A stretch of 64,000 bases of DNA from a virus, in the IMG/VR virus record IMGVR_UViG_3300042447_000151, positions 1-64,000 of that record. One strand, 5' to 3'. Of this stretch, positions 1 to 64,000 are shown in pieces; positions within the stretch are counted from its first letter, which is position 1; the number at the start of each line of letters is the position of its first letter. The position numbers and the translations under genes were made by a program. The notes below the pieces were generated by a model. The model saw nothing but the letters and a program-made list of their open reading frames with translations. It searched no databases and was not told the DNA's origin.

Positions 1-56
1 TTTTAATTAATCACCTTATACGCAATAATTCTAACTTAAAATCTTAAACAAAAATA

Positions 57-1190
57 CTAAAATATATTCACTAGTCTTGCAACTTGGCCATTCTCTTTGT
101 GGTGTATGAATCCCTCAACCGCTTTAGGTGCGTGTTGATAGCCATTTCTATGGTGCCATGAATCGGTACCACTGGGAGATCGGAGAGACTCGACGCAAAC
201 GCCCATATAATCTTTAGAAGACTTGTGATGCACATGGTGAGTATATACGTAACGGTGTTTGGAGTCTGCCCACTCCTTGCTTGCTTCATGAGCCATTAAT
301 AAAGGTAAGTCTTGAGTCTTCGCACCATCGCCATGCGTAGTCCCAATTAAATTGTTTCCATATTTTGTATACTTTCTGTGTGCGATAGAACAATCAAATG
401 TAATGTTGGGGTTGTTATGGAACCAAGACTCAATAGCATCAGCTAAAAAGAAACCATTAGTGTAGTCGTGGTTTGATGGATTGAACACAAAGTGAACGTC
501 GGCAATACTAATGAGCATTTCGATGACGTCGATATATAGCTTCTTAGCGACTCTAAAGTTGTCGTACCACATTCCATCTGTATCTTGTGGAGTTCCGCCA
601 GTAGTCGTACGCTTTGGCGTGTCTATATGAAGGATGTCATTGCCACCTACAAAAAGAATCTTGTCGATGTTAAACCCTGATGCTTTTTGAATAATACCAC
701 GTACACCATCAAGTACACGCTGAACAGCGATGTGATTATTGTAGTCATCTCCAGTCTCAAACGAGGAGGCCAACTTACCGATGTGAATGTCGGCTGGGTC
801 AACTACTAACAGGTGACCATCTTGATTGTTGTTACGATCTAACTTAGGGTATACAGGTGCGTGCTTTTGCATCTCAGCCACGATGTCCGCTCGCATATCA
901 TGATAGGCTTCTATCGGGTCTTTCTTGTCAACCTTAACAAATATAGAATGCTTGTCTGTTTTTAGCCAATAGTGCGACACCTCACCTGCGGGTGCACCTT
1001 GCACATCACACTCATCACTGAGGCTCTTGTGCTCTATCTTTAAAATGTATGCGGATATTTTCTTGCGAAGAGTCTCTACGTTGCGGTCGTGCATATTGTA
1101 GTGTTCCTGTACTCTTTTAGCAATCTCAGCTTTATTAAGGTCTCCCTGCTGGTGTAGTTCTAGTGCGTATTCTAGGTAAGGTTTCATCAC
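57..1190 (-). CDS. Calcineurin-like metallophosphoesterase
   Basis: A 377-residue protein with a calcineurin-type phosphoesterase domain in its C-terminal two thirds. Visible metal-binding motifs in order are DIHIGK (D134, H136), GGND (about 182-185), NPSNHD (about 238-243), THGDG (about 285) and a THHVHH cluster (about 316). The N-terminal 50 residues look like a helix-turn-helix (KAEIAKRVQEHYN) and may bind DNA. The family is related to SbcD/Mre11 nucleases and to phosphodiesterases, so a role in DNA end processing or nucleotide recycling is plausible, but the substrate cannot be read from sequence. It is the last gene of the leftward block seen here. Its start lies inside the 3' end of the small gene 1135-1341 (56 bp overlap), suggesting coupled translation. 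Confidence 0.8.
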   Translation of the reverse strand: MMKPYLEYALELHQQGDLNKAEIAKRVQEHYNMHDRNVETLRKKISAYILKIEHKSLSDECDVQGAPAGEVSHYWLKTDKHSIFVKVDKKDPIEAYHDMRADIVAEMQKHAPVYPKLDRNNNQDGHLLVVDPADIHIGKLASSFETGDDYNNHIAVQRVLDGVRGIIQKASGFNIDKILFVGGNDILHIDTPKRTTTGGTPQDTDGMWYDNFRVAKKLYIDVIEMLISIADVHFVFNPSNHDYTNGFFLADAIESWFHNNPNITFDCSIAHRKYTKYGNNLIGTTHGDGAKTQDLPLLMAHEASKEWADSKHRYVYTHHVHHKSSKDYMGVCVESLRSPSGTDSWHHRNGYQHAPKAVEGFIHHKENGQVARLVNIF

Positions 1191-1341
1191 GTAATTGATT
1201 TAATTTTTCGATTAGAATGTAAATGGAATCCTGAAGGTCTTCGTACTCCTTGTCCATAAGAGCCTCATATATCTCATCCGTCATCTTATTGATGAATCGA
1301 ATTGTTGTGTTAGTATAGTCAATATGCTCTTTCATAAACAA
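1135..1341 (-). CDS. Small hypothetical protein, 68 aa
   Basis: I do not recognise this protein. It is 68 residues, with an acidic helical core (EALMDKEYEDLQDSIYILIE) that could form a short coiled coil, and a basic R/T-rich tail (RIRTRTTPAGRP). The tail is encoded in the 56 bp that overlap the downstream phosphoesterase gene and may be shaped by that overlap. It lies directly below a strong hairpin terminator (1345-1378) that separates it from nrdA, so it needs its own promoter or read-through. Confidence 0.5.
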   Translation of the reverse strand: MFMKEHIDYTNTTIRFINKMTDEIYEALMDKEYEDLQDSIYILIEKLNQLRDETLPRIRTRTTPAGRP

Positions 1342-1344
1342 ATA

Positions 1345-1378
1345 AAGGGGAAGTGTAAAACGATAAACACCTCCCCTT
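1345..1378 (-). terminator. Intrinsic terminator after nrdA
   Basis: On the minus strand a 12-bp stem (AAGGGGAGGTGT pairing with ACACTTCCCCTT, one G-U pair) encloses a 10-nt loop and is followed by a U-rich stretch (TATTTGTTT). It lies about 75 bp after the nrdA stop codon and before the next leftward gene, where a terminator is expected. Read on the plus strand the stem has an A-C mismatch and no T-run, which supports minus-strand use. Confidence 0.75.
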
Positions 1379-1451
1379 CAAAAAATTATCACTTTAACCT
1401 TTGTAAATTTAGTTAAATATCTAATTACTTGTATATTTTTAATAAAAAATT

Positions 1452-3215
1452 TTAACCATCGCAAGATAAGCAATCAGGGTCGGTTGCACGTGTAGCAATA
1501 TCAGCACGTAAAACAGACTCAGTACGCATGTAGTACAATGTTTTGATGCGTTGTCTCCAAGCCTCCATGTGTACCTGATTAATCCATTTAGGTGTAGCCT
1601 GAGATGGGAATGCTAGATTCAATGAAACAGATTGGTCGATGTACTGCTGACGAATACCTGCCTGCTTAATTAATTCTAATTGGTTTATCTCCTTAAATGT
1701 TTTGAATACATCCTTAACTGGAATGTGGTCATCGCCCTCAGGATTCTCTGTCAACTTACCGTTCACATAGAACCAATTATCTAGCTCAGGTATATCTTGG
1801 ATTGATCCACCATCGGCAAGAATCTTATCCCATATCTCTCTAGTGTTAATGCCAATCTTCTTTAGCACTTTCTCAAGTTCTTTGTTCTTGCGAATGAATG
1901 TACCCTTAGCTGATTGGTCTGTAAATACGTTAGCCGCCCAAGGCTCAACACCAGCTGATACGTTACCACTTAGCTTAGAGTTAGATACCGTGGGAGCAAT
2001 AGCACGTAAGTGGGTGTTACGCATCCCTGTCTCTACGCACCATAGTGGCTCACCATATTCAGCGGCCATGTCACGTGATGCACGCTCAGACTCAATCTTA
2101 ATCTGAGAGAATATCTTACGTGTTTCAAACTGAGCAAGCAGTCCTTCAAATGGGATGCCTTTCTGCTGTAAGTATGTATGCCATCCAAGTACACCTAGGC
2201 CAATAGCACGACCTTTCTCAGCGAAGCGAACTACATTCTCGAAGCCTTTCATGTTCTTAGCTTTTTGGATGAACTCCTCTAGCACACCATCTAGGAACCA
2301 TGTAGCTACATATATTAAGTCTGTGTCTTTCCACTCATCGTACTTAGCTAGGTTGACTGATGACAGGCAACAAACAAAGCTATGGTTTTCATCTGTGTGC
2401 AATACAATCTCAGAGCAGATGTTGGTCATGTATACCTTCAAGCTATTCTTCTTGTATGCCTCAGGGTTCTGCTTATTAACGTTGCCTTTGAACATAATGT
2501 ACGGCTCACCTGTGGCCTTACGCTTCTGCAGTAACTTACCCCACTTACGACGTGCATCCACATCCCCATCTTCTAGCTTACGCATAAACTTATCGCCCAC
2601 CACAGCACATTGGTGTAGGTTCAAGCACTGACGATTCACATCCCCCTTAGGCTCACGAATCTCTAACCAATCCTCAAAGTCTTTGTGCTCAATGTTTAGG
2701 TTACTCGATGCCGCACCACGACGGACATTGCCCTGTGATGTTGCAAGAATAGTAGAGTCAAATATCTTACTGAATGGGATAACACCATCAGACGTACCGT
2801 TCTTAGATATCTTTGATCCTGCAGGACGGATGCGGTTAAAGCCTACACCCACTCCACCACCATGCTTGGCTAGTAGCATCATCTCTAGGTTCTTAGTTCC
2901 AATATCAAACACTGAGTCCTCAATGTCAATACCATAACAAGAGATAGGCAAGCCTCTGTCTGTGCCTGTGTTAGATAGCACAGGTGTGGCTAGGTTTAAC
3001 CATCCATTCCAAATGTATTGGAAGAACTTGTCAGCCAGCTCAGGCTTGCCAAGTCTATCAGCTACGGCACGAGACACACGTGCGTATGCATTAATTGGTT
3101 TCTCCCCTGCAAGCAGGTATCCACCTGAGATTGTCTTTACGTATTCGGGTGAGTTACCCCAAGCTGGGAAATCTACATCTAGTTCCCATCCTAGGCTCTC
3201 TGCGTGATTAATCAT
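1452..3215 (-). CDS. nrdA: Ribonucleoside-diphosphate reductase, alpha (large) subunit
   Basis: The catalytic subunit of a class I ribonucleotide reductase, which makes deoxyribonucleotides for phage DNA synthesis. Visible residues are C93 in LPISCYG, the active-site N-x-C-x-E motif in TNICSEI (near residue 265), a further Cys in FVCCLSS, the radical-transfer tyrosine pair in LYYMRTES, and the C-terminal redox pair in CLSCDG. At 587 residues it is shorter than most bacterial NrdA proteins (about 750). The protein starts close to the barrel domain, so the N-terminal ATP-cone for dATP inhibition is absent, as in many phage enzymes. The nrdB gene lies about 1.3 kb upstream in the same operon, separated by a methyltransferase and small genes. 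A terminator follows at 1345-1378. Confidence 0.95.
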   Translation of the reverse strand: MINHAESLGWELDVDFPAWGNSPEYVKTISGGYLLAGEKPINAYARVSRAVADRLGKPELADKFFQYIWNGWLNLATPVLSNTGTDRGLPISCYGIDIEDSVFDIGTKNLEMMLLAKHGGGVGVGFNRIRPAGSKISKNGTSDGVIPFSKIFDSTILATSQGNVRRGAASSNLNIEHKDFEDWLEIREPKGDVNRQCLNLHQCAVVGDKFMRKLEDGDVDARRKWGKLLQKRKATGEPYIMFKGNVNKQNPEAYKKNSLKVYMTNICSEIVLHTDENHSFVCCLSSVNLAKYDEWKDTDLIYVATWFLDGVLEEFIQKAKNMKGFENVVRFAEKGRAIGLGVLGWHTYLQQKGIPFEGLLAQFETRKIFSQIKIESERASRDMAAEYGEPLWCVETGMRNTHLRAIAPTVSNSKLSGNVSAGVEPWAANVFTDQSAKGTFIRKNKELEKVLKKIGINTREIWDKILADGGSIQDIPELDNWFYVNGKLTENPEGDDHIPVKDVFKTFKEINQLELIKQAGIRQQYIDQSVSLNLAFPSQATPKWINQVHMEAWRQRIKTLYYMRTESVLRADIATRATDPDCLSCDG

Positions 3216-3324
3216 TTTCTAAAGATTTAATTAGTTCAAGTAAAAATTCTATCATTTGCACAGCACTCTCGGAGCTACTTGCATCTATCGAAGCGGTTGA
3301 CTTATCTGGCAACACTATCTCCAT
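3208..3324 (-). CDS. Tiny hypothetical ORF between methyltransferase operon and nrdA, 38 aa
   Basis: A 38-codon frame (starting MEIVLPDKSTASI, ending ELIKSLEND) fills the gap between the gene at 3302 and nrdA. Its stop overlaps the nrdA start (ATGATTAA) and its start lies in the last 23 bp of the upstream gene. The tight fit at both ends suggests a real coupled gene, or at least a translated spacer that passes ribosomes on to nrdA. No function can be assigned. Confidence 0.45.
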   Translation of the reverse strand: MEIVLPDKSTASIDASSSESAVQMIEFLLELIKSLEND

Positions 3325-3598
3325 TTTTATCGGGGAGTTTGGCATAGCTAAAAGATGTTAAAAAGTTTGTTAGAGGCTCTATCTCGTCAAAGTAAAAGTC
3401 ATCATCAAATAAGTACACATGCCACCTGCCAAGTTTTGCTTCATCATCAGCGTTAGTTATCAAGGTAGTGTGATTGGATATTACATACACGTAGTAATAG
3501 AAATCGTGCTCATGCCCTGACTCGTGTTTAGAGATAAGGACTTTCTCAAAACCTAAATCTATTAGGTCTTGTTCGTGAATCGGGTGATGCTTAATCAT
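3302..3598 (-). CDS. Hypothetical protein, 98 aa
   Basis: I do not recognise this protein. It is 98 residues, rich in His and aromatic residues (HESGHEHDFYYYVYV) followed by an acidic DDDFYFDE segment. It looks like a small soluble alpha/beta protein and has no signal peptide. The start codon overlaps the stop of the cytosine methyltransferase gene in an ATGA junction (3595-3598), so it is translationally coupled to it. Confidence 0.65.
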   Translation of the reverse strand: MIKHHPIHEQDLIDLGFEKVLISKHESGHEHDFYYYVYVISNHTTLITNADDEAKLGRWHVYLFDDDFYFDEIEPLTNFLTSFSYAKLPDKNGDSVAR

Positions 3599-4509
3599 TG
3601 CTTTGTTAAGTGTTTAAAAATGTGTGCAATTACGTCCACTGTCCACCCATTACCAAGCATACGATATCTTTGTGCATCAGATACGCTTTGTGTGTAATTA
3701 TCTGCAACGGTCTGTAATCTTTCTGATTCAACAGGAGTAAGTTTCCTTAACCTAGACTCATTGACAATATAATCAGTAGATAAATTTCCTTTTACGGTAG
3801 CTGTAGCTGTTATCGTTGAAGACCTATCCTCTCCTGTCTTAGTTTTAATTTGAGTGCCTCTTTTGTTTGCATGCTTTTCTAACCAAGCAATCATCTTATC
3901 ACTCAAGAAATACTTAGGGTCAGGATTCTTTTCTAGTATATCTTTTAAGTATATACCCTTGTCACCTAAAATAGAGATGCCTTTTATATTAGTCCAGTAT
4001 AACCTCTTTCTATTCTGAGCAGAAACTAAATTGGAATTAATCATAATGGGTTCGCATCCAATAGCATCAGATAAAATATGTTGCCACTTTTTAGACATCA
4101 ATACATTTTCTAATAAAAAGTATTTTGGCTTAACCTCATTCAATAATCGCATGTACTCCCAAAACAAATAAGACTGGCCATCAAACTCAAAGCCTTCCTC
4201 TTTTAATTGCAGGTAGTGATCTAATGTTAGTATCTCTTGGCTGTCCTTTGTTGACATTCCTTTTCTATGACCTGCAAAAGAAAATGATTGGCAAGGAGAA
4301 CCTCCAATTAATAAATCAATCTTTGGTAAAGAATACCCATTTACATCTACAACAGAACCTAGTTGCTTGGTGTTTGGATAGTTCGCCATAGTTACTTGTA
4401 TGGCATACTTGTCAATTTCAGAGGCGTAGTAGTTGTCTACTGCAATGCCTGCTCGTTCGAGGGCTTGCTGTCCACAGGACATCCCGTCGAATAAACTTAA
4501 TACATTCAT
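3595..4509 (-). CDS. DNA (cytosine-5) methyltransferase
   Basis: A 304-residue C5-cytosine DNA methyltransferase. Motif I is LSLFDGMSCGQQAL at the N-terminus, motif IV is GGSPCQSFSFAG with catalytic C73, motif VI is the LLENV segment near residue 132, and the C-terminal motif region is RKLTPVESERLQT, followed by the motif X-like RYRMLGNGWTVDV. The target-recognition region between them is about 100 residues. The likely role is protecting phage DNA from host restriction. No cognate endonuclease is visible beside it, so it looks like an orphan modification enzyme. It sits between nrdB and nrdA. Confidence 0.9.
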   Translation of the reverse strand: MNVLSLFDGMSCGQQALERAGIAVDNYYASEIDKYAIQVTMANYPNTKQLGSVVDVNGYSLPKIDLLIGGSPCQSFSFAGHRKGMSTKDSQEILTLDHYLQLKEEGFEFDGQSYLFWEYMRLLNEVKPKYFLLENVLMSKKWQHILSDAIGCEPIMINSNLVSAQNRKRLYWTNIKGISILGDKGIYLKDILEKNPDPKYFLSDKMIAWLEKHANKRGTQIKTKTGEDRSSTITATATVKGNLSTDYIVNESRLRKLTPVESERLQTVADNYTQSVSDAQRYRMLGNGWTVDVIAHIFKHLTKQ

Positions 4510-4532
4510 CGTTTTATTTAATTTAGTTAAAG

Positions 4533-5525
4533 TTAAAACATGTCACTCCAGTCCTCGCCTTCGTTGGCTTTACTGTATGCTGTTGGTCTAGTTGCAAAGA
4601 AATCAGAATGCTCAACTCCTGCTGTTAATTGGTAGAACCAATCTAACTGCTCGGCAGCACCTGGGTCGTAAGCAAAGATGGCATCGTAGCCTAGCTCTAC
4701 TAACTTGTCATTGATGCGTTTGTGCATAAAGTGTTTAAGGTCGTAAGCCTTTAAATTCTCTAAGTCTCCCCTCTCGAATATCTTGTCGATGAATTTCATC
4801 TCCATATCAAGCGTTAACTTAGCGGCCTCAATGATCGCATCCTTGGCATCAGTCTTCAGGTCAGGGAACTCCTCACACATGTGACGGAACAATTGACATC
4901 CCATCTTAGAATGCAAAGCCTCATCCCTTACAGACCACTTCATCTGTTGGCCAACACCTTTTAGCTTATTGTTCAATTGGAACGAGTAGAGCACAGCAAA
5001 TGAGCTGTACAGGGCTACTCCTTCAGTGAACGCTGAGAAGATTGCTAGTGATCTAGCCACATCTCTACGGGCCGGTGCACTGGTGCACAGAATCTTATAA
5101 TTGTAATGGTGAGGTACAGATGTTAATGCCTCCACACGGCTAGCAATAGCAGGCTCGTGCATGAACCCCTCATAGTCATCAAGACCAAGGGTGTCATTAA
5201 GGTACGAGTAAGCCGTTGCGTGAACAGTCTCCTGAGCCCCGAACATCATAGCCATCTGAATGATTTCATACTTAGGAAACCAATCAGTCACCATGCCTGT
5301 CCAATAGTCTGACACAGCACATTCTGTCTGAGCAAAGCCAAGTAGGATATTACCTACCACGTGTTTCTCGTTCTCTGTTAGATTCTCATTCCAATCCTTT
5401 ACATCGGATGACATGGGAATCTCTGTGTGTAACCAAAATGCCTGAGCTTGTTTAAGCCATCCTTCTGTATAGTACTCAGGGTATTCAAAAGGTTTGTATG
5501 CAATTCTTTTTTCAAATAAGCTCAT
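4533..5525 (-). CDS. nrdB: Ribonucleoside-diphosphate reductase, beta (small) subunit
   Basis: The radical-generating subunit of class I ribonucleotide reductase (330 aa). The ETVHATAY motif supplies metal ligands E99 and H102 and a tyrosine (Y106) at the position of the tyrosyl radical. Later ligands are the Glu in FTEGVALYSS and the E/H of RDEALHSKMG. The first ligand position, 31 residues before E99, is Glu (E68 in FAQTECAV) where Escherichia coli NrdB has Asp. It works with the nrdA product at 1452-3215. It overlaps the upstream gene by 14 bp, so the two are probably cotranscribed. Confidence 0.95.
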   Translation of the reverse strand: MSLFEKRIAYKPFEYPEYYTEGWLKQAQAFWLHTEIPMSSDVKDWNENLTENEKHVVGNILLGFAQTECAVSDYWTGMVTDWFPKYEIIQMAMMFGAQETVHATAYSYLNDTLGLDDYEGFMHEPAIASRVEALTSVPHHYNYKILCTSAPARRDVARSLAIFSAFTEGVALYSSFAVLYSFQLNNKLKGVGQQMKWSVRDEALHSKMGCQLFRHMCEEFPDLKTDAKDAIIEAAKLTLDMEMKFIDKIFERGDLENLKAYDLKHFMHKRINDKLVELGYDAIFAYDPGAAEQLDWFYQLTAGVEHSDFFATRPTAYSKANEGEDWSDMF

Positions 5526-5904
5526 AAGATGCGATAAATCGTTTTATTGTTTTGTCTTTAATAATTTGATTGCCAGCTAGTACCTCGTCTAAAAATTCAT
5601 CGATGTCTATCTGCTCTAGTAACTCAACAGCTACCATGTCTTCAGGAGGTTTGTTATCAAATGTTATTTCTCCTTTAGAAGCTAAGAACCTAAAATACTT
5701 GGGCTCTTCTCCTACCACGTTAAAGACGATACTTCTATCATCATTTTCGTTTATTTCGTTTGAGAAGTATACCAATGCATCAGTTACCTGATCAAAAGCA
5801 TCTGCCTTCATCGAGTTTATCCACCCGAAAAGACTCCTCGGTACTGCTACCATCTGTCTGTCCTCGAAATACTTCGACTCTAAATCCATGTTTTCTAAGC
5901 TCAT
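5512..5904 (-). CDS. Hypothetical acidic protein, 130 aa
   Basis: I do not recognise this protein. It is 130 residues and strongly acidic toward the C-terminus (ELLEQIDIDEFLDEV). It is unusual in that its first 113 bp lie inside the 3' end of the VRR-NUC nuclease gene in another frame. Choosing the later methionines at residue 18 or 32 still leaves an overlap. It shares 14 bp with nrdB downstream, so it is well placed in the operon. Confidence 0.6.
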   Translation of the reverse strand: MSLENMDLESKYFEDRQMVAVPRSLFGWINSMKADAFDQVTDALVYFSNEINENDDRSIVFNVVGEEPKYFRFLASKGEITFDNKPPEDMVAVELLEQIDIDEFLDEVLAGNQIIKDKTIKRFIASYELI

Positions 5905-6097
5905 CTAGTCTAAATTTTTGTAAGTCTGATACTTTTCCTGTTGGTGTCTTCACCTCACTAAACAAAACTCCTTTCGTCGGGTGCAAAGCTAGTAAGTCAG
6001 GTATGCCGTTCTTGTTAGTCTTAATTAACTTAAGAACGTAGTACCCTTCTTTCTCTAGTTGCTTAATTCGTTTGGATTGGATTTGTTGTTCTGACAT
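5792..6097 (-). CDS. VRR-NUC domain nuclease
   Basis: A 101-residue stand-alone VRR-NUC nuclease. The PD-(D/E)XK-like core is visible as NGIPDLLAL, then LFSEVKTPTG with the catalytic E-x-K, then DLQKFRLDEL. Family members from phages are small Holliday-junction-type or structure-specific endonucleases, and this one lies next to an SNF2-type helicase gene with a 4-bp gap, as is common in phage genomes. The last 25 or so residues after the core (beginning RGQTDGSST) lie in the region overlapping the next gene and look like a later extension. Confidence 0.8.
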   Translation of the reverse strand: MSEQQIQSKRIKQLEKEGYYVLKLIKTNKNGIPDLLALHPTKGVLFSEVKTPTGKVSDLQKFRLDELRKHGFRVEVFRGQTDGSSTEESFRVDKLDEGRCF

Positions 6098-6101
6098 GGG
6101 G

Positions 6102-7337
6102 CTACGAATTTAAGAAATCTTTCTTGAAAAAATTTAGAGTGTAATCCTTTTTTTGTTGAACCACTTCATAAATCTTTTCCTCGATTCCTCCAATTGTAAA
6201 TACCCAATACACCTTGTTAAACTTTCTGTCGATGGTGGTCATCCTGTCCTTGCTCTGCCAATATGATGTTGCACTAAAGTCTATGTTATAGTACACCAAA
6301 AAGTCAGCATTGCGGAGGCTGATCCCTTCACGGCCTGATACAATCTGAAGAGCAATGTTCTTGCGAGTAGTATTGAACTCATCAAGATTATCTGTTAAGT
6401 CCTCTCCAAAAACAAACTTCAATGCATCCCATTCAGCTTTGAACTTATAAAAGATTCCTATCTTTTTGTTTCTAAACTGTTCCTTAATATACTCAGCCTT
6501 GGTATAGTCAAACACTAACCGCTTGCCTGATTCAAGGATGATGGTACCGGAATACATCTGATGAAGTTTGTTCATCATCTTAGCACCAGTGTCAGCAAGA
6601 ATCACATCGTCATCACCTTGAACAACCGAGTCTTTCTTTAGCTTGTTAGCTAACTTGTATGTCATTGGCTTCATTGCAATTCTAAGTACGGCCTCCTCTA
6701 CTGATGTAGTAAAGCCTGCCTTCTCTTGGGTGAACGATATCATTAGATGCTTGATGGCATCCATAATCTTATCCTTCATTGCACCTGAGTAGTCATTAAC
6801 TTTCATTGCACCTATGTATTTTATTTTAACTTTAACATAGTCATTAGCCCACCTATAAAAGTTGACATACGATCTGAATGGGTTGTTAGGATGCACATAA
6901 AGTTGGTGGTATATCTGAGAGTAACTCTCAGGTGTCGGTGTACCCGATAGAAATATAACCTTTGCGTTAGACTTCTTTACCAAATCTTTAACCTGCTTCG
7001 CTCTTTTGCTAGGCTTAGGGAATGCACCCATCGTGTGTGCTTCATCACAAATTATGAGGTTCCAATTTGTCCCCTCAAGTTTATGAATCGATTCATAGTT
7101 TACACACGTAAGGTTAAAGTTACAACCTAAATCTTTATGGTCTTTCTTGATACCCGGCACCACCTTTAGCTTAGTGATAAACAATACTTCTTTAGCACCC
7201 AACGCATCGCAGATAGCTAAGGATGTCATGGTCTTACCAGTTCTTACCTCCATGGATAGATATAGTAGACCGTGCTCTTTAATAATGCCAAGCCCGTCGC
7301 TTACTATCTTCTTTTGGTAATCCCTCAGTTGTATCAT
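6102..7337 (-). CDS. SNF2-type DEAH-box helicase
   Basis: A 411-residue superfamily 2 helicase or translocase. Visible motifs are the Q-motif-like QLRDYQKKIV, Walker A MEVRTGKTMTS (about 29-39), DEAH (98-101), motif III FLSGTPTPES (about 133), motif V VSGREGISL, and a motif VI-like YWQSKDRMTT segment. The pattern matches short phage SNF2 proteins that act as dsDNA translocases in replication or recombination. It is compact, with no accessory domains. Its start is embedded in the last 59 bp of the small gene 7279-7479, and the VRR-NUC gene follows 4 bp after its stop. Confidence 0.85.
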   Translation of the reverse strand: MIQLRDYQKKIVSDGLGIIKEHGLLYLSMEVRTGKTMTSLAICDALGAKEVLFITKLKVVPGIKKDHKDLGCNFNLTCVNYESIHKLEGTNWNLIICDEAHTMGAFPKPSKRAKQVKDLVKKSNAKVIFLSGTPTPESYSQIYHQLYVHPNNPFRSYVNFYRWANDYVKVKIKYIGAMKVNDYSGAMKDKIMDAIKHLMISFTQEKAGFTTSVEEAVLRIAMKPMTYKLANKLKKDSVVQGDDDVILADTGAKMMNKLHQMYSGTIILESGKRLVFDYTKAEYIKEQFRNKKIGIFYKFKAEWDALKFVFGEDLTDNLDEFNTTRKNIALQIVSGREGISLRNADFLVYYNIDFSATSYWQSKDRMTTIDRKFNKVYWVFTIGGIEEKIYEVVQQKKDYTLNFFKKDFLNS

Positions 7338-7479
7338 TGGTATAAGTTAGATTATAATAGAATTCTTTTTCCATCTCTTTAGCTTCTTTGTAAGCCTGAT
7401 AAATGTCATTGCCAATAAAGTATTGACATCTTTCTAATTCACTGAATAGAAAGTCTACTGGTGTTTGTTTATCCTTCAT
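7279..7479 (-). CDS. Small conserved phage-type protein, 66 aa
   Basis: A 66-residue protein whose N-terminal half (KQTPVDFLFSEL, then YKEAKEMEKEFYYN) resembles a small protein recurrent in Bacteroidota phages and prophages (QTAVEWL...KEMEK type). Its function is unknown. The basic C-terminal part (LPKEDSKRRAWHY) falls in the 59-bp overlap with the helicase gene. The overlap of its own start with the gene upstream is 11 bp. Confidence 0.6.
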   Translation of the reverse strand: MKDKQTPVDFLFSELERCQYFIGNDIYQAYKEAKEMEKEFYYNLTYTNDTTEGLPKEDSKRRAWHY

Positions 7480-8101
7480 TGTCTTTAAATTCAGTTACAT
7501 AGCTATAGTCAGTCTCATAGTTTGTCTTGTTCTCAATAGAGTAAACCGACATGTCAATCTGATAGCCCGGATTCTTATCAATGCGATTGTAAGTCCAAGC
7601 ATTGTCCATCCAAATGATTCTGTTGTTAGGATAGATAAAGTAGTTACCATTGTCCATCTTAAACACGTGACCACACTTGTGCTCAGGTGTCTCAGAGAAG
7701 TTGGTGTCTAGCATGCCCTTATTCTCAAATGCCCAGTCTAGCGTAAACAAGTAAATACCTTGTCTTTTGACTCCTGTTATTGAGATCAGGTCAGCTCTTA
7801 GCCCTGACATACGTGCTCTTACCTGCACATCTACGTATGAGCTAAAGCAATCCCAATACATGTATTCAGTAAGTGGTAGCTCCTCAGCATCTTTTCTCCA
7901 ACAGAATGCGTGGATAGGTCTACGTGTCCAATTCACACCATTCTCCAAGAACGCCTCAAACAAAGGGATTCTTTTCTCAATGGATGCGACTGAGTGAACG
8001 TCACATAGCGTGTGCTCTCCATGCCCCTTGGTATGGTTAAATAAAAACTCGTTACGTATGAAACAAGTTAGTGTTGGAATGTTATGATTCAAGTATGGCA
8101 T
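7469..8101 (-). CDS. Hypothetical protein, 210 aa
   Basis: I do not recognise the family. The frame is open to 8158, but the start at 8101 (MPYLNHNIPTLTCF) gives a short 20-bp overlap with the upstream gene instead of 77 bp, so I prefer it. The protein is soluble and rich in Trp and Tyr (HAFCWRKDAEELP, EYMYWDCFSSYVDVQ), with a late HKCGHVFKMDNGNYF segment. It has no signal peptide or membrane span. It sits in the DNA-metabolism operon between the PP-loop protein and the helicase. Confidence 0.6.
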   Translation of the reverse strand: MPYLNHNIPTLTCFIRNEFLFNHTKGHGEHTLCDVHSVASIEKRIPLFEAFLENGVNWTRRPIHAFCWRKDAEELPLTEYMYWDCFSSYVDVQVRARMSGLRADLISITGVKRQGIYLFTLDWAFENKGMLDTNFSETPEHKCGHVFKMDNGNYFIYPNNRIIWMDNAWTYNRIDKNPGYQIDMSVYSIENKTNYETDYSYVTEFKDNEG

Positions 8102-8276
8102 CTTCTTCTGTTTTATTATTATATTTTTCGTTGTTCCAAAAATACTCACATGTACCATCTTCCTTTACAGGTGGTGTCATGAAATAAGATTGGTAGTCAC
8201 TCGCTTTTGCTGTGTACCTGTAGCACATCTGCTTCTTTTGGCACTCATCTCCGGTGCACATTGCTATATCTGGCAT
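8082..8276 (-). CDS. Small cysteine-motif protein, 64 aa
   Basis: A 64-residue protein (start chosen at MPDIAMCTGDECQKK because the gene upstream stops at 8279; the frame is open to 8306). The pattern CTGDEC, MCYRYTA and CEYFW gives four spaced cysteines, suggesting a small metal-binding or disulphide fold. Short proteins of this pattern accompany PAPS-reductase-like genes in many phages as I recall them, but their function is unknown to me. Confidence 0.6.
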   Translation of the reverse strand: MPDIAMCTGDECQKKQMCYRYTAKASDYQSYFMTPPVKEDGTCEYFWNNEKYNNKTEEDAILES

Positions 8277-8278
8277 AG

Positions 8279-9133
8279 TTATAGTCCGCAGAAACCTGAG
8301 TCGCATTCGTTAAAGTCCGACTCAAATAATTCCACTTGTTTAAATGATTCTTTGATTTTATTATAAGATGTACCCTTGATAAATCTAGCCGAGTCGGTCT
8401 CCTGATTAGCGAACCAATCAAACTTAGTGGGCTGAATTTCCGACATTAACTTAAGTAAAGCAGGATTACGATGGAAACATCCAACACAGTTGTTCATGTA
8501 AGCGAACCTGACTGGCTTATCTTTCCAATACTCGTGAACCTGCTCTCTTAAAATGTTCTCTTCTATCAAAGGGAATCTTGGTGTGCGGTATGGGATAGAG
8601 TGCCACTTATGTCTGCCACGCTCGTTAGTTGACTTGATAACCCTAAAGTTCTCAATGCCATCTACGCAACGCTTCAACATATTGTTGGCACGTCTAGTCT
8701 CATTAGCCCTGAACCCAATTCTCATTTCAACAGGTAAATCCGTGTTGGCTCTACACCATTCAAAGATTGGGTTAACTTTCATATGCACCGTGCAGAATCT
8801 TTGCATTACATTAGGCAAGTATTTATAATACTCCCCATTGTCTTTGCGATTCTTGTTAACGATTGAGTCAAAAGTTGGGCCGGTTATCCAAGTAATCTTT
8901 CTGCCTAGATACTGCTCTAAATCTAGCATCGTGTAGATAATTGCATCCTCTTCTAGCGTACCAATAAAATCAGTCTGAAGTCTGTCCTCTACAATCTTTC
9001 TGATTGCATCGTCCTTAAACTTACACGACTCATCTGTGGTTCTAACCAAAGAGAATAAATCTACGTCAGCTGGGAAATGAGCCGCCATATACGATGATGT
9101 TTTGCCTCCACTTAAAGAGTTGACTGTTGTCAT
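8279..9133 (-). CDS. PAPS-reductase-like PP-loop protein
   Basis: A 284-residue member of the adenine-nucleotide alpha-hydrolase family. The PP-loop SLSGGKTSS is near the N-terminus, and a Cys pair in NNCVGCFHRNP lies near residue 217. Phage proteins of this type are usually labelled phosphoadenosine phosphosulfate reductase, but they lack the full sulphate-assimilation context. They may instead modify nucleic acid or sulphur carriers, as the related DndC does. The start overlaps the stop of the next gene in the transcript (ATGA, 9130-9133), indicating coupling to the primase-helicase gene. Confidence 0.75.
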   Translation of the reverse strand: MTTVNSLSGGKTSSYMAAHFPADVDLFSLVRTTDESCKFKDDAIRKIVEDRLQTDFIGTLEEDAIIYTMLDLEQYLGRKITWITGPTFDSIVNKNRKDNGEYYKYLPNVMQRFCTVHMKVNPIFEWCRANTDLPVEMRIGFRANETRRANNMLKRCVDGIENFRVIKSTNERGRHKWHSIPYRTPRFPLIEENILREQVHEYWKDKPVRFAYMNNCVGCFHRNPALLKLMSEIQPTKFDWFANQETDSARFIKGTSYNKIKESFKQVELFESDFNECDSGFCGL

Positions 9134-11508
9134 AATAATTCTAATTGTTTATCTTCTTTTAATGGGAACACCATCCACTTACCTGCACCATCACGACCCT
9201 CTACAGGGTTGCTACCAGTTAAATGCAAGCAGTAGGTACGTAGCCACGAATTAAATCGTTGCTTAGATAGCATACGGAACATTCCGTTGTTATCCGCTAT
9301 AAACTTATCAAACACATCATCAGGTCTGAATCGCTGATTCATCAGTATGAATGATGGCCCAAACTCATGAGCCCACTCAGCAAACTCAGCGTTAGTCTCT
9401 GCCCTGAACTTACGTTCTTTAAGGTTTACAAAGTTACACTTAACCAAGCCAGTATTTAGATAGCCCTGCAATACTTTGATCATGTAGTTGTCGAACGCAC
9501 ACCAATCATCTTGGCTCCAATCATTGAACAACAACCGACCAAACTCATCCTGAGGTGTGAAGTCTTTAGAATAGAATTGCTTAAACTCCATCTCCCACTT
9601 ACGCCTCTCAAATGAGTTACCCTTACCTTGGATAGCGTAGTTAGTCGTTATGACCACCTTGGGTGACTTATGGAATGGGATCTTAATCGCATCCTTGTTC
9701 TTACGCTCGACCGTTATACCCTCAGTGACTACCGAGAATAAACGTTCAAAGTCAAAGTTCTTCTTCACATCATCGAACACCAACACCTGCGTGTCTGTGC
9801 TCACTAACTGATAGGCAAAAGACTTATCGAACGAGAATGACTTACCATCAATGGTGACTGCCTTCTTCATGCGACTGATGCCGTTCATGAATAGACCCTT
9901 ACCAGTACCACCCTCAGGGTTCTCTGATATCACCTCATCATTAATGATTACTGCAGGGCAGTAGCCACCATTCTTAAATGCATGCAGGATGAACCCAATG
10001 GTCGACTCGATAGATGCCACACGTTGGTCATCATTGCCACCGATGTTGCGAATGAATGTCTTGTAGTCACACTCATCTGCGGGGCAGAACACAAAGTCAC
10101 GTTGGATGACTTGGTCAGACCAAACGTAACCACCTAAGTCCTCGTAGTTAAGCAGGACAGTTTGGTTCTTAGTCACCTTGACTACACCATTCTTGAAGTA
10201 TAGATACGCCTCATCTTTTGTGTCCTCCACAAAGTAGATGTTGACCGAGTCAAGCATAGACAAGAAGTCCTCTCTAAAGAATCGGGTCTTGTCCGCAAAG
10301 TAATTGTACACGCTTAGATCCTGAAAGTTATCAAGGATATGGTTTAATACAAAGTCCTTGATGTCATCCTCTGTGCACATCTCAATCAAGTTCTGATTGA
10401 TTCGTACAAAGATGAAGCCCTTGTTACCCTCAGGCACATACTTGCGATACCCATTGTTTTCTAAGAATGTCTTGAGCTCGTAGTGAATTAATGTCACCAC
10501 ACCCTTATCACTCTTAGTCCAGAATGTATTCTTGCTTTGCTCCTCCTCGATTCTAGTTAGTACTGAATCAATCGTTCCGTCCTCCACTCCGGAGGCTTTC
10601 AGTTGAGAACGGATGTCCTTTTTTGGCACACCACGGCTAAGTTGATTCTTTGCAAAGTCAACACGTGAAGTGTCCTCAAAATACTTGGTGGCATACTTGT
10701 CAGTATGGCGATAGGCTGAGTCAATGATAGATTGAATCTCCTTGGTTGTAAAGTCCTCAGATGCAAATGCCATCATGCGATACATCGCCTCAGACTTAGA
10801 CACACCATACTCATTAAAAGCCATAGCCAACACGAACAGATTGTTGTTGCGTGCACCTGACACAAAGCCAAACTTATTATCCCACCACTTAGCTAGTCTA
10901 TTGATGATTTCGTTCTCATCATCGATAGGAATGGTTGGTCTCATGTCCTTGGTCACGTGCTCAATCTCTGCATCATCAATCTTGTTCCACTCAATAGAGT
11001 TGATGTTAACAAAGATGGTCGGATCGTATGATTCGTAGCACACACGTGACACATTCTTGGATGTCTTATCAAACTGCTCGCAGTTATAGTAAGCCTCCAA
11101 TGCATTGAAGAATGACTTGTGCTTGTTAGCATCCTTTGGTATCTTAACCAATACCTTCAGGCCATTGCCTGATGGGGATATAAAAACTGAAAACGTATAA
11201 GGGTCATTAGCCAATTCATCTTTCTTGGCTAGTATCTCATCATTGGATGGGAAGTTATCGAAGTCTAAACAGATAAGACCACTATGCTCCATGAGAGCCG
11301 AGTCTTCACGTTTAGAGAACGTACCTGAGAAACATATCGCAGGCAACTCTTGCTTGAGCTTGTTACGTAGCTCCTTATCTTTCTCCAATCTAATCTTGCG
11401 GACAATGTCTTTGGACTTACCCTCTTTTACTCTAGAGAGTATAGCCAAGACATCCCGATAGAATGGGACAGATGTCTCTTTTATGTTAGAAAAAATAGTT
11501 ACTTGCAC
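9130..11508 (-). CDS. Primase-helicase with VirE-N domain
   Basis: A 792-residue replication protein. Residues 1-190 match the VirE-N/BT4734-type domain of Bacteroidota mobile elements (SGLICLDFDN, then FISPSGNGLKVLVKI, an acidic primase-like core). Residues about 205-275 resemble a primase C-terminal helical domain. The C-terminal half is a superfamily 3-type helicase with Walker A GGTGKGLF (about 529), Walker B VLVFDDV (about 575), and the TTNYAI sensor region followed by FERRKWEMEF. It probably primes and unwinds at the phage origin. It is preceded by a 212-bp gap with TTGTACAC repeats, which may be its control region or an origin. Confidence 0.85.
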   Translation of the reverse strand: MQVTIFSNIKETSVPFYRDVLAILSRVKEGKSKDIVRKIRLEKDKELRNKLKQELPAICFSGTFSKREDSALMEHSGLICLDFDNFPSNDEILAKKDELANDPYTFSVFISPSGNGLKVLVKIPKDANKHKSFFNALEAYYNCEQFDKTSKNVSRVCYESYDPTIFVNINSIEWNKIDDAEIEHVTKDMRPTIPIDDENEIINRLAKWWDNKFGFVSGARNNNLFVLAMAFNEYGVSKSEAMYRMMAFASEDFTTKEIQSIIDSAYRHTDKYATKYFEDTSRVDFAKNQLSRGVPKKDIRSQLKASGVEDGTIDSVLTRIEEEQSKNTFWTKSDKGVVTLIHYELKTFLENNGYRKYVPEGNKGFIFVRINQNLIEMCTEDDIKDFVLNHILDNFQDLSVYNYFADKTRFFREDFLSMLDSVNIYFVEDTKDEAYLYFKNGVVKVTKNQTVLLNYEDLGGYVWSDQVIQRDFVFCPADECDYKTFIRNIGGNDDQRVASIESTIGFILHAFKNGGYCPAVIINDEVISENPEGGTGKGLFMNGISRMKKAVTIDGKSFSFDKSFAYQLVSTDTQVLVFDDVKKNFDFERLFSVVTEGITVERKNKDAIKIPFHKSPKVVITTNYAIQGKGNSFERRKWEMEFKQFYSKDFTPQDEFGRLLFNDWSQDDWCAFDNYMIKVLQGYLNTGLVKCNFVNLKERKFRAETNAEFAEWAHEFGPSFILMNQRFRPDDVFDKFIADNNGMFRMLSKQRFNSWLRTYCLHLTGSNPVEGRDGAGKWMVFPLKEDKQLELL

Positions 11509-11531
11509 GTCGTTTTAATTAAAGTGAGCAC

Positions 11532-11716
11532 TTTGTACACTGTTTTGTGTACAAAATTTTTAATTTGTACACTAGTTAACTAATTGATTATTAGTATATT
11601 ATATTCTTTTATGTACAAAGTGAACAAAATATATAAGAAAAAGAGAAAAAATAATTTACCTGTAAAAGAAAAAATATATTTCATCTAAGTCAGACATATT
11701 TTGTTCATTTGTACAC
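11532..11716. repeat. TTGTACAC repeat block A (candidate origin or operator)
   Basis: The gene-free stretch before the primase gene contains TTGTACAC or its complement at 11533-11540, 11547-11554, 11565-11572 and 11709-11716. Between them lies a very AT-rich core and the sequence GTACAAAGTGAACAAAATAT (within 11610-11633). The core sequence recurs almost unchanged at 21874-21897 inside a second block of the same repeats. Repeated short sites around an AT-rich core resemble iteron origins or a multi-site operator. I cannot decide which. Confidence 0.55.
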
Positions 11717-11720
11717 AAGA

Positions 11721-12020
11721 CTAGAACGGAAGGTCAGTCTCTTCTACCGTTGGAGTTGGTGCAGGAGCTGGTGCTTTCTTAGCAGTTGAACCACCTTCAG
11801 ATGACCAAGCAATCTTACCATTACCTAGGTAGTTCTTCTTCTCCTTGGCCTCACGCTCTTCCTTAGATTGAGACTCATAGATACCTGCTTGGTTTCCGTA
11901 CTGGTCTACCTCATCATTGATAGATATAGTAATGTTAAGGTACGTGCCCTTGTCTCCTTTGATTAACTTATCCTTAGAGATTTTTGATACATCAATAGAT
12001 GCTGAAATTAATTGTGCCAT
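11721..12020 (-). CDS. SSB-like single-stranded DNA-binding protein
   Basis: A 99-residue protein with an N-terminal OB-like segment (AQLISASIDVSKISK, then GTYLNITISINDEV), a flexible Pro/Ala-rich linker (APAPAPTPT) and an acidic hydrophobic tip (EETDLPF) typical of SSB proteins, which use the tip to recruit partners. It is much smaller than bacterial SSB. Its position next to a RecE-like exonuclease and an annealing protein supports a role in replication and recombination. Confidence 0.65.
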   Translation of the reverse strand: MAQLISASIDVSKISKDKLIKGDKGTYLNITISINDEVDQYGNQAGIYESQSKEEREAKEKKNYLGNGKIAWSSEGGSTAKKAPAPAPTPTVEETDLPF

Positions 12021-12032
12021 AATTGTTTTTGT

Positions 12033-12761
12033 TTATAAAGTTTCTAATTTAAAATACTGAGTAATATCATCGGTCGCATTTGGCCCGAAGAACTTTTGGT
12101 ACACCTCGATGGCCTTGTAGACCTTCTCTCTGCCCCGATCTAAGAATTCATCTGAGCACTCAAACAAGCCCGTACGGCAACTATCTTTCTCTACTGCGAT
12201 AAATACCATAGGCTTGCCAAATAACTGGTTGTAGATGTAAGCCTGCGAGTCGTAGTTATACTTGCGTGCAGAGAACTTAAAGTCATCTAAGTTAGCCGTG
12301 GTCTTGAGGTCAATAAGAATCTCATCACCGACAATATCCGACTTACCTTTCCATTGGATTCCACCAATCTCTCCGATGGCCGGAACCTCATAAGAGTTTG
12401 ATGAGTCACGGATCATGTCGTAGAACGTGAGGTTGCCCATCAATGCCTTGGCCATACGCTCGCAGTCATCAACTTCTTTCTGAAGCAATAGCATGTCTGT
12501 GCCTGATGAGGCCAATGCCTCCTTGTAGATGTTAGTCGTACGTGTTGAGCAGTCCACGGCCACAAAGTTTTTTAACTTCTCAGGCTCAAGGATGAACGTA
12601 TGAAAGTAAGACCCTGCAAGCATAGCAGGAGTCTTCTCTTTCGGCACACCATACTGCGATGGGTTATATAATAACGCTCCGATGTCGGAGTTGGATAAGT
12701 AGTTCTTACCAATTCCAGAATAATATTCTGAATCGTTTTTCAATGTTTCTAAAATTTCCAT
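12033..12761 (-). CDS. RecE-like PD-(D/E)XK exonuclease
   Basis: A 242-residue nuclease of the RecE/exodeoxyribonuclease VIII type. Recognisable segments are YLSNSDIGALLYNPSQYG near the N-terminus, the motif LAGSYFHTFILEP, the catalytic KGKSDIVGDEILIDLKTT (D and the D-x-K element), and SAQAYIYNQ-like DSQAYIYNQ, which aligns a Gln and Tyr with the end of the active site. It would resect dsDNA ends to give single strands for the adjacent Sak3-like annealing protein. The stop-start junction with that gene shares one base (TAATG type). Confidence 0.8.
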   Translation of the reverse strand: MEILETLKNDSEYYSGIGKNYLSNSDIGALLYNPSQYGVPKEKTPAMLAGSYFHTFILEPEKLKNFVAVDCSTRTTNIYKEALASSGTDMLLLQKEVDDCERMAKALMGNLTFYDMIRDSSNSYEVPAIGEIGGIQWKGKSDIVGDEILIDLKTTANLDDFKFSARKYNYDSQAYIYNQLFGKPMVFIAVEKDSCRTGLFECSDEFLDRGREKVYKAIEVYQKFFGPNATDDITQYFKLETL

Positions 12762-13354
12762 TACTCCTTAAGTTTATTAATTGCGTTTTTTACTTCATTA
12801 GATAAATCGTACTTCTTGGATAAGTTCTTGAACACATCCTCAGACTTGAGCCCTATGTTATCAACCACATAGTTGACCACCTTCTCCCAATTAGCATCGC
12901 CTATTGCAAGAGCAATCTTACCCGCAGGTTTAGCCACCACCTTAGCAGGTGTGCCATCAGTTGCCTCAGGGAAATCCTCCTTAGCATAGATGTTAAGAGC
13001 CAAGCCATGTAGAGCCAATGCCTTTACCGTGGAACGCTGAATAGTTTTGTTTACATCGAATGATGTAAGACTAGCTAGTGGGATAGACTTGTTCATGTGG
13101 TTCATCACTGGCAAGTAGTCAATGTACTCCAATCCATTGATTGTAACCCCTACCTTGACCCAAGCCGTAGCCCCATCTGAAAAGTAGTTCATCCCAGTCT
13201 CAGACTCGTACACCGTACGTGTCATGTCAGGGAATAATTTCTTGCATTCTGCCCAAGCAGTAGCCCAAGAAAGGTAAGATAATTGACCTCTCTTTTCTAC
13301 TTTAGATGAGAGGTTGAGAGCAGATAACTGCTCAAACACTGATTTGTTAGACAT
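12761..13354 (-). CDS. DUF1071/Sak3-like single-strand annealing protein
   Basis: A 197-residue protein matching DUF1071 (Sak3-type phage recombinases). Hallmarks are the N-terminal QLSYLSWATAWAECKK, then the VTINGLEYIDYLPVM segment, DVNKTIQRSTVKALAL, and HGLALNIYAKED. These proteins anneal complementary single strands in phage recombination. A RecE-like exonuclease and an SSB-like protein follow in the same transcript, making a compact recombination module. A TTG-N19-TAAATTTG promoter lies 25 bp upstream. Confidence 0.8.
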   Translation of the reverse strand: MSNKSVFEQLSALNLSSKVEKRGQLSYLSWATAWAECKKLFPDMTRTVYESETGMNYFSDGATAWVKVGVTINGLEYIDYLPVMNHMNKSIPLASLTSFDVNKTIQRSTVKALALHGLALNIYAKEDFPEATDGTPAKVVAKPAGKIALAIGDANWEKVVNYVVDNIGLKSEDVFKNLSKKYDLSNEVKNAINKLKE

Positions 13355-13378
13355 ATTATATTAAGTTAAAGTGAGCCA

Positions 13379-13408
13379 CAAATTTAATTTTTTTCTTGGA
13401 ATAAGCAA
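13379..13408 (-). promoter_or_regulatory. Promoter of the recombination operon
   Basis: On the minus strand TTG (13408-13406) and TAAATTTG (13386-13379) are separated by 19 bp, matching the Bacteroidota housekeeping promoter pattern (TTG, 19-21 bp, TAnnTTTG). It lies 25 bp before the Sak3-like start codon and inside the 3' end of the preceding gene, giving the recombination genes independent transcription. Confidence 0.6.
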
Positions 13409-13692
13409 TAGCCAAGCAATAAATAATTATACAAATCGGCAAATCTTGATGACAAAGGTTCCGCCGCTTTTAGATCAGGATTCTTGATGTGTGCCTGAAT
13501 AGAGCTCAATTGCTTATCAAAAAAGATAGACCACACTTGTAATGGAGTGACACCAGCTCGCTTGGCAGACTCCTTAAAATTGTTGAGAATGTCTACATTC
13601 TCTAACGTGTACTCAGGTTGCTTTGCCTCTCTGATGGACATCGCATGGTTGTAGAGCGTATCGTACGCTTCGTTGAATTGTTCTTGTGTCAT
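13384..13692 (-). CDS. Hypothetical protein, possible nucleotide-modification-associated fold
   Basis: A 102-residue helical protein. The segment FKESAKRAGVTPLQVWSIFF, followed by FDKQLSSIQAHIKN and SRFADLYNYLLLGY, resembles small phage proteins grouped with DUF1599 or nucleotide-modification-associated domains, all-alpha proteins related to MazG-type folds. That assignment is from memory of the pattern and is tentative. It has no signal peptide. The promoter of the recombination operon lies inside its 3' end. Confidence 0.55.
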   Translation of the reverse strand: MTQEQFNEAYDTLYNHAMSIREAKQPEYTLENVDILNNFKESAKRAGVTPLQVWSIFFDKQLSSIQAHIKNPDLKAAEPLSSRFADLYNYLLLGYCLFQEKN

Positions 13693-13698
13693 TTGATT

Positions 13699-13830
13699 TT
13701 AATTTAAAAAGTCATCACCCTTATAGTCAGGATGGTTTTTGTTCATGTTATCTATGCCATTTACCCACAGGTAAACAAGTGGTGCAAGCACCAGTGCATG
13801 GATTATAAATAATGCTACGTATGTTATCAT
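13699..13830 (-). CDS. Tiny membrane protein, 43 aa
   Basis: A 43-residue protein with one clear membrane span (ITYVALFIIHALVLAPLVYL) followed by a short polar tail (NKNHPDYKGDDFLN). Its start codon overlaps the stop of the upstream gene in an ATGA junction (13827-13830), strong support for a real coupled gene. It is one of several tiny membrane proteins in this accessory region. The function is unknown; inner-membrane effectors against host or rival phages are one option. Confidence 0.65.
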   Translation of the reverse strand: MITYVALFIIHALVLAPLVYLWVNGIDNMNKNHPDYKGDDFLN

Positions 13831-14087
13831 TTTAAGTATCTATCTATAGCGTTTAAAATTTGCTCGTGATCAATAGCATAAGCTATCTTAATGTTAAAAT
13901 ACTTTCTATCAGTTATCCAATGCTCAGGCAAATGGTCAAACTGAATAAGTAGGTAATGGTAGTCACCACTGGATTTAAGCACCAACAAATTGTTGCCACC
14001 AAGCACACTAGCATAGCGTAGCCCTTTCTCCCTGAGGGAACGCTTAGTCTTATTACATAAGCCAACAGTAGTTATCTTTTTGCCCAT
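13827..14087 (-). CDS. Hypothetical protein, 86 aa
   Basis: I do not recognise this protein. The frame is open to 14132, but the start at 14087 (MGKKITTVGLCNKTK) is preferred because it overlaps the upstream zinc-ribbon gene by only 16 bp. The N-terminus is basic (TKRSLREKGLR) and the middle is beta-rich (NNLLVLKSSGDYHYLLIQF). It ends in an ATGA junction with the tiny membrane protein gene. Confidence 0.6.
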   Translation of the reverse strand: MGKKITTVGLCNKTKRSLREKGLRYASVLGGNNLLVLKSSGDYHYLLIQFDHLPEHWITDRKYFNIKIAYAIDHEQILNAIDRYLK

Positions 14088-14374
14088 TCTTCTGAGTAGT
14101 CTATAGGTGCATAGAACTTTGTTTGAACCCAACCAGTCTTGCGTAGTCTACGCTTCTTATGGTCAATGTAAGGGTAAAACGTGAAGTGGCCCTGCTTGTG
14201 CTTTTGCAACTGCATCGTTTTATCACAATCATCGCATACTAGGTTCATCGTTAGCTTATTGCCTGACTTGACGAACAACTTCTCGACCACACTTAGGTCG
14301 TGCTCATGCTGACACCATGGGCATCGCATGTCGGATTCCTCGAATCCTTTTCGGGATCTAATTAGCTTTTCCAT
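14072..14374 (-). CDS. Zinc-ribbon protein, 100 aa
   Basis: A 100-residue protein with a two-knuckle zinc ribbon: CPWC near residue 18 and CDDC near residue 48. A basic, Arg/Lys-rich second half (HKKRRLRKTG) follows, so nucleic-acid binding is likely. The start codon overlaps the stop of the upstream membrane-protein gene (TAATG). It has no known partner. Confidence 0.65.
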   Translation of the reverse strand: MEKLIRSRKGFEESDMRCPWCQHEHDLSVVEKLFVKSGNKLTMNLVCDDCDKTMQLQKHKQGHFTFYPYIDHKKRRLRKTGWVQTKFYAPIDYSEEWAKR

Positions 14375-14505
14375 TAGCTGAATCTGATTAAAATGTAAAT
14401 AGATAGTAATGCACTCAATGTGCCTGATGCACCAATGATAACACCAGTTACGAATTGTCTAAAGGCAATCTCTGAGACTTCCTTGCAATTAAATTTTTCT
14501 TCCAT
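14374..14505 (-). CDS. Tiny membrane protein, 43 aa
   Basis: A 43-residue protein with a polar N-terminus (MEEKFNCKEVSEIAF) and one membrane span (FVTGVIIGASGTLSALLSIY). Its stop overlaps the start of the zinc-ribbon gene (TAATG), and its start lies inside the 3' end of the DnaA-like gene by 17 bp. This packing supports it as a gene. The function is unknown. Confidence 0.6.
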   Translation of the reverse strand: MEEKFNCKEVSEIAFRQFVTGVIIGASGTLSALLSIYILIRFS

Positions 14506-14821
14506 CTCTTTCTCTAGCTAGTTCTTGTTTAGATTTAGCAGTAACCAAATTAGTTCTGCCAGTTTGATTCTTTTCAAATTCGGTCATCTTCTTGATGCCG
14601 TACAAAATTGACGCATGGTCAATAGGATAGCCGTACCGCTCGCAGTAACGGCCAATCTCCCATAGCTTGATGCCCTCATCATTACATAACTTGTAAAAAT
14701 GGTGGCGAGCCGATACAATCGTTTTTAACTTGGTGTTTAAAAACATATCTTTCTTTCTGATCCGATGGCGATAGCAGATTCTCCTTGAGATTCTATCTAT
14801 CTTATCTACGTCTGATATCAT
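14489..14821 (-). CDS. DnaA domain-IV-like DNA-binding protein
   Basis: A 110-residue protein resembling the DNA-binding domain IV of DnaA without any AAA+ domain. The arrangement is RKKDMFLNTKLKTIVSARHH, then EIGRYCERYG, then IDHASILYGIKKM, which matches the DnaA signature region in which DHSTV contacts the DnaA box. It is flanked by basic ends. It could read phage or host DnaA-box-like sites or compete with host DnaA. The start overlaps the upstream stop in an ATGA junction (14818-14821). Confidence 0.65.
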   Translation of the reverse strand: MISDVDKIDRISRRICYRHRIRKKDMFLNTKLKTIVSARHHFYKLCNDEGIKLWEIGRYCERYGYPIDHASILYGIKKMTEFEKNQTGRTNLVTAKSKQELARERDGRKI

Positions 14822-14970
14822 TTGTTTTTTAAATCGTTAACGTATACTGCCATTGATAATACAATGACTCCCGCAGTAAACAATAAAAAGGTGGCCGTCA
14901 TGTAGCCATAGTAGGCTGATAAAAGTACCGAGGCTAGTAGCCCATACGAAATTTTAAATAGTGAATTCAT
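14818..14970 (-). CDS. Small membrane protein, 50 aa
   Basis: A 50-residue protein (start at MNSLFKISYG, preferred over the more distal ATG at 15012 because it makes an ATGA overlap with the gene upstream). Two hydrophobic stretches (YGLLASVLLSAYYGYMTATF and LLFTAGVIVLSMAVYV) suggest two spans. ATGA overlaps on both sides (14967-14970 and 14818-14821) show tight translational coupling. Confidence 0.6.
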   Translation of the reverse strand: MNSLFKISYGLLASVLLSAYYGYMTATFLLFTAGVIVLSMAVYVNDLKNK

Positions 14971-15050
14971 AATGTGTTTCCGTAAATACCTAGTGCTAGT
15001 ACAACTAGCCACATAAGTATGATGAATAATAATTCTAAGGTTTTTTTCAT
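14967..15050 (-). CDS. Tiny membrane peptide, 27 aa
   Basis: A 27-residue peptide that is almost entirely one membrane span: MKKTLELLFIILMWLVVLAL followed by GIYGNTL. ATGA overlaps join it to the genes on both sides (15047-15050 and 14967-14970). Such a perfect chain of junctions is unlikely by chance, so I regard it as a gene despite its size. Confidence 0.55.
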   Translation of the reverse strand: MKKTLELLFIILMWLVVLALGIYGNTL

Positions 15051-15289
15051 AGTTCAGTATATTGGCTAATTATCTCATCGAAATCTCTGATTAGACCTTT
15101 GCTCTCGCTATCGTAACTAGTCCATACCCACGTGCTACCATCGTAGCACTGGAGAATATACTTCTTGGTCGTAGGGTCTTTGGTAAAATTCAGTTGAACT
15201 ACCCGACCCGTTGCCGTAGGTAGACGAAACATTCCGCCTTTCTTCCCAGAAATTATGAGTTCTCTGAACCGATCTATTTGCTCTATCAT
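15047..15289 (-). CDS. Hypothetical protein, 80 aa
   Basis: I do not recognise this protein. It is 80 residues, apparently beta-rich, with FRLPTATGRVVQLNF and STWVWTSYDSESK segments. Its first 155 bp overlap the 3' part of the gene 15135-15416 in a different frame, which is unusual. The downstream ATGA junction at 15047-15050 supports it as a gene. Confidence 0.6.
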   Translation of the reverse strand: MIEQIDRFRELIISGKKGGMFRLPTATGRVVQLNFTKDPTTKKYILQCYDGSTWVWTSYDSESKGLIRDFDEIISQYTEL

Positions 15290-15416
15290 TATCTATTTGA
15301 TTTAAAAATTGTTGGTGCTTCGCATTGTTATATTGCTCCACAAATTGTAAGATTTGATTGTCGTATTCGCAAGTCTGCCCGAACTGAGCATACTCGCACC
15401 ATTCGTTGTATGTCAT
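15135..15416 (-). CDS. Hypothetical protein with overprinted C-terminus, 93 aa
   Basis: A 93-residue protein. The start at 15416 (MTYNEWCEYAQFGQTC) is chosen because it overlaps the methyltransferase stop as ATGA (15413-15416); the frame is open to 15443. The first half is a Gln/Asn-rich acidic helix (DNQILQFVEQYNNAKHQQF). The second half is Arg/Ser-rich and low in complexity and is encoded across the next gene in another frame, so it may be an accidental 3' extension. Confidence 0.5.
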   Translation of the reverse strand: MTYNEWCEYAQFGQTCEYDNQILQFVEQYNNAKHQQFLNQIDNDRANRSVQRTHNFWEERRNVSSTYGNGSGSSTEFYQRPYDQEVYSPVLRW

Positions 15417-16036
15417 AAACAAGATTTTAAAATTTCGTAACACAATAAATTAGGTAGCTTACTTCGCTCATACGCATTGGATAAACCTTGCGTACCAGTG
15501 CGAGAGCCACGAGGTGCAGAGGTGTGGCAAGCATCGCCATTACTGCACATAGGCCGTGGACTCCAATAGATATTGTTTGTCCATATATCAGTAGGCTTCA
15601 TTCGCTCATCACCGTATTGACAATACGTGACTGAATTACGATGGAACTTTTTGCTATTCATAAAGTCCATCTTACGTAGCATACCACGTGGATTCTCAAT
15701 AAAGAAAAAGCTAGGATCAAAGTGCTCTATTATTTCAATAGTTTTTAATGCTAACCTTTTGCCCAGCTCCGCTGACTCAGACTTAGGCTGAGGTATACCC
15801 TTGTCATCCAAGTACCAATGCTTGCCAATACTGGCCACGCTGAATGAGGTGCATGGTGGCGATGCCCAAATGATGTCGGGCCGGAACGGCACTTTGCTTA
15901 CATCGAATTCAAGGATATTCACCACGTAGTGAATACCCTCAAAATCATTGATGTCAGATGAGTACACCTGCATGCCCATACGCTCGGCCATTTTGCCTAT
16001 TGACCTAGATCCTGCAAATAATTCTAGTACTTTCAT
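15413..16036 (-). CDS. Cytosine-C5-type DNA methyltransferase (short form)
   Basis: A 207-residue methyltransferase of the cytosine-C5 type. Motif I is KVLELFAGSRSIGKMAE, the catalytic motif IV is WASPPCTSFSVAS with C62, and FFIENPRGMLRK is the motif VI element. It is about two thirds the length of the other C5 enzyme in the window (3595-4509) and lacks a large target-recognition domain. It resembles the short phage DNA methyltransferases that I believe act on self-defined or pyrimidine targets. It is probably an anti-restriction enzyme; the target is unknown. Confidence 0.75.
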   Translation of the reverse strand: MKVLELFAGSRSIGKMAERMGMQVYSSDINDFEGIHYVVNILEFDVSKVPFRPDIIWASPPCTSFSVASIGKHWYLDDKGIPQPKSESAELGKRLALKTIEIIEHFDPSFFFIENPRGMLRKMDFMNSKKFHRNSVTYCQYGDERMKPTDIWTNNIYWSPRPMCSNGDACHTSAPRGSRTGTQGLSNAYERSKLPNLLCYEILKSCL

Positions 16037-16269
16037 TACGTTAGGGTTATGTCAATGTTAACACCATTGTACTGAAAATTAAACACGATGTAGCCACTAT
16101 CCTTATCTAATACGGCATCACTATACTTGCTTGCAGATAAACCTATTTGCCTATCAAAATCGCCTTGCAATCTAATAGCACTTTTGTAAATCGTGATGAC
16201 ATAAAAGTCTGAATGCTTTAAGCCTGAGTCAAATAAAAATTGCTCTAATACTTTAAAATTTGTTTCCAT
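16036..16269 (-). CDS. Hypothetical protein, 77 aa
   Basis: I do not recognise this protein. It is 77 residues, with a mixed start (NFKVLEQFLFDSGLKHSDF) and a beta-rich second half ending YNGVNIDITLT. The stop shares one base with the methyltransferase start (TAATG type), so the two are probably co-translated. Confidence 0.6.
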   Translation of the reverse strand: METNFKVLEQFLFDSGLKHSDFYVITIYKSAIRLQGDFDRQIGLSASKYSDAVLDKDSGYIVFNFQYNGVNIDITLT

Positions 16270-16296
16270 TTTATTTAGAATTTATAAGGTTATTAA

Positions 16297-16494
16297 TTAA
16301 AATCCAGTATGCTCACGCTGAAACTCTTCGCTGATTTGTTTCTTTCTATTAGCATAAAACTCTTTGTAAAAATCACGATTTTCTTTCTCGGCATTGCAGT
16401 TCTCGCAAAGCCCCTCAAACCATAGGTCGTGTCTACCTTTCAATTCGCCACATTCGTGGCATGACCAAATGTCTTCTTGTTTTGTAAGTCCCAT
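16297..16494 (-). CDS. Small zinc-ribbon protein, 65 aa
   Basis: A 65-residue protein with CHEC (near residue 12) and CENC (near residue 30) forming a compact zinc ribbon, then a charged helix (EKENRDFYKEFYANRKKQ). Small ribbons of this kind usually bind nucleic acid or a protein partner. The specific role is unknown. Confidence 0.65.
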   Translation of the reverse strand: MGLTKQEDIWSCHECGELKGRHDLWFEGLCENCNAEKENRDFYKEFYANRKKQISEEFQREHTGF

Positions 16495-16498
16495 TTTA

Positions 16499-16984
16499 TT
16501 ATTTAGTTACGTGTTCTCTATAAATTTCTACTAACTCAGCGTGCTCATCTGCATTCACGAAATGAAACATGTCCATGAACTCATTGAATGACTCGCAGTC
16601 ATCTAGCCTAGGGATCGCTTCCGATTCTAAAAAGTCACTCCACTCCTCAAAATGGTACTTGCCTTCGAGGTATGTAAACTCTAAGTTGAACACCAGTCCT
16701 CCCTTGTCAAACCCAAACTTACCTGCTATGTCTGAGCCCCACTCATCGTACTCGCATTCTATTACTAGACTATAATCTTTGCTTAGTGATTGCAATTTCT
16801 CCTTTGGTGGTGACCACCTAGACTCTGCACTAAACTCTAAGCTAGTAGGGTCTTTGCTAAAATCGCCTAAGCCTACTACCACAAATTCATCTTCATACCT
16901 ATTCTTCAATAAGTTATCGTAAAACATTCGCATCCCTTTTTCACTCCCGAAAACTTGGATGTAATTAAAGCAGTTGTTTGCCAT
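16499..16984 (-). CDS. Api92/YubB-like protein, 161 aa
   Basis: A 161-residue protein starting MANNCFNYIQVFG, with RWSPPKEKLQSLS and YDEWGSDIAGKFG in the middle. This pattern resembles the Api92/YubB (DUF1281) family, a ferredoxin-like fold carried on phages and plasmids with unclear function. I chose 16984 because the upstream gene stops at 16987; the frame is open to 16993. It is acidic and Asp/Glu-rich, as in other family members. Confidence 0.6.
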   Translation of the reverse strand: MANNCFNYIQVFGSEKGMRMFYDNLLKNRYEDEFVVVGLGDFSKDPTSLEFSAESRWSPPKEKLQSLSKDYSLVIECEYDEWGSDIAGKFGFDKGGLVFNLEFTYLEGKYHFEEWSDFLESEAIPRLDDCESFNEFMDMFHFVNADEHAELVEIYREHVTK

Positions 16985-16986
16985 TG

Positions 16987-17325
16987 TTACCAAGGTTTAA
17001 ATGAATTGTTTAATAATACATTCGCATAAAAATGATCCAAGGGAAGGATGTTTATATCCCACATAAATTCGCCATCAGTTATATCCCCCTCAATGTCTTT
17101 CAGATAAAAGTAAATTGTCTTGCCTTCTTCATGGTGCAAGTGGTCACACCATTCAACCTCAAAGGCAAAGGCTACATTGCCATCGCCTACTTCAAAAGGG
17201 GTGTCAATTTCATACTCTCCAAGTAAATTGTTTTGCTCCACCAACGACATTATTTTGTCGGTTAAGTCTGCTCGCAACCTAGATATTGTCTCCATGGTTG
17301 TTAATTGAATTGTTAAATTTTCCAT
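16987..17325 (-). CDS. Hypothetical protein, 112 aa
   Basis: I do not recognise this protein. It is 112 residues, with an N-terminal helical region (ISRLRADLTDKIMSLVEQNN) and an acidic, aromatic second half with EWCDHLHHEEG, which could bind metal. It ends a few bases before the Api92-like start. It is preceded by a short AT-rich leader without an obvious promoter. Confidence 0.55.
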   Translation of the reverse strand: MENLTIQLTTMETISRLRADLTDKIMSLVEQNNLLGEYEIDTPFEVGDGNVAFAFEVEWCDHLHHEEGKTIYFYLKDIEGDITDGEFMWDINILPLDHFYANVLLNNSFKPW

Positions 17326-17337
17326 TATAAATTAAGT

Positions 17338-17706
17338 TTAAAGTTCAGCAGAGAATTCGCAATAATCTGAATCGGGATTCTGCTCAAAAAAATCAAGGAT
17401 ATTTTTACCGAAGTTCCAATCAGCGTACATAGGAATGTACTTAAAATCAATGCCTTTTTCTTCAAGAATTTGGTCATTATAACCATCGTTTTTGCTAAAA
17501 AAATCATCTAGCTTTTGCTTGGTATCGCCCATTTCTGCTACCAGTTGAGCCATACGCTTGTGAGTTTTGTCTAGGTGCTTACGATAAACCACGTAGTCTA
17601 TGAGATACTTCTCTTGCTCAACTGCACCAAAAGATTCTGCCACATCTGAGGGCTGAACTCCAAACCAAAATTTACCCTCAATGTCACCGCTATAATATCT
17701 TCCCAT
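17338..17706 (-). CDS. Hypothetical protein, 122 aa
   Basis: I recognise only that proteins beginning MGRYYSGDIEGKFWF occur in many phages. The fold and function are not known to me. The middle forms a predicted coiled coil (HLDKTHKRMAQLVAEMGDTK) and the end is acidic. An 18-bp sequence that recurs at 19343-19360 lies 17 bp upstream of its start and may control it. Confidence 0.6.
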   Translation of the reverse strand: MGRYYSGDIEGKFWFGVQPSDVAESFGAVEQEKYLIDYVVYRKHLDKTHKRMAQLVAEMGDTKQKLDDFFSKNDGYNDQILEEKGIDFKYIPMYADWNFGKNILDFFEQNPDSDYCEFSAEL

Positions 17707-17722
17707 AATTTTAAATTGGTTA

Positions 17723-17740
17723 GCCTATACACCATAAGGT
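17723..17740 (-). repeat. 18-bp intergenic repeat, copy 1
   Basis: The sequence GCCTATACACCATAAGGT (plus-strand reading) recurs with 16 of 18 bases identical at 19343-19360. Both copies sit in short gaps 15-17 bp upstream of minus-strand start codons. A shared promoter element, an operator or an mRNA leader element are all possible. Confidence 0.5.
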
Positions 17741-17755
17741 TATTAGATTAAAATG

Positions 17756-18100
17756 TTAGTAAAAAAATCCTTGGTACTTGCAGTCATCGGGTCTCTTGTT
17801 TCTCCAGCTTTTGCCCGACTTGGCATAAAGATTAGGGAATAACGTGTCCTCCTTCGGCTCATAGTATAAATCAATTGCTCTGCTCCGCATTTGTTGATCC
17901 GTGGCCTCATTGATGCCGTTCATTTCGGCCATAAGAACGTAGTAATCTTTGCCACCAAACCGGCCATAGCCCGAGTAACTAGGCTCATGGTACTCATTGC
18001 CTTGGTTGTCTACCATGTAGACATCGAACGTAGGTCTGCGACTCGCATTGTTCGCTATGCTTCTACGTGTATCCTGTGTTTTGAATGAAAAGAATCCCAT
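17756..18100 (-). CDS. Conserved phage hypothetical protein, 114 aa
   Basis: A 114-residue protein of a type found in many unrelated phages: MGFFSFKTQDTRRSI at the start, a central YSGYGRFGGKDYYVLMAEMN and a terminal DDCKYQGFFY. The central GYG-FGGKDYY segment is the hallmark as I remember it. No activity is known to me. It is followed by a gap containing the 18-bp repeat. Confidence 0.65.
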   Translation of the reverse strand: MGFFSFKTQDTRRSIANNASRRPTFDVYMVDNQGNEYHEPSYSGYGRFGGKDYYVLMAEMNGINEATDQQMRSRAIDLYYEPKEDTLFPNLYAKSGKSWRNKRPDDCKYQGFFY

Positions 18101-18101
18101 T

Positions 18102-18311
18102 TTAAATTGTATTTAGAAAGTTTAAAATTGATTGAGTTTTAGTTGTGAATTGATTAACGTAATCGGTTAACGCTTCACTTAATTCAGTAAAAATTGATAG
18201 TTCTAGCAAGTCACTGGACTTGCGGTTAAATACTTTTACGATAATGACCCCACCCTCGGAGGCCACCACGTGCAGACTATACTCGCCTTGGTTTATGATT
18301 TTTCTTGCCAT
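18102..18311 (-). CDS. Hypothetical protein, 69 aa
   Basis: I do not recognise this protein. It is 69 residues and begins MARKIINQGEYSLHVVASEG, a beta-rich half, followed by an amphipathic helix (LSEALTDYVNQFTTKTQS). The start overlaps the stop of the small upstream gene (TAATG at 18309-18313), implying coupling. Confidence 0.55.
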   Translation of the reverse strand: MARKIINQGEYSLHVVASEGGVIIVKVFNRKSSDLLELSIFTELSEALTDYVNQFTTKTQSILNFLNTI

Positions 18312-18472
18312 TATGATTTATGATTATAGTATTCAATAAAAGTAAATGCATCATTTTCGGTGTCAAATGAAATGTAATCTATAACATCATCATCCGTTTC
18401 AAGCGATACATAGAATCGCTTATTTGAATTTTCATCAATGTAATCCGCATCAAAATTTCTTATTGCTTTCAT
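18311..18472 (-). CDS. Small acidic protein, 53 aa
   Basis: A 53-residue acidic protein (MKAIRNFDADYIDENSNKRF, then SLETDDDVIDYISF) linked to the next gene by a TAATG overlap. Its leader, just upstream, holds a perfect 7-bp hairpin (18482-18503). I do not recognise a family. Small acidic phage proteins are sometimes DNA mimics, but nothing specific shows that here. Confidence 0.5.
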   Translation of the reverse strand: MKAIRNFDADYIDENSNKRFYVSLETDDDVIDYISFDTENDAFTFIEYYNHKS

Positions 18473-18481
18473 TTTATTTTT

Positions 18482-18535
18482 AAGCCGTTTTTGGCCACGG
18501 CTTGGGCTTTGTTCACAATCACGTTTTCACGTGAT
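18482..18535. other. Two adjacent hairpins in a leader
   Basis: The gap between genes holds a perfect AAGCCGT/ACGGCTT stem (18482-18488 with 18497-18503, 8-nt loop) and an ATCACG/CGTGAT stem (18518-18523 with 18530-18535, 6-nt loop). Neither is followed by a T-run in either direction, so they are not typical terminators. They could shape the mRNA leader of 18311-18472 or be processing sites. Confidence 0.4.
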
Positions 18536-18537
18536 GC

Positions 18538-18738
18538 TTAGTTAAATAATTCGTTCCACTCATCGGGGGTAATTCCAGTAATTAGGAACTCACGCTCCTC
18601 GCTAGACAAATGAGGCACTATGTTTTGAATCAGTTCAATGCCTAGGTTTACCCTATCTAGTTGTTCGCTTGTGATATCAAGATCCATGGAGGATATTTTA
18701 CCGCTGATACGGCTTTGCTTTGTGACTTGCATATTCAT
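18538..18738 (-). CDS. Small hypothetical protein, 66 aa
   Basis: I do not recognise this protein. It is 66 residues, helical and acidic: SSMDLDITSEQLDRVNLGIE and LSSEEREFLITGITPDEW. The latter segment resembles small phage proteins with an S-x-E-R-E-F-L-x-x-G-I pattern, but no function is known to me. A second in-frame ATG two codons in (MQVTKQ) is an equally good start. Confidence 0.5.
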   Translation of the reverse strand: MNMQVTKQSRISGKISSMDLDITSEQLDRVNLGIELIQNIVPHLSSEEREFLITGITPDEWNELFN

Positions 18739-18745
18739 TAAGGTT

Positions 18746-18943
18746 TTACAATTCGTTTACATCGTACTCAATAGAATCCCAAACATTATCAGAGGTATGC
18801 TCTCCGATTTTTTCTACCGATTCATCAAATTCATCTACTAAACGTTCTGCCTCATCGGCATCTACCGCTTCTACGTGATACGTTACATAAGTCATTGAGG
18901 GAATCATTTGAATTACCTCGAAAGTTTTTAATTGCTTTCCCAT
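18746..18943 (-). CDS. Small hypothetical protein, 65 aa
   Basis: A 65-residue acidic protein: a beta start (FEVIQMIPSMTYVTYHVEAV), then an acidic helix (DADEAERLVDEFDESVEKIG). The first part resembles small phage domains in which a beta sheet precedes a D-A-D-E-A helix. The role is unknown. It follows a short A-rich leader (AATAATCAAATG) like those of other genes here. Confidence 0.55.
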   Translation of the reverse strand: MGKQLKTFEVIQMIPSMTYVTYHVEAVDADEAERLVDEFDESVEKIGEHTSDNVWDSIEYDVNEL

Positions 18944-18970
18944 TTGATTATTTTGTATAAAGTGATAAAA

Positions 18971-19072
18971 TTATTTTGTAGCGTTAAAGGCATCTATAAT
19001 TAAGGCAACCACTAGGGATACCGTGACTAATGTAAGGAGGCCAAAAATTAGATTTAAGATTAAATTTTCCAT
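18971..19072 (-). CDS. Tiny membrane peptide, 33 aa
   Basis: A 33-residue peptide consisting of one long hydrophobic span (LIFGLLTLVTVSLVVALIID) with a short hydrophilic end (AFNATK). It fits exactly between neighbouring genes, starting 1 bp after the stop of the gene at 19074. It is a member of the group of tiny membrane proteins in this arm. The function is unknown. Confidence 0.5.
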   Translation of the reverse strand: MENLILNLIFGLLTLVTVSLVVALIIDAFNATK

Positions 19073-19073
19073 G

Positions 19074-19328
19074 TTAATTATATCTATCTATTAAAGTGTG
19101 AATAAATACGGCCAAGCCTTTGCTCTTTTTAAAATAGCCATAAGATGTGAACTTATCATCTGCACCCTCATGTGTAATGCCTATATAATCCTCGCCTATT
19201 TGTAGGCTTAAATTATTGTCTAAAAGAATGCAATCATCCTCAATTTCCCAAAAGCTGGAGGTCACGACTTCACGGATCTTAATCTCGTGTTTAGTCAAAA
19301 AATCTACTACGTTGCTTAAAGTGTACAT
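19074..19328 (-). CDS. Hypothetical protein, 84 aa
   Basis: I do not recognise this protein. The start at 19328 (MYTLSNVVDFLTKH) is preferred over 19352 because the more distal option would overlap the 18-bp repeat at 19343-19360, which precedes another gene in the same relative position. The product is 84 residues, acidic, with a central beta region (CILLDNNLSLQIGEDYIGIT). Confidence 0.5.
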   Translation of the reverse strand: MYTLSNVVDFLTKHEIKIREVVTSSFWEIEDDCILLDNNLSLQIGEDYIGITHEGADDKFTSYGYFKKSKGLAVFIHTLIDRYN

Positions 19329-19342
19329 AATTTTGAGCGGTT

Positions 19343-19360
19343 GCCTATACACCGCAAGGT
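19343..19360 (-). repeat. 18-bp intergenic repeat, copy 2
   Basis: GCCTATACACCGCAAGGT (plus-strand reading) matches the copy at 17723-17740 in 16 of 18 positions. It sits 15 bp upstream of the chosen start of 19074-19328, mirroring the placement of copy 1. Confidence 0.5.
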
Positions 19361-19368
19361 CAAAGTGA

Positions 19369-20094
19369 TTATTTTAATTTCTTTATTTCTTTTAATACCT
19401 CCACCAATTGGCCTTCTAAGGCATCTAATTTTTGTCTTGTATCTGACTGATAGATGTGAATTTTATATTGCTCATCGGTTGTGATTAACGAATTAATAGC
19501 GTTGCTTACACTTACCTTTAAACACATTTCTTTGTAGTTGTCTACGTGCTTTTCTACTTCATCTATCGCTTGCATTACCTTAGCTTTCCACACTTTGTAT
19601 TGAGCCTTTTTGTCTCCGTATAAATTACGTACATCAATCTCAAAAATTGATAGCCAATTGTCTCCATTTGAAAATTCATATTCGCTAGAAAAATTGAATC
19701 CGATTTGACCCCAATCCTCCTCGAATGAGGGCGAACAATACAAAGAAATTAAACTCTTTGGGTCATTAAAGCAGGTTGCTCCTGTTTGGTTGTCGTAGTC
19801 TAAAATCCAACCTTTGTAATCTTGAAAGTCACATATTGTATCTGACCCGATTAAATCGCCATCAGTCAAAAATCCTTTCTCTAATTGTTGGTATGTCATT
19901 TCTTTGATTCGCTCATCTATTGATAGCGGTATGTCAATATGAAAATACATTCCTTTGCCTTGTGTAGAGACAAAGAAATTAGCCCACAAATAGGTAATAA
20001 AATCATCCGACAATTCAGAGTCGTAATGAGGTACGAAAATAACATTACGGCCTTTGGCCAATTCGTTAACGATTAATGCTTTGAAATTTTCCAT
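19369..20094 (-). CDS. Hypothetical protein, 241 aa
   Basis: I do not recognise this protein. At 241 residues it is the largest of this accessory block. It has FVPHYDSELSDDFITYLWAN near the N-terminus, an acidic aromatic middle with DFQDYKGWILDYDNQ, and a C-terminal coiled coil (QKLDALEGQLVEVLKEIKKL). It has no signal peptide or membrane span. It probably acts with the neighbouring small genes in the same transcript. Confidence 0.6.
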   Translation of the reverse strand: MENFKALIVNELAKGRNVIFVPHYDSELSDDFITYLWANFFVSTQGKGMYFHIDIPLSIDERIKEMTYQQLEKGFLTDGDLIGSDTICDFQDYKGWILDYDNQTGATCFNDPKSLISLYCSPSFEEDWGQIGFNFSSEYEFSNGDNWLSIFEIDVRNLYGDKKAQYKVWKAKVMQAIDEVEKHVDNYKEMCLKVSVSNAINSLITTDEQYKIHIYQSDTRQKLDALEGQLVEVLKEIKKLK

Positions 20095-20098
20095 TTGA

Positions 20099-20446
20099 TT
20101 ATTTATTAAAGATTAAAATTGTGTCTAGTAAAGTATTGTAATCATCATTGCCTTTGTATTCTAAGGCATTTACAATGTCTGTTATTAATTTAATGTACTT
20201 TATTTTTTGAGCCTCTAAATCATAAGGAGTGCCCAAGTCTATCGAATGAGTGCCGTCTGATTGCTCATCATCACTCAATATCTGAATAGGTACTATGCCG
20301 TCCTCATTATCCCAATTAGGAGAGGCACAAATCACTGATTTACTGCCCTCCCAAAATAGTCCGTGACCTTGAAAAGGGTGTATGGTAAAATCGCCAACCT
20401 TGTTGGTGTTTAATTTTACATCGAAATAATTGATAAATTTTTCCAT
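20099..20446 (-). CDS. Hypothetical protein, 115 aa
   Basis: I do not recognise this protein. It is 115 residues. The first half is beta-rich with FTIHPFQGHGLFWEGSK, and the second half is acidic (SDDEQSDGTHSIDLG) followed by a helix. It lies 4 bp from the next gene and 1 bp from the previous one, in a tightly packed transcript. Confidence 0.55.
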   Translation of the reverse strand: MEKFINYFDVKLNTNKVGDFTIHPFQGHGLFWEGSKSVICASPNWDNEDGIVPIQILSDDEQSDGTHSIDLGTPYDLEAQKIKYIKLITDIVNALEYKGNDDYNTLLDTILIFNK

Positions 20447-20447
20447 T

Positions 20448-20621
20448 TTATTTTGTATTTAAAAGTTCTACATAATACCCTAAACGGCTAGGGTATTTAC
20501 TATATACGTAATCATGTGCCGTGTTTAAACTAGCACGCTTTACGTTTACTATTTTTTTGGTAGCTACTTTGTAGCTAAATTCATCCGTATACGTTAACAC
20601 GTTAAAAATATAGGTAGTCAT
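20448..20621 (-). CDS. Small basic protein, 57 aa
   Basis: A 57-residue protein (starting MTTYIFNVLTYTDEFSYKV) rich in Lys, Tyr and Val, with KKIVNVKRASLNTAHDYVYS in the middle. It looks like a small beta-sheet plus helix fold and fills the gap between two longer genes with 1 bp to spare downstream. No family was recognised. Confidence 0.55.
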   Translation of the reverse strand: MTTYIFNVLTYTDEFSYKVATKKIVNVKRASLNTAHDYVYSKYPSRLGYYVELLNTK

Positions 20622-20641
20622 AAGATTTTTTTTTAAGATGA

Positions 20642-20971
20642 TTAAAATAAGTCTGAATAAGCCTTGAAATTATCGTAAATCTCATCTACCATATTATCCA
20701 ACAAGTCGGGTAAATTATCAGCGGTTAAAAAATCATCGCTTTGAAAATTGCCGTAGCCATTAAACCAAACAAAATCATGACTATAATTATAGTCGCCATA
20801 GCACACACGTTGAACAAGGTTGATTTTGTCGAACATCTCTAAAAATTCCTCATCGTTGGCATAGATAAAATTATCCGAATAGTGCAACTCATCGCATAGG
20901 CGATTATTCAAGTCCATGATTTCAACACTATTCATGTTTTCAATTGCATTTTTAATTTCTAACTTTTCCAT
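20642..20971 (-). CDS. Hypothetical acidic protein, 109 aa
   Basis: I do not recognise this protein. It is 109 residues and highly acidic, with many Asn and Asp residues and aromatic clusters (SHDFVWFNGYGNFQSDDF). It is the first gene of the leftward arm after the 1.1-kb switch region, so it is probably among the first expressed. It is a candidate early host-takeover or DNA-mimic protein, but only its position and charge point that way. Confidence 0.6.
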   Translation of the reverse strand: MEKLEIKNAIENMNSVEIMDLNNRLCDELHYSDNFIYANDEEFLEMFDKINLVQRVCYGDYNYSHDFVWFNGYGNFQSDDFLTADNLPDLLDNMVDEIYDNFKAYSDLF

Positions 20972-21440
20972 TTTGTTTTATTGTTTATAAGGTGAATAAA
21001 TATAGCGGGCTAGCACGGTAAACGAACCGCCTAGAATTCTGAATTACTAGCCCTATAAATTGCCATGATGTCAAAGAACGTTTGTAGTGCCGTTGCAGTA
21101 CAAAGGCAAAGCAATAGAGTTTTTTTTATATATCAAAATAATTTCGTGGAATTTGTGTAGAAAATTTGTAGAAAAAAATAGGGCATTTCCAGTAAAATTC
21201 TAGGAAAAATTATATCAAAAATGGCGATTCGTAGATCCCAGGGGCGATAAGGATTTGAATAATGCAAAGAAAAATTATTTTTTTGTGGTAACAATTGTAA
21301 GGGAAAAATAGGGGAAAATTTAAAAAGATTTTAAAAAAGTGTGATGTTTTGGCGAGGGTAAAGAGGCACGTTATCGCGTTCGATTTGTGCAAAATTTTTG
21401 AGCCCCGAAAAAAGATCCATGAAATGCAATGGAAAAACAT

Positions 21441-21547
21441 TTAGATATCTATCTAATTGATTCGGTGTGCAAGGCCAAAACAATACACGGCCTCGGCATC
21501 GGCCTTAGATATTTAGGCAAATGTCTAATTAGCAAGCGGGCTAATTA
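21441..21547. repeat. Cluster of three inverted repeats
   Basis: TTAGATA/TATCTAA form a perfect inverted repeat at 21441-21456. TTAGATATTT and AAATGTCTAA (21505-21514 and 21519-21528) form a 10-bp hairpin with a 4-nt loop and one wobble. TAATTAGC/GCTAATTA (21526-21533 and 21540-21547) form a perfect 8-bp stem with a 6-nt loop. The first two share the word TTAGATAT. AAGGCC and GGCCTT (21471 and 21501) bracket the middle. Confidence 0.6.
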
Positions 21548-21777
21548 AATCCAAATGAGCAGGCCACCACGTGGCACGTAACGCCACCGAGAAAAAGCCA
21601 AAAATCCCCCGCAAAAAGTCCGAAAACATACCCCCCTAGGTCGATCCCGGCCGTTTTCCTTTCGAGGCCCGGCGGTTAGGATGGGGCTGTTACCCTCAAC
21701 CCCTATATATGACATATTCTTTTTTACCTCCCAAAAAGCATTGCACTTTTCCAAGACGAATTGTACTATTTGTAAAG

Positions 21778-21981
21778 TTGTACACAAACGATGTTGAATT
21801 GTGTACACTTTTTTTTAAAGTTTACATTTATAACTTATTGATATATAGTTATTTATATATTTTATTATTAGATTATGTATAAAATGAACAAAATATAAAG
21901 GAAAATTAGAAAAATTTTTTTTTCTCTAAAATAAAAAAATATTATTTACGTAATGGGGGGTAAAGTTCTACATTTGTACAC
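21778..21981. repeat. TTGTACAC repeat block B (candidate origin or operator)
   Basis: TTGTACAC occurs at 21778-21785 and 21974-21981, with the palindromic variant GTGTACAC at 21801-21808. Between them is an AT-rich core containing GTATAAAATGAACAAAATAT (within 21874-21897), which matches block A at 22 of 24 positions over the longer element, and a following purine-rich tract. The block lies just upstream of the groEL promoter. Confidence 0.55.
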
Positions 21982-22003
21982 AAACAAATTTGTGGCATGA
22001 TAG

Positions 22004-22034
22004 TTGTTTGGTGTTACTATTGTATATAAATTTG
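22004..22034 (+). promoter_or_regulatory. groEL promoter
   Basis: TTG (22004-22006), a 20-bp spacer and TAAATTTG (22027-22034) match the Bacteroidota housekeeping promoter. The box ends 18 bp before the groEL ATG, giving a short leader. It is the first rightward promoter after the switch region. Confidence 0.65.
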
Positions 22035-22052
22035 TAACAAATAAAATCTAAC

Positions 22053-23609
22053 ATGATAGTAAAAGATATCGTCTTCGGAAGTGAAGGCAGACAGAAATTA
22101 ATCAAAGGCGTAAATACCATAGCTAACGCTGTGGGCTCAACACTAGGAGCTCGTGGTCGCACGGTGCTCATTGAGTCGGAGCAACACATTGGGGGTATCA
22201 CGGTCACTAAGGATGGAGTGACGGTCGCTAAGTCAATTAACTTAATGGACCCAGCTGAGAACCTAGCGGTCATGATCATGCGAGAAGCATCTGAGAAGAC
22301 TGCCAACTCGGCAGGCGATGGCACGACGACTAGTATGGTGCTGGCACAAGCCATCATCCATGCGGCAACAGGGGTGCTAACTAAAGAAGACAATACCACA
22401 CAAGTATTAAGAGATGTGCAGGCTGCAGCATTGCGTGTCGCAGATGAGCTGACGGCTATGTCAACAGAGATTACATCAGATAAGTTGGTCGATGTCGCAA
22501 CTATATCCGCTAATGGCGACGCAGAGATTGGACAGATTATCGCTGATGCGTACAATCAAGTTGGTCTATCAGGCGTGGTGACAGTAGAGAGTTCTGCTAC
22601 CGCTGAGACATACGCTGAGGTGGTGAGCGGGATGAAGGTGGACAGAGGGTTTGCAAGTAAGTACTTTGTAACAGACCACAAGAAACAAGAGGCCATCTTA
22701 GATAAGCCATACATATTGGTCACTGACCAACCCATTACAAACATCAACGACATCTTGCCTATTCTTGAGTTTATACACCAGGGCAGAGGCTCGCTATTGA
22801 TCATTGGTGAGTTGGATGAGAATGCGCTAAATACTCTTAACGTGAACAAGATAAAGAGTGGTCTAAAGGTGTGCACAATTATCCCCCCATCATTTGGCTA
22901 CAAGCGTCATCAGATCATGCAGGACATAGCAATTGCGACGGGTGCTAAGTACTTCTCGGAGCAGACTGGTGACAACTTGCTAATGGCGACCATTGACGAC
23001 TGTGGACGGGCTAGTAAGATTGTCAGCTCTCGCTTCAATACAATTATCTTCGATGCAGAGGGTGCAGGCGAGGAGAGAGTGCAAGAGCTACACGAGCAGT
23101 TAGACGTGGAGACAAGTGCAATCGAGAAAGAATTCTTAAAAGAACGCATCGCTAATCTAGGCGGTGGCGTGGGTGTCATTAAGGTGGGTGCTAACTCAGA
23201 CATTGAGCAGAAAGAGAAGAAGGACCGGGTGGACGATGCGGTGTGTGCAGTACGTGCAGCACTAGAAGAGGGCATCCTGCCAGGTGGTGGGGTGGCTCTA
23301 AAAGACATCGCTGCTAAGATGGATGAGAATAACAAAGGTGATGAGATACTGCGACTAGCGATGGTGGCACCAATGATGCGCATACTAGCTAACGCTGGGA
23401 TCGACGTGACTGGTGAAGACTTTGACCAGGGACAACAGTTGTCAAAAGAGGGACTAGGCATAAACGTTGCAACAGGGGCCTACTGCCACATGATGAGCGT
23501 TGGGATCATTGACCCGACCAAGGTGACTAAAGAAGCACTAAAGAACGCGGTGTCAGTAGCAACTACATTGCTATCCACAGAGACGGTTATCACTAACATT
23601 CGTGCATAA
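22053..23609 (+). CDS. groEL: Chaperonin GroEL (Hsp60)
   Basis: A 518-residue group I chaperonin subunit. Nearly full-length conservation is visible: VTKDGVTVAK with the ATP-site Asp near residue 54, AGDGTTT near 88, the AALEEGILPGGGVAL equatorial segment, and DPTKVTKEALKNAVSVA near the end. It ends STETVITNIRA and lacks the Gly-Gly-Met tail of bacterial GroEL, as seen in some phage chaperonins. It probably forms a folding chamber for virion proteins with the phage groES product at 23814. Its codons look GC-richer than the late genes, possibly a trace of separate acquisition. A TTG-N20-TAAATTTG promoter precedes it. Confidence 0.95.
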   Translation: MIVKDIVFGSEGRQKLIKGVNTIANAVGSTLGARGRTVLIESEQHIGGITVTKDGVTVAKSINLMDPAENLAVMIMREASEKTANSAGDGTTTSMVLAQAIIHAATGVLTKEDNTTQVLRDVQAAALRVADELTAMSTEITSDKLVDVATISANGDAEIGQIIADAYNQVGLSGVVTVESSATAETYAEVVSGMKVDRGFASKYFVTDHKKQEAILDKPYILVTDQPITNINDILPILEFIHQGRGSLLIIGELDENALNTLNVNKIKSGLKVCTIIPPSFGYKRHQIMQDIAIATGAKYFSEQTGDNLLMATIDDCGRASKIVSSRFNTIIFDAEGAGEERVQELHEQLDVETSAIEKEFLKERIANLGGGVGVIKVGANSDIEQKEKKDRVDDAVCAVRAALEEGILPGGGVALKDIAAKMDENNKGDEILRLAMVAPMMRILANAGIDVTGEDFDQGQQLSKEGLGINVATGAYCHMMSVGIIDPTKVTKEALKNAVSVATTLLSTETVITNIRA

Positions 23610-23647
23610 TATAGTTTACAAATTCGGTAGTAATACTACTGATAATC

Positions 23648-23699
23648 ACAAAAATCCAAACCAATATGGTGAGGTAAATGACAAAAATACAAACCGATA
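23648..23699. repeat. 19-bp direct repeats in the groEL-groES gap
   Basis: Two copies of a 19-bp sequence (ACAAAAATCCAAACCAATA at 23648-23666 and ACAAAAATACAAACCGATA at 23681-23699) differ at 2 positions and start 33 bp apart, about three helical turns. That spacing suits a protein binding one face of the DNA. No gene fits in this 204-bp gap. Confidence 0.5.
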
Positions 23700-23773
23700 G
23701 TGTATATTAGTAATGCACATTATTGACGAAACTTGTAAAAAAGTGTAAGTTCTGATAATAAGGTTAAATAAAA

Positions 23774-23789
23774 TTTACAAATTTGTAAA
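23774..23789. promoter_or_regulatory. Perfect 16-bp palindrome upstream of groES
   Basis: TTTACAAATTTGTAAA is an exact palindrome ending 24 bp before the groES start. Half-site-like sequences occur after groEL (TTTACAAATT near 23616) and in the groEL promoter (AAATTTGTAA near 22029). It is a plausible dimeric repressor site shared by the chaperonin genes. Confidence 0.5.
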
Positions 23790-23813
23790 GAAATCTAAAA
23801 TATAATTAATGTT

Positions 23814-24071
23814 ATGAAGGTAATTGGAAAGAATATTCTAATAGTCCCAATGGAAGAGGACACAAAATCAAAAGGTGGGCTTATTATGTCCGCATCGGAC
23901 GTAAATGAGCTACGCTACAAGAAAGCAACTGTGGTATCACAAGGCTCGCTAGTAGATGGCATCAAACCAGGCTCATTTATCTACTTCGACCGTGCAGCTG
24001 GCCACAGCATTCGCATCAATGAGGACCTATATACGGTCATCACTGAGAAAGATGTGGTAGTAGTATTGTAA
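23814..24071 (+). CDS. groES: Co-chaperonin GroES
   Basis: An 85-residue co-chaperonin that would cap the GroEL chamber. The N-terminal KVIGKNILIVPMEED strand and a mobile-loop region (TKSKGGLIMSASDVNELRYK) are followed by ATVVSQGSLVDGIKPGSFIY and a final YTVITEKDVVVVL, all in the usual order. It is somewhat shorter than bacterial GroES (about 97). The separation from groEL by 204 bp and the gene order groEL-groES reverse the bacterial arrangement. Confidence 0.9.
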   Translation: MKVIGKNILIVPMEEDTKSKGGLIMSASDVNELRYKKATVVSQGSLVDGIKPGSFIYFDRAAGHSIRINEDLYTVITEKDVVVVL

Positions 24072-24087
24072 ACTAAAATTTAATAAA

Positions 24088-24204
24088 ATGAAACTAATTG
24101 TAAAGCAAGGTTACTATGAGTCAGACAACTTATGGTCTTTAATTATCGAAGTTTTAAAACACAGAACGTGGCATTTTTTCAAACACGGTAAGTGGATGGA
24201 TTAA
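24088..24204 (+). CDS. Tiny hypothetical protein, 38 aa
   Basis: A 38-residue frame (starting MKLIVKQGYYESDNLW, ending KHRTWHFFKHGKWMD), 16 bp after groES. It is basic and rich in Trp, His and Phe. Its TAA stop overlaps the stop of the oppositely oriented gene 24201-24707 (shared TTAA). It may be an expressed small protein of the groES transcript, but only position supports it. Confidence 0.45.
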   Translation: MKLIVKQGYYESDNLWSLIIEVLKHRTWHFFKHGKWMD

Positions 24205-24707
24205 AAGTTCTTATTAGCACGCTCAATGACCCTGTCATATTGCCTTTTGGCAAAGTGATGGGGTTTATTGTTAATAGGCTTGATGTCAGATAGCTTTGGT
24301 ATCTCTCTTTCTCCCTGTAACATCTCATAAACTTGCTTCATTAGCGATTTTGCCTTGTATGACAGCTCAAAAATAGCCCTTTGGCCGGGTTTTGGCTTCC
24401 TAAAGTGTATAATTAAGCCTTTCTCCATCAAATCTCTCTTGCGATCCTGCGTAAATCCAAAGATTTGAGCGTATTGGTCGAACTGATGGTTGTCAAATAC
24501 GTGTTCAGAATACAAATAGCACAGCATCTCAAAATCTTCTATGCTTAATCCGTGCTTATGACGCACCCATGCACGCACTACTTTGATGTATTTAAGAAAG
24601 TCTTTGTCAACTTCTGGGCGTATAGCTACAATTGGTTTCTTCTTGTATACACGCACCTTGATGGCCTTAGACTTTATCGCCCTAGGCTTCATATATGTTT
24701 TGATCAT
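24201..24707 (-). CDS. Winged-helix (MarR-like) DNA-binding protein
   Basis: A 168-residue basic protein. After an Arg/Lys-rich N-terminus, residues about 45-130 resemble a MarR-type winged helix: GLSIEDFEMLCYLYSEHVF (first helices), then QYAQIFGFTQDRKRDLMEKG (recognition helix) and GLIIHFRKPKPGQRAIFELS (wing). It is one of only two minus-strand genes in the right arm and is divergent from the late operon across a 56-bp gap. Regulation of that operon, and of itself, is the natural inference. Confidence 0.65.
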   Translation of the reverse strand: MIKTYMKPRAIKSKAIKVRVYKKKPIVAIRPEVDKDFLKYIKVVRAWVRHKHGLSIEDFEMLCYLYSEHVFDNHQFDQYAQIFGFTQDRKRDLMEKGLIIHFRKPKPGQRAIFELSYKAKSLMKQVYEMLQGEREIPKLSDIKPINNKPHHFAKRQYDRVIERANKNF

Positions 24708-24726
24708 TAGATTAAATTTAATATTA

Positions 24727-24744
24727 CAAAATTACTTATCTTTG
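24727..24744. promoter_or_regulatory. Back-to-back divergent promoters
   Basis: TATCTTTG on the plus strand (24737-24744) lies 19 bp before the start at 24764, and TAATTTTG on the minus strand (24734-24727) lies 19 bp before the regulator start at 24707. Both fit TAnnTTTG and only 2 bp separate them, so one bound protein could affect both. No clear TTG box is seen at the ideal distance for either. Confidence 0.5.
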
Positions 24745-24763
24745 CCAAATAATACTACATAAC

Positions 24764-25078
24764 ATGGAAAAGCCAAAAACAACAAAAAAATTAAAGCCGG
24801 GTCAAATTACTGCTGAACGTGCTTACCAATTATCAGATTCTTTAGCAAAAGCAAGTGCAAGACCAGTTAGATTTGGTTCTGCTCAACAAGCTAAATCAGA
24901 CCTTAGATCTAAAGAAGCAGATAGACTTAAGTCTCAAATGCTAAAGAAGAGAGCTGACGAAGCTATCAAAAAATCAGGTGGAGTTATTCGTGAATACCGC
25001 ATGGATGTATCATCTGCTAATAAGGCAGTAGGCCGTGATATGCCACTTCCTCCATCTTCTCAATTATTTGACGCTTAA
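24764..25078 (+). CDS. Small basic protein, 104 aa
   Basis: A 104-residue Lys/Arg-rich protein, first of a run of small basic proteins. It begins EKPKTTKKLKPGQITAERAY and continues with a helical basic middle (KSDLRSKEADRLKSQMLKKR). The ending RDMPLPPSSQLFDA resembles the ending of the next protein (RDVPLPSSEGLF), so the two probably share an ancestor or a docking tail. The function is unknown; a virion-packaged nucleic-acid binder is one option. Confidence 0.6.
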   Translation: MEKPKTTKKLKPGQITAERAYQLSDSLAKASARPVRFGSAQQAKSDLRSKEADRLKSQMLKKRADEAIKKSGGVIREYRMDVSSANKAVGRDMPLPPSSQLFDA

Positions 25079-25082
25079 TAAT

Positions 25083-25403
25083 ATGGCAAAGCAAAAATCA
25101 AAAAATTTAATTCCCGTAGATGACTTGAAGAAAGTTGTTGGCGGAATGCGTCGTGGCATGACTGAGCGTGAGGACGAGCGTACAATGCTACAAAAGAATC
25201 GTAATATCGGCTTACCAGCAGCACAAGATAAAGATGCTGCTCAACGCATCAAGCGTATTCGCCAAGAAAATAGTTACTATGGTGGAGTTGCAGACCGTTA
25301 CCAAGGTATCATTGACAAAGCACCTAGAGTGACAATTAAGCGCGACGTACCACTTCCTTCGTCAGAAGGGTTATTTTCTAAAATAAAAAACTGGTTCGAA
25401 TAA
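25083..25403 (+). CDS. Small basic protein, 106 aa
   Basis: A 106-residue basic protein (start chosen at 25083, MAKQKSKNLIPVDDLKK, just after the preceding stop; the frame is open from 25035). It contains GGMRRGMTEREDERTML and an Arg-rich helix, then the ending RDVPLPSSEGLFSKIKNWFE, which parallels the upstream protein's tail. No family was recognised. Confidence 0.6.
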   Translation: MAKQKSKNLIPVDDLKKVVGGMRRGMTEREDERTMLQKNRNIGLPAAQDKDAAQRIKRIRQENSYYGGVADRYQGIIDKAPRVTIKRDVPLPSSEGLFSKIKNWFE

Positions 25404-25404
25404 T

Positions 25405-25545
25405 ATGAAAAAGCAAGAAAAAACACCAATGACAAAGCCAATGCCTAAGACAATGACAGGTATTGCAAAAGTTGCAGCTGCTAAGAAAGCGATGAAGGCT
25501 GAAAAAATGATGAAAGCTGCTAAAGCTGTCAAAAAAATGATGTAA
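25405..25545 (+). CDS. Tiny Lys/Ala/Met-rich protein, 46 aa
   Basis: A 46-residue protein dominated by Lys, Ala and Met (for example AKVAAAKKAMKAEKMMKAAK). It resembles histone-H1-like or phage nucleoid-type tails and is probably helical and DNA-binding. It lies 1 bp after the preceding gene and 1 bp before the next, in an unbroken run. Confidence 0.55.
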   Translation: MKKQEKTPMTKPMPKTMTGIAKVAAAKKAMKAEKMMKAAKAVKKMM

Positions 25546-25546
25546 T

Positions 25547-25747
25547 ATGCAAGGCTTAGGAGACGTAGTCGCCAAAGTTACGCAGGTAACAGGTATTGCA
25601 GCCGCTGTTAAAGCCATAGTAGGTGATGACTGCGGCTGTGCTGCTAGAAAGGAACGCATGAACGCAATGTTCCCATTCCAAACAGGCAAGGATCAGTATT
25701 ATACAGAAAAAATAAAGCATGGCAAAGACAGCAGCTTGGACACGTAA
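25547..25747 (+). CDS. Small protein with CGC motif, 66 aa
   Basis: A 66-residue protein: an amphipathic N-terminus (QGLGDVVAKVTQVTGIAAAV), then DDCGCAARKERMNAMFPF. The DCGC-x-x-R-K-E/D-R-M/L-N pattern recurs in small proteins of Bacteroidota phages as I recall. Its role is unknown; the cysteine pair could bind metal. The last 29 bp overlap the next gene. Confidence 0.6.
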   Translation: MQGLGDVVAKVTQVTGIAAAVKAIVGDDCGCAARKERMNAMFPFQTGKDQYYTEKIKHGKDSSLDT

Positions 25748-25991
25748 AGAAGGCAAGGACCCAAAGGGCGGGCTTAACGCCAAAGGTGTAGCATCATACA
25801 GACGTGAGAACCCAGGAAGTAAACTGCAGACTGCAGTGACTACTCCTCCGTCAAAATTAAAGCCGGGTAGCAAAGATGCTAATCGCAGAAAGTCTTTCTG
25901 TGCTAGAATGTCCGGCATGCCTGGACCAATGAAGAAGCCAAATGGCGAACCAACAAGAAAAGCATTATCATTAAGAAAATGGAACTGTTAA
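25719..25991 (+). CDS. Small basic phage protein (DUF6321-like), 90 aa
   Basis: A 90-residue basic protein of the kind found in many marine and Bacteroidota phages: AAWTRKEGKDPKGGLNAKG at the start, then RRKSFCARMSGMPGP, ending TRKALSLRKWNC. The conserved W-T-R-K-E-G and R-x-S-F-x-A-R-M-x-G-M segments match the DUF6321 pattern as I remember it. The function is unknown; one suggestion is binding nucleic acid or ribosomes. Confidence 0.65.
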   Translation: MAKTAAWTRKEGKDPKGGLNAKGVASYRRENPGSKLQTAVTTPPSKLKPGSKDANRRKSFCARMSGMPGPMKKPNGEPTRKALSLRKWNC

Positions 25992-26128
25992 AAAGAAAAG
26001 ACGGGTCAAAGTCTCGTCGTGGCTTATGGGATAATATCCGTGAGAACAAAGGCTCAGGCAAGAAGCCTACCAAAGAGATGCTAAGGCAAGAAAAGAAGAT
26101 TGTTGCTAAAGAAAAGAAAAAGAAATAA
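25979..26128 (+). CDS. Tiny basic protein, 49 aa
   Basis: A 49-residue, strongly basic protein (starting MELLKRKDGSKSRRGLWDNI, ending AKEKKKK). Short proteins with KRKDGSxSRRGLWDNIR are recurrent in phages next to DUF6321-type genes. It starts inside the 3' end of the upstream gene (13 bp) and its stop overlaps the next start (TAATG). Confidence 0.6.
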   Translation: MELLKRKDGSKSRRGLWDNIRENKGSGKKPTKEMLRQEKKIVAKEKKKK

Positions 26129-26406
26129 TGGCAGGACGCACATCTGAATATTATAAAAAAAATCCAGAGGCTAGAGCTAAACGCTTAGCTTATCAGGCTA
26201 AGTACAATCAGCGACCCGAGCAACTACAGAAACGCATTGAGCTAAACAAGATCAATCGTGATCGTGGGCAGTATGGCGATGGCGATGGTAAAGATATGAG
26301 CCACAAAAAGAACGGTCGTGTGGTAGAAGAATCTGCTAGTAAAAACCGTGGTTCAAAGTCAAATACAGCAGGCGATAGACGTGCTCGTGGAGGCAAAAAA
26401 AAATAA
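26128..26406 (+). CDS. Small basic protein with RGSKSNTAGDRRAR motif, 92 aa
   Basis: A 92-residue basic protein. The first half is helical (ARAKRLAYQAKYNQRPEQLQ), and the second has GDGKDMSHKKNGRVVEESAS and NRGSKSNTAGDRRARGGKKK. The latter segment resembles a conserved ending in phage proteins near head genes, with some likeness to the end of an HNH domain (D-M-S-H-K/N-G), but the catalytic residues are incomplete. Its function is unknown to me. Confidence 0.55.
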   Translation: MAGRTSEYYKKNPEARAKRLAYQAKYNQRPEQLQKRIELNKINRDRGQYGDGDGKDMSHKKNGRVVEESASKNRGSKSNTAGDRRARGGKKK

Positions 26407-26435
26407 TTAACTTTGTAATTCAAAAGATATAAATT

Positions 26436-26564
26436 ATGAAAAAGGTTAGCAAAAAAACAGCGTTTGACATCAAAGAAGCTAGTAATCAAAAATTGACAGC
26501 AAAGGCACGTAAGAACTACGCAGAGAATGCACAAGCTGCAATGAAAAATAAAAAGAAGAAATAA
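26436..26564 (+). CDS. Tiny basic protein, 42 aa
   Basis: A 42-residue Lys/Ala-rich protein (starting MKKVSKKTAFDIKEASNQK, ending MKNKKKK). It is in the same run of tiny basic genes. The start is preceded by an A-rich leader. It has no recognisable domain. Confidence 0.5.
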   Translation: MKKVSKKTAFDIKEASNQKLTAKARKNYAENAQAAMKNKKKK

Positions 26565-26565
26565 G

Positions 26566-26829
26566 ATGGGAGTTTTAAATTATGTACAGTCGGGGCGTGC
26601 TGCAGCAGTAACGCCATCCAACACCACTAACATTCCTAGCGTATCAGGAGGCACAAATGATGAGGGATGTATCCTTTACATCGGTGGAACTGGTAACCTA
26701 AAGGTGTTAACTATTGGTGGCGATGAGGTTACATTCTTCGCAGTTCCAGCAGGTACAACCCTTCAAGTTCGTGTTAAAAGAGTTTTCTCTACAGGTACAG
26801 CAGCTACTAACATTGTTGCTCTTTGGTAA
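26566..26829 (+). CDS. Small structural-type protein, 87 aa
   Basis: An 87-residue protein that is neutral and beta-rich, unlike its basic neighbours: GVLNYVQSGRAAAVTPSNTT, then CILYIGGTGNLKVLTIGGD and a hydrophobic end. It resembles the small beta-sandwich proteins of phage heads, such as decoration or head-fibre proteins. That is by appearance only. Confidence 0.5.
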   Translation: MGVLNYVQSGRAAAVTPSNTTNIPSVSGGTNDEGCILYIGGTGNLKVLTIGGDEVTFFAVPAGTTLQVRVKRVFSTGTAATNIVALW

Positions 26830-26993
26830 TGACAGAAGACGACTTGAAAATAGGAGTACTTAATACGATAACACTTATGTTATCGTTCACCACTATCGAG
26901 GCTAGTCTCCGTGTAGCACTATTGGCTGTGTCATTAGTCTACACTGGATTCAAGTTATATAAACTTATAAAAGAAAGAAAGAAATGGCTCTAA
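26829..26993 (+). CDS. Small membrane protein, holin-like, 54 aa
   Basis: A 54-residue protein with a mixed N-terminal hydrophobic stretch (VLNTITLMLSFTTIEASLRV), a stronger span (ALLAVSLVYTGFKLYKLI), then a basic tail (KERKKW). Small size, spans plus basic end, and position before the endolysin fit a holin or holin-like protein. The start shares one base with the previous stop, and it overlaps the next gene by 10 bp. Confidence 0.5.
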   Translation: MTEDDLKIGVLNTITLMLSFTTIEASLRVALLAVSLVYTGFKLYKLIKERKKWL

Positions 26994-27271
26994 TTGATTT
27001 ATTTAAAGACGAGAACGATTTAAACGAGAAGTCTGTATTAGGATTCTTATCATTTGGTATCCTTGCTGTTTATGGTATTGTGGATGTTATCACAGGATAC
27101 ATGGGTCAGCAATTTGTGATTGAGCCTATTATCTTAGAAGTATTTGCTGGTCTAACAGCAGGATGTTTTGGTATCGCAGCGTTCGAGAAAGTAAAGAACC
27201 GCCAAAACGAGACAGAAAGACAAAAAGCCTTAGGTGGCCAAATCGAACCATATGAAGAGTCTGAAGGTTAG
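26984..27271 (+). CDS. Holin-like membrane protein, 95 aa
   Basis: A 95-residue protein with two membrane spans: LGFLSFGILAVYGIVDVITG and EPIILEVFAGLTAGCFGIAA, then an acidic/basic tail (NRQNETERQKALGG). The two-span layout just upstream of the spanin-like and endolysin genes fits a class II holin. It overlaps the downstream gene by 20 bp. Confidence 0.6.
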   Translation: MALIDLFKDENDLNEKSVLGFLSFGILAVYGIVDVITGYMGQQFVIEPIILEVFAGLTAGCFGIAAFEKVKNRQNETERQKALGGQIEPYEESEG

Positions 27272-27866
27272 TATTATTATGTTTGTCATCAGCATGGTGC
27301 TTCTAGTTCTCTTTATGAGAGAAAGAAGCAGAAATGCTGAGGTAAAGCCTAATGACACGATTACTGTTCATGATACTACTTGGAAGAGATACGATTCAAT
27401 AATCGTCAAGAAAGTACCCATTTACAAAGAAGTGATTGTAGAGGTGGCATCCAAACCAGAGATGCTACCTGATACAAACTATGCTCGCTTGAAAGAGCAG
27501 TACATGGCTCTATTAAAATTGTATATAAACAAAGTTGTTTACAAAGATACAATCAAGGTAGGCGAGTATGGGTACATTGCTGTCTTGGACACAGTTAAAG
27601 AAAATAAAATAACATACAGACGCACACGTGATAATTTTAATATACCGGTTGTTAAGGAAACTAAAACTATTACTAAGTATGCACCACCAGTCCGTCAATT
27701 ATATGTTGGAGGTGGCGTTATGGTTAACAATACCATTGGCATAAGAGGTGCAGAAGCTGGGCTGTTGTACAAGACTAAGAAAGATGCCATTTATAATCTA
27801 AGTGCAAACATTGACATAAATGGCAATGTGATGTACGGTGTAAACTACTTCTATAAATTAAAGTAA
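27252..27866 (+). CDS. Inner-membrane-anchored protein, spanin-like, 204 aa
   Basis: A 204-residue protein (start at 27252, MKSLKVSIIMFVISMVLLVL, giving a proper N-terminal span; the frame opens at 27234). After the anchor comes an extended region with Lys-Val-Tyr strands (IIVKKVPIYKEVIVEVASKP) and a C-terminal beta-rich part (GYGVNYFYK-like ending). Its position just before the endolysin and its topology suggest an inner-membrane spanin component. The similarity is structural only, so the call is tentative. Confidence 0.45.
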   Translation: MKSLKVSIIMFVISMVLLVLFMRERSRNAEVKPNDTITVHDTTWKRYDSIIVKKVPIYKEVIVEVASKPEMLPDTNYARLKEQYMALLKLYINKVVYKDTIKVGEYGYIAVLDTVKENKITYRRTRDNFNIPVVKETKTITKYAPPVRQLYVGGGVMVNNTIGIRGAEAGLLYKTKKDAIYNLSANIDINGNVMYGVNYFYKLK

Positions 27867-27867
27867 T

Positions 27868-28707
27868 ATGTTACTAAGAGTTGGATCAACAGGGGACGAT
27901 GTCAAGAAGCTCCAAGAGTTATTAGGAGTTGATGTGATTGGTAAGTTTGGGCCTAAGACAGAAGCCGCTGTAAAAGGATGGCAGTCTGCTAATGGCTTGA
28001 CACCTGACGGTATAGTAGGACCTAATACTTGGGCAAAGATGTTTGCTCCTAAACAAGAAGCACCAACTCCTGCACCAGTTGCACAACCGGTAGTTCAGAA
28101 TACTTCTTTTAAATTAGATAAACTAAAGGGTCATATCCCGCAAGCGGTAATTGATCAGATTCCTGATACAGCTGCTAGATTTGGAATAACTAACACATTA
28201 AGACTTGCTCATTTCTTGGCCCAGTGTGGCCATGAGTCAGGAGGCTTTAGAGCAGTTCAAGAGAACTTAAACTATGGTGCAAAAGGCTTGCTTAGTATTT
28301 TTAAGAAATACTTTAAGACTATTGAGAAAGCAAAAGCATACGAACGCAAGCCTGAGAAGATTGCTAACTTAGTTTATGGTAACAGAATGGGTAATGGTAG
28401 CGAAGCATCAGGAGACGGGTGGAAGCACCGTGGAAGAGGCTATATCCAGCTCACGGGTAAGGACAATTATGAAGCATTTGATGCCACAGTACCTGAAGAC
28501 ATTATGGCTAATCCAGACTTGGTTGCAACTAAATACGCACTTGCTTCGGCAGGGTTCTTCTTTAAGAAGAATAACCTATGGTCTATTTGCGATAGAGGTA
28601 GTTCTCCAGATGTTGTAACTTTGGTAACCAAACGGGTAAATGGCGGAACAATTGGGCTTGCCGATAGACAAAAACATTTTAAAGAATACTATAACCTACT
28701 AAGCTAA
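27868..28707 (+). CDS. Endolysin: PG-binding domain plus GH19 chitinase-type lysozyme
   Basis: A 279-residue endolysin. Residues 1-60 are a peptidoglycan-binding domain (STGDDVKKLQELLGVD, KFGPKTEAAVKGWQ, DGIVGPNTW). A Pro-rich linker (EAPTPAPVAQPVVQ) leads to a GH19 domain: catalytic E123 in QCGHESGGFRAV, then HRGRGYIQLTGKDNYEAF, a hallmark of phage GH19 lysozymes. It would cleave cell-wall glycan at lysis. It has no signal peptide, so a holin-like protein upstream is needed for export. Confidence 0.9.
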   Translation: MLLRVGSTGDDVKKLQELLGVDVIGKFGPKTEAAVKGWQSANGLTPDGIVGPNTWAKMFAPKQEAPTPAPVAQPVVQNTSFKLDKLKGHIPQAVIDQIPDTAARFGITNTLRLAHFLAQCGHESGGFRAVQENLNYGAKGLLSIFKKYFKTIEKAKAYERKPEKIANLVYGNRMGNGSEASGDGWKHRGRGYIQLTGKDNYEAFDATVPEDIMANPDLVATKYALASAGFFFKKNNLWSICDRGSSPDVVTLVTKRVNGGTIGLADRQKHFKEYYNLLS

Positions 28708-28832
28708 TGGCAAAAGCAAAATCATCATCCGAAGCAAAGAAGATATCCTTCGGAGTACGTCGCAAAGGCAAACACGCTAAGACGTTGGGACCAAAAGACA
28801 AAAGAACTAAAAAATCACGAGGGCAAGGATAA
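28707..28832 (+). CDS. Tiny basic phage protein, 41 aa
   Basis: A 41-residue strongly basic protein: EAKKISFGVRRKGKHAKTLG then KDKRTKKSRGQG. The KISFGxRRxGKxxK pattern recurs in very small phage proteins. Its TAATG junction with the endolysin gene shows coupling. Its function is unknown; it is out of the main cluster of basic proteins at 24.8-26.6 kb but of the same type. Confidence 0.6.
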   Translation: MAKAKSSSEAKKISFGVRRKGKHAKTLGPKDKRTKKSRGQG

Positions 28833-28848
28833 CTTGTCCTTTTATATT

Positions 28849-29388
28849 ATGAAAGGATTACTATTTATTGTATCGTGCATAGTTGCAATTGGACTTAGCA
28901 CACAAGGTTATTTTGTGTACTTGCATTTCTTTAATCCAGAGCTGGCTCGCAGTATTGTCTTACACAGCAACGAGAGTATTAACATCTCATCTGTACAGAA
29001 TAATGTACAGATTGGTGCACTAGCAGGCAACCGCAACCTAGAGTTTGGTGTGAAGGGGATGCTTGAAGAATATGTGGAGGAGAAAGACTATGTTCTTAAC
29101 CCATATGCTACAACAAAGATTGAGGTAGAGATATTATACCTAGATGTTACTAAGACTCAGTCTAATTTATCTGTGTTCCATCGCAATAGTGACGCTGTGG
29201 TTATCCGCATGCGTGGAAAGCTAATCAAAGATGGAAAAGTTAAGAAAACAATTATAGCACAAGAATCTGCACAGGAAGTATCAATGTCTACGTTGCTAAT
29301 AGACGAAGGAGGTAAATTTAATCAAACAAACTTGAGTTCGGCTTTAAAGAAAACTTGTAACACTTTGATTAATAAACTTCTAGAATGA
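28849..29388 (+). CDS. Exported/anchored protein, CsgG-like organisation, 179 aa
   Basis: A 179-residue protein with an N-terminal anchor or signal (KGLLFIVSCIVAIGLSTQGY). The start at 28849 is the first ATG; the frame is open from a TTG at 28834. The mature part (TTKIEVEILYLDVTK, then VVIRMRGKLIKDGKVKKTII, then a final helix SALKKTCNTLINKLL) has the strand-strand-helix order of YajG/CsgG-type periplasmic domains. It is the first of six consecutive exported proteins. The function is unknown. Confidence 0.5.
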   Translation: MKGLLFIVSCIVAIGLSTQGYFVYLHFFNPELARSIVLHSNESINISSVQNNVQIGALAGNRNLEFGVKGMLEEYVEEKDYVLNPYATTKIEVEILYLDVTKTQSNLSVFHRNSDAVVIRMRGKLIKDGKVKKTIIAQESAQEVSMSTLLIDEGGKFNQTNLSSALKKTCNTLINKLLE

Positions 29389-31124
29389 AACACCTAATTT
29401 TCTTGTTATTGTTGTCGGTAAGTGCCTCCGCACAGACTGTTAAACTTTACTTTCCTAACGACACTAATAATTTAAATACCAAAGGCAATGTAATCAACAA
29501 AGGTGACACGTTGGATGTAGAAGTACACGCAGATGGTAGTGGCAACCTAAGTACTCGTGCTTTGTATTTTGATTTTGAGTATCCTAATAATGCCTTGCAG
29601 TTAATCAATGTAACAAACTCAAATACCATCTTGCCTGCTAACTCGCAGTCAACAATGAGTTATTATCTTTACCCTGGTTATGCTTGGCAATCAACCTCGG
29701 CTAATAATGTCGCAGATGGCAATGTTCGTTATTATAATTCATCCTACACCTTTACTCAAGGTGGCCCAAAAACAATTATGCGTGTCTACTTAAACTGGTC
29801 AGTGAATAGTGGTGGCCTAGGAAAGGGGATGTTATTAAACTTAAAGTATAAATTAAAGACTGATGCACCAGGTTTTGCATGGGACCCGATTAGAATGAAC
29901 TTTGCGGCAGCGTTCAATCAAAATGGTAGCAATGGATCAACAGTAATGACTACTCCATTAACGAGTGTTATTATGCTTGACCCAACAGCGAGCAAATACT
30001 TAACGGCCTCTATTGATGCGAATGCTAATGTGACTCCTATGTCATTGCACAGAGTAGCATTTACCGATTCGGTAACTAATCAAACATACACCGTAGATGC
30101 TTTGTCAGATGGGACCATCCCTGTTGACCAAACTAGATTTGCGGCTAATACTGTTTATCATGTTAGAGTATTGTTCAACATGGACACAATTAAGGACTTG
30201 TCTTCTGCTGCTGTGACTGTTTCGGATTACACCACAGCACAGGCTGAGTTTATTTCGCAGAATCTAGACGGAACATTTAAGAATCAATCTATCATCACAG
30301 GTATGGGCTATTATGCAGCTGATGTTAATAGAAATAAAGTTTTTGATGCAGGAGACTTAGTTAGGTTGTTCTCTCAGGTGTCGGGTGTAGATAATTTAGT
30401 CACCTTGCCTACAGGTTATGTAGCAGGTACAGATATGTACATGAGTGCTCCAACATTCACTGAGGCAGAGTTTAATGCAGCATCCGCATCTTCTTGGAAG
30501 AACTTTACTAAGAACTATGTTCGCTTTAAGACCTCGACTATTGGGCAGAACCTGCCATTAAAATTACGCTACGTAATACCTGGCGACATTAACCGCAGTC
30601 ATAGCTCCCAGGTGGTCATTAATAATGCCATTGCAACCAACGCTATACCTAGTTTAAAGAAAAATTTTGATGCATCTCAAACAGCAAGATTACTGATAAC
30701 TACACCTGATGGTATTGATGTTAGTTTAAAGAACGTGACCATTACTTCTAGTACGATTGACATTCCTGTTAAAATTAACACTAATACGAAACAAGTATCA
30801 GCATTACAGTTTGAGTTTGTTTACGACCCAACTAAAGTTAAGTTTGAGCAACTTATTAATGAGGTGCCTAACACATGGTACACATTTGTGGACAACCAAG
30901 AAGGCAAGGTTAGATTTGGTTCTTTGGATAGAGAATTAAAGACTCCAATCTCAGGTGAATTAACTCCGTTCAAATTACGCTTTAGCTCAATAGGTAATCC
31001 TTTGGATATCAATACCTACATTAAAGTAACACCTAACATGGATGCGAGCTCTAAGACTGGCTACCAATTAGGCATTAATTTATCAACCGACTCGATCAAG
31101 TTGACGGGTTATAACAACTTCTAA
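29385..31124 (+). CDS. Exported cohesin/dockerin-like protein, 579 aa
   Basis: A 579-residue secreted protein with a signal peptide (KHLIFLLLLSVSASAQ). Residues about 17-195 are cohesin-like (ALYFDFEYPNNALQLINV). Residues about 305-345 contain a dockerin-type calcium segment (DVNRNKVFDAGDLVRLF), and a second shorter one lies near 395 (GDINRSHSSQV). Residues 445-579 form another cohesin-like domain (VSALQFEFVYDPTKVKFEQL). Cohesins and dockerins bind one another in cellulosomes and in Bacteroidota surface proteins. Here they could form a surface scaffold. No enzyme domain is visible. It overlaps the upstream gene by 4 bp (ATGA). Confidence 0.6.
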   Translation: MKHLIFLLLLSVSASAQTVKLYFPNDTNNLNTKGNVINKGDTLDVEVHADGSGNLSTRALYFDFEYPNNALQLINVTNSNTILPANSQSTMSYYLYPGYAWQSTSANNVADGNVRYYNSSYTFTQGGPKTIMRVYLNWSVNSGGLGKGMLLNLKYKLKTDAPGFAWDPIRMNFAAAFNQNGSNGSTVMTTPLTSVIMLDPTASKYLTASIDANANVTPMSLHRVAFTDSVTNQTYTVDALSDGTIPVDQTRFAANTVYHVRVLFNMDTIKDLSSAAVTVSDYTTAQAEFISQNLDGTFKNQSIITGMGYYAADVNRNKVFDAGDLVRLFSQVSGVDNLVTLPTGYVAGTDMYMSAPTFTEAEFNAASASSWKNFTKNYVRFKTSTIGQNLPLKLRYVIPGDINRSHSSQVVINNAIATNAIPSLKKNFDASQTARLLITTPDGIDVSLKNVTITSSTIDIPVKINTNTKQVSALQFEFVYDPTKVKFEQLINEVPNTWYTFVDNQEGKVRFGSLDRELKTPISGELTPFKLRFSSIGNPLDINTYIKVTPNMDASSKTGYQLGINLSTDSIKLTGYNNF

Positions 31125-31125
31125 G

Positions 31126-31488
31126 ATGCAAAGACTTATTATATTGTTATTTTTGTTATTTGTAATTTCGTGTCAGGAAATTGACGTGATTCAAGAACCT
31201 ATTAATCTAGGTGCTGAGTCAAAAGTCATGGCTGTTAATTCAGCTGTTGTAAAGAATAATGCACTTGAGGTCACATTAGCTACAACACCAGGAGCAAAGT
31301 ATGCATTAGCAATATATACTTTTGGTGGCAAAGAGCCTGTAAGAAAATTAGGGTTTACTGCAGATAGTCATATTAGCTTTAAAAAGATTAGTTTAGATAC
31401 ATTAAAACATGGGATGTATGACCTAAAAGTGATTAACATCTCAGGGGAAGAAATAAAAAGACCAATTAACCACAATAACTATTTATAA
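31126..31488 (+). CDS. Lipoprotein, 120 aa
   Basis: A 120-residue lipoprotein: QRLIILLFLLFVISCQEID has a clear lipobox (VISC). The mature part has beta strands (GAKYALAIYTFGGKEPVRKL, SLDTLKHGMYDLKVINI), and the ending KVINISGEEIKRPI resembles a small beta-sandwich such as those of type IX secretion substrates. It lies 1 bp after the cohesin/dockerin-like gene, so an outer-membrane anchor for that partner is conceivable. Confidence 0.6.
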   Translation: MQRLIILLFLLFVISCQEIDVIQEPINLGAESKVMAVNSAVVKNNALEVTLATTPGAKYALAIYTFGGKEPVRKLGFTADSHISFKKISLDTLKHGMYDLKVINISGEEIKRPINHNNYL

Positions 31489-31489
31489 A

Positions 31490-31792
31490 ATGGCAGAAGA
31501 ACAAGAAGGTGGAGGCTCATTAAAGAGCATCCTTATCGGATTAGCAAGTACTATCGCACTAGGTGTAGGTGGTTATGTAACAAAGCAATTAACAGGAGAA
31601 GAGGAGGCAGCACAACCTGCTGCTGTGTCAGCACCTGCACCTGTGATTAACATCACAACCAATAACACCCAACAACAAAAGCAAGTTGCTTCAGCTGGCG
31701 GCACAAAGATTGTTGAGCGTGTTGTAGAAAAACCTGCAGCACCTAAGAAGAAGACTGAGAAAGAAGCGTTAGCTGAAGAACCAAAATGGTAA
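31490..31792 (+). CDS. Small membrane protein with acidic/basic tail, 100 aa
   Basis: A 100-residue protein with one membrane span (SLKSILIGLASTIALGVGGY), an Ala/Pro-rich linker, an Asn/Gln stretch (VINITTNNTQQQKQVA) and a Lys/Glu-rich end (KPAAPKKKTEKEAL). It overlaps the CsgG-like gene by 7 bp. The topology suggests an inner-membrane anchor reaching into the periplasm; no family was recognised. Confidence 0.55.
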   Translation: MAEEQEGGGSLKSILIGLASTIALGVGGYVTKQLTGEEEAAQPAAVSAPAPVINITTNNTQQQKQVASAGGTKIVERVVEKPAAPKKKTEKEALAEEPKW

Positions 31793-32493
31793 GATGGAAT
31801 ATTTGCTTATTGCTCTTATCGTTTGCATCCTTTGGGCAGATTGCAACGACCAAAACGGAGGTTTATCAGGCTAGTTTTGAGAAGAAGATTAACATCGACT
31901 CGTTGATGGACTATGATGGACCAAAAGTTCCCATCCAATTATTGTCAGTTGGCATTAATGAAGATGTGTATGCGGCATATCCTGAGTTGAAAGACAAGCG
32001 TGTAGGTCTAGGTGTAACTAATATTGTGGTTGAGTTTTTGGAAGAGACTAATCGCTTTACGTTCACAGAAGACAAAGCTGAGATTAAAAACCGTATGGTC
32101 AAGCAGTTTCAAGCATCACAGGCAGGCATCTCAGAGAACAAACTAGACGGACGTGGCAAGATTAAACTTGCTCAGTACTTTGTGTACATCGAGTGTTACG
32201 ACTTCTCGGTTAGTGAAGATGAGTCTATCTCGTTAAAAGATGGAGCCAAGCAAACTGTGGTAACAAGAATGGGTTTACAAGTTAAGTTTGTGAACGCAGA
32301 GACAGGAGAGTATTTTACAGGTTCAGGCTTGGGTGAGGCAAAGACTACACGTGAGGCAACATTGATGAATGACGGGAACTTCGCAGAAATTAAATTTAAT
32401 CAATCTACAATAGGTACGACAACAAAGAAAGCGTTGGAGAATGCCGCAAGTAAAATTATTGTCAGAATGATTAAGAAGAAAATCTTTAAATGA
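31786..32493 (+). CDS. CsgG-family outer-membrane pore protein
   Basis: A 235-residue exported protein (signal NICLLLLSFASFGQ). The CsgG order is present: GLGVTNIVVEFLEETNRFTF with KAEIKNRMVKQFQ, then KLAQYFVYIECYDFSV, then MGLQVKFVNAETGEYFTGSG and a C-terminal helix (TTKKALENAASKIIVRM). Spacing between these strands is similar to E. coli CsgG, which forms a nonameric pore exporting curli. CsgG-like genes are known from some marine phages. No curli subunit (CsgA) is visible here, so the cargo is unknown. It overlaps neighbours by 7 and 4 bp. Confidence 0.7.
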   Translation: MVRWNICLLLLSFASFGQIATTKTEVYQASFEKKINIDSLMDYDGPKVPIQLLSVGINEDVYAAYPELKDKRVGLGVTNIVVEFLEETNRFTFTEDKAEIKNRMVKQFQASQAGISENKLDGRGKIKLAQYFVYIECYDFSVSEDESISLKDGAKQTVVTRMGLQVKFVNAETGEYFTGSGLGEAKTTREATLMNDGNFAEIKFNQSTIGTTTKKALENAASKIIVRMIKKKIFK

Positions 32494-33623
32494 AATGGTT
32501 AGTTACTATAGCCATACTTATCTTAGCCACGACTACGTACGCACAAACACTTACGCAGGTGTTCGTAGATCCGTGCAGTGGCAGGGTAACAACTGTAGTA
32601 GTACCATTAGCGGGCGGCAGAACTACCGTGGTCTACCGAGGACAATACAGGGTAGTGACGGCAAACGATATTACAAGTGGAGCACTCCAAGCATGGATAA
32701 ATGAGTTAACAATTAACTTCCCTTGTCCACAAGCAACTTTGGCTGTACAACAGACAGTAGCCAACGCAGTATCTCAAGCAGTAGCAACAGCCACAAGTGC
32801 TGCAACATCAGCGGCAACTAGTGCTGCTACATCGGCAGCCACCTCAGCAGCTACATCAACCCCAGCTCCTGTAGCCGAGAGTAAATCAGAAACCAAAACA
32901 GAATCTAAAAGTGAAGAGCAAAAGTCCGAAAGTGGGGGCAAAAGTAAGTCCGAAAAGAAAAGCGAGAGTAAAGCCAAGTCGTCTTCGTCGAATCCAATTA
33001 TTTATTCTTCGGATTTTACGGTCGCTCCGACTAGTGAAATAGTATCTATTATTGCTAGTGTTGGGATGAGCCAAGCCTCATTGATGGGTAATTCATCTTG
33101 GGGAATTAACTCTATGATATGGTCAACCTTCGACCAATTCGCATTAGGTGGACGCTACACCATGATGAACTTCAATGGTGGTAAGCTAGAGTCTATCTCA
33201 AACTTTGGCGTTACAGGCGTTTATTTAGCAGGAAATGTGTTAGGCTTCGGAACGGCTGCTTACATCTTCCCTATGAGCAAGTATGGAACCACAGGAGCCA
33301 ACTACACGTTATCACTTGCTGGTGCGGGAGAAGAGTTGAACGTGTCTAATAATATTATGCTATTCTACACCGTTCCAATCAAGATAAATCGATACGTATC
33401 CATTAGTCCTGATATATACGTATCAGGATCATCGACAGGCTATCTAACCAAGCAGAAAGTATTTGTGACTAGTAATGATATAGGCATTCTAACAGGTGCT
33501 TCATTTGATATCGCACTGACTAAACGCTTTAAGTTTAACTTTGCTTTAAAGACAGGGTTGAACACTAATCCTGCCGTGCCTCAGTCTTATCTTGGAATGA
33601 TAGGTACTAAAATAAACTTATAA
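32490..33623 (+). CDS. Outer-membrane-type protein with Ser/Lys-rich linker, 377 aa
   Basis: A 377-residue exported protein (signal KWLVTIAILILATTTYAQ). Residues about 25-85 form a small domain (DPCSGRVTTVVVPLAGGRTT, with a final Cys near 79), followed by Ala-Ala-Thr-Ser repeats and a charged Lys/Ser/Glu linker to about residue 168. The C-terminal 200 residues are strand-rich with alternating Gly/aromatic residues (NSMIWSTFDQFALGGRYTMM), resembling an outer-membrane beta-barrel. It could be the partner or cargo of the CsgG-like pore; the gene overlap (4 bp, ATGA) supports working together. Confidence 0.6.
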   Translation: MKWLVTIAILILATTTYAQTLTQVFVDPCSGRVTTVVVPLAGGRTTVVYRGQYRVVTANDITSGALQAWINELTINFPCPQATLAVQQTVANAVSQAVATATSAATSAATSAATSAATSAATSTPAPVAESKSETKTESKSEEQKSESGGKSKSEKKSESKAKSSSSNPIIYSSDFTVAPTSEIVSIIASVGMSQASLMGNSSWGINSMIWSTFDQFALGGRYTMMNFNGGKLESISNFGVTGVYLAGNVLGFGTAAYIFPMSKYGTTGANYTLSLAGAGEELNVSNNIMLFYTVPIKINRYVSISPDIYVSGSSTGYLTKQKVFVTSNDIGILTGASFDIALTKRFKFNFALKTGLNTNPAVPQSYLGMIGTKINL

Positions 33624-33634
33624 GTTCTTTTTCG

Positions 33635-33642
33635 TATTTTTG
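33635..33642 (+). promoter_or_regulatory. Fibre-gene promoter element
   Basis: TATTTTTG fits TAnnTTTG and ends 26 bp before the fibre ATG, in the only gap of the region. A good TTG box at the ideal distance is not seen, so this is tentative. Confidence 0.45.
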
Positions 33643-33668
33643 CTAGATAATAAGCAAAGACATTTTCA

Positions 33669-36600
33669 ATGGCGAGAATACAAACCTACCCCAATGATAT
33701 ATTTGTTACCGGAAACGATAAGTGGATAGGTAGCGACGCTAACAACGACTTCATAACCAAAAACTTTACAGCCAACGCTGTAGCGGAATACTTCAATCGT
33801 GTAGGTATTATTGATACAGGTAGTTTTAATTGGTCATACAGAATGTATGCACCGACAGAATCTCAGCCTGCTAAGACGTTTGAGTTAATTGACCATCCAT
33901 TTGATACGGTAGATGTAATTGGACTCGCAGGAACCATCAAGGTTTCTTTCTTAACCATGGCCAACACAGAGCCTGGTATATTCATTGAAGAAGTTTGGAA
34001 TGACAAGATTATTCTTGTTAATCGACCAGGATTCCCTAGTGAATACGGACTATACAAAGTAACATCTGTCGTTGAAGATGGCGATTACTATTTCTTAGAC
34101 TTAGATTTTATTGGTGGTAACTCAGGAACTATTTCTGAAGACGAGCCGGTTACATTTGGCTTATTCACAGGCGTGAGTGGTACAAGTGGTACTACAGGTA
34201 CTTCAGGTACAAGTGGTACGACAGGTACATCAGGCACTAGTGGTACAGATGGCACAAGTGGTTCATCAGGTACTACAGGCACATCAGGTTCTTCAGGAAC
34301 AGATGGTACAAGCGGTTCATCAGGCACAACAGGTACATCAGGCTCATCAGGAACAGGTGGTACATCAGGCACTAGCGGAACGAACGGTTCAGGTGGTACC
34401 TCAGGTACACGTGGTACGTCAGGTACGTCAGGTATTGATGGTATCGACGGAACAGACGGTACGTCAGGCACGAGTGGCACAGACGGAACAGGAGGGACTA
34501 GTGGTACTACAGGAACTAGCGGTACGTCAGGTATTGACGGAACTAGCGGTTCAGGTGGAACTAGTGGAACTAGTGGAGTTAACGGTACATCAGGTACAGG
34601 AGGAACAAGTGGTACAGATGGTACTGGCGGTACTTCGGGTACAGATGGTACGGGTGGCACAAGCGGAACTTCAGGATCTAGTGGCTCGTCAGGTATTGAT
34701 GGTACTTCAGGAGTAAATGGTACCTCAGGTATTGATGGTACTAGTGGGTCTAGTGGATCTTCAGGAGAGTCTGGTACTTCGGGTACTACAGGTACATCAG
34801 GATCATCTGGTTCGTCGGGTTCATCAGGATTAACAGGATCATCAGGTACATCAGGTACTAATGGTACAGGTGGTACGTCAGGACAAAACGGTATAGCAAC
34901 AGGTAGAATTTATTATTTAAACTACTCTCAAGCTGGCTCTGTTTCTCCTTACAAAAACCTATCTGAAACACCAACTTCTTTATTAACTCCGTCTACTGTA
35001 CCTGTTTCATTAGCAGGCAATCAAGATAATGTATTAGTAGCTCAATTTATCACAGAAGAGTTAGGCTTTACTATTATACCTTCAGGTGTACAAAGATTTA
35101 CACTAGAATTCCTTAAGCAAAGTGAGGGGCATGATTTGTCTACTTATGTATTAATTCAGTTTACAGAAAGCGACGGAACGCCTATTGGTTCACCTGTAAG
35201 TACAAATACTTCTCCATTGCTATGGGTAGATAACACAACTCCTACTAATACTTATGTTGATGCGGTATTCCCGACTACGCCTATTGACCCAACATGGAAA
35301 GTATTAATTAGTTTATATGCAAACAATAATGATGCTGGTTCTAGAAATATTACTTTTTACACAGAAAACGCTGAGTACTCTTATGTAATCACATCAATAG
35401 GATTTGAGTCGGGAACATCGGGTACGGCAGGCACAAGTGGTGTTAACGGTACTAGTGGTTCATCAGGTCTTACAGGTTCATCAGGAACTAGCGGAGAATC
35501 GGGTACTAGTGGCACCTCAGGAGCTGACGGTACTAGCGGAGTAAGTGGTACGTCAGGCGTGAGTGGTACATCAGGAGTAGATGGTACAAGCGGTGTTAGT
35601 GGTAGCAGTGGCACAAGTGGGGAAAGTGGTTCAAGCGGAAGTTCAGGAGCAAGCGGCACAAGTGGAGTATCAGGTACGTCAGGTATTAACGGAACCTCAG
35701 GTGTTAACGGTACTAGTGGGGTTAACGGTACATCAGGCACTTCAGGTGTGAACGGAACCTCAGGATCATCAGGAACAACTCCAGTTGGTCAGATTACAGG
35801 TACGCTAACAACTAATACAATACCTAAAGCTACAGGTACTAATACAATTGGTAATAGTATTATAACTGAATCATCAGGCTCAATTACTGTTTCAGGTGCT
35901 GCTGTCGATAACTACGTTGCTAGTTTTATTAACACTGATGGAGGCTCTGCGGGTATATATGTGAAGGCAGATGGCCCTGCATTTGTTTGCGAGCCATTGT
36001 CATTGGTTGGAGGAATAACTCTAAACTCAGATGGTTCAGCTTCATTTAGTGGAGACATTACTGCTAATAAATACATTAAAGTAGGTGGTACATCCTCTCA
36101 GTTCTTAATGGCTGATGGCTCTGTTTCAACAGGTCCTGCAGGTGGGATTACAGGTTCGTTGACTACAAACTTTATTCCTAGAGCAACAGGTACAACTACA
36201 TTAGGAAATAGTACTCTACAAACAGATGCTTCAGGTGATTTAGGATTAGGAGTTGCACCAAGTGCAGGTGGATTAAGTGGGTATTCTTTATTTGAAATAG
36301 CGAATGGTGGTGCATCAATTTATGCCGGTGCTAATCAATCTTTATGGGGGACAAATATAGCTTGGAATGTAGCAACACCAAATTATAAAACTAGCAGTTT
36401 TGCAACTGTTTATAATCAACAAAGCGGTCAACATATTTGGTACACAGCTGCATCAGGTACAGCAGGTGGAGCTATTAGTTGGTCACAACCAATGACATTA
36501 TTTGCTAATGGAAACTTAGCAGTAGGGCCAACTACCGATGCAGGATACAAACTTGATGTTAATGGTACAGTTAGATTTGTTGGACCACAAGGATATTCTA

Positions 36601-38837
36601 ATGGATTAATACTTCAAAATACAAGTACATTTGCAGGCGCAATTACTGCATTAACAATACAAGCAAATACAGATGGTTATCCTATTATTGAATTTAAAGA
36701 AGGAAGTAACCAAAAATGGCAAATTTTTAATGATTTTGATAATGATTCATTAATTTTTTACAAATGGGTAGGAACTGCATCTACTGTATTGTCATTAGCA
36801 TCCACAGGAGCAGCTACGTTTACAAGTAGTACATTTAGTGTTGCAAGATTTAACTCTACGTTTGGCCAAGTTAATATTGATTTTCAAAATAGCGGAACAA
36901 CTTTTGCAAGTATAGGTTCAGGTGTATCTGTTTGTTCAACTGCTGCTGCAGATGATACAGGTATTGGTACTGCAGGTTTAAATAAAAGTATAGTGTTTGC
37001 AACAGGTACTAGTTATTTAGAACGTATGCGGATTACTAGCGCTGGCAACGTAGGAATTGGAACAGCTACACCAACAGGAACATACGGCAAACTATCTGTT
37101 GCAGGAGGAATTAGTTTATTAAATGATAATAATGGTAAATTAGAAATTGGCAGATATTCAGCAAGTATTACAAGTTCATACATTAAAATAGGTTCATCAA
37201 GTTTTAATTTAAACATTACTAATAATACTGACACAGCTGATATATTTACTTTTACAAATGCAGGTTCATTTGGCATTAGTAATCAAAGTCCTGTAAATAC
37301 AGCTTGGGGAAATGAAAATAATACAAAACAATTATCAATTGATGCGACAGGGTATGCAGTTATAAATTTACAAGGTGCAACATCTCGCAAATATTCAATG
37401 GGTGTTGGTGATGGTTATTTTTATATGTGTTATGATAATACAGCAGCACGTCACAATATAACAGTTTCTCCGGCAGGTAATGTGACAATTAATGGAACAG
37501 TAGACGCAGGCTTTAAACTTGATGTAAATGGTACGGGTAGGTTTAGTGGAAAAGTTACAACTACTGGCCCTGCGAATGATTGGGGGTTAGTAGTCAATGG
37601 GAATACAACTCTTGGACAATCTTATGGGGCTAATATAATAGCTGGCTCTAATTCAAGCGATGTTGCATTTTTAATTTCTAATTATGTCGGAGGCGATATT
37701 TTAAGAGTTTTAGGCACAGGAGCAGCCACGTTTTCGAGTAGTGTTACATCGAGTAGTGTTACATCGGGGGTGTATGCAGGTTCTGCATTGAATTATATAA
37801 ATAATACTGACATTGCTTTAACTACAAGGAGATACACAGCTACTCAATCTCGTACAAATAATGATTTAGGAACAGTAGGACTAGATTTAACAAATACACA
37901 ACCAACAAATGGCGTTTATTCTCCTGTTATTTCATTCAGTTCAATTACTAGCGGCAATGTTTATAACTGTACATATGCAGCTATTTGGGGTCAAAAAACA
38001 ACAGATGAAGGAAGTTGGGCGGCAGGAGATTTAATTTTTGGTACTGCTAATCCTTATGGTGTTACGCAAAGAATGAGAATATTAGCAAACGGTAATGTCG
38101 GAATAGGTACTCCTACTGTAGTCAATGCTATTAGCGGAACAGAAACGGTTTTAAAAATATCAAATACTAATGCAGCTTCGTTGTATTTAGAATCAACAAC
38201 CGCCGGCAGAACATATGCAAACTTTGTTGGTGCAGCAGGTCATTTGTCTTGGTATGATACAACTGCAGCTGATACAAGAATGATGATTAGGTCAAATGGC
38301 AACGTCCTAATAGGCACTACAACAGATAATGGTGCAGCTTTATTACAAATAGGTAGTTCATCAAGTACTAAAATTTCATTAACAGGAGGTTCCGTTCAAA
38401 ATGGTATGCGTTGGGAAAGCGTAGCCACAGCAAATGCATTTTATTTATTTAATGGAAACTTTGGTCCGGGTCCGGGTTGGGGACTTTATAATATTTCAAC
38501 AGCGGGATTACCATTTTGGATTCAAAATTCCGGTGCAGCAACATTTAGTTCATCAGTTACGGCAACATCATTCTTTGAAAGTTCTGATGCTACAATCAAA
38601 ACATTAATTGAAGACAACTATCAAACCAAAGGTATTGAATCTGTAACAGCTAAGTTATACACTAAGAATGGCAAAGAAGAACTTGGATACTTTGCACAAG
38701 ATGTACAAGGAATACTACCTAGTGCAGTAACCAAAGGAACAGATGGATTATTGAGTCTTTCATATCGTGAGGTGCATACTGCTAAGATTGCAAGATTGGA
38801 GAAAGAGTTGGAAGAACTAAAAGCAAAATTGAACTAA
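33669..38837 (+). CDS. Tail fibre with G-T-S collagen-like repeats and S74 chaperone
   Basis: A 1,722-residue fibre, the largest complete protein here. Residues 1-160 are a head domain. Residues about 165-408 and 580-703 are collagen-like repeats of Gly-Thr-Ser type (GTSGTSG) separated by a globular insert. The rest is a shaft with recurring GNVGIGT and AGFKLDVNGTGRFSG units. The C-terminus is a Peptidase S74 intramolecular chaperone: catalytic S1639 and K1644 in SSDATIK, five residues apart as in the endosialidase chaperones, so release by self-cleavage before S1639 is expected. Low complexity and Ser/Thr richness suggest glycosylation by the enzyme at 39887-41926. Confidence 0.85.
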   Translation: MARIQTYPNDIFVTGNDKWIGSDANNDFITKNFTANAVAEYFNRVGIIDTGSFNWSYRMYAPTESQPAKTFELIDHPFDTVDVIGLAGTIKVSFLTMANTEPGIFIEEVWNDKIILVNRPGFPSEYGLYKVTSVVEDGDYYFLDLDFIGGNSGTISEDEPVTFGLFTGVSGTSGTTGTSGTSGTTGTSGTSGTDGTSGSSGTTGTSGSSGTDGTSGSSGTTGTSGSSGTGGTSGTSGTNGSGGTSGTRGTSGTSGIDGIDGTDGTSGTSGTDGTGGTSGTTGTSGTSGIDGTSGSGGTSGTSGVNGTSGTGGTSGTDGTGGTSGTDGTGGTSGTSGSSGSSGIDGTSGVNGTSGIDGTSGSSGSSGESGTSGTTGTSGSSGSSGSSGLTGSSGTSGTNGTGGTSGQNGIATGRIYYLNYSQAGSVSPYKNLSETPTSLLTPSTVPVSLAGNQDNVLVAQFITEELGFTIIPSGVQRFTLEFLKQSEGHDLSTYVLIQFTESDGTPIGSPVSTNTSPLLWVDNTTPTNTYVDAVFPTTPIDPTWKVLISLYANNNDAGSRNITFYTENAEYSYVITSIGFESGTSGTAGTSGVNGTSGSSGLTGSSGTSGESGTSGTSGADGTSGVSGTSGVSGTSGVDGTSGVSGSSGTSGESGSSGSSGASGTSGVSGTSGINGTSGVNGTSGVNGTSGTSGVNGTSGSSGTTPVGQITGTLTTNTIPKATGTNTIGNSIITESSGSITVSGAAVDNYVASFINTDGGSAGIYVKADGPAFVCEPLSLVGGITLNSDGSASFSGDITANKYIKVGGTSSQFLMADGSVSTGPAGGITGSLTTNFIPRATGTTTLGNSTLQTDASGDLGLGVAPSAGGLSGYSLFEIANGGASIYAGANQSLWGTNIAWNVATPNYKTSSFATVYNQQSGQHIWYTAASGTAGGAISWSQPMTLFANGNLAVGPTTDAGYKLDVNGTVRFVGPQGYSNGLILQNTSTFAGAITALTIQANTDGYPIIEFKEGSNQKWQIFNDFDNDSLIFYKWVGTASTVLSLASTGAATFTSSTFSVARFNSTFGQVNIDFQNSGTTFASIGSGVSVCSTAAADDTGIGTAGLNKSIVFATGTSYLERMRITSAGNVGIGTATPTGTYGKLSVAGGISLLNDNNGKLEIGRYSASITSSYIKIGSSSFNLNITNNTDTADIFTFTNAGSFGISNQSPVNTAWGNENNTKQLSIDATGYAVINLQGATSRKYSMGVGDGYFYMCYDNTAARHNITVSPAGNVTINGTVDAGFKLDVNGTGRFSGKVTTTGPANDWGLVVNGNTTLGQSYGANIIAGSNSSDVAFLISNYVGGDILRVLGTGAATFSSSVTSSSVTSGVYAGSALNYINNTDIALTTRRYTATQSRTNNDLGTVGLDLTNTQPTNGVYSPVISFSSITSGNVYNCTYAAIWGQKTTDEGSWAAGDLIFGTANPYGVTQRMRILANGNVGIGTPTVVNAISGTETVLKISNTNAASLYLESTTAGRTYANFVGAAGHLSWYDTTAADTRMMIRSNGNVLIGTTTDNGAALLQIGSSSSTKISLTGGSVQNGMRWESVATANAFYLFNGNFGPGPGWGLYNISTAGLPFWIQNSGAATFSSSVTATSFFESSDATIKTLIEDNYQTKGIESVTAKLYTKNGKEELGYFAQDVQGILPSAVTKGTDGLLSLSYREVHTAKIARLEKELEELKAKLN
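34163..34890 (+). repeat. Collagen-like GTS coding repeat, first block
   Basis: Within the fibre gene about 240 codons encode Gly-X-Y triplets, mostly Gly with Thr/Ser, and only occasional Asp, Asn, Ile or Val. The DNA varies at third positions, so it is a protein-level repeat and not a CRISPR or satellite. Length variation by recombination between units is likely. Confidence 0.85.
35407..35776 (+). repeat. Collagen-like GTS coding repeat, second block
   Basis: A second run of about 124 codons of Gly-X-Y, again Thr/Ser-rich, after a 170-residue non-repeat insert. Its units are like those of the first block (GTSGVNGTSG). It ends where a new, non-repeat shaft begins. Confidence 0.85.
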
Positions 38838-38838
38838 T

Positions 38839-39273
38839 ATGTCTTGGGCAGGTTTAGCAAATAATCAATGTGTTAGTTGGGCAAATTTACAAAGTGCTGT
38901 AGATAATAATGTGTTTATACAGATTGGATTAATACCTCCACCGGGCATCCCTAGTAATAGGGAGATAACAAAAACAGGTGCATTATCAGCGGTTGATATC
39001 GAAGCAGCTCCATTAGCAGGCAAGAGTAATAATCAGCTAGTGGTAAAGAGTAATTTAGTTGCTACTCCTGCTACTTACTATCAGCTTAATAACTGCTCAG
39101 GTGGTGCTGCTGCGTGGACAAAGATTGCTCCTACATTAGGAGTAGGACAAAGATATGTATTGCCTAGTGGCAGTCCTGTGTTTTATACTTATAATGGGAT
39201 TAGTCAAACTACTCTACCTGCAGGGTACAACGGATCAATACAAATAGTATCAGGACAAACAGGTTGTCCGTAA
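38839..39273 (+). CDS. Fibre-associated protein sharing a C-terminal module with the nozzle protein, 144 aa
   Basis: A 144-residue protein 1 bp after the fibre gene. Residues 1-80 include a repeat-like start (MSWAGLANNQCVSWANLQ). Residues 83-144 match the last module of the 1,373-residue protein at 52930-57051: both have YYxLxxC, then RYVLP, FYTY, a YNGSIQI segment and a final CP. The shared module suggests a receptor or glycan-binding knob, or a fibre attachment unit. The gene is probably a fibre tip or adaptor. Confidence 0.55.
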   Translation: MSWAGLANNQCVSWANLQSAVDNNVFIQIGLIPPPGIPSNREITKTGALSAVDIEAAPLAGKSNNQLVVKSNLVATPATYYQLNNCSGGAAAWTKIAPTLGVGQRYVLPSGSPVFYTYNGISQTTLPAGYNGSIQIVSGQTGCP

Positions 39274-39303
39274 AAATTAGTAATTTTAAAAAAAAATATA
39301 TAA

Positions 39304-39636
39304 ATGAAAAACATCGAAGCAGTCTCAATTTGGGACAATGGCACAGTACAGCAAGCAACTATCTTAAATGCTTATGCAGTTAATGTAACCTTAAACACAT
39401 CTGCTACTTTTTGGTACGGGTTATTTTCTACAACAGAAAATGGTAATGTAGGGGCACAACTTGCTCAAGGTAACTTAAATATGACAGGCGAGGCTTATGC
39501 TGAATGGCAGAGTGACGTTTTTGCTTGGGATTGGATTGCAGAGCAATTAAACCTAACTATTACAGGAGAGTATGTACCTCCGGTACCTCCTGAGCCGATT
39601 GTAGAAGAAGTTGCATCTGAAGAACCTATTGCTTAA
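39304..39636 (+). CDS. Hypothetical protein, 110 aa
   Basis: I do not recognise this protein. It is 110 residues, with a beta-rich body (VSIWDNGTVQQATILNAYAV, then SATFWYGLFSTTENGN) and a Pro/Glu-rich tail (YVPPVPPEPIVEEVASEE). Small proteins of this order follow fibre genes in Bacteroidota phages as I recall. It may be a fibre chaperone or tail accessory. Confidence 0.5.
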   Translation: MKNIEAVSIWDNGTVQQATILNAYAVNVTLNTSATFWYGLFSTTENGNVGAQLAQGNLNMTGEAYAEWQSDVFAWDWIAEQLNLTITGEYVPPVPPEPIVEEVASEEPIA

Positions 39637-39658
39637 ATTTGTTAAAAATAACATAAAT

Positions 39659-39928
39659 ATGAAACTAAACTTTAATTTTAATCTAACCGATTTAGACGGT
39701 AAAGAACTAGAAGGTGCTAATTCTGGAAAGTTATTAGCTAACACACTTATTCAGCAGACCAAGGGTGATGCTGTAAAGTATTGGGAATGGGCTCTTGCTT
39801 TAAACAAAGGCGAAGTTCTTGACCTAGACACATCGGATCAAGATACTCTTAAGGCTTTTGTAAAAGACAGTGAGACTATTACTGTTTTAGCTAAGGCCCA
39901 ATTGCTTGGCGTTTTTGCTAAGAAGTAA
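39659..39928 (+). CDS. Hypothetical protein, 89 aa
   Basis: An 89-residue protein (start at 39659, MKLNFNFNLTDLDGKELEG; the frame opens at 39611 inside the preceding gene). The second half (DTLKAFVKDSETITVLAKAQ) is helical. The order beta-hairpin then helix resembles small proteins near the end of phage fibre operons. Its last 42 bp overlap the 3' end of the glycosyltransferase gene on the other strand. Confidence 0.5.
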   Translation: MKLNFNFNLTDLDGKELEGANSGKLLANTLIQQTKGDAVKYWEWALALNKGEVLDLDTSDQDTLKAFVKDSETITVLAKAQLLGVFAKK

Positions 39929-41926
39929 TATTACATCATCAGCAGATATACTCCTCTGACACTCAAAATGTCGAGGAGTATTCTTAAAGATGGGACACCA
40001 GTCCCAATCACCTGCATCGAATTTAAAGTTAGGGTTGTTCCAACAACTGTTGCACACTGACTTATTAGTCACACGTATACACTCAAACTCGTGGTCATCT
40101 GCAGCGAAGTTATTTATCATAACTACTTGTTTGCCTAGAGCATTTGCTAACCAAGATACGCCTGAACCCAAGCCTAGGTAAAATTGACTATGGTGAATAA
40201 TAGCCATTGTCTTTTGGATGTCATAATTAATAATTTGCTCACAGTTGTCAAACGGGTTAGGCTCAAGTGATACATTAATTACTTTGTAGCCTTTCTCGTG
40301 CAAAAAGTTTATCACTCCTTGCCATCCTTCTTTTGTCCAGAACTTACAGCCTGATGTAGAGTTGGTAGCTATCGTAACATATTTACCATAGTTATTATTA
40401 CCTGGCTCATACTTTAACTTAGGCTTAATCTCTTTGAAATCAAGGCCAAGTATTTTGGTAGCTGCCTCTTGTAATTTAATTGTGTTAGGTAGCTCAGGTT
40501 CTTTGTTTGAATCATAGAACCAACCAATGTTATATTGAGCGTAGATGTTAGGAACCACAGTACCAGGTTCTACTAACTCTATCTTAGGCATGTCCAGTAT
40601 TTTATTTAAAAAGGTGGACATAATTACTTTGCACTTATGTTTCTTTTGAAACTCTAAAGCATATGGAGCCCAAGCAATTGTGTCGCCTAATGATTTACTA
40701 GATAAAGCGATGTACACTCGTTTACCTTCTAGGTCGAGTACGTTATGGTGTATGAGCTCATCGTTCATGAACACCTTGCTCTCCCATTTAGTATAGTATT
40801 GTCTGTTTAGTTTGACCCAACTATTTGATCCGATAGTATTCTCGTAGACCAGCTTCTCGCCATCAAAGTATTGCACCTTAAAGTCTGCTTTCAGTCCCGA
40901 CTTAATTTCTAGGTATGGTTGACCAACAAAGTGTTGGATGATTTTAACATCTTGTTCTTGTTTGTCTAGTCTCATTACTTTGTTGTAGAATGCGATTTGC
41001 TTCTCCCAAAATATTTGCGAAGTATTATCTGTAGGTACAATGTAATTACATCGCACAGAGTTTAAGTCTGTGCCGATAGGTTGAATGTATTCGCTAAACA
41101 TTGAACCATACTGTGGTAGGTTATGTGCGATGATTGGTTTACTAAAAGATATGGCTTCACGCAATACTAATGGATTGCACTCCCACGTAGAATTGAACAT
41201 AAAGATATCTGCCATCTTAATGAACCTGTGTGCATCATTTCTCTCCAACCACACGTGAACATTAGATGGCAAATCCTTCATTAATGGCTCCCAGTAATGC
41301 TTAAAATTAATAGCTTGGTTTCCGATAAAATGAAAGTCCATATCAGGATACTTTCTAGCTATCTCAATCCCCTCAGCTTGATTCTTACCAGGAGTCCAAA
41401 GACCTACGTTGACTACGTTTATTTTGTTTGTATAAAAAGGGTTATCATACGTCTCACTTGTTCTGTCATCAATTGGGAACTCAATCACTTCTTTGTAAGA
41501 TGGCGATGAAGCGAATGTCTTTAAGTGATATGGCGTGCAGAAGTAATACGCATCAGGATGAAATATCTTTTCCTTGTCGTGGTTAAACGACACGTCGTGA
41601 CACGTCTCCACGATTCGGTAGCTCCGGTCCTCACGATACAACTCAGAAATCATATCACGATTAAATCGCTCAGACGGCTCGTGAATGTGAACAATATCAG
41701 GATTGAATTTTGCGATGATGTTAAATAACTCCATCTTGTCCTCGTGCAGAGTGTGAAACGGAACTAACTCCTTGATTGCATTTCTTTGCACGACATAGTC
41801 TAAGCTATGGCATTGATACTCTACTACCTCAATCTCGAATGTCTTGTAAAGAGTTTGAACACTCTTTAAAACAAAACCGGGCATTCCTCCAGTTGAGCAA
41901 TGTGGAATTAAGTATAGTAGCTTCAT
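39887..41926 (-). CDS. GT4 plus TibC-like heptosyltransferase fusion
   Basis: A 679-residue bifunctional glycosyltransferase. The first about 340 residues are GT4-like: LIPHCSTGGMPGFVLK at the N-terminus, PDIVHIHEPS, VVNVGLWTPGKNQ, and NPLVLREAISFSKPIIAHN. From about 345 the protein matches autotransporter O-heptosyltransferases of the TibC/Aah type (the DFKVQYFDGEKLVYENTI beta-unit, VYIALSSKSLGDTIAWAPYA, and GWQGVINFLHEKGYKVI). It ends with the cysteine-rich iron-binding region (CNSCW, DWDWCP, FECQ). It is one of two minus-strand genes in the right arm, beside the fibre operon. TibC enzymes modify Ser/Thr of repeat adhesins, so the fibre repeats are the obvious substrate. Confidence 0.75.
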   Translation of the reverse strand: MKLLYLIPHCSTGGMPGFVLKSVQTLYKTFEIEVVEYQCHSLDYVVQRNAIKELVPFHTLHEDKMELFNIIAKFNPDIVHIHEPSERFNRDMISELYREDRSYRIVETCHDVSFNHDKEKIFHPDAYYFCTPYHLKTFASSPSYKEVIEFPIDDRTSETYDNPFYTNKINVVNVGLWTPGKNQAEGIEIARKYPDMDFHFIGNQAINFKHYWEPLMKDLPSNVHVWLERNDAHRFIKMADIFMFNSTWECNPLVLREAISFSKPIIAHNLPQYGSMFSEYIQPIGTDLNSVRCNYIVPTDNTSQIFWEKQIAFYNKVMRLDKQEQDVKIIQHFVGQPYLEIKSGLKADFKVQYFDGEKLVYENTIGSNSWVKLNRQYYTKWESKVFMNDELIHHNVLDLEGKRVYIALSSKSLGDTIAWAPYALEFQKKHKCKVIMSTFLNKILDMPKIELVEPGTVVPNIYAQYNIGWFYDSNKEPELPNTIKLQEAATKILGLDFKEIKPKLKYEPGNNNYGKYVTIATNSTSGCKFWTKEGWQGVINFLHEKGYKVINVSLEPNPFDNCEQIINYDIQKTMAIIHHSQFYLGLGSGVSWLANALGKQVVMINNFAADDHEFECIRVTNKSVCNSCWNNPNFKFDAGDWDWCPIFKNTPRHFECQRSISADDVILLLSKNAKQLGLS
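39948..39981. terminator. Long hairpin where convergent genes meet
   Basis: ATACTCCTC and GAGGAGTAT (39948-39956 and 39973-39981) form a 9-bp stem, extended inside by GACA/TGTC with one unpaired base and a 7-nt loop. It lies 20 bp after the plus-strand gene's stop and inside the 3' coding end of the glycosyltransferase. It lacks a T-run, so it may be a weak bidirectional terminator or RNA-processing structure. I rate the terminator label low. Confidence 0.4.
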
Positions 41927-41975
41927 ATGCTAAAATTAAAATATAATTAGTACTTTTACAAAAAAATATAATACA

Positions 41976-42230
41976 ATGGATAAATTAACACAAGATGAGT
42001 TGGACCGTTTCAGAGCGGCTCACACAGAAATCAGAAATCTTCGCAATGCTTTAGCAGACGCTGAGATTCAAATCCACAACACCAAGTTAGAAAAGCAATC
42101 TGTTTTAGCTCAATTAGATGTAGCTGGTGCAACGCACGTTGGCATTCAGCAAGAGCTACACGCTAAGTATGGCGATATCACGATTGACTTTGCTACTGGA
42201 GAAATTAAGAACAAAGATGGTAATTCGTAA
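41976..42230 (+). CDS. Small coiled-coil protein, 84 aa
   Basis: An 84-residue protein with a long N-terminal coiled coil (FRAAHTEIRNLRNALADAEI, then LEKQSVLAQL), a small C-terminal beta part (YGDITIDFATGEI) and a polar end. It is the first plus-strand gene after the glycosyltransferase, 49 bp from it. Small coiled-coil proteins of this type are common before phage packaging genes. The function is unknown. Confidence 0.55.
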   Translation: MDKLTQDELDRFRAAHTEIRNLRNALADAEIQIHNTKLEKQSVLAQLDVAGATHVGIQQELHAKYGDITIDFATGEIKNKDGNS

Positions 42231-42435
42231 GATATCAGTTGGTGCAGATTATAAGAATGCAATGAATTACATGCATAATCAATCTGTGCTACAAGGGAAC
42301 TATAAGATACATTTGATTCGTCAGACCGATGCAGGAGATATTGAAATCTACATCGAGGCTAATGATGAGGTGGTCTTATGGAAAAAGATTAATGGCAACA
42401 TGCCATTCTTAATTGAATATAATATAGATTTCTAA
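42217..42435 (+). CDS. Hypothetical protein, 72 aa
   Basis: A 72-residue protein (start at 42217, MVIRKISVGADYKNAMNYM, giving a 14-bp overlap; the frame opens at 42127 inside the preceding gene). It contains strands (NYKIHLIRQTDAGDIEIYIE) and ends hydrophobic. I do not recognise it. Confidence 0.5.
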   Translation: MVIRKISVGADYKNAMNYMHNQSVLQGNYKIHLIRQTDAGDIEIYIEANDEVVLWKKINGNMPFLIEYNIDF

Positions 42436-42436
42436 T

Positions 42437-43000
42437 ATGAAGTCCCCATTTTACTTTATAGTGCAACCCCGTGATGGCAAGAGATATGACAACACGAGGG
42501 GAGAGCTCATTATTTCTACATCGAAAGAAGACCACCTTGCCACTATGCGTGAGGCTGTTGTTATCTCTACGCCTATTGGGTATGAGGGTCCTGTTGAACC
42601 AGGTGATACGATCATTGTGCATCACAACACTTTTAGGTTGTATTACGATATGCGTGGTAGAGAGAAGTCTGCTTGGAATTACTTCCGAGAGGATTTATAC
42701 TTTATTGACGATCCGTACGCATACAAAAAGCCTGGTGCTGATTGGATAGGTATTGGCCGCTACGTGTTTATTTCTCCTGTGGAGAATGACTATACAGGCA
42801 TACTTACTGCGGACACAGAGAAGCCTCTTGTAGGCACGATAAAGTACCCGAATGAAGAAGTACTAGCATTAGGATTAAAAGAGGGTGACACAGTCACGTT
42901 TGAGCCTGAGAGCGAGTATCCATTCTATATTGACGGACAGAAAGTGTACCGTATGTATACTAAGAATCTAACAATTAAATTAGATGAACAAAATAACTGA
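42437..43000 (+). CDS. Duplicated GroES-like beta-barrel protein, 187 aa
   Basis: A 187-residue protein with two GroES-like units. The first is VISTPIGYEGPVEPGDTIIV with FREDLYFI. The second begins VGTIKYPNEEVLALGLKEGD, with TVTFEPESEYPFYIDGQKVY and a final YRMYTKNLTIKL. The G-D-T-I/V, F and terminal strand positions agree with chaperonin-10 folds, which would make this an unusual co-chaperonin-like head protein. A structural role independent of GroEL is also possible. It has no signal peptide and lies just before TerL. Confidence 0.5.
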   Translation: MKSPFYFIVQPRDGKRYDNTRGELIISTSKEDHLATMREAVVISTPIGYEGPVEPGDTIIVHHNTFRLYYDMRGREKSAWNYFREDLYFIDDPYAYKKPGADWIGIGRYVFISPVENDYTGILTADTEKPLVGTIKYPNEEVLALGLKEGDTVTFEPESEYPFYIDGQKVYRMYTKNLTIKLDEQNN

Positions 43001-43265
43001 GTTAAAGAAACGCATCATTGACTCTGGGTATAAAGCCGTTGAGGAGTTAATTAAGGTTGCTGAGGAAAAGATTGTCACCCATATGGATGATGACTTATCT
43101 GCAGACAAACTTAAGAACGCAGCGGCAGCAAAGAAATTAGCTATCATGGATGCTTTTGAGATTCTTAAAAGAGTCGAAGAGGAGAATAATATTATTGAGG
43201 GAGTAGTTGGAAACTCTGCACCTACTAACCGTGGGTTTGCAGAACAAAGAGCAAAGACTAAATGA
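42984..43265 (+). CDS. Possible small terminase subunit, 93 aa
   Basis: A 93-residue helical protein immediately upstream of terL (4-bp overlap). It begins NKITELKKRIIDSGYKAVEE and continues with DLSADKLKNAAAAKKLAIMD, DAFEILKRVEEENNI, and an NSAPTNRGFAEQRAK tail. Position, size and helical character fit a TerS, but no helix-turn-helix is evident. Treat as tentative. Confidence 0.5.
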   Translation: MNKITELKKRIIDSGYKAVEELIKVAEEKIVTHMDDDLSADKLKNAAAAKKLAIMDAFEILKRVEEENNIIEGVVGNSAPTNRGFAEQRAKTK

Positions 43266-45475
43266 GTTTATTCTATATTGATGAGTCTACCGTTCCTGAG
43301 AAAATTCTTGCAAAAAGAAATGCAAAGAAAGATTGGGAGTATGGTTGGGACCCTGAGTACGACTTTGTGGTCGTGTCCAAAGATGGCACGATTGGAGAGG
43401 TCTATAATATCAGTGGGCTAAGAGTTGCCCTGCCATTAGCTCCCGACAATGTTGACTACGATGGCAACAAGTGGAAAGCTACAGAGCTACCTAAAGAACT
43501 ATCTCGCATCAAGACCATCTTTGATTGGAACCGTCGTGACAATTCATTTAAGTCTCAATGGGTAGACTACATCGAGAAAGAGTTTGATAGACGTGAGTTG
43601 GGCTATTGGTTTATCAATAATAGTGAAAAGACTTACATCACAGGTGCACATTATATGTACTTACAGTGGTCAAAGACCGACGTAGGCCACCCTGACTTCC
43701 GTGAATCAAACAGGATATTTTTTATATTTTGGGAAGCGTGTAAGGCTGATAGTAGATGCTTTGGCATGTGCTACCTTAAGAACCGTCGTTCAGGTTTCTC
43801 ATTTATGGCTTCATCAGAAGCTGTCAACATTGCAACTTTAGCTAAGGATGCTCGTATAGGCTTGACATCTAAGACAGGTCCCGATGCAAAGAAGATGTTT
43901 ACCGATAAGGTAGTTCCGATTGCAAATAACTATCCATTCTTTTTTCAACCTGTGCGTGACGGTATGTCTGCTCCAAAGACAGAACTTGCATTCCGTGTTC
44001 CAGCTTCTAAGATTACTCGCAAGAATATGCACGAGGAGAACGAGGAAGAGATTGACGGATTGGATACAACTATTGACTGGCGTAACACAGCGGACAACAG
44101 TTATGATGGAGAAAAATTGTTATATTTGGTTGAGGATGAGGCTGCTAAGTTAGAGCGTCCTATGAACATAGAGAACGGTTGGCGAGTAAGAAAAACTTGT
44201 CTTCGTTTAGGGGCCAGGATTATTGGCAAGTGTATGATGGGTTCAACATCAAACGCACTCGACAAAGGTGGAGAAAACTATAAACGGATTTACTATGACT
44301 CAAACGTCAAGAAAAGAAACCAGAATGGTCAGACTATATCAGGTCTATATTCGCTCTTTATCCCGATGGAGTATAACTTTGAGGGATATATTGACGAGTA
44401 TGGTCACGCAGTCTTAGAACGACCTGAGAAGCCTGTACGTTCAGCAGAGGGGACTTGGATAACGCAAGGGGTAATTGAGTATTGGAATAATGAAGTTGCA
44501 TCGCTAAAGGCTAATCCTGATGCACTAAATGAATTCTATCGTCAGTTCCCTAGAACAGAGTCACACGCTTTCCGTGATGAGACCAAGTCATCTTTGTTTA
44601 ACTTGACTAAAATCTATCAGCAGATAGACTATAATGATAGCTTAGTTCAAGACCACGTCATAACACGTGGCTACTTTCACTGGGCTAACGGAGAGAAAGA
44701 CACCAAGGTTATTTGGACTCCTGATAAGAACGGTAGGTTCTTAGTGTCTTGGATACCAGGACCGGGAGTGAACAATAATTATATTACTAAAAATGGGAAT
44801 AGATATCCGGGCAATGAGCATATTGGTGCGTTTGGTTGTGACCCCTACGACATCTCAGGTGCGACCTTTGGTGGATCAAACGGTTCGCTCCACGGATTGA
44901 CCAAGTTTAATATGACAGGAGCCCCATCCAATACTTTCTTTTTAGAATACATTGCTCGTCCACAGACAGCAGAAATATTCTTTGAAGAGGTGCTGATGGC
45001 TTGTGTGTTCTATGGCATGCCTATACTTTGCGAGAATAACAAGGCACGTCTTCTTTATCACTTTAAGAACAGAGGCTACCGTGGGTTCTCAATGAACAGG
45101 CCCGATAAGCCAGCTCACAAACTATCATTCACAGAAAGAGAGATTGGTGGCATACCATCATCAAGTGAAGACATTAAGCAGGCACACGCTACAGCAATCG
45201 AGACCTACATCGAGCGTTTTGTGGGATTAGACATGGAGGGTAACTATCGTCAGCCTGATGAGATAGGAGATATGCCGTTTAATAAAACACTTCAAGATTG
45301 GGCTAGATTCGACGTAAATGACAGAACAAAGTTTGATGCGTCAATTAGTTCAGGGTATGCTATTATGGCAAATCAAAAGCACGTATATTTGCCTGAGAAA
45401 AAAGAGTCAAAAATAAGCATTAAATTTGCAACTTACGATAACACTGGTTCCTTCAGTAGAATTAACAAGATATGA
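43262..45475 (+). CDS. Terminase large subunit
   Basis: The 737-residue DNA-packaging motor and nuclease. The ATPase has an unusual Walker A-like segment (CYLKNRRSGFSFMASSEA, about 172-189) and a Walker B-like LYLVEDEAAKL (about 289). The nuclease part has an acidic strand HIGAFGCDPYDISGATF (about 525), a QTAEIFFEEVLMACVFYG segment and CENNKARLLYHFKNRGYRGF. The order is right for TerL, and the portal gene follows directly (4-bp overlap). The non-canonical P-loop lacks the last GKS/T but keeps a Lys-Asn-Arg-Arg-Ser-Gly run, as seen in some TerL families of this host group. Confidence 0.85.
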   Translation: MSLFYIDESTVPEKILAKRNAKKDWEYGWDPEYDFVVVSKDGTIGEVYNISGLRVALPLAPDNVDYDGNKWKATELPKELSRIKTIFDWNRRDNSFKSQWVDYIEKEFDRRELGYWFINNSEKTYITGAHYMYLQWSKTDVGHPDFRESNRIFFIFWEACKADSRCFGMCYLKNRRSGFSFMASSEAVNIATLAKDARIGLTSKTGPDAKKMFTDKVVPIANNYPFFFQPVRDGMSAPKTELAFRVPASKITRKNMHEENEEEIDGLDTTIDWRNTADNSYDGEKLLYLVEDEAAKLERPMNIENGWRVRKTCLRLGARIIGKCMMGSTSNALDKGGENYKRIYYDSNVKKRNQNGQTISGLYSLFIPMEYNFEGYIDEYGHAVLERPEKPVRSAEGTWITQGVIEYWNNEVASLKANPDALNEFYRQFPRTESHAFRDETKSSLFNLTKIYQQIDYNDSLVQDHVITRGYFHWANGEKDTKVIWTPDKNGRFLVSWIPGPGVNNNYITKNGNRYPGNEHIGAFGCDPYDISGATFGGSNGSLHGLTKFNMTGAPSNTFFLEYIARPQTAEIFFEEVLMACVFYGMPILCENNKARLLYHFKNRGYRGFSMNRPDKPAHKLSFTEREIGGIPSSSEDIKQAHATAIETYIERFVGLDMEGNYRQPDEIGDMPFNKTLQDWARFDVNDRTKFDASISSGYAIMANQKHVYLPEKKESKISIKFATYDNTGSFSRINKI

Positions 45476-47904
45476 ACAAACCTCTTGGAATATTAATGCC
45501 AGATACCCAATTCCCTTCGCAGTTAGCGACTGATCAGGAAAAGGCATCATGGGAATATGGCTTAAGAATTGGGCAAAGCATTTCATACGAATGGTTTGCA
45601 AAGACAGGCAACAGTTGCCGATACTATTCACAATGGATTGACTTCCATAGAGTTAGACTTTATGCTCGTGGTGAGCAACCTGTCGCTAAATACAAAAGCC
45701 AATTAGAAGTTGATGGCGATATGTCGCATATTAACTTAGATTGGACTCCTGTACCAATCATCCCTAAGTTTGTTGACATTGTTGTTAACGGGATGAATGA
45801 TAGGTTATTTGAAATTAAAGCGTATTCTATAGACCCGATGTCTATTGAGAAACGTTCTAAGTTTCAAGAAATGGTGGAGGCAGATATGATTGCAAAACCT
45901 GTTTTAATGCAAGCAAAAGAATCCTTAGGTGTAGATGCATTTAATGTCCCTGAGGATGACTTGCCTGAAACACCTCAAGAGTTGTCATTATTCATGCAGC
46001 TTAAATATAAGCCAACTATTGAAATTGCGGAAGAAGAGGCAATTAATACCATACTAGAAGTAAATCATTATCAAGACGTTCGTAAAAGGGTCGACTACGA
46101 TATTACAACTATTGGAATCGGTGTTGTAAAACACTCATTCGTTCCAGGTACTGGAGTTTGTGTGGAGTATGTTGACCCCGCTAACATTGTATATAGTTAC
46201 ACAGAATCCCCAACATTTGACGATTGTTTCTATTGGGGAGAAGTAAAGCAAGTACCAATCACAGAACTAATTAAGATTAAGCCAGACATTACAAAAGAGG
46301 AGTTGGCAGAGATTCAGCAATTAGGAACTGCTTGGTACAATTATTATGGGATTATGCGTCCTTACCGTAGCGATATCTTTAATAGAGATGTAGTTACATT
46401 ATTATATTTTAACTACAAAACAGATAAGACATTTGTTTACAAGAAAAAATATCTTGAAAACAATGGCGTTCGTGTAATTCAGAAAGATGAGAACTTTAAT
46501 CCTCCGGAAGGAACTGAAGAAAGGTTTGAAAGAATTGAGAAGAGAATTGACGTATGGTACGAAGGTATTATGGTACCTGGATCTCCTTATTTACTTAAGT
46601 GGGAGCTTGCTCGCAATATGGTTCGCCCTAAATCTGTTTCTCAGTATGCGTTACCACAATATATAGCTATTGCTCCAAGAATGTACAAAGGCATCATTGA
46701 GTCATTGACTCGTCGTATGATTCCTTTTGCTGACTTAATTCAAATGACCCATCTTAAATTGCAACAAGTTCTACAACGTGTTGTGCCAGATGGTGTGTTT
46801 ATTGATGCTGACGGTATTAATGAGGTTGATTTAGGTACAGGTGGTGCTTATAATCCTGAGGACGCTCTTCGTTTGTATTTCCAAACGGGTAGTGTTATTG
46901 GACGTAGCATGACAACTGATGGTGACTTAAACCATGGACGTATACCTATTCAAGAATTAAATAGCAATAGTGGCCAAGCAAAAATTGCATCATTAATTGG
47001 AGCATACAATCAATACTTAAGTATGATTCGTGATGTAACAGGATTGAATGAAGCACGTGATGGATCAACTCCACACCCTGATGCATTAGTTGGCGTTCAG
47101 AAACTTGCGGCACTTAATTCAAACACAGCAACTCGTCACATACTAGAAGCGAGTCAGTTTATTTCACGCAAATTAGCTGAGGCATTATCACTTCGTATTG
47201 CTGACGTATTAGAATACTCTGACTTTAAAGAGCAGTTTGCTATGCAAATTGGCAAGTATGCTGTGAACATGTTGGAAGAAATCAAAGATTTGTACTTGCA
47301 TGACTTTGGTATCTTTATTGAGGTGTCACCTGACGAAGAAGAAAAAGGTCAGTTAGAAGCCAATATACAAATGGCCCTACAGCGTGACCAAATAAGTTTA
47401 GAAGATGCAATTGATATTCGTCAAATGAAGAATATTAAGTTAGCGAATGAACTACTTAAACTTAAGAGAAAGTCTAAGCAGAAGTTAGATATGCAACAAA
47501 AGCAGGCTGAAATTCAGATGCAAACTCAAGGCAATATCCAATCTTCTCAAGCATCAGCTCAGGCTGCATTACAAAAAGTACAAGCAGAGGCTCAAGCTAA
47601 AGCACAACTTGCTCAAGCACAAATGAATTTTGATATTCAACGTATGCAGGCTGAAGCACAAATTAAAGAACAACTTATGGCTGTTGAGTTTAACTATAAC
47701 ATGCAACTTAAAGGCATGGAGGTTAGTCAAATCAAACAGCTAGATATGGACAAAGAGAAAGCAAAGGATGATCGCACAAAACTTCAAGCTACTCAACAAT
47801 CTAAGTTAATTGAACAACGTCAAAAAGACCTTCCAGCAATGAACTTCGAAAGCGAAGAAGATTCGTTGGATGGCTTCAACTTGGAGCAATTTAACCCAAG
47901 ATAA
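45472..47904 (+). CDS. Portal protein
   Basis: An 810-residue portal protein. It starts NKPLGILMPDTQFPSQLATD, contains HINLDWTPVPIIPKFVDIVV and long regions with alternating loops typical of portal proteins, and ends in a Gln/Ala/Lys-rich helical tail (about 660-790, for example AEIQMQTQGNIQSSQASAQA) that probably forms the barrel or a coiled coil. Position between TerL and the scaffold and capsid genes supports the call. The portal is unusually long, like those of crAss-like phages. Confidence 0.8.
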   Translation: MNKPLGILMPDTQFPSQLATDQEKASWEYGLRIGQSISYEWFAKTGNSCRYYSQWIDFHRVRLYARGEQPVAKYKSQLEVDGDMSHINLDWTPVPIIPKFVDIVVNGMNDRLFEIKAYSIDPMSIEKRSKFQEMVEADMIAKPVLMQAKESLGVDAFNVPEDDLPETPQELSLFMQLKYKPTIEIAEEEAINTILEVNHYQDVRKRVDYDITTIGIGVVKHSFVPGTGVCVEYVDPANIVYSYTESPTFDDCFYWGEVKQVPITELIKIKPDITKEELAEIQQLGTAWYNYYGIMRPYRSDIFNRDVVTLLYFNYKTDKTFVYKKKYLENNGVRVIQKDENFNPPEGTEERFERIEKRIDVWYEGIMVPGSPYLLKWELARNMVRPKSVSQYALPQYIAIAPRMYKGIIESLTRRMIPFADLIQMTHLKLQQVLQRVVPDGVFIDADGINEVDLGTGGAYNPEDALRLYFQTGSVIGRSMTTDGDLNHGRIPIQELNSNSGQAKIASLIGAYNQYLSMIRDVTGLNEARDGSTPHPDALVGVQKLAALNSNTATRHILEASQFISRKLAEALSLRIADVLEYSDFKEQFAMQIGKYAVNMLEEIKDLYLHDFGIFIEVSPDEEEKGQLEANIQMALQRDQISLEDAIDIRQMKNIKLANELLKLKRKSKQKLDMQQKQAEIQMQTQGNIQSSQASAQAALQKVQAEAQAKAQLAQAQMNFDIQRMQAEAQIKEQLMAVEFNYNMQLKGMEVSQIKQLDMDKEKAKDDRTKLQATQQSKLIEQRQKDLPAMNFESEEDSLDGFNLEQFNPR

Positions 47905-47914
47905 TTTTTATTAT

Positions 47915-47922
47915 TACTTTTG
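47915..47922 (+). promoter_or_regulatory. Promoter element before the scaffold-like gene
   Basis: TACTTTTG fits TAnnTTTG and ends 19 bp before the ATG at 47942. A TTG box at the normal distance was not found, so activity is uncertain. It would allow scaffold and capsid to be transcribed separately from the portal. Confidence 0.45.
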
Positions 47923-47941
47923 TGCAACTAAATTAAATTAA

Positions 47942-49048
47942 ATGGATAATATTCAAGTAAAACTGGTAGACTTCGAAGAGAAGTCTGTAGCAGAAGTTGA
48001 GCAACAATTGCTTGACGAACATGCTGAAAAGACCGCTCCTATAGAGGAGATGGCCGCAGAGTTAAATGCAACTACCGAGGCAACTCAGGAAGTTATTGAA
48101 AGTCAGCCACAATTTGGCGACAACGACGTTCTTTCATATTTGAAAACCAAATTCAACAAGGAGGTAAACTCTTTGGATGAATTATTTACAGAAAAGCCAC
48201 AGCCTCAACAGGAGTTACTACCTGAAGATGTTAATGCTTTCTTAAAATTTAAGAAAGAGACAGGGCGTGGCTTAGAAGATTTCTACCGTGTTAACCAAGA
48301 CTTTTCTAAGGTTAACCCAGAAAGACTTCTAGCTGACTACATGCGTGAGACTAATCCTGATTTTGATGATGAGGATATCGCATTTGAATATGAATCAAAG
48401 TTTAAATACGATGAGGATTATGATGATGAGAAAGAAATCAAGCGTAAGAAGTTAGCACTTAAAAAAGAACTTGGCAAGGCTGCAAAGTACTTTGAAGAAC
48501 AAAAGGAAAAATACAAAGCTCCCCTTGAGTCGAGGATGGAGTCTACTATTCCTGCTGAGGACAGAGAGGCTTTGGAATCTTACAAGCAATATATCAGCCA
48601 ATCTACTGCTGCGCAGCAAGATCAGGCTAAAAAGTCGGAGTACTTTATAAATAAGACAAACGAATTATTCTCTGATGAATTCAAAGGTTTTGATTTCAAA
48701 GTTGGAGATAAGGAAGTATCTTATAAACCGGGAACTCCAGAGCAGCTGAAAGCTCAACAAACAGACATTTCCAAATTCTTTAGCAATTTTGTTAACGAAG
48801 AAGGATACATTAAGGATGCTAAACAGTATCACAAAACAATTGCTGCGGCAATGAACCCTGATGCGATGGCCAAATTCTTTTATGATATGGGCAAAGCAGA
48901 TGCAATTGATGATTCAGTTCGTCAAAGCAAGAACATTGATATGAGCGTTAGAAATGCTCCACAAAATATCGATAAAGGCGGATTTAAAGTAACAGCATTG
49001 GATAGTGATCATGGTAACAGACTTAAGATTAAATCTTTAAAAAACTAA
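47942..49048 (+). CDS. Scaffold-like acidic protein, 368 aa
   Basis: A 368-residue acidic, helical protein (many Glu, Asp, Gln, Lys) with low-complexity starts (EKSVAEVEQQLLDEHAEKTA) and a strongly charged middle (FDDEDIAFEYESKFKYDEDY). It lies between portal and major capsid genes, the usual place of the scaffold. The C-terminal half (VGDKEVSYKPGTPEQLKAQQ, KTIAAAMNPDAMAKFFYDMG) ends in a basic LKIKSLKN, which suits capsid binding. No protease is visible in this section. Confidence 0.65.
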   Translation: MDNIQVKLVDFEEKSVAEVEQQLLDEHAEKTAPIEEMAAELNATTEATQEVIESQPQFGDNDVLSYLKTKFNKEVNSLDELFTEKPQPQQELLPEDVNAFLKFKKETGRGLEDFYRVNQDFSKVNPERLLADYMRETNPDFDDEDIAFEYESKFKYDEDYDDEKEIKRKKLALKKELGKAAKYFEEQKEKYKAPLESRMESTIPAEDREALESYKQYISQSTAAQQDQAKKSEYFINKTNELFSDEFKGFDFKVGDKEVSYKPGTPEQLKAQQTDISKFFSNFVNEEGYIKDAKQYHKTIAAAMNPDAMAKFFYDMGKADAIDDSVRQSKNIDMSVRNAPQNIDKGGFKVTALDSDHGNRLKIKSLKN

Positions 49049-49066
49049 AACCAAAAAACAAAAACA

Positions 49067-50482
49067 ATGGCTGGATCAGTTCAATCTACCCCGGGCTTTC
49101 AATTAGAGCCCTCAGCGGTAAAGGCAACATTGCCTACAAACTACATTACTAACTTCGACTTCTTAAACCAGTATCTACCTGATACTTACGAGGCTGAATT
49201 CGAGCGTTATGGTAATCGTTCTATTGCATCTTTCTTACGTATGGTAGGTGCAGAATTACCTTCTAACTCTGACTTAATCAAATGGGCAGAGCAAGGTCGT
49301 TTACACACTAAGTATGTAAACTGTACTTCAGCAGCTGCTGCAGGACAAGATACAGCTGTGTGGACTGTTGAAGATGCAGATGTAACTGTTAACTTCCGTG
49401 TTAACCAAACTGTATTCTTATCTGCTAACGCTGGTTCTGCTTCTGATAAAGCGGTTATCACTGCAGTAGATACAACTGCTAACACTTTCACTGTGGCTTA
49501 CTATGCTGCTTCAGGACAATCAATCGCTGTAGATACTGCTTCTACTGCTTTCGTTTACGGTTCTGAATTCACTAAGGGTTCATTAGGAATGGAAGGTTCT
49601 TTAGAGTCTCAAGACTTATTCTTCGAGAACAAGCCAATCATCATCAAAGACAAGTACACTGTGTCTGGTTCTGATATGGCTCAAATCGGATGGGTTGAAG
49701 TGACTTCTGAGAATGGTGCTACTGGTTACTTATGGTACATCAAATCTGAGCACGAGACTCGTTTACGTTTCGAAGATTACTTAGAGATGTCAATGGTTGA
49801 AGGTGTTCCTGCAGAAGCTGGTTCAGCTGCTGCTACTTACTTAACTGTTGCTTCTTCTCAAGTACAACCTGGTGCTGCTGGTACTCAAGGTTTATTCAAT
49901 GCAGTTGCAGAACGTGGAAACGTTTGGGCAGGTGGTAACCCAACTACTTTGTCTGACTTCGATTCTATCATCCAACGTCTTGACAAGCAAGGAGCAATCC
50001 AAGAGAACGTTATCTTCTTAAACCGTAAGTTTGGTTTCGATATCGACGATATGTTGGCATCTCAAAACTCTTATGGTTCAGGTGGTACTTCTTACGGTTT
50101 GTTCGACAACAGCGAGCAAATGGCGTTAAACTTAGGTTTCACAGGCTTTAAGCGTGGATACGATTTCTACAAGACTGACTGGAAATACCTAAACGATGCA
50201 ACTACTCGTGGTGGAATCGTAGGTGGAGCTATCAATGGTATCTTGGTACCTGCAGGTTCTACTAACGTATACGATCAAATCTTAGGAAAGAATGCTAAGC
50301 GTCCGTTCTTACACGTACGTTACCGTGCTTCTGAAACTGAAGATCGTCGTTACAAAACTTGGATCACTGGTTCTGCTGGTGGTGCTCAAACAAGTTCTTT
50401 AGATGCAATGGAGGTTAACTTCTTATCTGAGCGTGCTTTATGTACTCTTGGTGCGAACAACTTCTTCTTGTTCGAGAACTAG
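49067..50482 (+). CDS. Major capsid protein
   Basis: A 471-residue protein with very regular codons, as for a highly expressed gene, and high Thr/Ala/Gly content. It starts AGSVQSTPGFQLEPSAVKAT, contains NRSIASFLRMVGAELPSNSD and LIKWAEQGRLHTKYVN, and ends SERALCTLGANNFFLFEN. Position after the scaffold-like gene, size and the following terminator (50492-50511) fit the major capsid protein. Similar starts occur in HK97-type capsid proteins of Bacteroidota podoviruses as I recall. Confidence 0.75.
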   Translation: MAGSVQSTPGFQLEPSAVKATLPTNYITNFDFLNQYLPDTYEAEFERYGNRSIASFLRMVGAELPSNSDLIKWAEQGRLHTKYVNCTSAAAAGQDTAVWTVEDADVTVNFRVNQTVFLSANAGSASDKAVITAVDTTANTFTVAYYAASGQSIAVDTASTAFVYGSEFTKGSLGMEGSLESQDLFFENKPIIIKDKYTVSGSDMAQIGWVEVTSENGATGYLWYIKSEHETRLRFEDYLEMSMVEGVPAEAGSAAATYLTVASSQVQPGAAGTQGLFNAVAERGNVWAGGNPTTLSDFDSIIQRLDKQGAIQENVIFLNRKFGFDIDDMLASQNSYGSGGTSYGLFDNSEQMALNLGFTGFKRGYDFYKTDWKYLNDATTRGGIVGGAINGILVPAGSTNVYDQILGKNAKRPFLHVRYRASETEDRRYKTWITGSAGGAQTSSLDAMEVNFLSERALCTLGANNFFLFEN

Positions 50483-50491
50483 TAAACTTAG

Positions 50492-50511
50492 GGGGAGGCT
50501 TCGGTCTCCCC
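50492..50511 (+). terminator. Strong terminator after the capsid gene
   Basis: GGGGAGGC and GTCTCCCC (50492-50499 and 50504-50511) form an 8-bp stem with one G-U pair and a TTCG tetraloop, followed by TTATTTAATTTTG. This is a good intrinsic terminator 10 bp after the capsid stop, limiting capsid transcripts from reading into later genes. Confidence 0.85.
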
Positions 50512-50516
50512 TTATT

Positions 50517-50524
50517 TAATTTTG
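50517..50524 (+). promoter_or_regulatory. Promoter element after the capsid terminator
   Basis: TAATTTTG fits TAnnTTTG and lies in the AT-rich tail of the terminator, 23 bp before the ATG at 50548. The adjoining terminator and promoter make a transcription re-set point. Confidence 0.5.
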
Positions 50525-50547
50525 TTTAAATTTTAAAATCAAATATA

Positions 50548-51294
50548 ATGTCAACTCAGAAAGAATTAAAGGACAAGGTCTATGTCCTTAAAAGAAAAAC
50601 ATTCCCTATTAGCTTTATGCTTGCTAGTAGAAATACTAGAAACAAGTCTTTATTGTACTTTGATGCAAGTAAAGGTCTTAACCGTGCATTGCGTTATGCA
50701 GTTAACCAAAAGTCTCCATTTGAAGATGAGCAAGATGGTAACTTCATTTTAGAGCCAATCATCTTTGAAGATGGTTTGTTAGCCGTTAATAAGTACAATC
50801 AAGTATTACAACAATTTTTAGAATTCCACCCAGATAATGGTGTGTTATTCGAAGAGGTTGATACTCAAAGAGATGCAAACAATCAGATTGAAGTTATGTA
50901 CTCTCAATTGGATGCACAACTTGCTGCACGTGATTTAGATATCAATACTGCAGATGCATTAGGACGTGTGTTATTAGGAGCACGTGTTGATCGTTTAACT
51001 ACCGAGGAATTGAGACGTGATTTAATTTTATATGCACGTAATCATCCTTATGATTTCATGAACATGTTAAATGACCCTGAACTTAAGTTAAATGATATTG
51101 CAGCTAAAGCGTTGCAAGATGGCACGTTTGTTTTAAAGAACAAGAAGCGTGATATCTTCTTTAATTTGCCTGACAATAAGAATAAGTTGATGGGTGTACC
51201 ATTCGGAGAAGACCCGTTAAAGCTCTTAGCATCTTATTTGCAGAGCAATGATGGTCTCGACATTTATGAGACGCTAGTCAAAAAATATCGTTAA
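50548..51294 (+). CDS. Hypothetical structural-type protein, 248 aa
   Basis: I do not recognise this 248-residue protein. It starts MSTQKELKDKVYVLKRKTFP, contains FEDGLLAVNKYNQVLQQFLE and an Asp-rich region (AARDLDINTADALGRVLLGA), and ends LLASYLQSNDGLDIYETLVK. Its position alone, between two terminators after the major capsid protein, suggests a head or head-tail protein expressed at its own level. Confidence 0.5.
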   Translation: MSTQKELKDKVYVLKRKTFPISFMLASRNTRNKSLLYFDASKGLNRALRYAVNQKSPFEDEQDGNFILEPIIFEDGLLAVNKYNQVLQQFLEFHPDNGVLFEEVDTQRDANNQIEVMYSQLDAQLAARDLDINTADALGRVLLGARVDRLTTEELRRDLILYARNHPYDFMNMLNDPELKLNDIAAKALQDGTFVLKNKKRDIFFNLPDNKNKLMGVPFGEDPLKLLASYLQSNDGLDIYETLVKKYR

Positions 51295-51300
51295 ATTAAG

Positions 51301-51325
51301 AGGGCACATCTAGTGCCCTTTTTTT
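51301..51325 (+). terminator. Intrinsic terminator
   Basis: AGGGCAC and GTGCCCT (51301-51307 and 51313-51319) form a perfect 7-bp stem with a 5-nt loop (ATCTA) followed by TTTTTT. It is a textbook intrinsic terminator after the gene ending at 51294. Confidence 0.85.
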
Positions 51326-51327
51326 AT

Positions 51328-51335
51328 TATCTTTG
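51328..51335 (+). promoter_or_regulatory. Promoter element after the second terminator
   Basis: TATCTTTG fits TAnnTTTG directly after the terminator T-run. It ends 5 bp before the ATG at 51341, so transcription would begin at or near the start codon. A leaderless or near-leaderless mRNA is implied if the box is used. Confidence 0.5.
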
Positions 51336-51340
51336 TCATT

Positions 51341-52033
51341 ATGATAAATTCCGTACGAAATACTGTCCTAAATATTATCAATAAGGATAATAATGGGTTT
51401 ATTACACCAGAAGAATTCAACAGCTTTGCAAAACAGGCTCAGTTAGAATTGTTCATGCAATACTTCTTTGACTTTCAGCAGTCCAAAGTAAAGGACATGA
51501 AGGGCATGGAGACTAGTGGCTACTCAGATATCACTAAGCAAATAGACCAAACTATTGACTTCTTTTCTAGAAACACAGACTTGGTTTATAATAACACAGA
51601 TGATAAATTTGATTTGCCTGAAAACTTTTTCTTGTTAAATGTACTGTACTATAATGGCAAAGAGGTAACTCACGTTAATCAGGAGAAGTTACATTATTTA
51701 CTTAATTCCAATTTAACGGCACCTACAGAAACATACCCTACATACGTTATGCAGGGCAATCAAATAACTGTATACCCAACTACTATTACGGATGATATTA
51801 ATATCTACTATGTTCGCTACCCAGCGGACCCTAAGTGGACTTATACAGTAGTAAACGGTAGCCCTTTATTTAACCAATCAGCAAATGACTACCAAGATTT
51901 TGAGTTAGCTATATCTGACTTCCCTAAATTGGTCGTTAAGATTTGCCAATATGCAGGAGTAAGTATTAGAGAAGCTGATGTAGTACAAGCATCCAGAGCA
52001 GAAGAAGCGTACACTGATCAAAAACAACAATAA
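51341..52033 (+). CDS. Head-tail connector/ring-type protein, 230 aa
   Basis: A 230-residue protein that looks like a connector: an N-terminal helical part (RNTVLNIINKDNNGFITPEE, an EF-like stretch), a middle sheet (YVMQGNQITVYPTTITDDIN) and a C-terminal helix ending EEAYTDQKQQ. It overlaps the next gene by one base (TAATG). Together with that gene it fits the two or more ring proteins between portal and nozzle in short-tailed phages. Confidence 0.55.
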   Translation: MINSVRNTVLNIINKDNNGFITPEEFNSFAKQAQLELFMQYFFDFQQSKVKDMKGMETSGYSDITKQIDQTIDFFSRNTDLVYNNTDDKFDLPENFFLLNVLYYNGKEVTHVNQEKLHYLLNSNLTAPTETYPTYVMQGNQITVYPTTITDDINIYYVRYPADPKWTYTVVNGSPLFNQSANDYQDFELAISDFPKLVVKICQYAGVSIREADVVQASRAEEAYTDQKQQ

Positions 52034-52929
52034 TGAATCAGGAGAAATATTACACCAATGATGGGGTCTCCCCTACCGATGCCAATTGGGGCACGTATCA
52101 GAATGTAACATTAGGTGATGTTGTAAACAACTTCATCTTGATGTATACAGACGATGGAGATTTGTTAAACAATATCAATAGATATAAGGTTTTATTCCAC
52201 GCAAAAAGAGCGGTACAGGAATTAAACTATGATGGTAATCGCCAAATTAATGCTTTACAGCTAGAAGTTGGACATGACCTTAAATTTATCTTGCCTCCTG
52301 ATTACGTGAACTATGTTCGTGTATCTTTATTTTGGGGCGGCAATTTGTACCCAATGACTGAGAACCCTCAAGCTAATTCATCTATTGAATTCTTGCAGGA
52401 TGATGAGTATCAAATCCTATTTGATGACCAAGGCAATGCATTACAGGGCACATCTAAATTAGACTTGTCTCGTATTGATGGTGAGAACTATATGTTATGC
52501 CCATTCAATAATCAGTGGGGTTGGTATGTAGATGGATTATGGTATTTCACTTGGGGATTCGGTGCTGCTTATGGATTAAATACCGAGGTGGCAAACGTTA
52601 ACCCTACATTCAGAGTAGACAAAGCAGCTGGCGTAATTAACTTTAGCTCAGGCATGTTCAATCGCTCTGTGGTATTAGAATATATTTCTGACGGATTGTA
52701 TCCAGGTGACGACAACAAAATTGTTATCAATAAACTAGCAGAAGAATATATCTACTCATATATTAAGTGGGCTATTTTAAATACTAAGGCAAATCAGCCT
52801 GAGTATGTTATTAACAGAGCTCGCAAAGAAAAGGTTTCTAATTGGAGAAACGCAAAAATTAGATTAAGTAATTTACACCCAGGTCGCTTGTTGATGAGCA
52901 TGAGAGGCCAATCTAAGTGGATTAAGTAA
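52033..52929 (+). CDS. Tail connector/ring-type protein, 298 aa
   Basis: A 298-residue protein: AKRAVQELNYDGNRQINALQ in the first half, KFILPPDYVNYVRVSLFWGG in the middle and a long loop with W-Y-V-D-G-L-W-Y-F-T-W. The order of helix, PPDYVNYVRV strand and C-terminal helix resembles tail-tubular-A-like or ring proteins of podoviruses. It lies between the connector gene and the large nozzle protein, 0 bp apart. Confidence 0.55.
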   Translation: MNQEKYYTNDGVSPTDANWGTYQNVTLGDVVNNFILMYTDDGDLLNNINRYKVLFHAKRAVQELNYDGNRQINALQLEVGHDLKFILPPDYVNYVRVSLFWGGNLYPMTENPQANSSIEFLQDDEYQILFDDQGNALQGTSKLDLSRIDGENYMLCPFNNQWGWYVDGLWYFTWGFGAAYGLNTEVANVNPTFRVDKAAGVINFSSGMFNRSVVLEYISDGLYPGDDNKIVINKLAEEYIYSYIKWAILNTKANQPEYVINRARKEKVSNWRNAKIRLSNLHPGRLLMSMRGQSKWIK

Positions 52930-55900
52930 ATGGTAGAACTTCAAAGAAACTTCCTTTTAGGGGTCATGAATAAAGACCTTGACCCTCATTTTTTACCTGA
53001 CGGTACATACAGAGACGCACTTAATATTATTGTGGGCGACTCTGATGGTGCATTTGTTGAGGAGGATGGTAGCCGTAATGGCGTAGCCCAAAACTATTTG
53101 GGTAATATTTTAAAAGGTGTAGACTTGGAGTTAACTAATGCTACTTGCATTGGCTCATTAGCTTTTGAAACTAATAATTGTATTTATTGGTTGGTGGCAT
53201 CTGATACATTAGATGCGGTGTATGAATACAACGAAATAAATGATACAATTACACCTGTATTGCAAGCCACTAAGTCAACACCCACTACGCCTTCATTGCT
53301 TGGCTTTAACAAGGCGTTCTTTGTTACAGGTATCAATTACATCAACGGACTTCTTTTTTGGACTGACGACTTAAATCCTCCACGTAGGATCAATGTTGAT
53401 AGATGTAAAAATTATACGGTAAATGGTTTTACTGATGCTGACATTAATGTTATTTTAGCTCCTCCATTATCTGCACCTACTATTAATTTATACACATCAG
53501 GGGAATCAAATAACCTAGAGAATAAATTTCTTTATTTTTCTTACAGATATAAATATTTAGATAATGAGTATAGTGCTTTAGCACCATTCTCTTCAGTTGC
53601 TTTTTTACCAGAACAATATGCTTATGACTATGGAGTGTCTGAGAATATCTCAATGGTAAATAGATACAATACAGCCAATATCACTTTTAATTCGGGGCCT
53701 AAAAATGTCAAAGAGATACAGTTAATATTTAGAGACACGCTAAGCATTAATACTTATGTAATTGACAACCTTGTTAAAGGGGTAAATAATTATGCTGATA
53801 ACACCGAATATTCTTACGAATTTAAAAACAATAAGGTATATACTGTATTTCCGCAAGAACAAATTAATAGACTATTTGATAATGTTCCAATTAGAGCTAA
53901 GTCTCAAGAATTAATTGGTAGCAGATTAGTGTACGGAAATTATACGCAGTTTTTTGATTTATTAAAATGCAACAAAGAACCTATTAATCCTGCATTTACT
54001 TTATCACTAACTACGTCTCCTGTTATACTTGAAAATCCAAAGCCTACATTTAAAAGTAATAGAGACTATGAGATTGGTATAGAATATTTAGATGATTATG
54101 GCAGAGCAACAACAGTTGTTGTGCCAACTGAAAATACAAATACTATATTCATACCTCCTGCAAACGCAATAGTTGCAAACAATATTAGAGTAACAATTGA
54201 TGGGGATTATGAGCCTCCTTGCTTTGCCACGCACTATAGATTTATGCTCAAGCAAAATAAACAAGAGTATTATAATTTATTCCCATTGACTTATTTTAAA
54301 GATGGTCAATTCGTTTGGTTTTTGATTAATCAAGCCGACCAAAACAAAATATCGGTTGGGTCTTATTTATATTTAAAAACAGCTACAAATAACACTGCAA
54401 TACAATATAAAGTATTAGACATATTGTCTCAGCCTGAAAATTTCCTAAATACGCCTCAATTTAACCAACCTGCAGGTGTTTATTTTAGAATAAAAATTGA
54501 GGACGAGGCTCTACCTCCTACATCTTATTATTCAGCAAGAGGCAATGGGGTAAACGGAGTAGCTTCTGTTGAAGTTGTATTTGATAGATTTAGTGTAGCA
54601 GAAAACCCTATATTTTACGGTTCTGGATTAAATGACATGTCAACAGGGGCATCAAATGTGTACTCAAGTGCTAATGATGCTCGTTTCTATGTGGAAATAG
54701 ATGGAGTAAATACTTTTAAATATTACATTACTTACGATGCAAACTACAAAGTTCTTGTTTCGTCTGGTGTTTCTATAACAGCTGGGGCAGATCAAGTTCT
54801 TACATACGCTAGTTTAAGTTGTTCTATAAATTTTGCATCAAGCACAGGGCATACTATTGGTGATTATTGGGTTATTAACTGTAGGAGTTTAGATGGACTA
54901 AATATTTTTGGTGGTACAACAGCATATGATCCAGACCTTTTCCCCGCAGCATTTTTTCAGTTTGTAAATTGGGCTCCAAATTTATCTTATAACTCAGATA
55001 GACCTATAAAAGCAGGTGCTATTTTAACATTTAGATATAAGGAAACAAATGGTTCTGACCAATGGATTACTCAAACATTTGTATCATCAAAAAATTATGT
55101 AAACATAGAAGAATGGTACATAGAAGATTCTGCATATGAAAGCTGGATTCAACTTAACAATGTTACAAATCAAAGTATAGGAACTACAAATATATGCTTT
55201 AGAAGAGGAACTCCTGGTACTACTAGCCCACAAAGACTTGATCAGGGCAGCACTATTAGTCCTGCTAGTTTATTGTATCCTGTATATATGTATTTTTATA
55301 CATTCCAAAGAGAACCTGGTTTATTAGAGTTCTCTTATGTAGATACTGAGTTTACACTACAACAATCTGATTCCCCGTCTATTTTTGAAACGGTTCCAAC
55401 AGACACCAACCAAGACATATACTATGAGCTTACACAAACGTATCCTATTATCGATGGCAATCACTATGGAAATGTTGACAATCAGAATGTTGCATTGGGT
55501 GCTCCGGCGGTAATAGATTTAAACACGTTTGACTTTAACTCAGACTTTAATGCATTTAGTTTTGGTAATGGAGTTGAAAGTTTTAGAATTAGAGACGACT
55601 TTAATTCTGCAACAATGCAATTCAGCCCACGTGCTAACTCTACTATTGAAGGATACGAGGAGCAAACGCTTGTTCAAGCATTAACCTACAGTGGGGTATA
55701 TACAGAAAATACCGCAATAAATAGACTCAATGAGTTTAACTTATCACTTGGTAACTTTAAATATTTGGACAGATTTTTTGGTTCAATCCAAAAGTTATTC
55801 TCTCGTGACACTGATTTAGTTGTGTTACAGGAAAATAAAGTATCTAAAGTTCTTTATGGGAAGAATTTATTAAGTGATTCTACAGGTGGAGGCGTTGTTG

Positions 55901-57051
55901 CATCTATTCCTGAGGTATTGGGTACTCAAATTTCTTACGAAGGCGAGTATGGTATTAGTTTAAACCCGGAGAGTTTTACTAAGTGGGGTAATGATTTATT
56001 CTTCACTGATGCTAGACGTGGTGCTGTAATGGCATTGCAACCTAATGGGTTATTTGAGATATCATCTCAAGGTATGAAGAACTGGTTTAAAGCAAACCTA
56101 GATACCAACACGGTAAAACTAGGAATGTTTGATCCATATTTCGAGCATTATGTTTTATCGGTAGATAATGATAGAAAAGTTAAAACTTGTTCATTATCTG
56201 TTATCCCTACTAGTCTAACATTAACTGGTTCGGCTCAAACTAAAACATTCTACATCGAATCAAATTCAGATTGGGAGATAACTATCCCTACTAATACTTG
56301 GCTTACTTTGAGCGATAGATTTGGTTCAGGCAATCAATTAATCTACGTTACAGTAACTCAAAACGACGATACATTACGTGATTTAGATTTGACAATTAGT
56401 AGCTGTGCGGATGATGTAATATTAAATGTAAGCCAAGAAGTATTGTATGATTGGTATGAGTTATTAGATTGTGATACATCTGATATATCATACAGTATTC
56501 AATATCCTGCAGACACATTCGAATTAAATGATCGTGTTACTTTTGGAGACGCTACGTTTAATGTTGTAGATATATTAAATGAAGAGCCAGCAGGTGAACT
56601 AATTGATGTAGAATCAACAGGATTACAAGGATGTCCTACTCCTGCTGCTTTTTGGTATCAATTATTTAACTGCTTTGATAGTTCTACAGCTAATTCACAA
56701 AGTTATGCACCTGGAATATTTAATGTAGATGATAGAGTTACGTCAGGTGCTAATACATATGTTATTACAGGGGAGTTAGAATATAACCCAGGTGGTACTT
56801 TATTAGCTATTTCACCTACAGGAGAAACAGGATGTGAGACGTTAACTACTTATTATGAGTTGTCTGAGTGCTCACCTGGTGTTGGGATTGCATATACTAC
56901 AATTGTTCCTGGAGCAGTTGGTAGAAGATATGTATTACCTAGTATGACTCCTATATTCTATACGTACACAGGAGCCACACTTACACAGAGTATAGTTCCA
57001 CCTGCGTACAATGGATCAATACAAATTACATCGTTCTATAGTTGTCCGTAA
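52930..57051 (+). CDS. Large tail nozzle/stabilisation protein with BACON domain, 1,373 aa
   Basis: A 1,373-residue tail protein. The N-terminus (VELQRNFLLGVMNKDLDPHF, LPDGTYRDALNIIVGDSDG) resembles packaged-DNA stabilisation or nozzle proteins of podoviruses. The middle is beta-propeller-like with many Tyr/Asn loops. Residues about 1086-1176 are a BACON domain (LTLTGSAQTKTFYIESNSDW, then NTWLTLS and LNVSQE). The last about 195 residues hold three tandem modules starting (W/Y)YxLxxC; the third equals the C-terminus of the protein at 38839-39273. BACON domains bind mucin-like or other glycans in Bacteroidota and are found in crAss-type tail proteins. Confidence 0.75.
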   Translation: MVELQRNFLLGVMNKDLDPHFLPDGTYRDALNIIVGDSDGAFVEEDGSRNGVAQNYLGNILKGVDLELTNATCIGSLAFETNNCIYWLVASDTLDAVYEYNEINDTITPVLQATKSTPTTPSLLGFNKAFFVTGINYINGLLFWTDDLNPPRRINVDRCKNYTVNGFTDADINVILAPPLSAPTINLYTSGESNNLENKFLYFSYRYKYLDNEYSALAPFSSVAFLPEQYAYDYGVSENISMVNRYNTANITFNSGPKNVKEIQLIFRDTLSINTYVIDNLVKGVNNYADNTEYSYEFKNNKVYTVFPQEQINRLFDNVPIRAKSQELIGSRLVYGNYTQFFDLLKCNKEPINPAFTLSLTTSPVILENPKPTFKSNRDYEIGIEYLDDYGRATTVVVPTENTNTIFIPPANAIVANNIRVTIDGDYEPPCFATHYRFMLKQNKQEYYNLFPLTYFKDGQFVWFLINQADQNKISVGSYLYLKTATNNTAIQYKVLDILSQPENFLNTPQFNQPAGVYFRIKIEDEALPPTSYYSARGNGVNGVASVEVVFDRFSVAENPIFYGSGLNDMSTGASNVYSSANDARFYVEIDGVNTFKYYITYDANYKVLVSSGVSITAGADQVLTYASLSCSINFASSTGHTIGDYWVINCRSLDGLNIFGGTTAYDPDLFPAAFFQFVNWAPNLSYNSDRPIKAGAILTFRYKETNGSDQWITQTFVSSKNYVNIEEWYIEDSAYESWIQLNNVTNQSIGTTNICFRRGTPGTTSPQRLDQGSTISPASLLYPVYMYFYTFQREPGLLEFSYVDTEFTLQQSDSPSIFETVPTDTNQDIYYELTQTYPIIDGNHYGNVDNQNVALGAPAVIDLNTFDFNSDFNAFSFGNGVESFRIRDDFNSATMQFSPRANSTIEGYEEQTLVQALTYSGVYTENTAINRLNEFNLSLGNFKYLDRFFGSIQKLFSRDTDLVVLQENKVSKVLYGKNLLSDSTGGGVVASIPEVLGTQISYEGEYGISLNPESFTKWGNDLFFTDARRGAVMALQPNGLFEISSQGMKNWFKANLDTNTVKLGMFDPYFEHYVLSVDNDRKVKTCSLSVIPTSLTLTGSAQTKTFYIESNSDWEITIPTNTWLTLSDRFGSGNQLIYVTVTQNDDTLRDLDLTISSCADDVILNVSQEVLYDWYELLDCDTSDISYSIQYPADTFELNDRVTFGDATFNVVDILNEEPAGELIDVESTGLQGCPTPAAFWYQLFNCFDSSTANSQSYAPGIFNVDDRVTSGANTYVITGELEYNPGGTLLAISPTGETGCETLTTYYELSECSPGVGIAYTTIVPGAVGRRYVLPSMTPIFYTYTGATLTQSIVPPAYNGSIQITSFYSCP

Positions 57052-57071
57052 TATTAAAATAAGTAAATTTG
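57042..57071 (+). promoter_or_regulatory. Promoter before gene 57079
   Basis: TTG (57042-57044), a 19-bp spacer and TAAATTTG (57064-57071) match the Bacteroidota promoter. The box ends 7 bp before the ATG at 57079, so the mRNA may be leaderless or nearly so. Confidence 0.6.
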
Positions 57072-57078
57072 CAAGCAC

Positions 57079-57804
57079 ATGGCTAACTATACAATAACAT
57101 ATTCTCCGAGATTATCAGGATGGACATCATACCACTCATACTTACCTGAGTGGATGGTGTCTATGAATAATTATTTGTACACATTTAAGAACGGTAATTT
57201 ATACAAGCATAATTCCAATATAACTAGAAATAGTTATTATGGTGTATTGTACCCATCTAAAATAACTACCATTTTTAATACAGAGCCTTATCAAACAAAG
57301 TCATTTAAAACTATAGCTACCAACTCAACAACTGCTTGGGATACTGATATTATATCAGACCAAGGGGTTGGATTCATTGATGCTGACTATTATGCGATAA
57401 AAGAAGGGACATGGTACGGCTATATTAGAAGGCCGGCAAACGACAACGAGTTGTCATACACATCTGCTCAGGGTATCGGTAATGTTACTACTTACGCAGC
57501 TGGGCTTCTAACATTCTCATTTAACATTGGGGATATTATAAGCACAGGAGATAAACTTTATTGGCTTGATGGGTCCACGTTGCGTGTTATTGGAACAATC
57601 ACCGCACACACTGCGACTACAGTAACCGTGAGTGTGACTGGCACCGCACCGACAAATGGTAGCTTTATTCTTTACGAAAAAAGTCCAATTGCGGAATCAA
57701 GCCCAACAAGAGGAACTTACTTAAGCGTTGAGTTTACAAATAACGATACAGATTACACTGAAATGTATATGGTAACTTCTGACGTATTTAAGAGTTATCC
57801 TTGA
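57079..57804 (+). CDS. Tail/virion protein, 241 aa
   Basis: A 241-residue Tyr/Asn/Thr-rich, beta-sheet protein (ANYTITYSPRLSGWTSYHSY, then TYLSVEFTNNDTDYTEMYMV). It lies after the nozzle gene with its own promoter and ends near a GNAT-like gene. The aromatic-rich start resembles other Bacteroidota phage tail proteins. The function is otherwise unknown. Confidence 0.5.
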   Translation: MANYTITYSPRLSGWTSYHSYLPEWMVSMNNYLYTFKNGNLYKHNSNITRNSYYGVLYPSKITTIFNTEPYQTKSFKTIATNSTTAWDTDIISDQGVGFIDADYYAIKEGTWYGYIRRPANDNELSYTSAQGIGNVTTYAAGLLTFSFNIGDIISTGDKLYWLDGSTLRVIGTITAHTATTVTVSVTGTAPTNGSFILYEKSPIAESSPTRGTYLSVEFTNNDTDYTEMYMVTSDVFKSYP

Positions 57805-57825
57805 TAATTTAATTATATTTGTAGA

Positions 57826-58233
57826 ATGAAATTTAATATAAGGTTACTAAACGAAAGTGACTACGATAATACGTTGGTTAAATGGTGGAAAGACTGGAGA
57901 TGGACAGCTCCTCCTAAAGACGCACTACCTAATAATGGTACAGGTGGCTTTATGGTTTCTAAAGATGGTGTAGATATATGTGCAGGTTTTGCATACTTCA
58001 CTAACTCAACGATTGCGTATTGCGAGTTTATAGTATCTAACTTTGAATACAAGGATAAGGACAGAAAAGAAGCTATTGAGCTTCTTATTGATTATATTTG
58101 TGGAGCATGCAAAGAAGCTGGGTATAAATCAGTTTGGACATGCTTAGTAAATAAGGGTTTAATTGATAAATACGAGAATTGCGGTTTTAACAAATTAACT
58201 AGCAATTGCACCGAAATGATAAAAATTTTATAA
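57826..58233 (+). CDS. GNAT-family acetyltransferase-like protein, 135 aa
   Basis: A 135-residue protein with the GNAT layout: RLLNESDYDNTLVKWWKDW at the start, GGFMVSKDGVDICAGFAYF strands, ELLIDYICGACKEAGYKSVW helix and strand, and a terminal CLVNKGLIDKYENCGFNKL matching the acetyl-CoA-fold end. The usual Q/R-x-x-G-x-G/A loop is not clear, so activity may be altered or lost. Its position among virion genes suggests modification of a tail protein or host component. Confidence 0.6.
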   Translation: MKFNIRLLNESDYDNTLVKWWKDWRWTAPPKDALPNNGTGGFMVSKDGVDICAGFAYFTNSTIAYCEFIVSNFEYKDKDRKEAIELLIDYICGACKEAGYKSVWTCLVNKGLIDKYENCGFNKLTSNCTEMIKIL

Positions 58234-58234
58234 C

Positions 58235-58858
58235 ATGCCAACTACAGCAGCATTAGCATTAGCAGGAGTCCAAGCACTTCAAGCATCGCAAGCAAAAGCA
58301 GAAGCTCTTGATGCGTCTGCAAAAGCAGCCAACGAATTTGCTTCACTAAAAGAGTTTAATAAATTAGCTGCATTAAAAGTGCCTACATTAGGTACAGAAT
58401 TAGCTAAACAAAATCTTCAACAAAGAACAGCAGGTCAATTGCAAGCATTCCAAGAAGCTGGGGCTAATGTTTTATTAGGTGGAGCTACTGCACTCAATCA
58501 AGCAGCTATGGAAGAAAACTTAAATTTGGCTGCACAAGCTGATGAAAGACAATTTCAAAGAGATGCTATGGTTGCTCAACAAGAGCAGGCTATTGAAGCA
58601 GGTCGTGTAAATAGAGGTGCTGCGTTAGCTCAAAGTAGAATAGCTGGGGCAGGGCAAGCAAGAGCAGAGGCTCAACAAAATTTAAACTCAGCCTTAGGTG
58701 GTGCTGTTCAAACTTTAGGAGCTGAATCTATGCTTAATGCTTATCAACAAGCATACCAAGACCCCAATGCCCCCAAAGACCTTAATTCATTTATGGGTGG
58801 AAAAACAAATGGATTCTTTGATATGATGTCTTCTTTAGGATTCGGTAGAAAAGTTTAA
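58235..58858 (+). CDS. Internal virion-type protein, Ala/Gln-rich, 207 aa
   Basis: A 207-residue, very Ala/Gln/Glu-rich helical protein (ALALAGVQALQASQAKAEAL). It has FQEAGANVLLGGATALNQAA in the middle and DLNSFMGGKTNGFFDMMSSL at the end. Such composition is common in ejected or cargo proteins of podoviruses, which unfold to pass the tail. The start is 1 bp after the previous stop. Confidence 0.6.
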   Translation: MPTTAALALAGVQALQASQAKAEALDASAKAANEFASLKEFNKLAALKVPTLGTELAKQNLQQRTAGQLQAFQEAGANVLLGGATALNQAAMEENLNLAAQADERQFQRDAMVAQQEQAIEAGRVNRGAALAQSRIAGAGQARAEAQQNLNSALGGAVQTLGAESMLNAYQQAYQDPNAPKDLNSFMGGKTNGFFDMMSSLGFGRKV

Positions 58859-58870
58859 TAATAAAAAGAA

Positions 58871-60442
58871 ATGGCAGAATACGCAGGATATGTATCGGCA
58901 CCTAACCAATTTGATTGGGGAAAATTTAGTTCAGAATTAGCTTCTAACAAAATAGCTATTGCTGAAAGCGTTCGTGCTGAAAGAGAAAAGAAAAGAGCTG
59001 CTTTCCAAAAATCAACAGCGGATATCTATGCAGATATCAAGGAGCCTGAAAAAGGGTACAATGAAACTGATAATGATTTTTTTACAAAATCTACATTTGC
59101 GGCTAGAGATTTTGTTGTTGGTACTACAAAAGAAACAGATTACAATCTTACAAATACAGGTCCTTTAACTATGAAGCAAACCAATGCAAAAAATACTATT
59201 GCAAGTTTAGGCGAGACAGCAAAAGGAATTAAAGCTAATCAGGAAAAATTAATTGACCCAAAGTTTCAAGAAGGACAATCTGATATAGGCAGAAACTTTA
59301 GTAAACTTTTTATTACGACTAGTAACACAAGTAATAAAAGAATGTTTTTTGACAAAGATGGTAATGGTTATATACAAGAAGTAAATGCTGAGGGGGAACC
59401 TATTTCTAATGTGAAGATTAATCCTATTTCTTTGAAATCAACTCAAGGGTGGTCTGATAGTAAAATAGATTATGAAAAACAGTTAAATGATTTTACTGCC
59501 AATCAAGTAGGTGAATTTCAAGAAGCAATTAGATTAAAAAGTGGAGCTATTGAAACTAATGAATCCGTTCTAAATAATCCTTTATTTTTAGATGCAAAAG
59601 CTAAATTAGTTACTTCAATAACAGCCAATGATGTTGAGTCGGCTAGATTTTTAACATCGTCAGCTGGGTATGCTTCGTACATTGAAAGTGATTCACAGCA
59701 AAAAGAAAAACTATTGAGCCAAGGTATTCCTGAAGAAAAGTTAATCCCTATTGGATTAGGCCCCGATGGTTTGCCAACCGCAAAACTTACGCCTGCACAA
59801 AGAAAGGCAGCTGTTGATGAAGCTAATCTTAAGATTCAACAACGCGTAGAAGTAACTGAGACGTTAACTAAACCTACCACACCGCGTAGTAGTGGTGGAG
59901 GTGGCACTAAGCCTACAGAAGGGGCTAAGGGTAGAGAATCTGCTCTTAATACAGCCATATCTTACGCTGAAAAGTTACAAAAAAATCCTAAGGATGGATT
60001 TGTTATTGGAAAAATAAAAGACGCATACAGGGGATTAGGAACGGTTGAAGTTGTAACTCTTATAGACCCGCAAACAAACGAGATAAATGGTTATGATATA
60101 TTTAAAGTAGGCAAGGATGGCAAAAAAATAATACTAAAAGGATCAGAGGCTGCTGCACCATCAGGAGCTTTTATTAGAAAAGGGGGGGCTGTTCAAGGTA
60201 TTTTTGAGGCATTAAATAAAGATCAGAAAAGAGGAGAAGAAGCTATTGATTGGGGTACTGCAGTAGGAGAATACACGGGAGATAAAAGCCGTTTATCTGA
60301 AAGATTGCCATTGGCACAAAAACAGCCATTGTATGTAGACATGAAGACATTAAGGACTAATAATCCGGGGAAAACAGATGCTCAAATTAAGGCGGCAGTA
60401 ATGCAACAAAACAACGGTAAAAACAAAATAATATGGCAATAA
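58871..60442 (+). CDS. Internal virion/cargo-type protein, 523 aa
   Basis: A 523-residue helical, charged protein with no clear domain: AEYAGYVSAPNQFDWGKFSS at the start, a coiled-coil-like middle, and a low-complexity Gly/Thr linker (TPRSSGGGGTKPTEGAKGRE) near residue 340. The C-terminal part has strands (YRGLGTVEVVTLIDPQTNEI). It lies between a small helical protein and a giant protein. It is probably packaged in the virion; the function is unknown. Confidence 0.55.
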   Translation: MAEYAGYVSAPNQFDWGKFSSELASNKIAIAESVRAEREKKRAAFQKSTADIYADIKEPEKGYNETDNDFFTKSTFAARDFVVGTTKETDYNLTNTGPLTMKQTNAKNTIASLGETAKGIKANQEKLIDPKFQEGQSDIGRNFSKLFITTSNTSNKRMFFDKDGNGYIQEVNAEGEPISNVKINPISLKSTQGWSDSKIDYEKQLNDFTANQVGEFQEAIRLKSGAIETNESVLNNPLFLDAKAKLVTSITANDVESARFLTSSAGYASYIESDSQQKEKLLSQGIPEEKLIPIGLGPDGLPTAKLTPAQRKAAVDEANLKIQQRVEVTETLTKPTTPRSSGGGGTKPTEGAKGRESALNTAISYAEKLQKNPKDGFVIGKIKDAYRGLGTVEVVTLIDPQTNEINGYDIFKVGKDGKKIILKGSEAAAPSGAFIRKGGAVQGIFEALNKDQKRGEEAIDWGTAVGEYTGDKSRLSERLPLAQKQPLYVDMKTLRTNNPGKTDAQIKAAVMQQNNGKNKIIWQ

Positions 60443-63400
60443 TGGAAGATAATACAGAGGACCAAGGAATAAATTTATCAGGTGCATTTAAAAATGCTAA
60501 GGGGGAAGAAGTGGATTTATCTGGTGCGTTTTCATCAAAGCCAAAGTCAACTAAAAAGACTGTGGCAACTGCTGTGCCTGTAAAAAAAAAAGACCAACCC
60601 AAGGTGGCCGCACCTACTACTTCGGTTTCAAAATCTGTATCGGCACCTACGAAACCTTCATCGGTTTTACCTTCAAAAGTTACTGAGAAACCTGAAGAGG
60701 TAGGGTATGTAGAAGACCTTTGGAATAGATTCAAAGGATCTGGCACTAAAGTATTAAGTGCATTTTTAAATGTACCGTCTGCGGCTCAGTCATATATCTA
60801 TGATGTTGCTCTTGCTGCTACAGGTAAAGACGAGGAGTTTAATCGTCTTCCTGCTGCTGCTAAGAAAGAAGTTAAGAATGCAGTTCGTGCCGTAAACAAA
60901 GGTTTACCTAATGGGGAGTTTCAATATCAAACACAGGAGGCTGCTAATTACTTAAACAAAAAAGCAGAAAGGATTTTTGAAAGAACTATCAAAGATGAAA
61001 CATCTCTTACAGATGAGATAAGTAAATTAACTACTAATCCAACATCAGAAGGAGTTCTCAAAATAATCAACAAGTCTATTCGTTCTACGGCAGAATCTTT
61101 GCCGTATATGGGCATATCTATGGTCCCTGGTGGTGCTGCTGCTATTGGAGTAGCTACTGCTGCAGAAAAAAGAGAGAAAGAGTTAGAAGAAACAGGTAAT
61201 TATGGTATGGGGTTTTTAATAAACTCAGCTGTTACAGGTGGATCTAATTACTTAGGAGAGAAGTACACTGGACGTATTCTAAATAAGATAGGTACTAAAG
61301 CATTAGGCAATCCTGAGCTAGTTAAGAAAGTAACACAAACTCCACTTGTAGAACTAGGTAAAGATTTAGGTGTTGAATTTAGTACAGGAGGTTTGCAATC
61401 TTTTACTCAAGAAGTTTCTGACAAATGGACTAAGGGTCAAGAAGTTCAATGGATACCTACGTTAAAGAAAGCCTTAGATGATGCTTTATTAGAAGCCGCT
61501 TCAGTTGGTACATTTGCTGCGGCTGGACAAGGTGTTTCAGGAACTCGTAAATTGACTGCTCCGCTCAGAACATACTTAGCTACTAAAATCATAGCCAAAG
61601 AAGATGCTTCTTATATTAAGAAAGGCGTAGACGCTATTCAAGATTTGAATACTCAAAAGGCAGATGACCAAGACCCATTAGTTAATGAAGCAATTGATAA
61701 TAAAATCAATGAGATAAATACTAATATTACAAGTAAACTTCAGACTGCTGAGAATATAATTGATAATATGTCTGATGAGGACATTAAGAAGGTTGTTCAA
61801 ATTGACCGAGATGTTGTAGATATAAATCTTAAAGCACAAGCAATTAAAGACAATGCTAATTTAGATGATCCTGCTAAAGAGTTATTACTTGATGACCTAA
61901 AGAAACAATACATAAACCTTAAAGAACAAAAAGATGCCATTCAAAAGCAAGCAACAAGTGAAGTACCTGTACAGCCAGAAACCGGAGTTAGCGGAGAGAT
62001 GGCGCAAGGAGAACCCAAAGCAGAACCTCAAGTCCCTACCGAAGAAGGTCAAAGGGAAGAAGTAGATTTACCTACAGCATTTACTGAAGCTGGCGAAAAA
62101 GCAAAGTCTGAACAAAAAGATGATGCAATAAGAGATTTTCTTTTATCAAATGGTAAATTAGGCGATACTATTAATTTGTCTGATGGCACAGGATATTCCA
62201 TTACAGAAGTAAAGGATGGTAAAAATGGTAAAGAAATTACTCTAGTTCCATTTGAAATGGTGGATGGTAAGATGGATCTTAATTATAGTGGATTAAGAAT
62301 AATTTCTTCTAATAAAATAGATAAGGTTGGTGATTTATATGAAACATCTTATACCAATTCTAATGGGGAACGTGTTACTGAACAATATACATATAATCCA
62401 GCTAAAGCAGAAGAAGTAACTCCAACAGGTGGAGGTATGATTCAGATGGCTGAAACTCAGCCTACCACCGAAGAAGTTAAAGTCGAAGAAGTAAAACCTG
62501 AAGCACCTAAGAAAGAATCTGTAGAAACGCAGATGCAATCTGTATTTGGTCTTGATAAGACTAAAGCTAAGGCGGCATCTGTTGTAATTGATAAGATTGT
62601 CGGCACTATGGCTGGCCGTGCGGGCACAACTAAGGAAGAGATATACAATACTATATCTTTTGAAAAAGGAGAGCCTACAGAGCAAGTAACAGTAGAGAGA
62701 CCTGTAGAGAAAGTTAAGCCAACAAAAGCTACTCCAAAAGTAGAGGGCCCAATTGATACTGAGGTGAAGTTTGATGATGCTATTGCTAATCAAGTTGTCT
62801 CTTGGAATAAATTCCCTGAGCAAAAGAAAGGTAAGGGAATTGCTAGTCGTAACCAGGTTTTAACTAAGGCAGCTAACGATTTATTAAATGGACAGATAAC
62901 TAATGAAGAGTATCGTGCTATTGTGGAAAAAGAAAGTCCAATTAAACCAATTGAGACGTTCTTTGATCCATCTACTGGTGAAGATATTCAAGGTGCATTA
63001 GAAGCATCTAAAGTTCCATTAGTTAATTCTGTTACAGCTAAAGGGGAGAAGTTTATTGACCCTAAGACTAACCAAGAATTTGAGATTGTATCTGATAAAG
63101 TTGGTTTGCGTTTAGATATACCTGCTTACTTAAATAATAATAAGTGGGTTGTAACTATTCACGCTGATGCAAAAGATACAAGCACAGGTAAAACAACTAA
63201 GGACAAGCCTGTGTCTTATACTGGCGTAGCCAAAATCAAGAATGTTACTTTTGATTACAATCCTAACTTGGCATCGAAGATTGCAAAAGGAGAGTCGGCA
63301 AGAGAGACTAGATTTAAGATGCGTGGTGAATTGGTTCCTGTTGAAGGAGCTAATGTAGACCAACAAAATGAGAACGCAAAGAAAGAGGTGCAGTCAATCC

Positions 63401-64000
63401 AAAACGACCCATCATGGGTTCAAATTGGAACTAACCCTTTCCGTCACTCATACTTCTATAGCCGTTCTACTGGCAAGCCTGTTTTATCAGCCGATGAGGT
63501 TATTCAAATTGGTGGATTGGTATATGCTAAGAATGCTGTTGAAGCAAACTGGAATGATGAGAAGTTTGCAGTTACAGAAAAAGGCAAACCTGTTTTAGGA
63601 AAAGGTGGAAGACAGGTTTATTTCCAAGACAAGAAAGCTACAGTTAGTTTGGCTAATGATGGTAGATTTATTGTAACAGCTTTAACCGACCCTAATGTAT
63701 CTACTCCTTTGCACGAGATGGCTCATATTTATGAGCACTATCTTGAGAACAAAGAGAGACAAAAGATATTAAAATGGGCAGGTAAGAAAGACTGGGATAT
63801 GTCTGTCAGTGAGAAATTTTCTCGTGGCTTTGAAAAGTATTTATCTGAAGGTAAAAGCCCAAGTGCTGAATTAACTAAGATATTTGAGAACTTTAAAAAA
63901 TGGTTATTAGATATCTACAAAGGTATCACCGGTTCTGATATCGATATCGAACTTAACAAAGAGATGCGTAAGATTTACGATACGATGTTGAGTGGAGAAG
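60442..64000 (+). CDS. Giant virion protein with zincin motif (partial, right end cut)
   Basis: At least 1,186 residues with no stop before the window ends. It begins EDNTEDQGINLSGAFKNAKG, then a Lys/Pro-rich linker. Residues about 130-390 are helical and include a Gly/Ala-rich hydrophobic run (GISMVPGGAAAIGVATAAEK). Later parts alternate charged helices with linkers rich in Glu/Pro. The HExxH motif HEMAH (H1091-H1095), followed by IYEHYLENKERQ and a KFSRGFEKYLSEGKSPSAEL helix, matches zincin-type domains seen in phage polyvalent proteins. It probably is ejected with the DNA. The start overlaps the previous stop (TAATG). Confidence 0.7.
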   Translation, partial: MEDNTEDQGINLSGAFKNAKGEEVDLSGAFSSKPKSTKKTVATAVPVKKKDQPKVAAPTTSVSKSVSAPTKPSSVLPSKVTEKPEEVGYVEDLWNRFKGSGTKVLSAFLNVPSAAQSYIYDVALAATGKDEEFNRLPAAAKKEVKNAVRAVNKGLPNGEFQYQTQEAANYLNKKAERIFERTIKDETSLTDEISKLTTNPTSEGVLKIINKSIRSTAESLPYMGISMVPGGAAAIGVATAAEKREKELEETGNYGMGFLINSAVTGGSNYLGEKYTGRILNKIGTKALGNPELVKKVTQTPLVELGKDLGVEFSTGGLQSFTQEVSDKWTKGQEVQWIPTLKKALDDALLEAASVGTFAAAGQGVSGTRKLTAPLRTYLATKIIAKEDASYIKKGVDAIQDLNTQKADDQDPLVNEAIDNKINEINTNITSKLQTAENIIDNMSDEDIKKVVQIDRDVVDINLKAQAIKDNANLDDPAKELLLDDLKKQYINLKEQKDAIQKQATSEVPVQPETGVSGEMAQGEPKAEPQVPTEEGQREEVDLPTAFTEAGEKAKSEQKDDAIRDFLLSNGKLGDTINLSDGTGYSITEVKDGKNGKEITLVPFEMVDGKMDLNYSGLRIISSNKIDKVGDLYETSYTNSNGERVTEQYTYNPAKAEEVTPTGGGMIQMAETQPTTEEVKVEEVKPEAPKKESVETQMQSVFGLDKTKAKAASVVIDKIVGTMAGRAGTTKEEIYNTISFEKGEPTEQVTVERPVEKVKPTKATPKVEGPIDTEVKFDDAIANQVVSWNKFPEQKKGKGIASRNQVLTKAANDLLNGQITNEEYRAIVEKESPIKPIETFFDPSTGEDIQGALEASKVPLVNSVTAKGEKFIDPKTNQEFEIVSDKVGLRLDIPAYLNNNKWVVTIHADAKDTSTGKTTKDKPVSYTGVAKIKNVTFDYNPNLASKIAKGESARETRFKMRGELVPVEGANVDQQNENAKKEVQSIQNDPSWVQIGTNPFRHSYFYSRSTGKPVLSADEVIQIGGLVYAKNAVEANWNDEKFAVTEKGKPVLGKGGRQVYFQDKKATVSLANDGRFIVTALTDPNVSTPLHEMAHIYEHYLENKERQKILKWAGKKDWDMSVSEKFSRGFEKYLSEGKSPSAELTKIFENFKKWLLDIYKGITGSDIDIELNKEMRKIYDTMLSGE

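Follow-up and report, generated by a model that had tools for sequence, protein, structure and literature searches.

The window analysed here is a 64 kb stretch out of a 67,688-base virus record (IMG/VR record IMGVR_UViG_3300042447_000151). It contains a GT4-TibC fusion gene on the minus strand, located between a collagen-like tail fibre gene and the gene for the large terminase subunit (Table 1). The fibre and enzyme genes are convergent and separated by a gap of 1.05 kb; three small genes lie between them, and the two that were scanned yielded no significant family match. Elsewhere, the phage encodes a GroEL-like chaperonin (22053-23609, plus strand; phrog_5725) and the large subunit of a ribonucleotide reductase (1452-3215, minus strand; phrog_84). 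Among phages in the collection, those with a related terminase infect Flavobacterium, Cellulophaga, Tenacibaculum and Maribacter, and the host is therefore likely a member of the Bacteroidota.

Table 1. Features of the fibre-enzyme locus. Positions are those of the window; residues are numbered within each protein.
Feature	Position	Strand	Evidence or remark
Collagen-like tail fibre gene, 1722 aa; proposed acceptor	33669..38837	+	Pfam Collagen 1e-40; PHROG tail-fibre families
First G-T/S-S repeat block, residues 168-410	34170..34898	+	Repeat composition
Second G-X-S/T repeat block, residues 582-704	35412..35780	+	Repeat composition
Possible Peptidase_S74 fibre-chaperone domain, residues 1639-1688	38583..38732	+	17.9 bits, below the Pfam cut-off of 22
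Three small genes between fibre and enzyme	38839..39928	+	Last one overlaps the enzyme 3′ end
GT4-TibC fusion gene	39887..41926	-	Intact ORF, ATG start, 679 aa; coordinates include the stop codon
TibC/Aah-type O-heptosyltransferase half, residues 333-675	39902..40930	-	TIGR04414 240.8 bits; profile envelope 333-675; Foldseek 4rap
Iron-finger Cys625/628/644/656 (TibC Cys339/342/358/370)	39959..40054	-	Invariant in 79/79 viral members reaching the columns
Asp415, equivalent of TibC catalytic base Asp110	40682..40684	-	Invariant in 80/80 viral members reaching the column
GT4 half, approximately residues 1-330	40937..41926	-	Pfam PF00534/PF13692 above cut-off; Foldseek MshA/BshA
GT4 EX7E motif, E249-E257 (ECNPLVLRE)	41156..41182	-	E249 invariant, E257 nearly invariant in 17 family members
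Large terminase subunit, marker for control phages	43262..45475	+	phrog_6681 E 5e-169

The earlier note on this DNA had described the minus-strand gene as a GT4 half joined to a half with the motifs and C-terminal Cys cluster of TibC/Aah enzymes, and profile searches recovered both. In particular, Pfam Glycos_transf_1 matches residues 161-279 (E = 8e-10; PF00534, 38.9 bits against a cut-off of 26.4) in the half that keeps the EX7E motif. NCBIfam TIGR04414 (hepto_Aah_TibC), whose family title is 'autotransporter strand-loop-strand O-heptosyltransferase' Aah/TibC, matches residues 353-667 above its cut-off of 200 bits, whereas LPS heptosyltransferase families score far lower on the same half. 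The C-terminal half comprises a beta-barrel, a catalytic domain and an iron finger, the last formed by the Cys cluster, and aligns to crystallised TibC (PDB 4rap) with an E-value of 1e-40. The note had also staked its reading on a TibC fold in this half, and an AlphaFold model of the fusion protein (mean pLDDT 82) displays that fold together with its active-site set; the top Foldseek matches are the TibC chains 4rap and 4rb4 (E = 1e-24, TMt ~0.75-0.79), followed by GT4 enzymes such as MshA and BshA.

In TibC, Asp110 is the catalytic base, Thr226, Lys230, Trp305 and Arg286 bind the donor, and Cys339/342/358/370 hold the iron of a finger that serves in protein recognition and dimerisation (PMC4358343). 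Asp110, Thr226, Lys230, Trp305 and the four Cys are invariant across the viral relatives that reach these alignment columns and, judged from sequence, both halves of the phage enzyme look active. Differences accompany this conservation. The position of Arg286, which contacts N1 of the adenine, is Thr in 75 of 79 viral members (in a wider alignment, the fusion clade has Thr there, whereas several others have Val or Ile); the Pro300 position is Ser or Gly in viral members; and the beta-hairpin thumb is deleted in the fusion clade, with its tip (Phe265/Val266) falling in a gap in 81/81 fusion members. A longer segment at the thumb position is kept by E. coli TibC, by Lentisphaeria genes and by some other viral members. 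The TibC thumb joins dimers into a dodecamer, within which folded beta-helix passengers are recognised; because the thumb is missing from the fusion clade, this ring architecture probably does not carry over to the phage enzyme.

The fibre's G-X-X runs total ~366 residues, mostly G-T-S triplets, in agreement with the earlier count of more than 350 Gly-Thr-Ser repeat residues about 1 kb from the enzyme. Within the first block, Thr predominates at position X and Ser at position Y; the combined Ser and Thr content reaches 51% and 43% in the two blocks, compared to 22% elsewhere in the fibre. V-P-L-V-P antisense ORFs are also present in the window. No autotransporter was recognised among the scanned window genes; the enzyme's neighbour is the collagen-like fibre. 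Thr-rich G-X-X repeats with O-glycans are found in Bacillus BclA and in giant-virus collagens, although these involve other enzymes in other organisms.

A search for the fusion in other phage genomes, as the earlier note had proposed, uncovered a widespread family: at least 111 IMG/VR stretches encode relatives in one scan, and nearly all of the 80 fetched have the full GT4-TibC fusion. Roughly half carry ~300-750 additional N-terminal residues, which in the members scanned contain FkbM or other methyltransferase domains, a polysaccharide pyruvyl transferase, Glyco_transf_25 or unmatched sequence. Further, APS kinase and sulfotransferase genes, each forming one family, occur at 17 fusion loci each, or about one-fifth of the relatives. 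At four loci (L009, L013, L017 and L019), a small ORF of 224-262 aa that resembles a homing endonuclease (GIY-YIG type by eye) sits as an insertion at the 3′ end of the enzyme gene; behind it, the last 20-34 codons of the gene occur a second time, as though the insertion had brought along a tail of its own.

Only four records of the phage GenBank collection match, in the TibC half, and one of these is the isolate Microcystis phage Mel-JY01. Its 1226-aa protein, annotated as 'methyltransferase FkbM', contains GT4 and TibC domains, and a GTS-repeat ORF lies near the enzyme on the strand opposite to annotated hypothetical genes, so that the isolate has the same pairing. At positions 1-3050 of its record (PP395634.1), minus-strand hypothetical genes are annotated where the plus strand is an open GTS-repeat ORF; since the window too shows V-P-L-V-P antisense ORFs, this annotation is likely a wrong-strand call over the repeats. 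The fold search also returned two viral proteins of the same kind that had been deposited earlier, A0A7S9XE01 (Virus NIOZ-UU157; 54% identity within the aligned region) and A0A6J5SVC1 ('Glycosyltransferase Aah/TibC', uncultured Caudovirales phage); they bear generic names only, and no described function was found for them. A search of mainly open-access literature on phage TibC, Mel-JY01, fibre glycosylation and phage ADP-heptose found no published description of the pairing. The pairing is not restricted to this phage: the family is widespread, and similar proteins are on deposit.

Recent capture from a host was considered and rejected as the main story. Only one of 395 Bacteroidota genomes, the seed genome itself, scored above the TIGR04414 cut-off, and a genome scan yielded no more than 11 loci (27-38% identity), of which two have GTS repeats adjoining the enzyme. 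The rare TibC-family genes on three Bacteroidota MAG contigs (L656, L657 and L667) lie in ~780-aa ORFs.

Across the viral family, the enzyme repeatedly occurs with Ser/Thr-repeat genes. Whole-record searches used a DNA pattern that encodes three G-T-(S/T-like) triplets. GTS repeats were present in 38 of the 44 records with the fusion, compared with 0 of 34 phage records that share the terminase family but lack the enzyme; many of these 34 are fragments, and TIGR04414 was likewise absent from all of them. The comparison has a Fisher p of 3e-16, which is a guide rather than an exact probability because the contigs are related to one another and Fisher values overstate their independence. Six fusion records lack the strict pattern: three have T-P-T mucin-like repeats (L068, L069 and L077), one breaks off directly after the enzyme (L044), one has only a GTS fibre fragment at the record edge (L026), and the sixth shows a G/S/T-rich ORF that is weaker (L075). 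The earlier note had named homologues lacking any Ser/Thr-repeat fibre as the observation that would make the pairing accidental, and none was found where the record was long enough.

The converse comparison was blind to the enzyme: viral records were picked by four GTS triplets, with longer contigs taken among the matches listed, and one of the 39 records so obtained was already in the family set. Among the matches listed, TIGR04414 exceeded its cut-off in 18/39 GTS-picked records, in 0/38 records picked by proline-type collagen (GxP) triplets and in 2/36 records picked by a random 14-mer, the latter two being the only random records with GTS repeats. After length adjustment, the excess of GTS-picked over random records, again among the matches listed, was 6.3 versus 1.1 per Mb (p = 0.005). 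Both comparisons support the proposed pairing of enzyme and fibre. About half of the GTS-repeat records among the matches listed showed no TibC enzyme, and fibres of this kind may therefore occur in its absence. T-P-T repeats were rejected as an equal marker, with the enzyme found in 3/45 T-P-T-picked records among the matches listed, and their link to the enzyme is at most suggestive. Long T-P-T mucin-like proteins of ~660-1100 aa, each with ~190-330 Ser and Thr, lie near the enzyme at five loci (L068, L069, L076, L077 and L078).

We consider it probable that the fusion protein O-glycosylates the repeats of the phage's own fibre, with the TibC half priming and the GT4 half extending the glycan. 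Phages assemble in the cytoplasm, and in the proposed mechanism a cytoplasmic two-enzyme protein would modify the fibre's Ser/Thr-rich G-X-X repeats as virions assemble or earlier. Its TibC half would attach the first sugar directly to Ser/Thr, probably heptose from ADP-heptose, and the GT4 half would extend it; in relatives, the methyltransferase, pyruvyl transferase, APS kinase and sulfotransferase modules or neighbours would decorate the glycan. The product would be a stiff, protected fibre, covered by a glycan that stiffens and shields it. The earlier note had left the GT4 half as either extending or priming; because TibC-type enzymes are known to place the first sugar on Ser/Thr, the extending role is more likely and priming less so. 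Bacterial autotransporter heptosyltransferases (BAHTs) such as TibC act in the cytoplasm and transfer heptose onto Ser/Thr (PMC8151025). The missing thumb, the change of Arg286 to Thr and the lack of ADP-heptose genes in the window phage count against fibre glycosylation.

The donor sugar is where another reading retains the most weight. A TibC half that uses a nucleotide sugar other than ADP-heptose, placing a different sugar on the fibre by the same mechanism, is possible though rather doubtful. The substitutions at the Arg286 and Pro300 positions would fit such a donor; however, the true heptosyltransferase AAH itself has Ser at the Pro300 position (PMC4358343), and the donor-binding Thr226, Lys230 and Trp305 do not vary. 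Moreover, HldD/HldE-like genes adjoin the enzyme in five relatives of the same clade (L051, L053, L054, L056 and L062), and loss of Arg286 was therefore rejected as proof of a non-ADP donor. The best families of this trio are ADP-heptose epimerase (TIGR02197), heptose-7-phosphate kinase (TIGR02198) and heptose-1-phosphate adenylyltransferase (TIGR02199), as identified by profiles on members of L051, L053 and L062 and by homology in all five; the scores are below the curated cut-offs, hence the name 'HldD/HldE-like'. A small HAD phosphatase accompanies the trio, and the co-localised genes point to ADP-heptose. The compact cluster beside the enzyme in these five relatives comprises the trio, the HAD phosphatase, a cupin, an APS kinase, a sulfotransferase and a GT9-like gene. 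For the window phage, where homology comparison found no ADP-heptose genes, supply by the host is plausible because 69 of 118 sampled Bacteroidota genomes have an HldE adenylyltransferase above cut-off; the many sampled genomes that have none would suit a different donor.

It is improbable that the enzyme instead acts on LPS, capsule or an adhesin at the surface of the host, changing the receptor or blocking superinfection, with its proximity to the fibre a coincidence. GT9-like heptosyltransferases generally act on LPS, and phage glycosyltransferases are known to alter host serotype (PMC12619734), yet the closest family of the C-terminal half consists of protein O-heptosyltransferases rather than the lower-scoring LPS enzymes, the gene sits between fibre and terminase genes in the window, and the association tracks Ser/Thr-repeat virion-like genes across unrelated phages. 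Phage glycosyltransferases can also glycosylate hypermodified DNA (Pyle et al. 2024, as cited in PMC12619734), but DNA or another phage component as the acceptor, with the GTS fibre merely common in the same phages, is very improbable given that TibC uses its iron finger for protein recognition and dimerisation (PMC4358343) and that, among the matches listed, the enzyme is absent from GxP-repeat records and rare in random ones.

Compared to known systems, the fusion enzyme most resembles the BAHTs (TibC of ETEC and Aah; TIGR04414; 4rap/4rb4), with which it shares the fold, the N-terminal beta-barrel, the catalytic Asp, the Thr/Lys/Trp donor residues and the four-Cys iron finger. In contrast to these, it is encoded by a virus, its TibC part is fused C-terminally to a GT4 enzyme with more modules in relatives, it has no thumb, Thr replaces the adenine-contacting Arg, and it presumably acts on a collagen-like or TP-rich repeat protein instead of a beta-helix autotransporter. 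As the BAHT profile matches above its cut-off while the thumb and Arg286 are absent and the presumed acceptor differs, the phage protein is, from its sequence features, best called a new viral, fused BAHT variant. Mycobacteriophage virion proteins also bear glycans, at the C-termini of capsid and tail-tube proteins (Freeman et al. 2023, as cited in PMC12619734); PMC12619734 mentions neither a fused TibC/GT4 enzyme nor a repeat fibre there. The GT4 half shares the GT-B fold and EX7E motif with retaining GT4 enzymes (MshA, BshA and RfaG-like), but differs from them in being joined to a protein O-glycosyltransferase.

To our knowledge, protein O-glycosylation of phage fibres has hardly been described, and the TibC-type enzyme family is known only from bacterial adhesins. 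The results suggest an overlooked, widespread phage route to sugar-coated fibres. Overall, we lean towards the view that a modular assembly line for protein O-glycans is common to tailed phages from several host groups and is dedicated to Ser/Thr-repeat (collagen- or mucin-like) virion fibres. Its core would be GT4-TibC, frequently accompanied by methyl, pyruvyl or sulfate modules and in some cases by an ADP-heptose supply of its own. The system is compact enough to be studied with one gene and one fibre fragment, and one phage isolate carries the pairing. If this assembly line exists, its products would form a large and so far undescribed group of glycoproteins from viruses of bacteria; many uncultured phages would carry heavily glycosylated adhesion fibres made by an adhesin-type enzyme family, which would bear on host range, fibre stability, antibody recognition and the annotation of low-complexity fibre genes.
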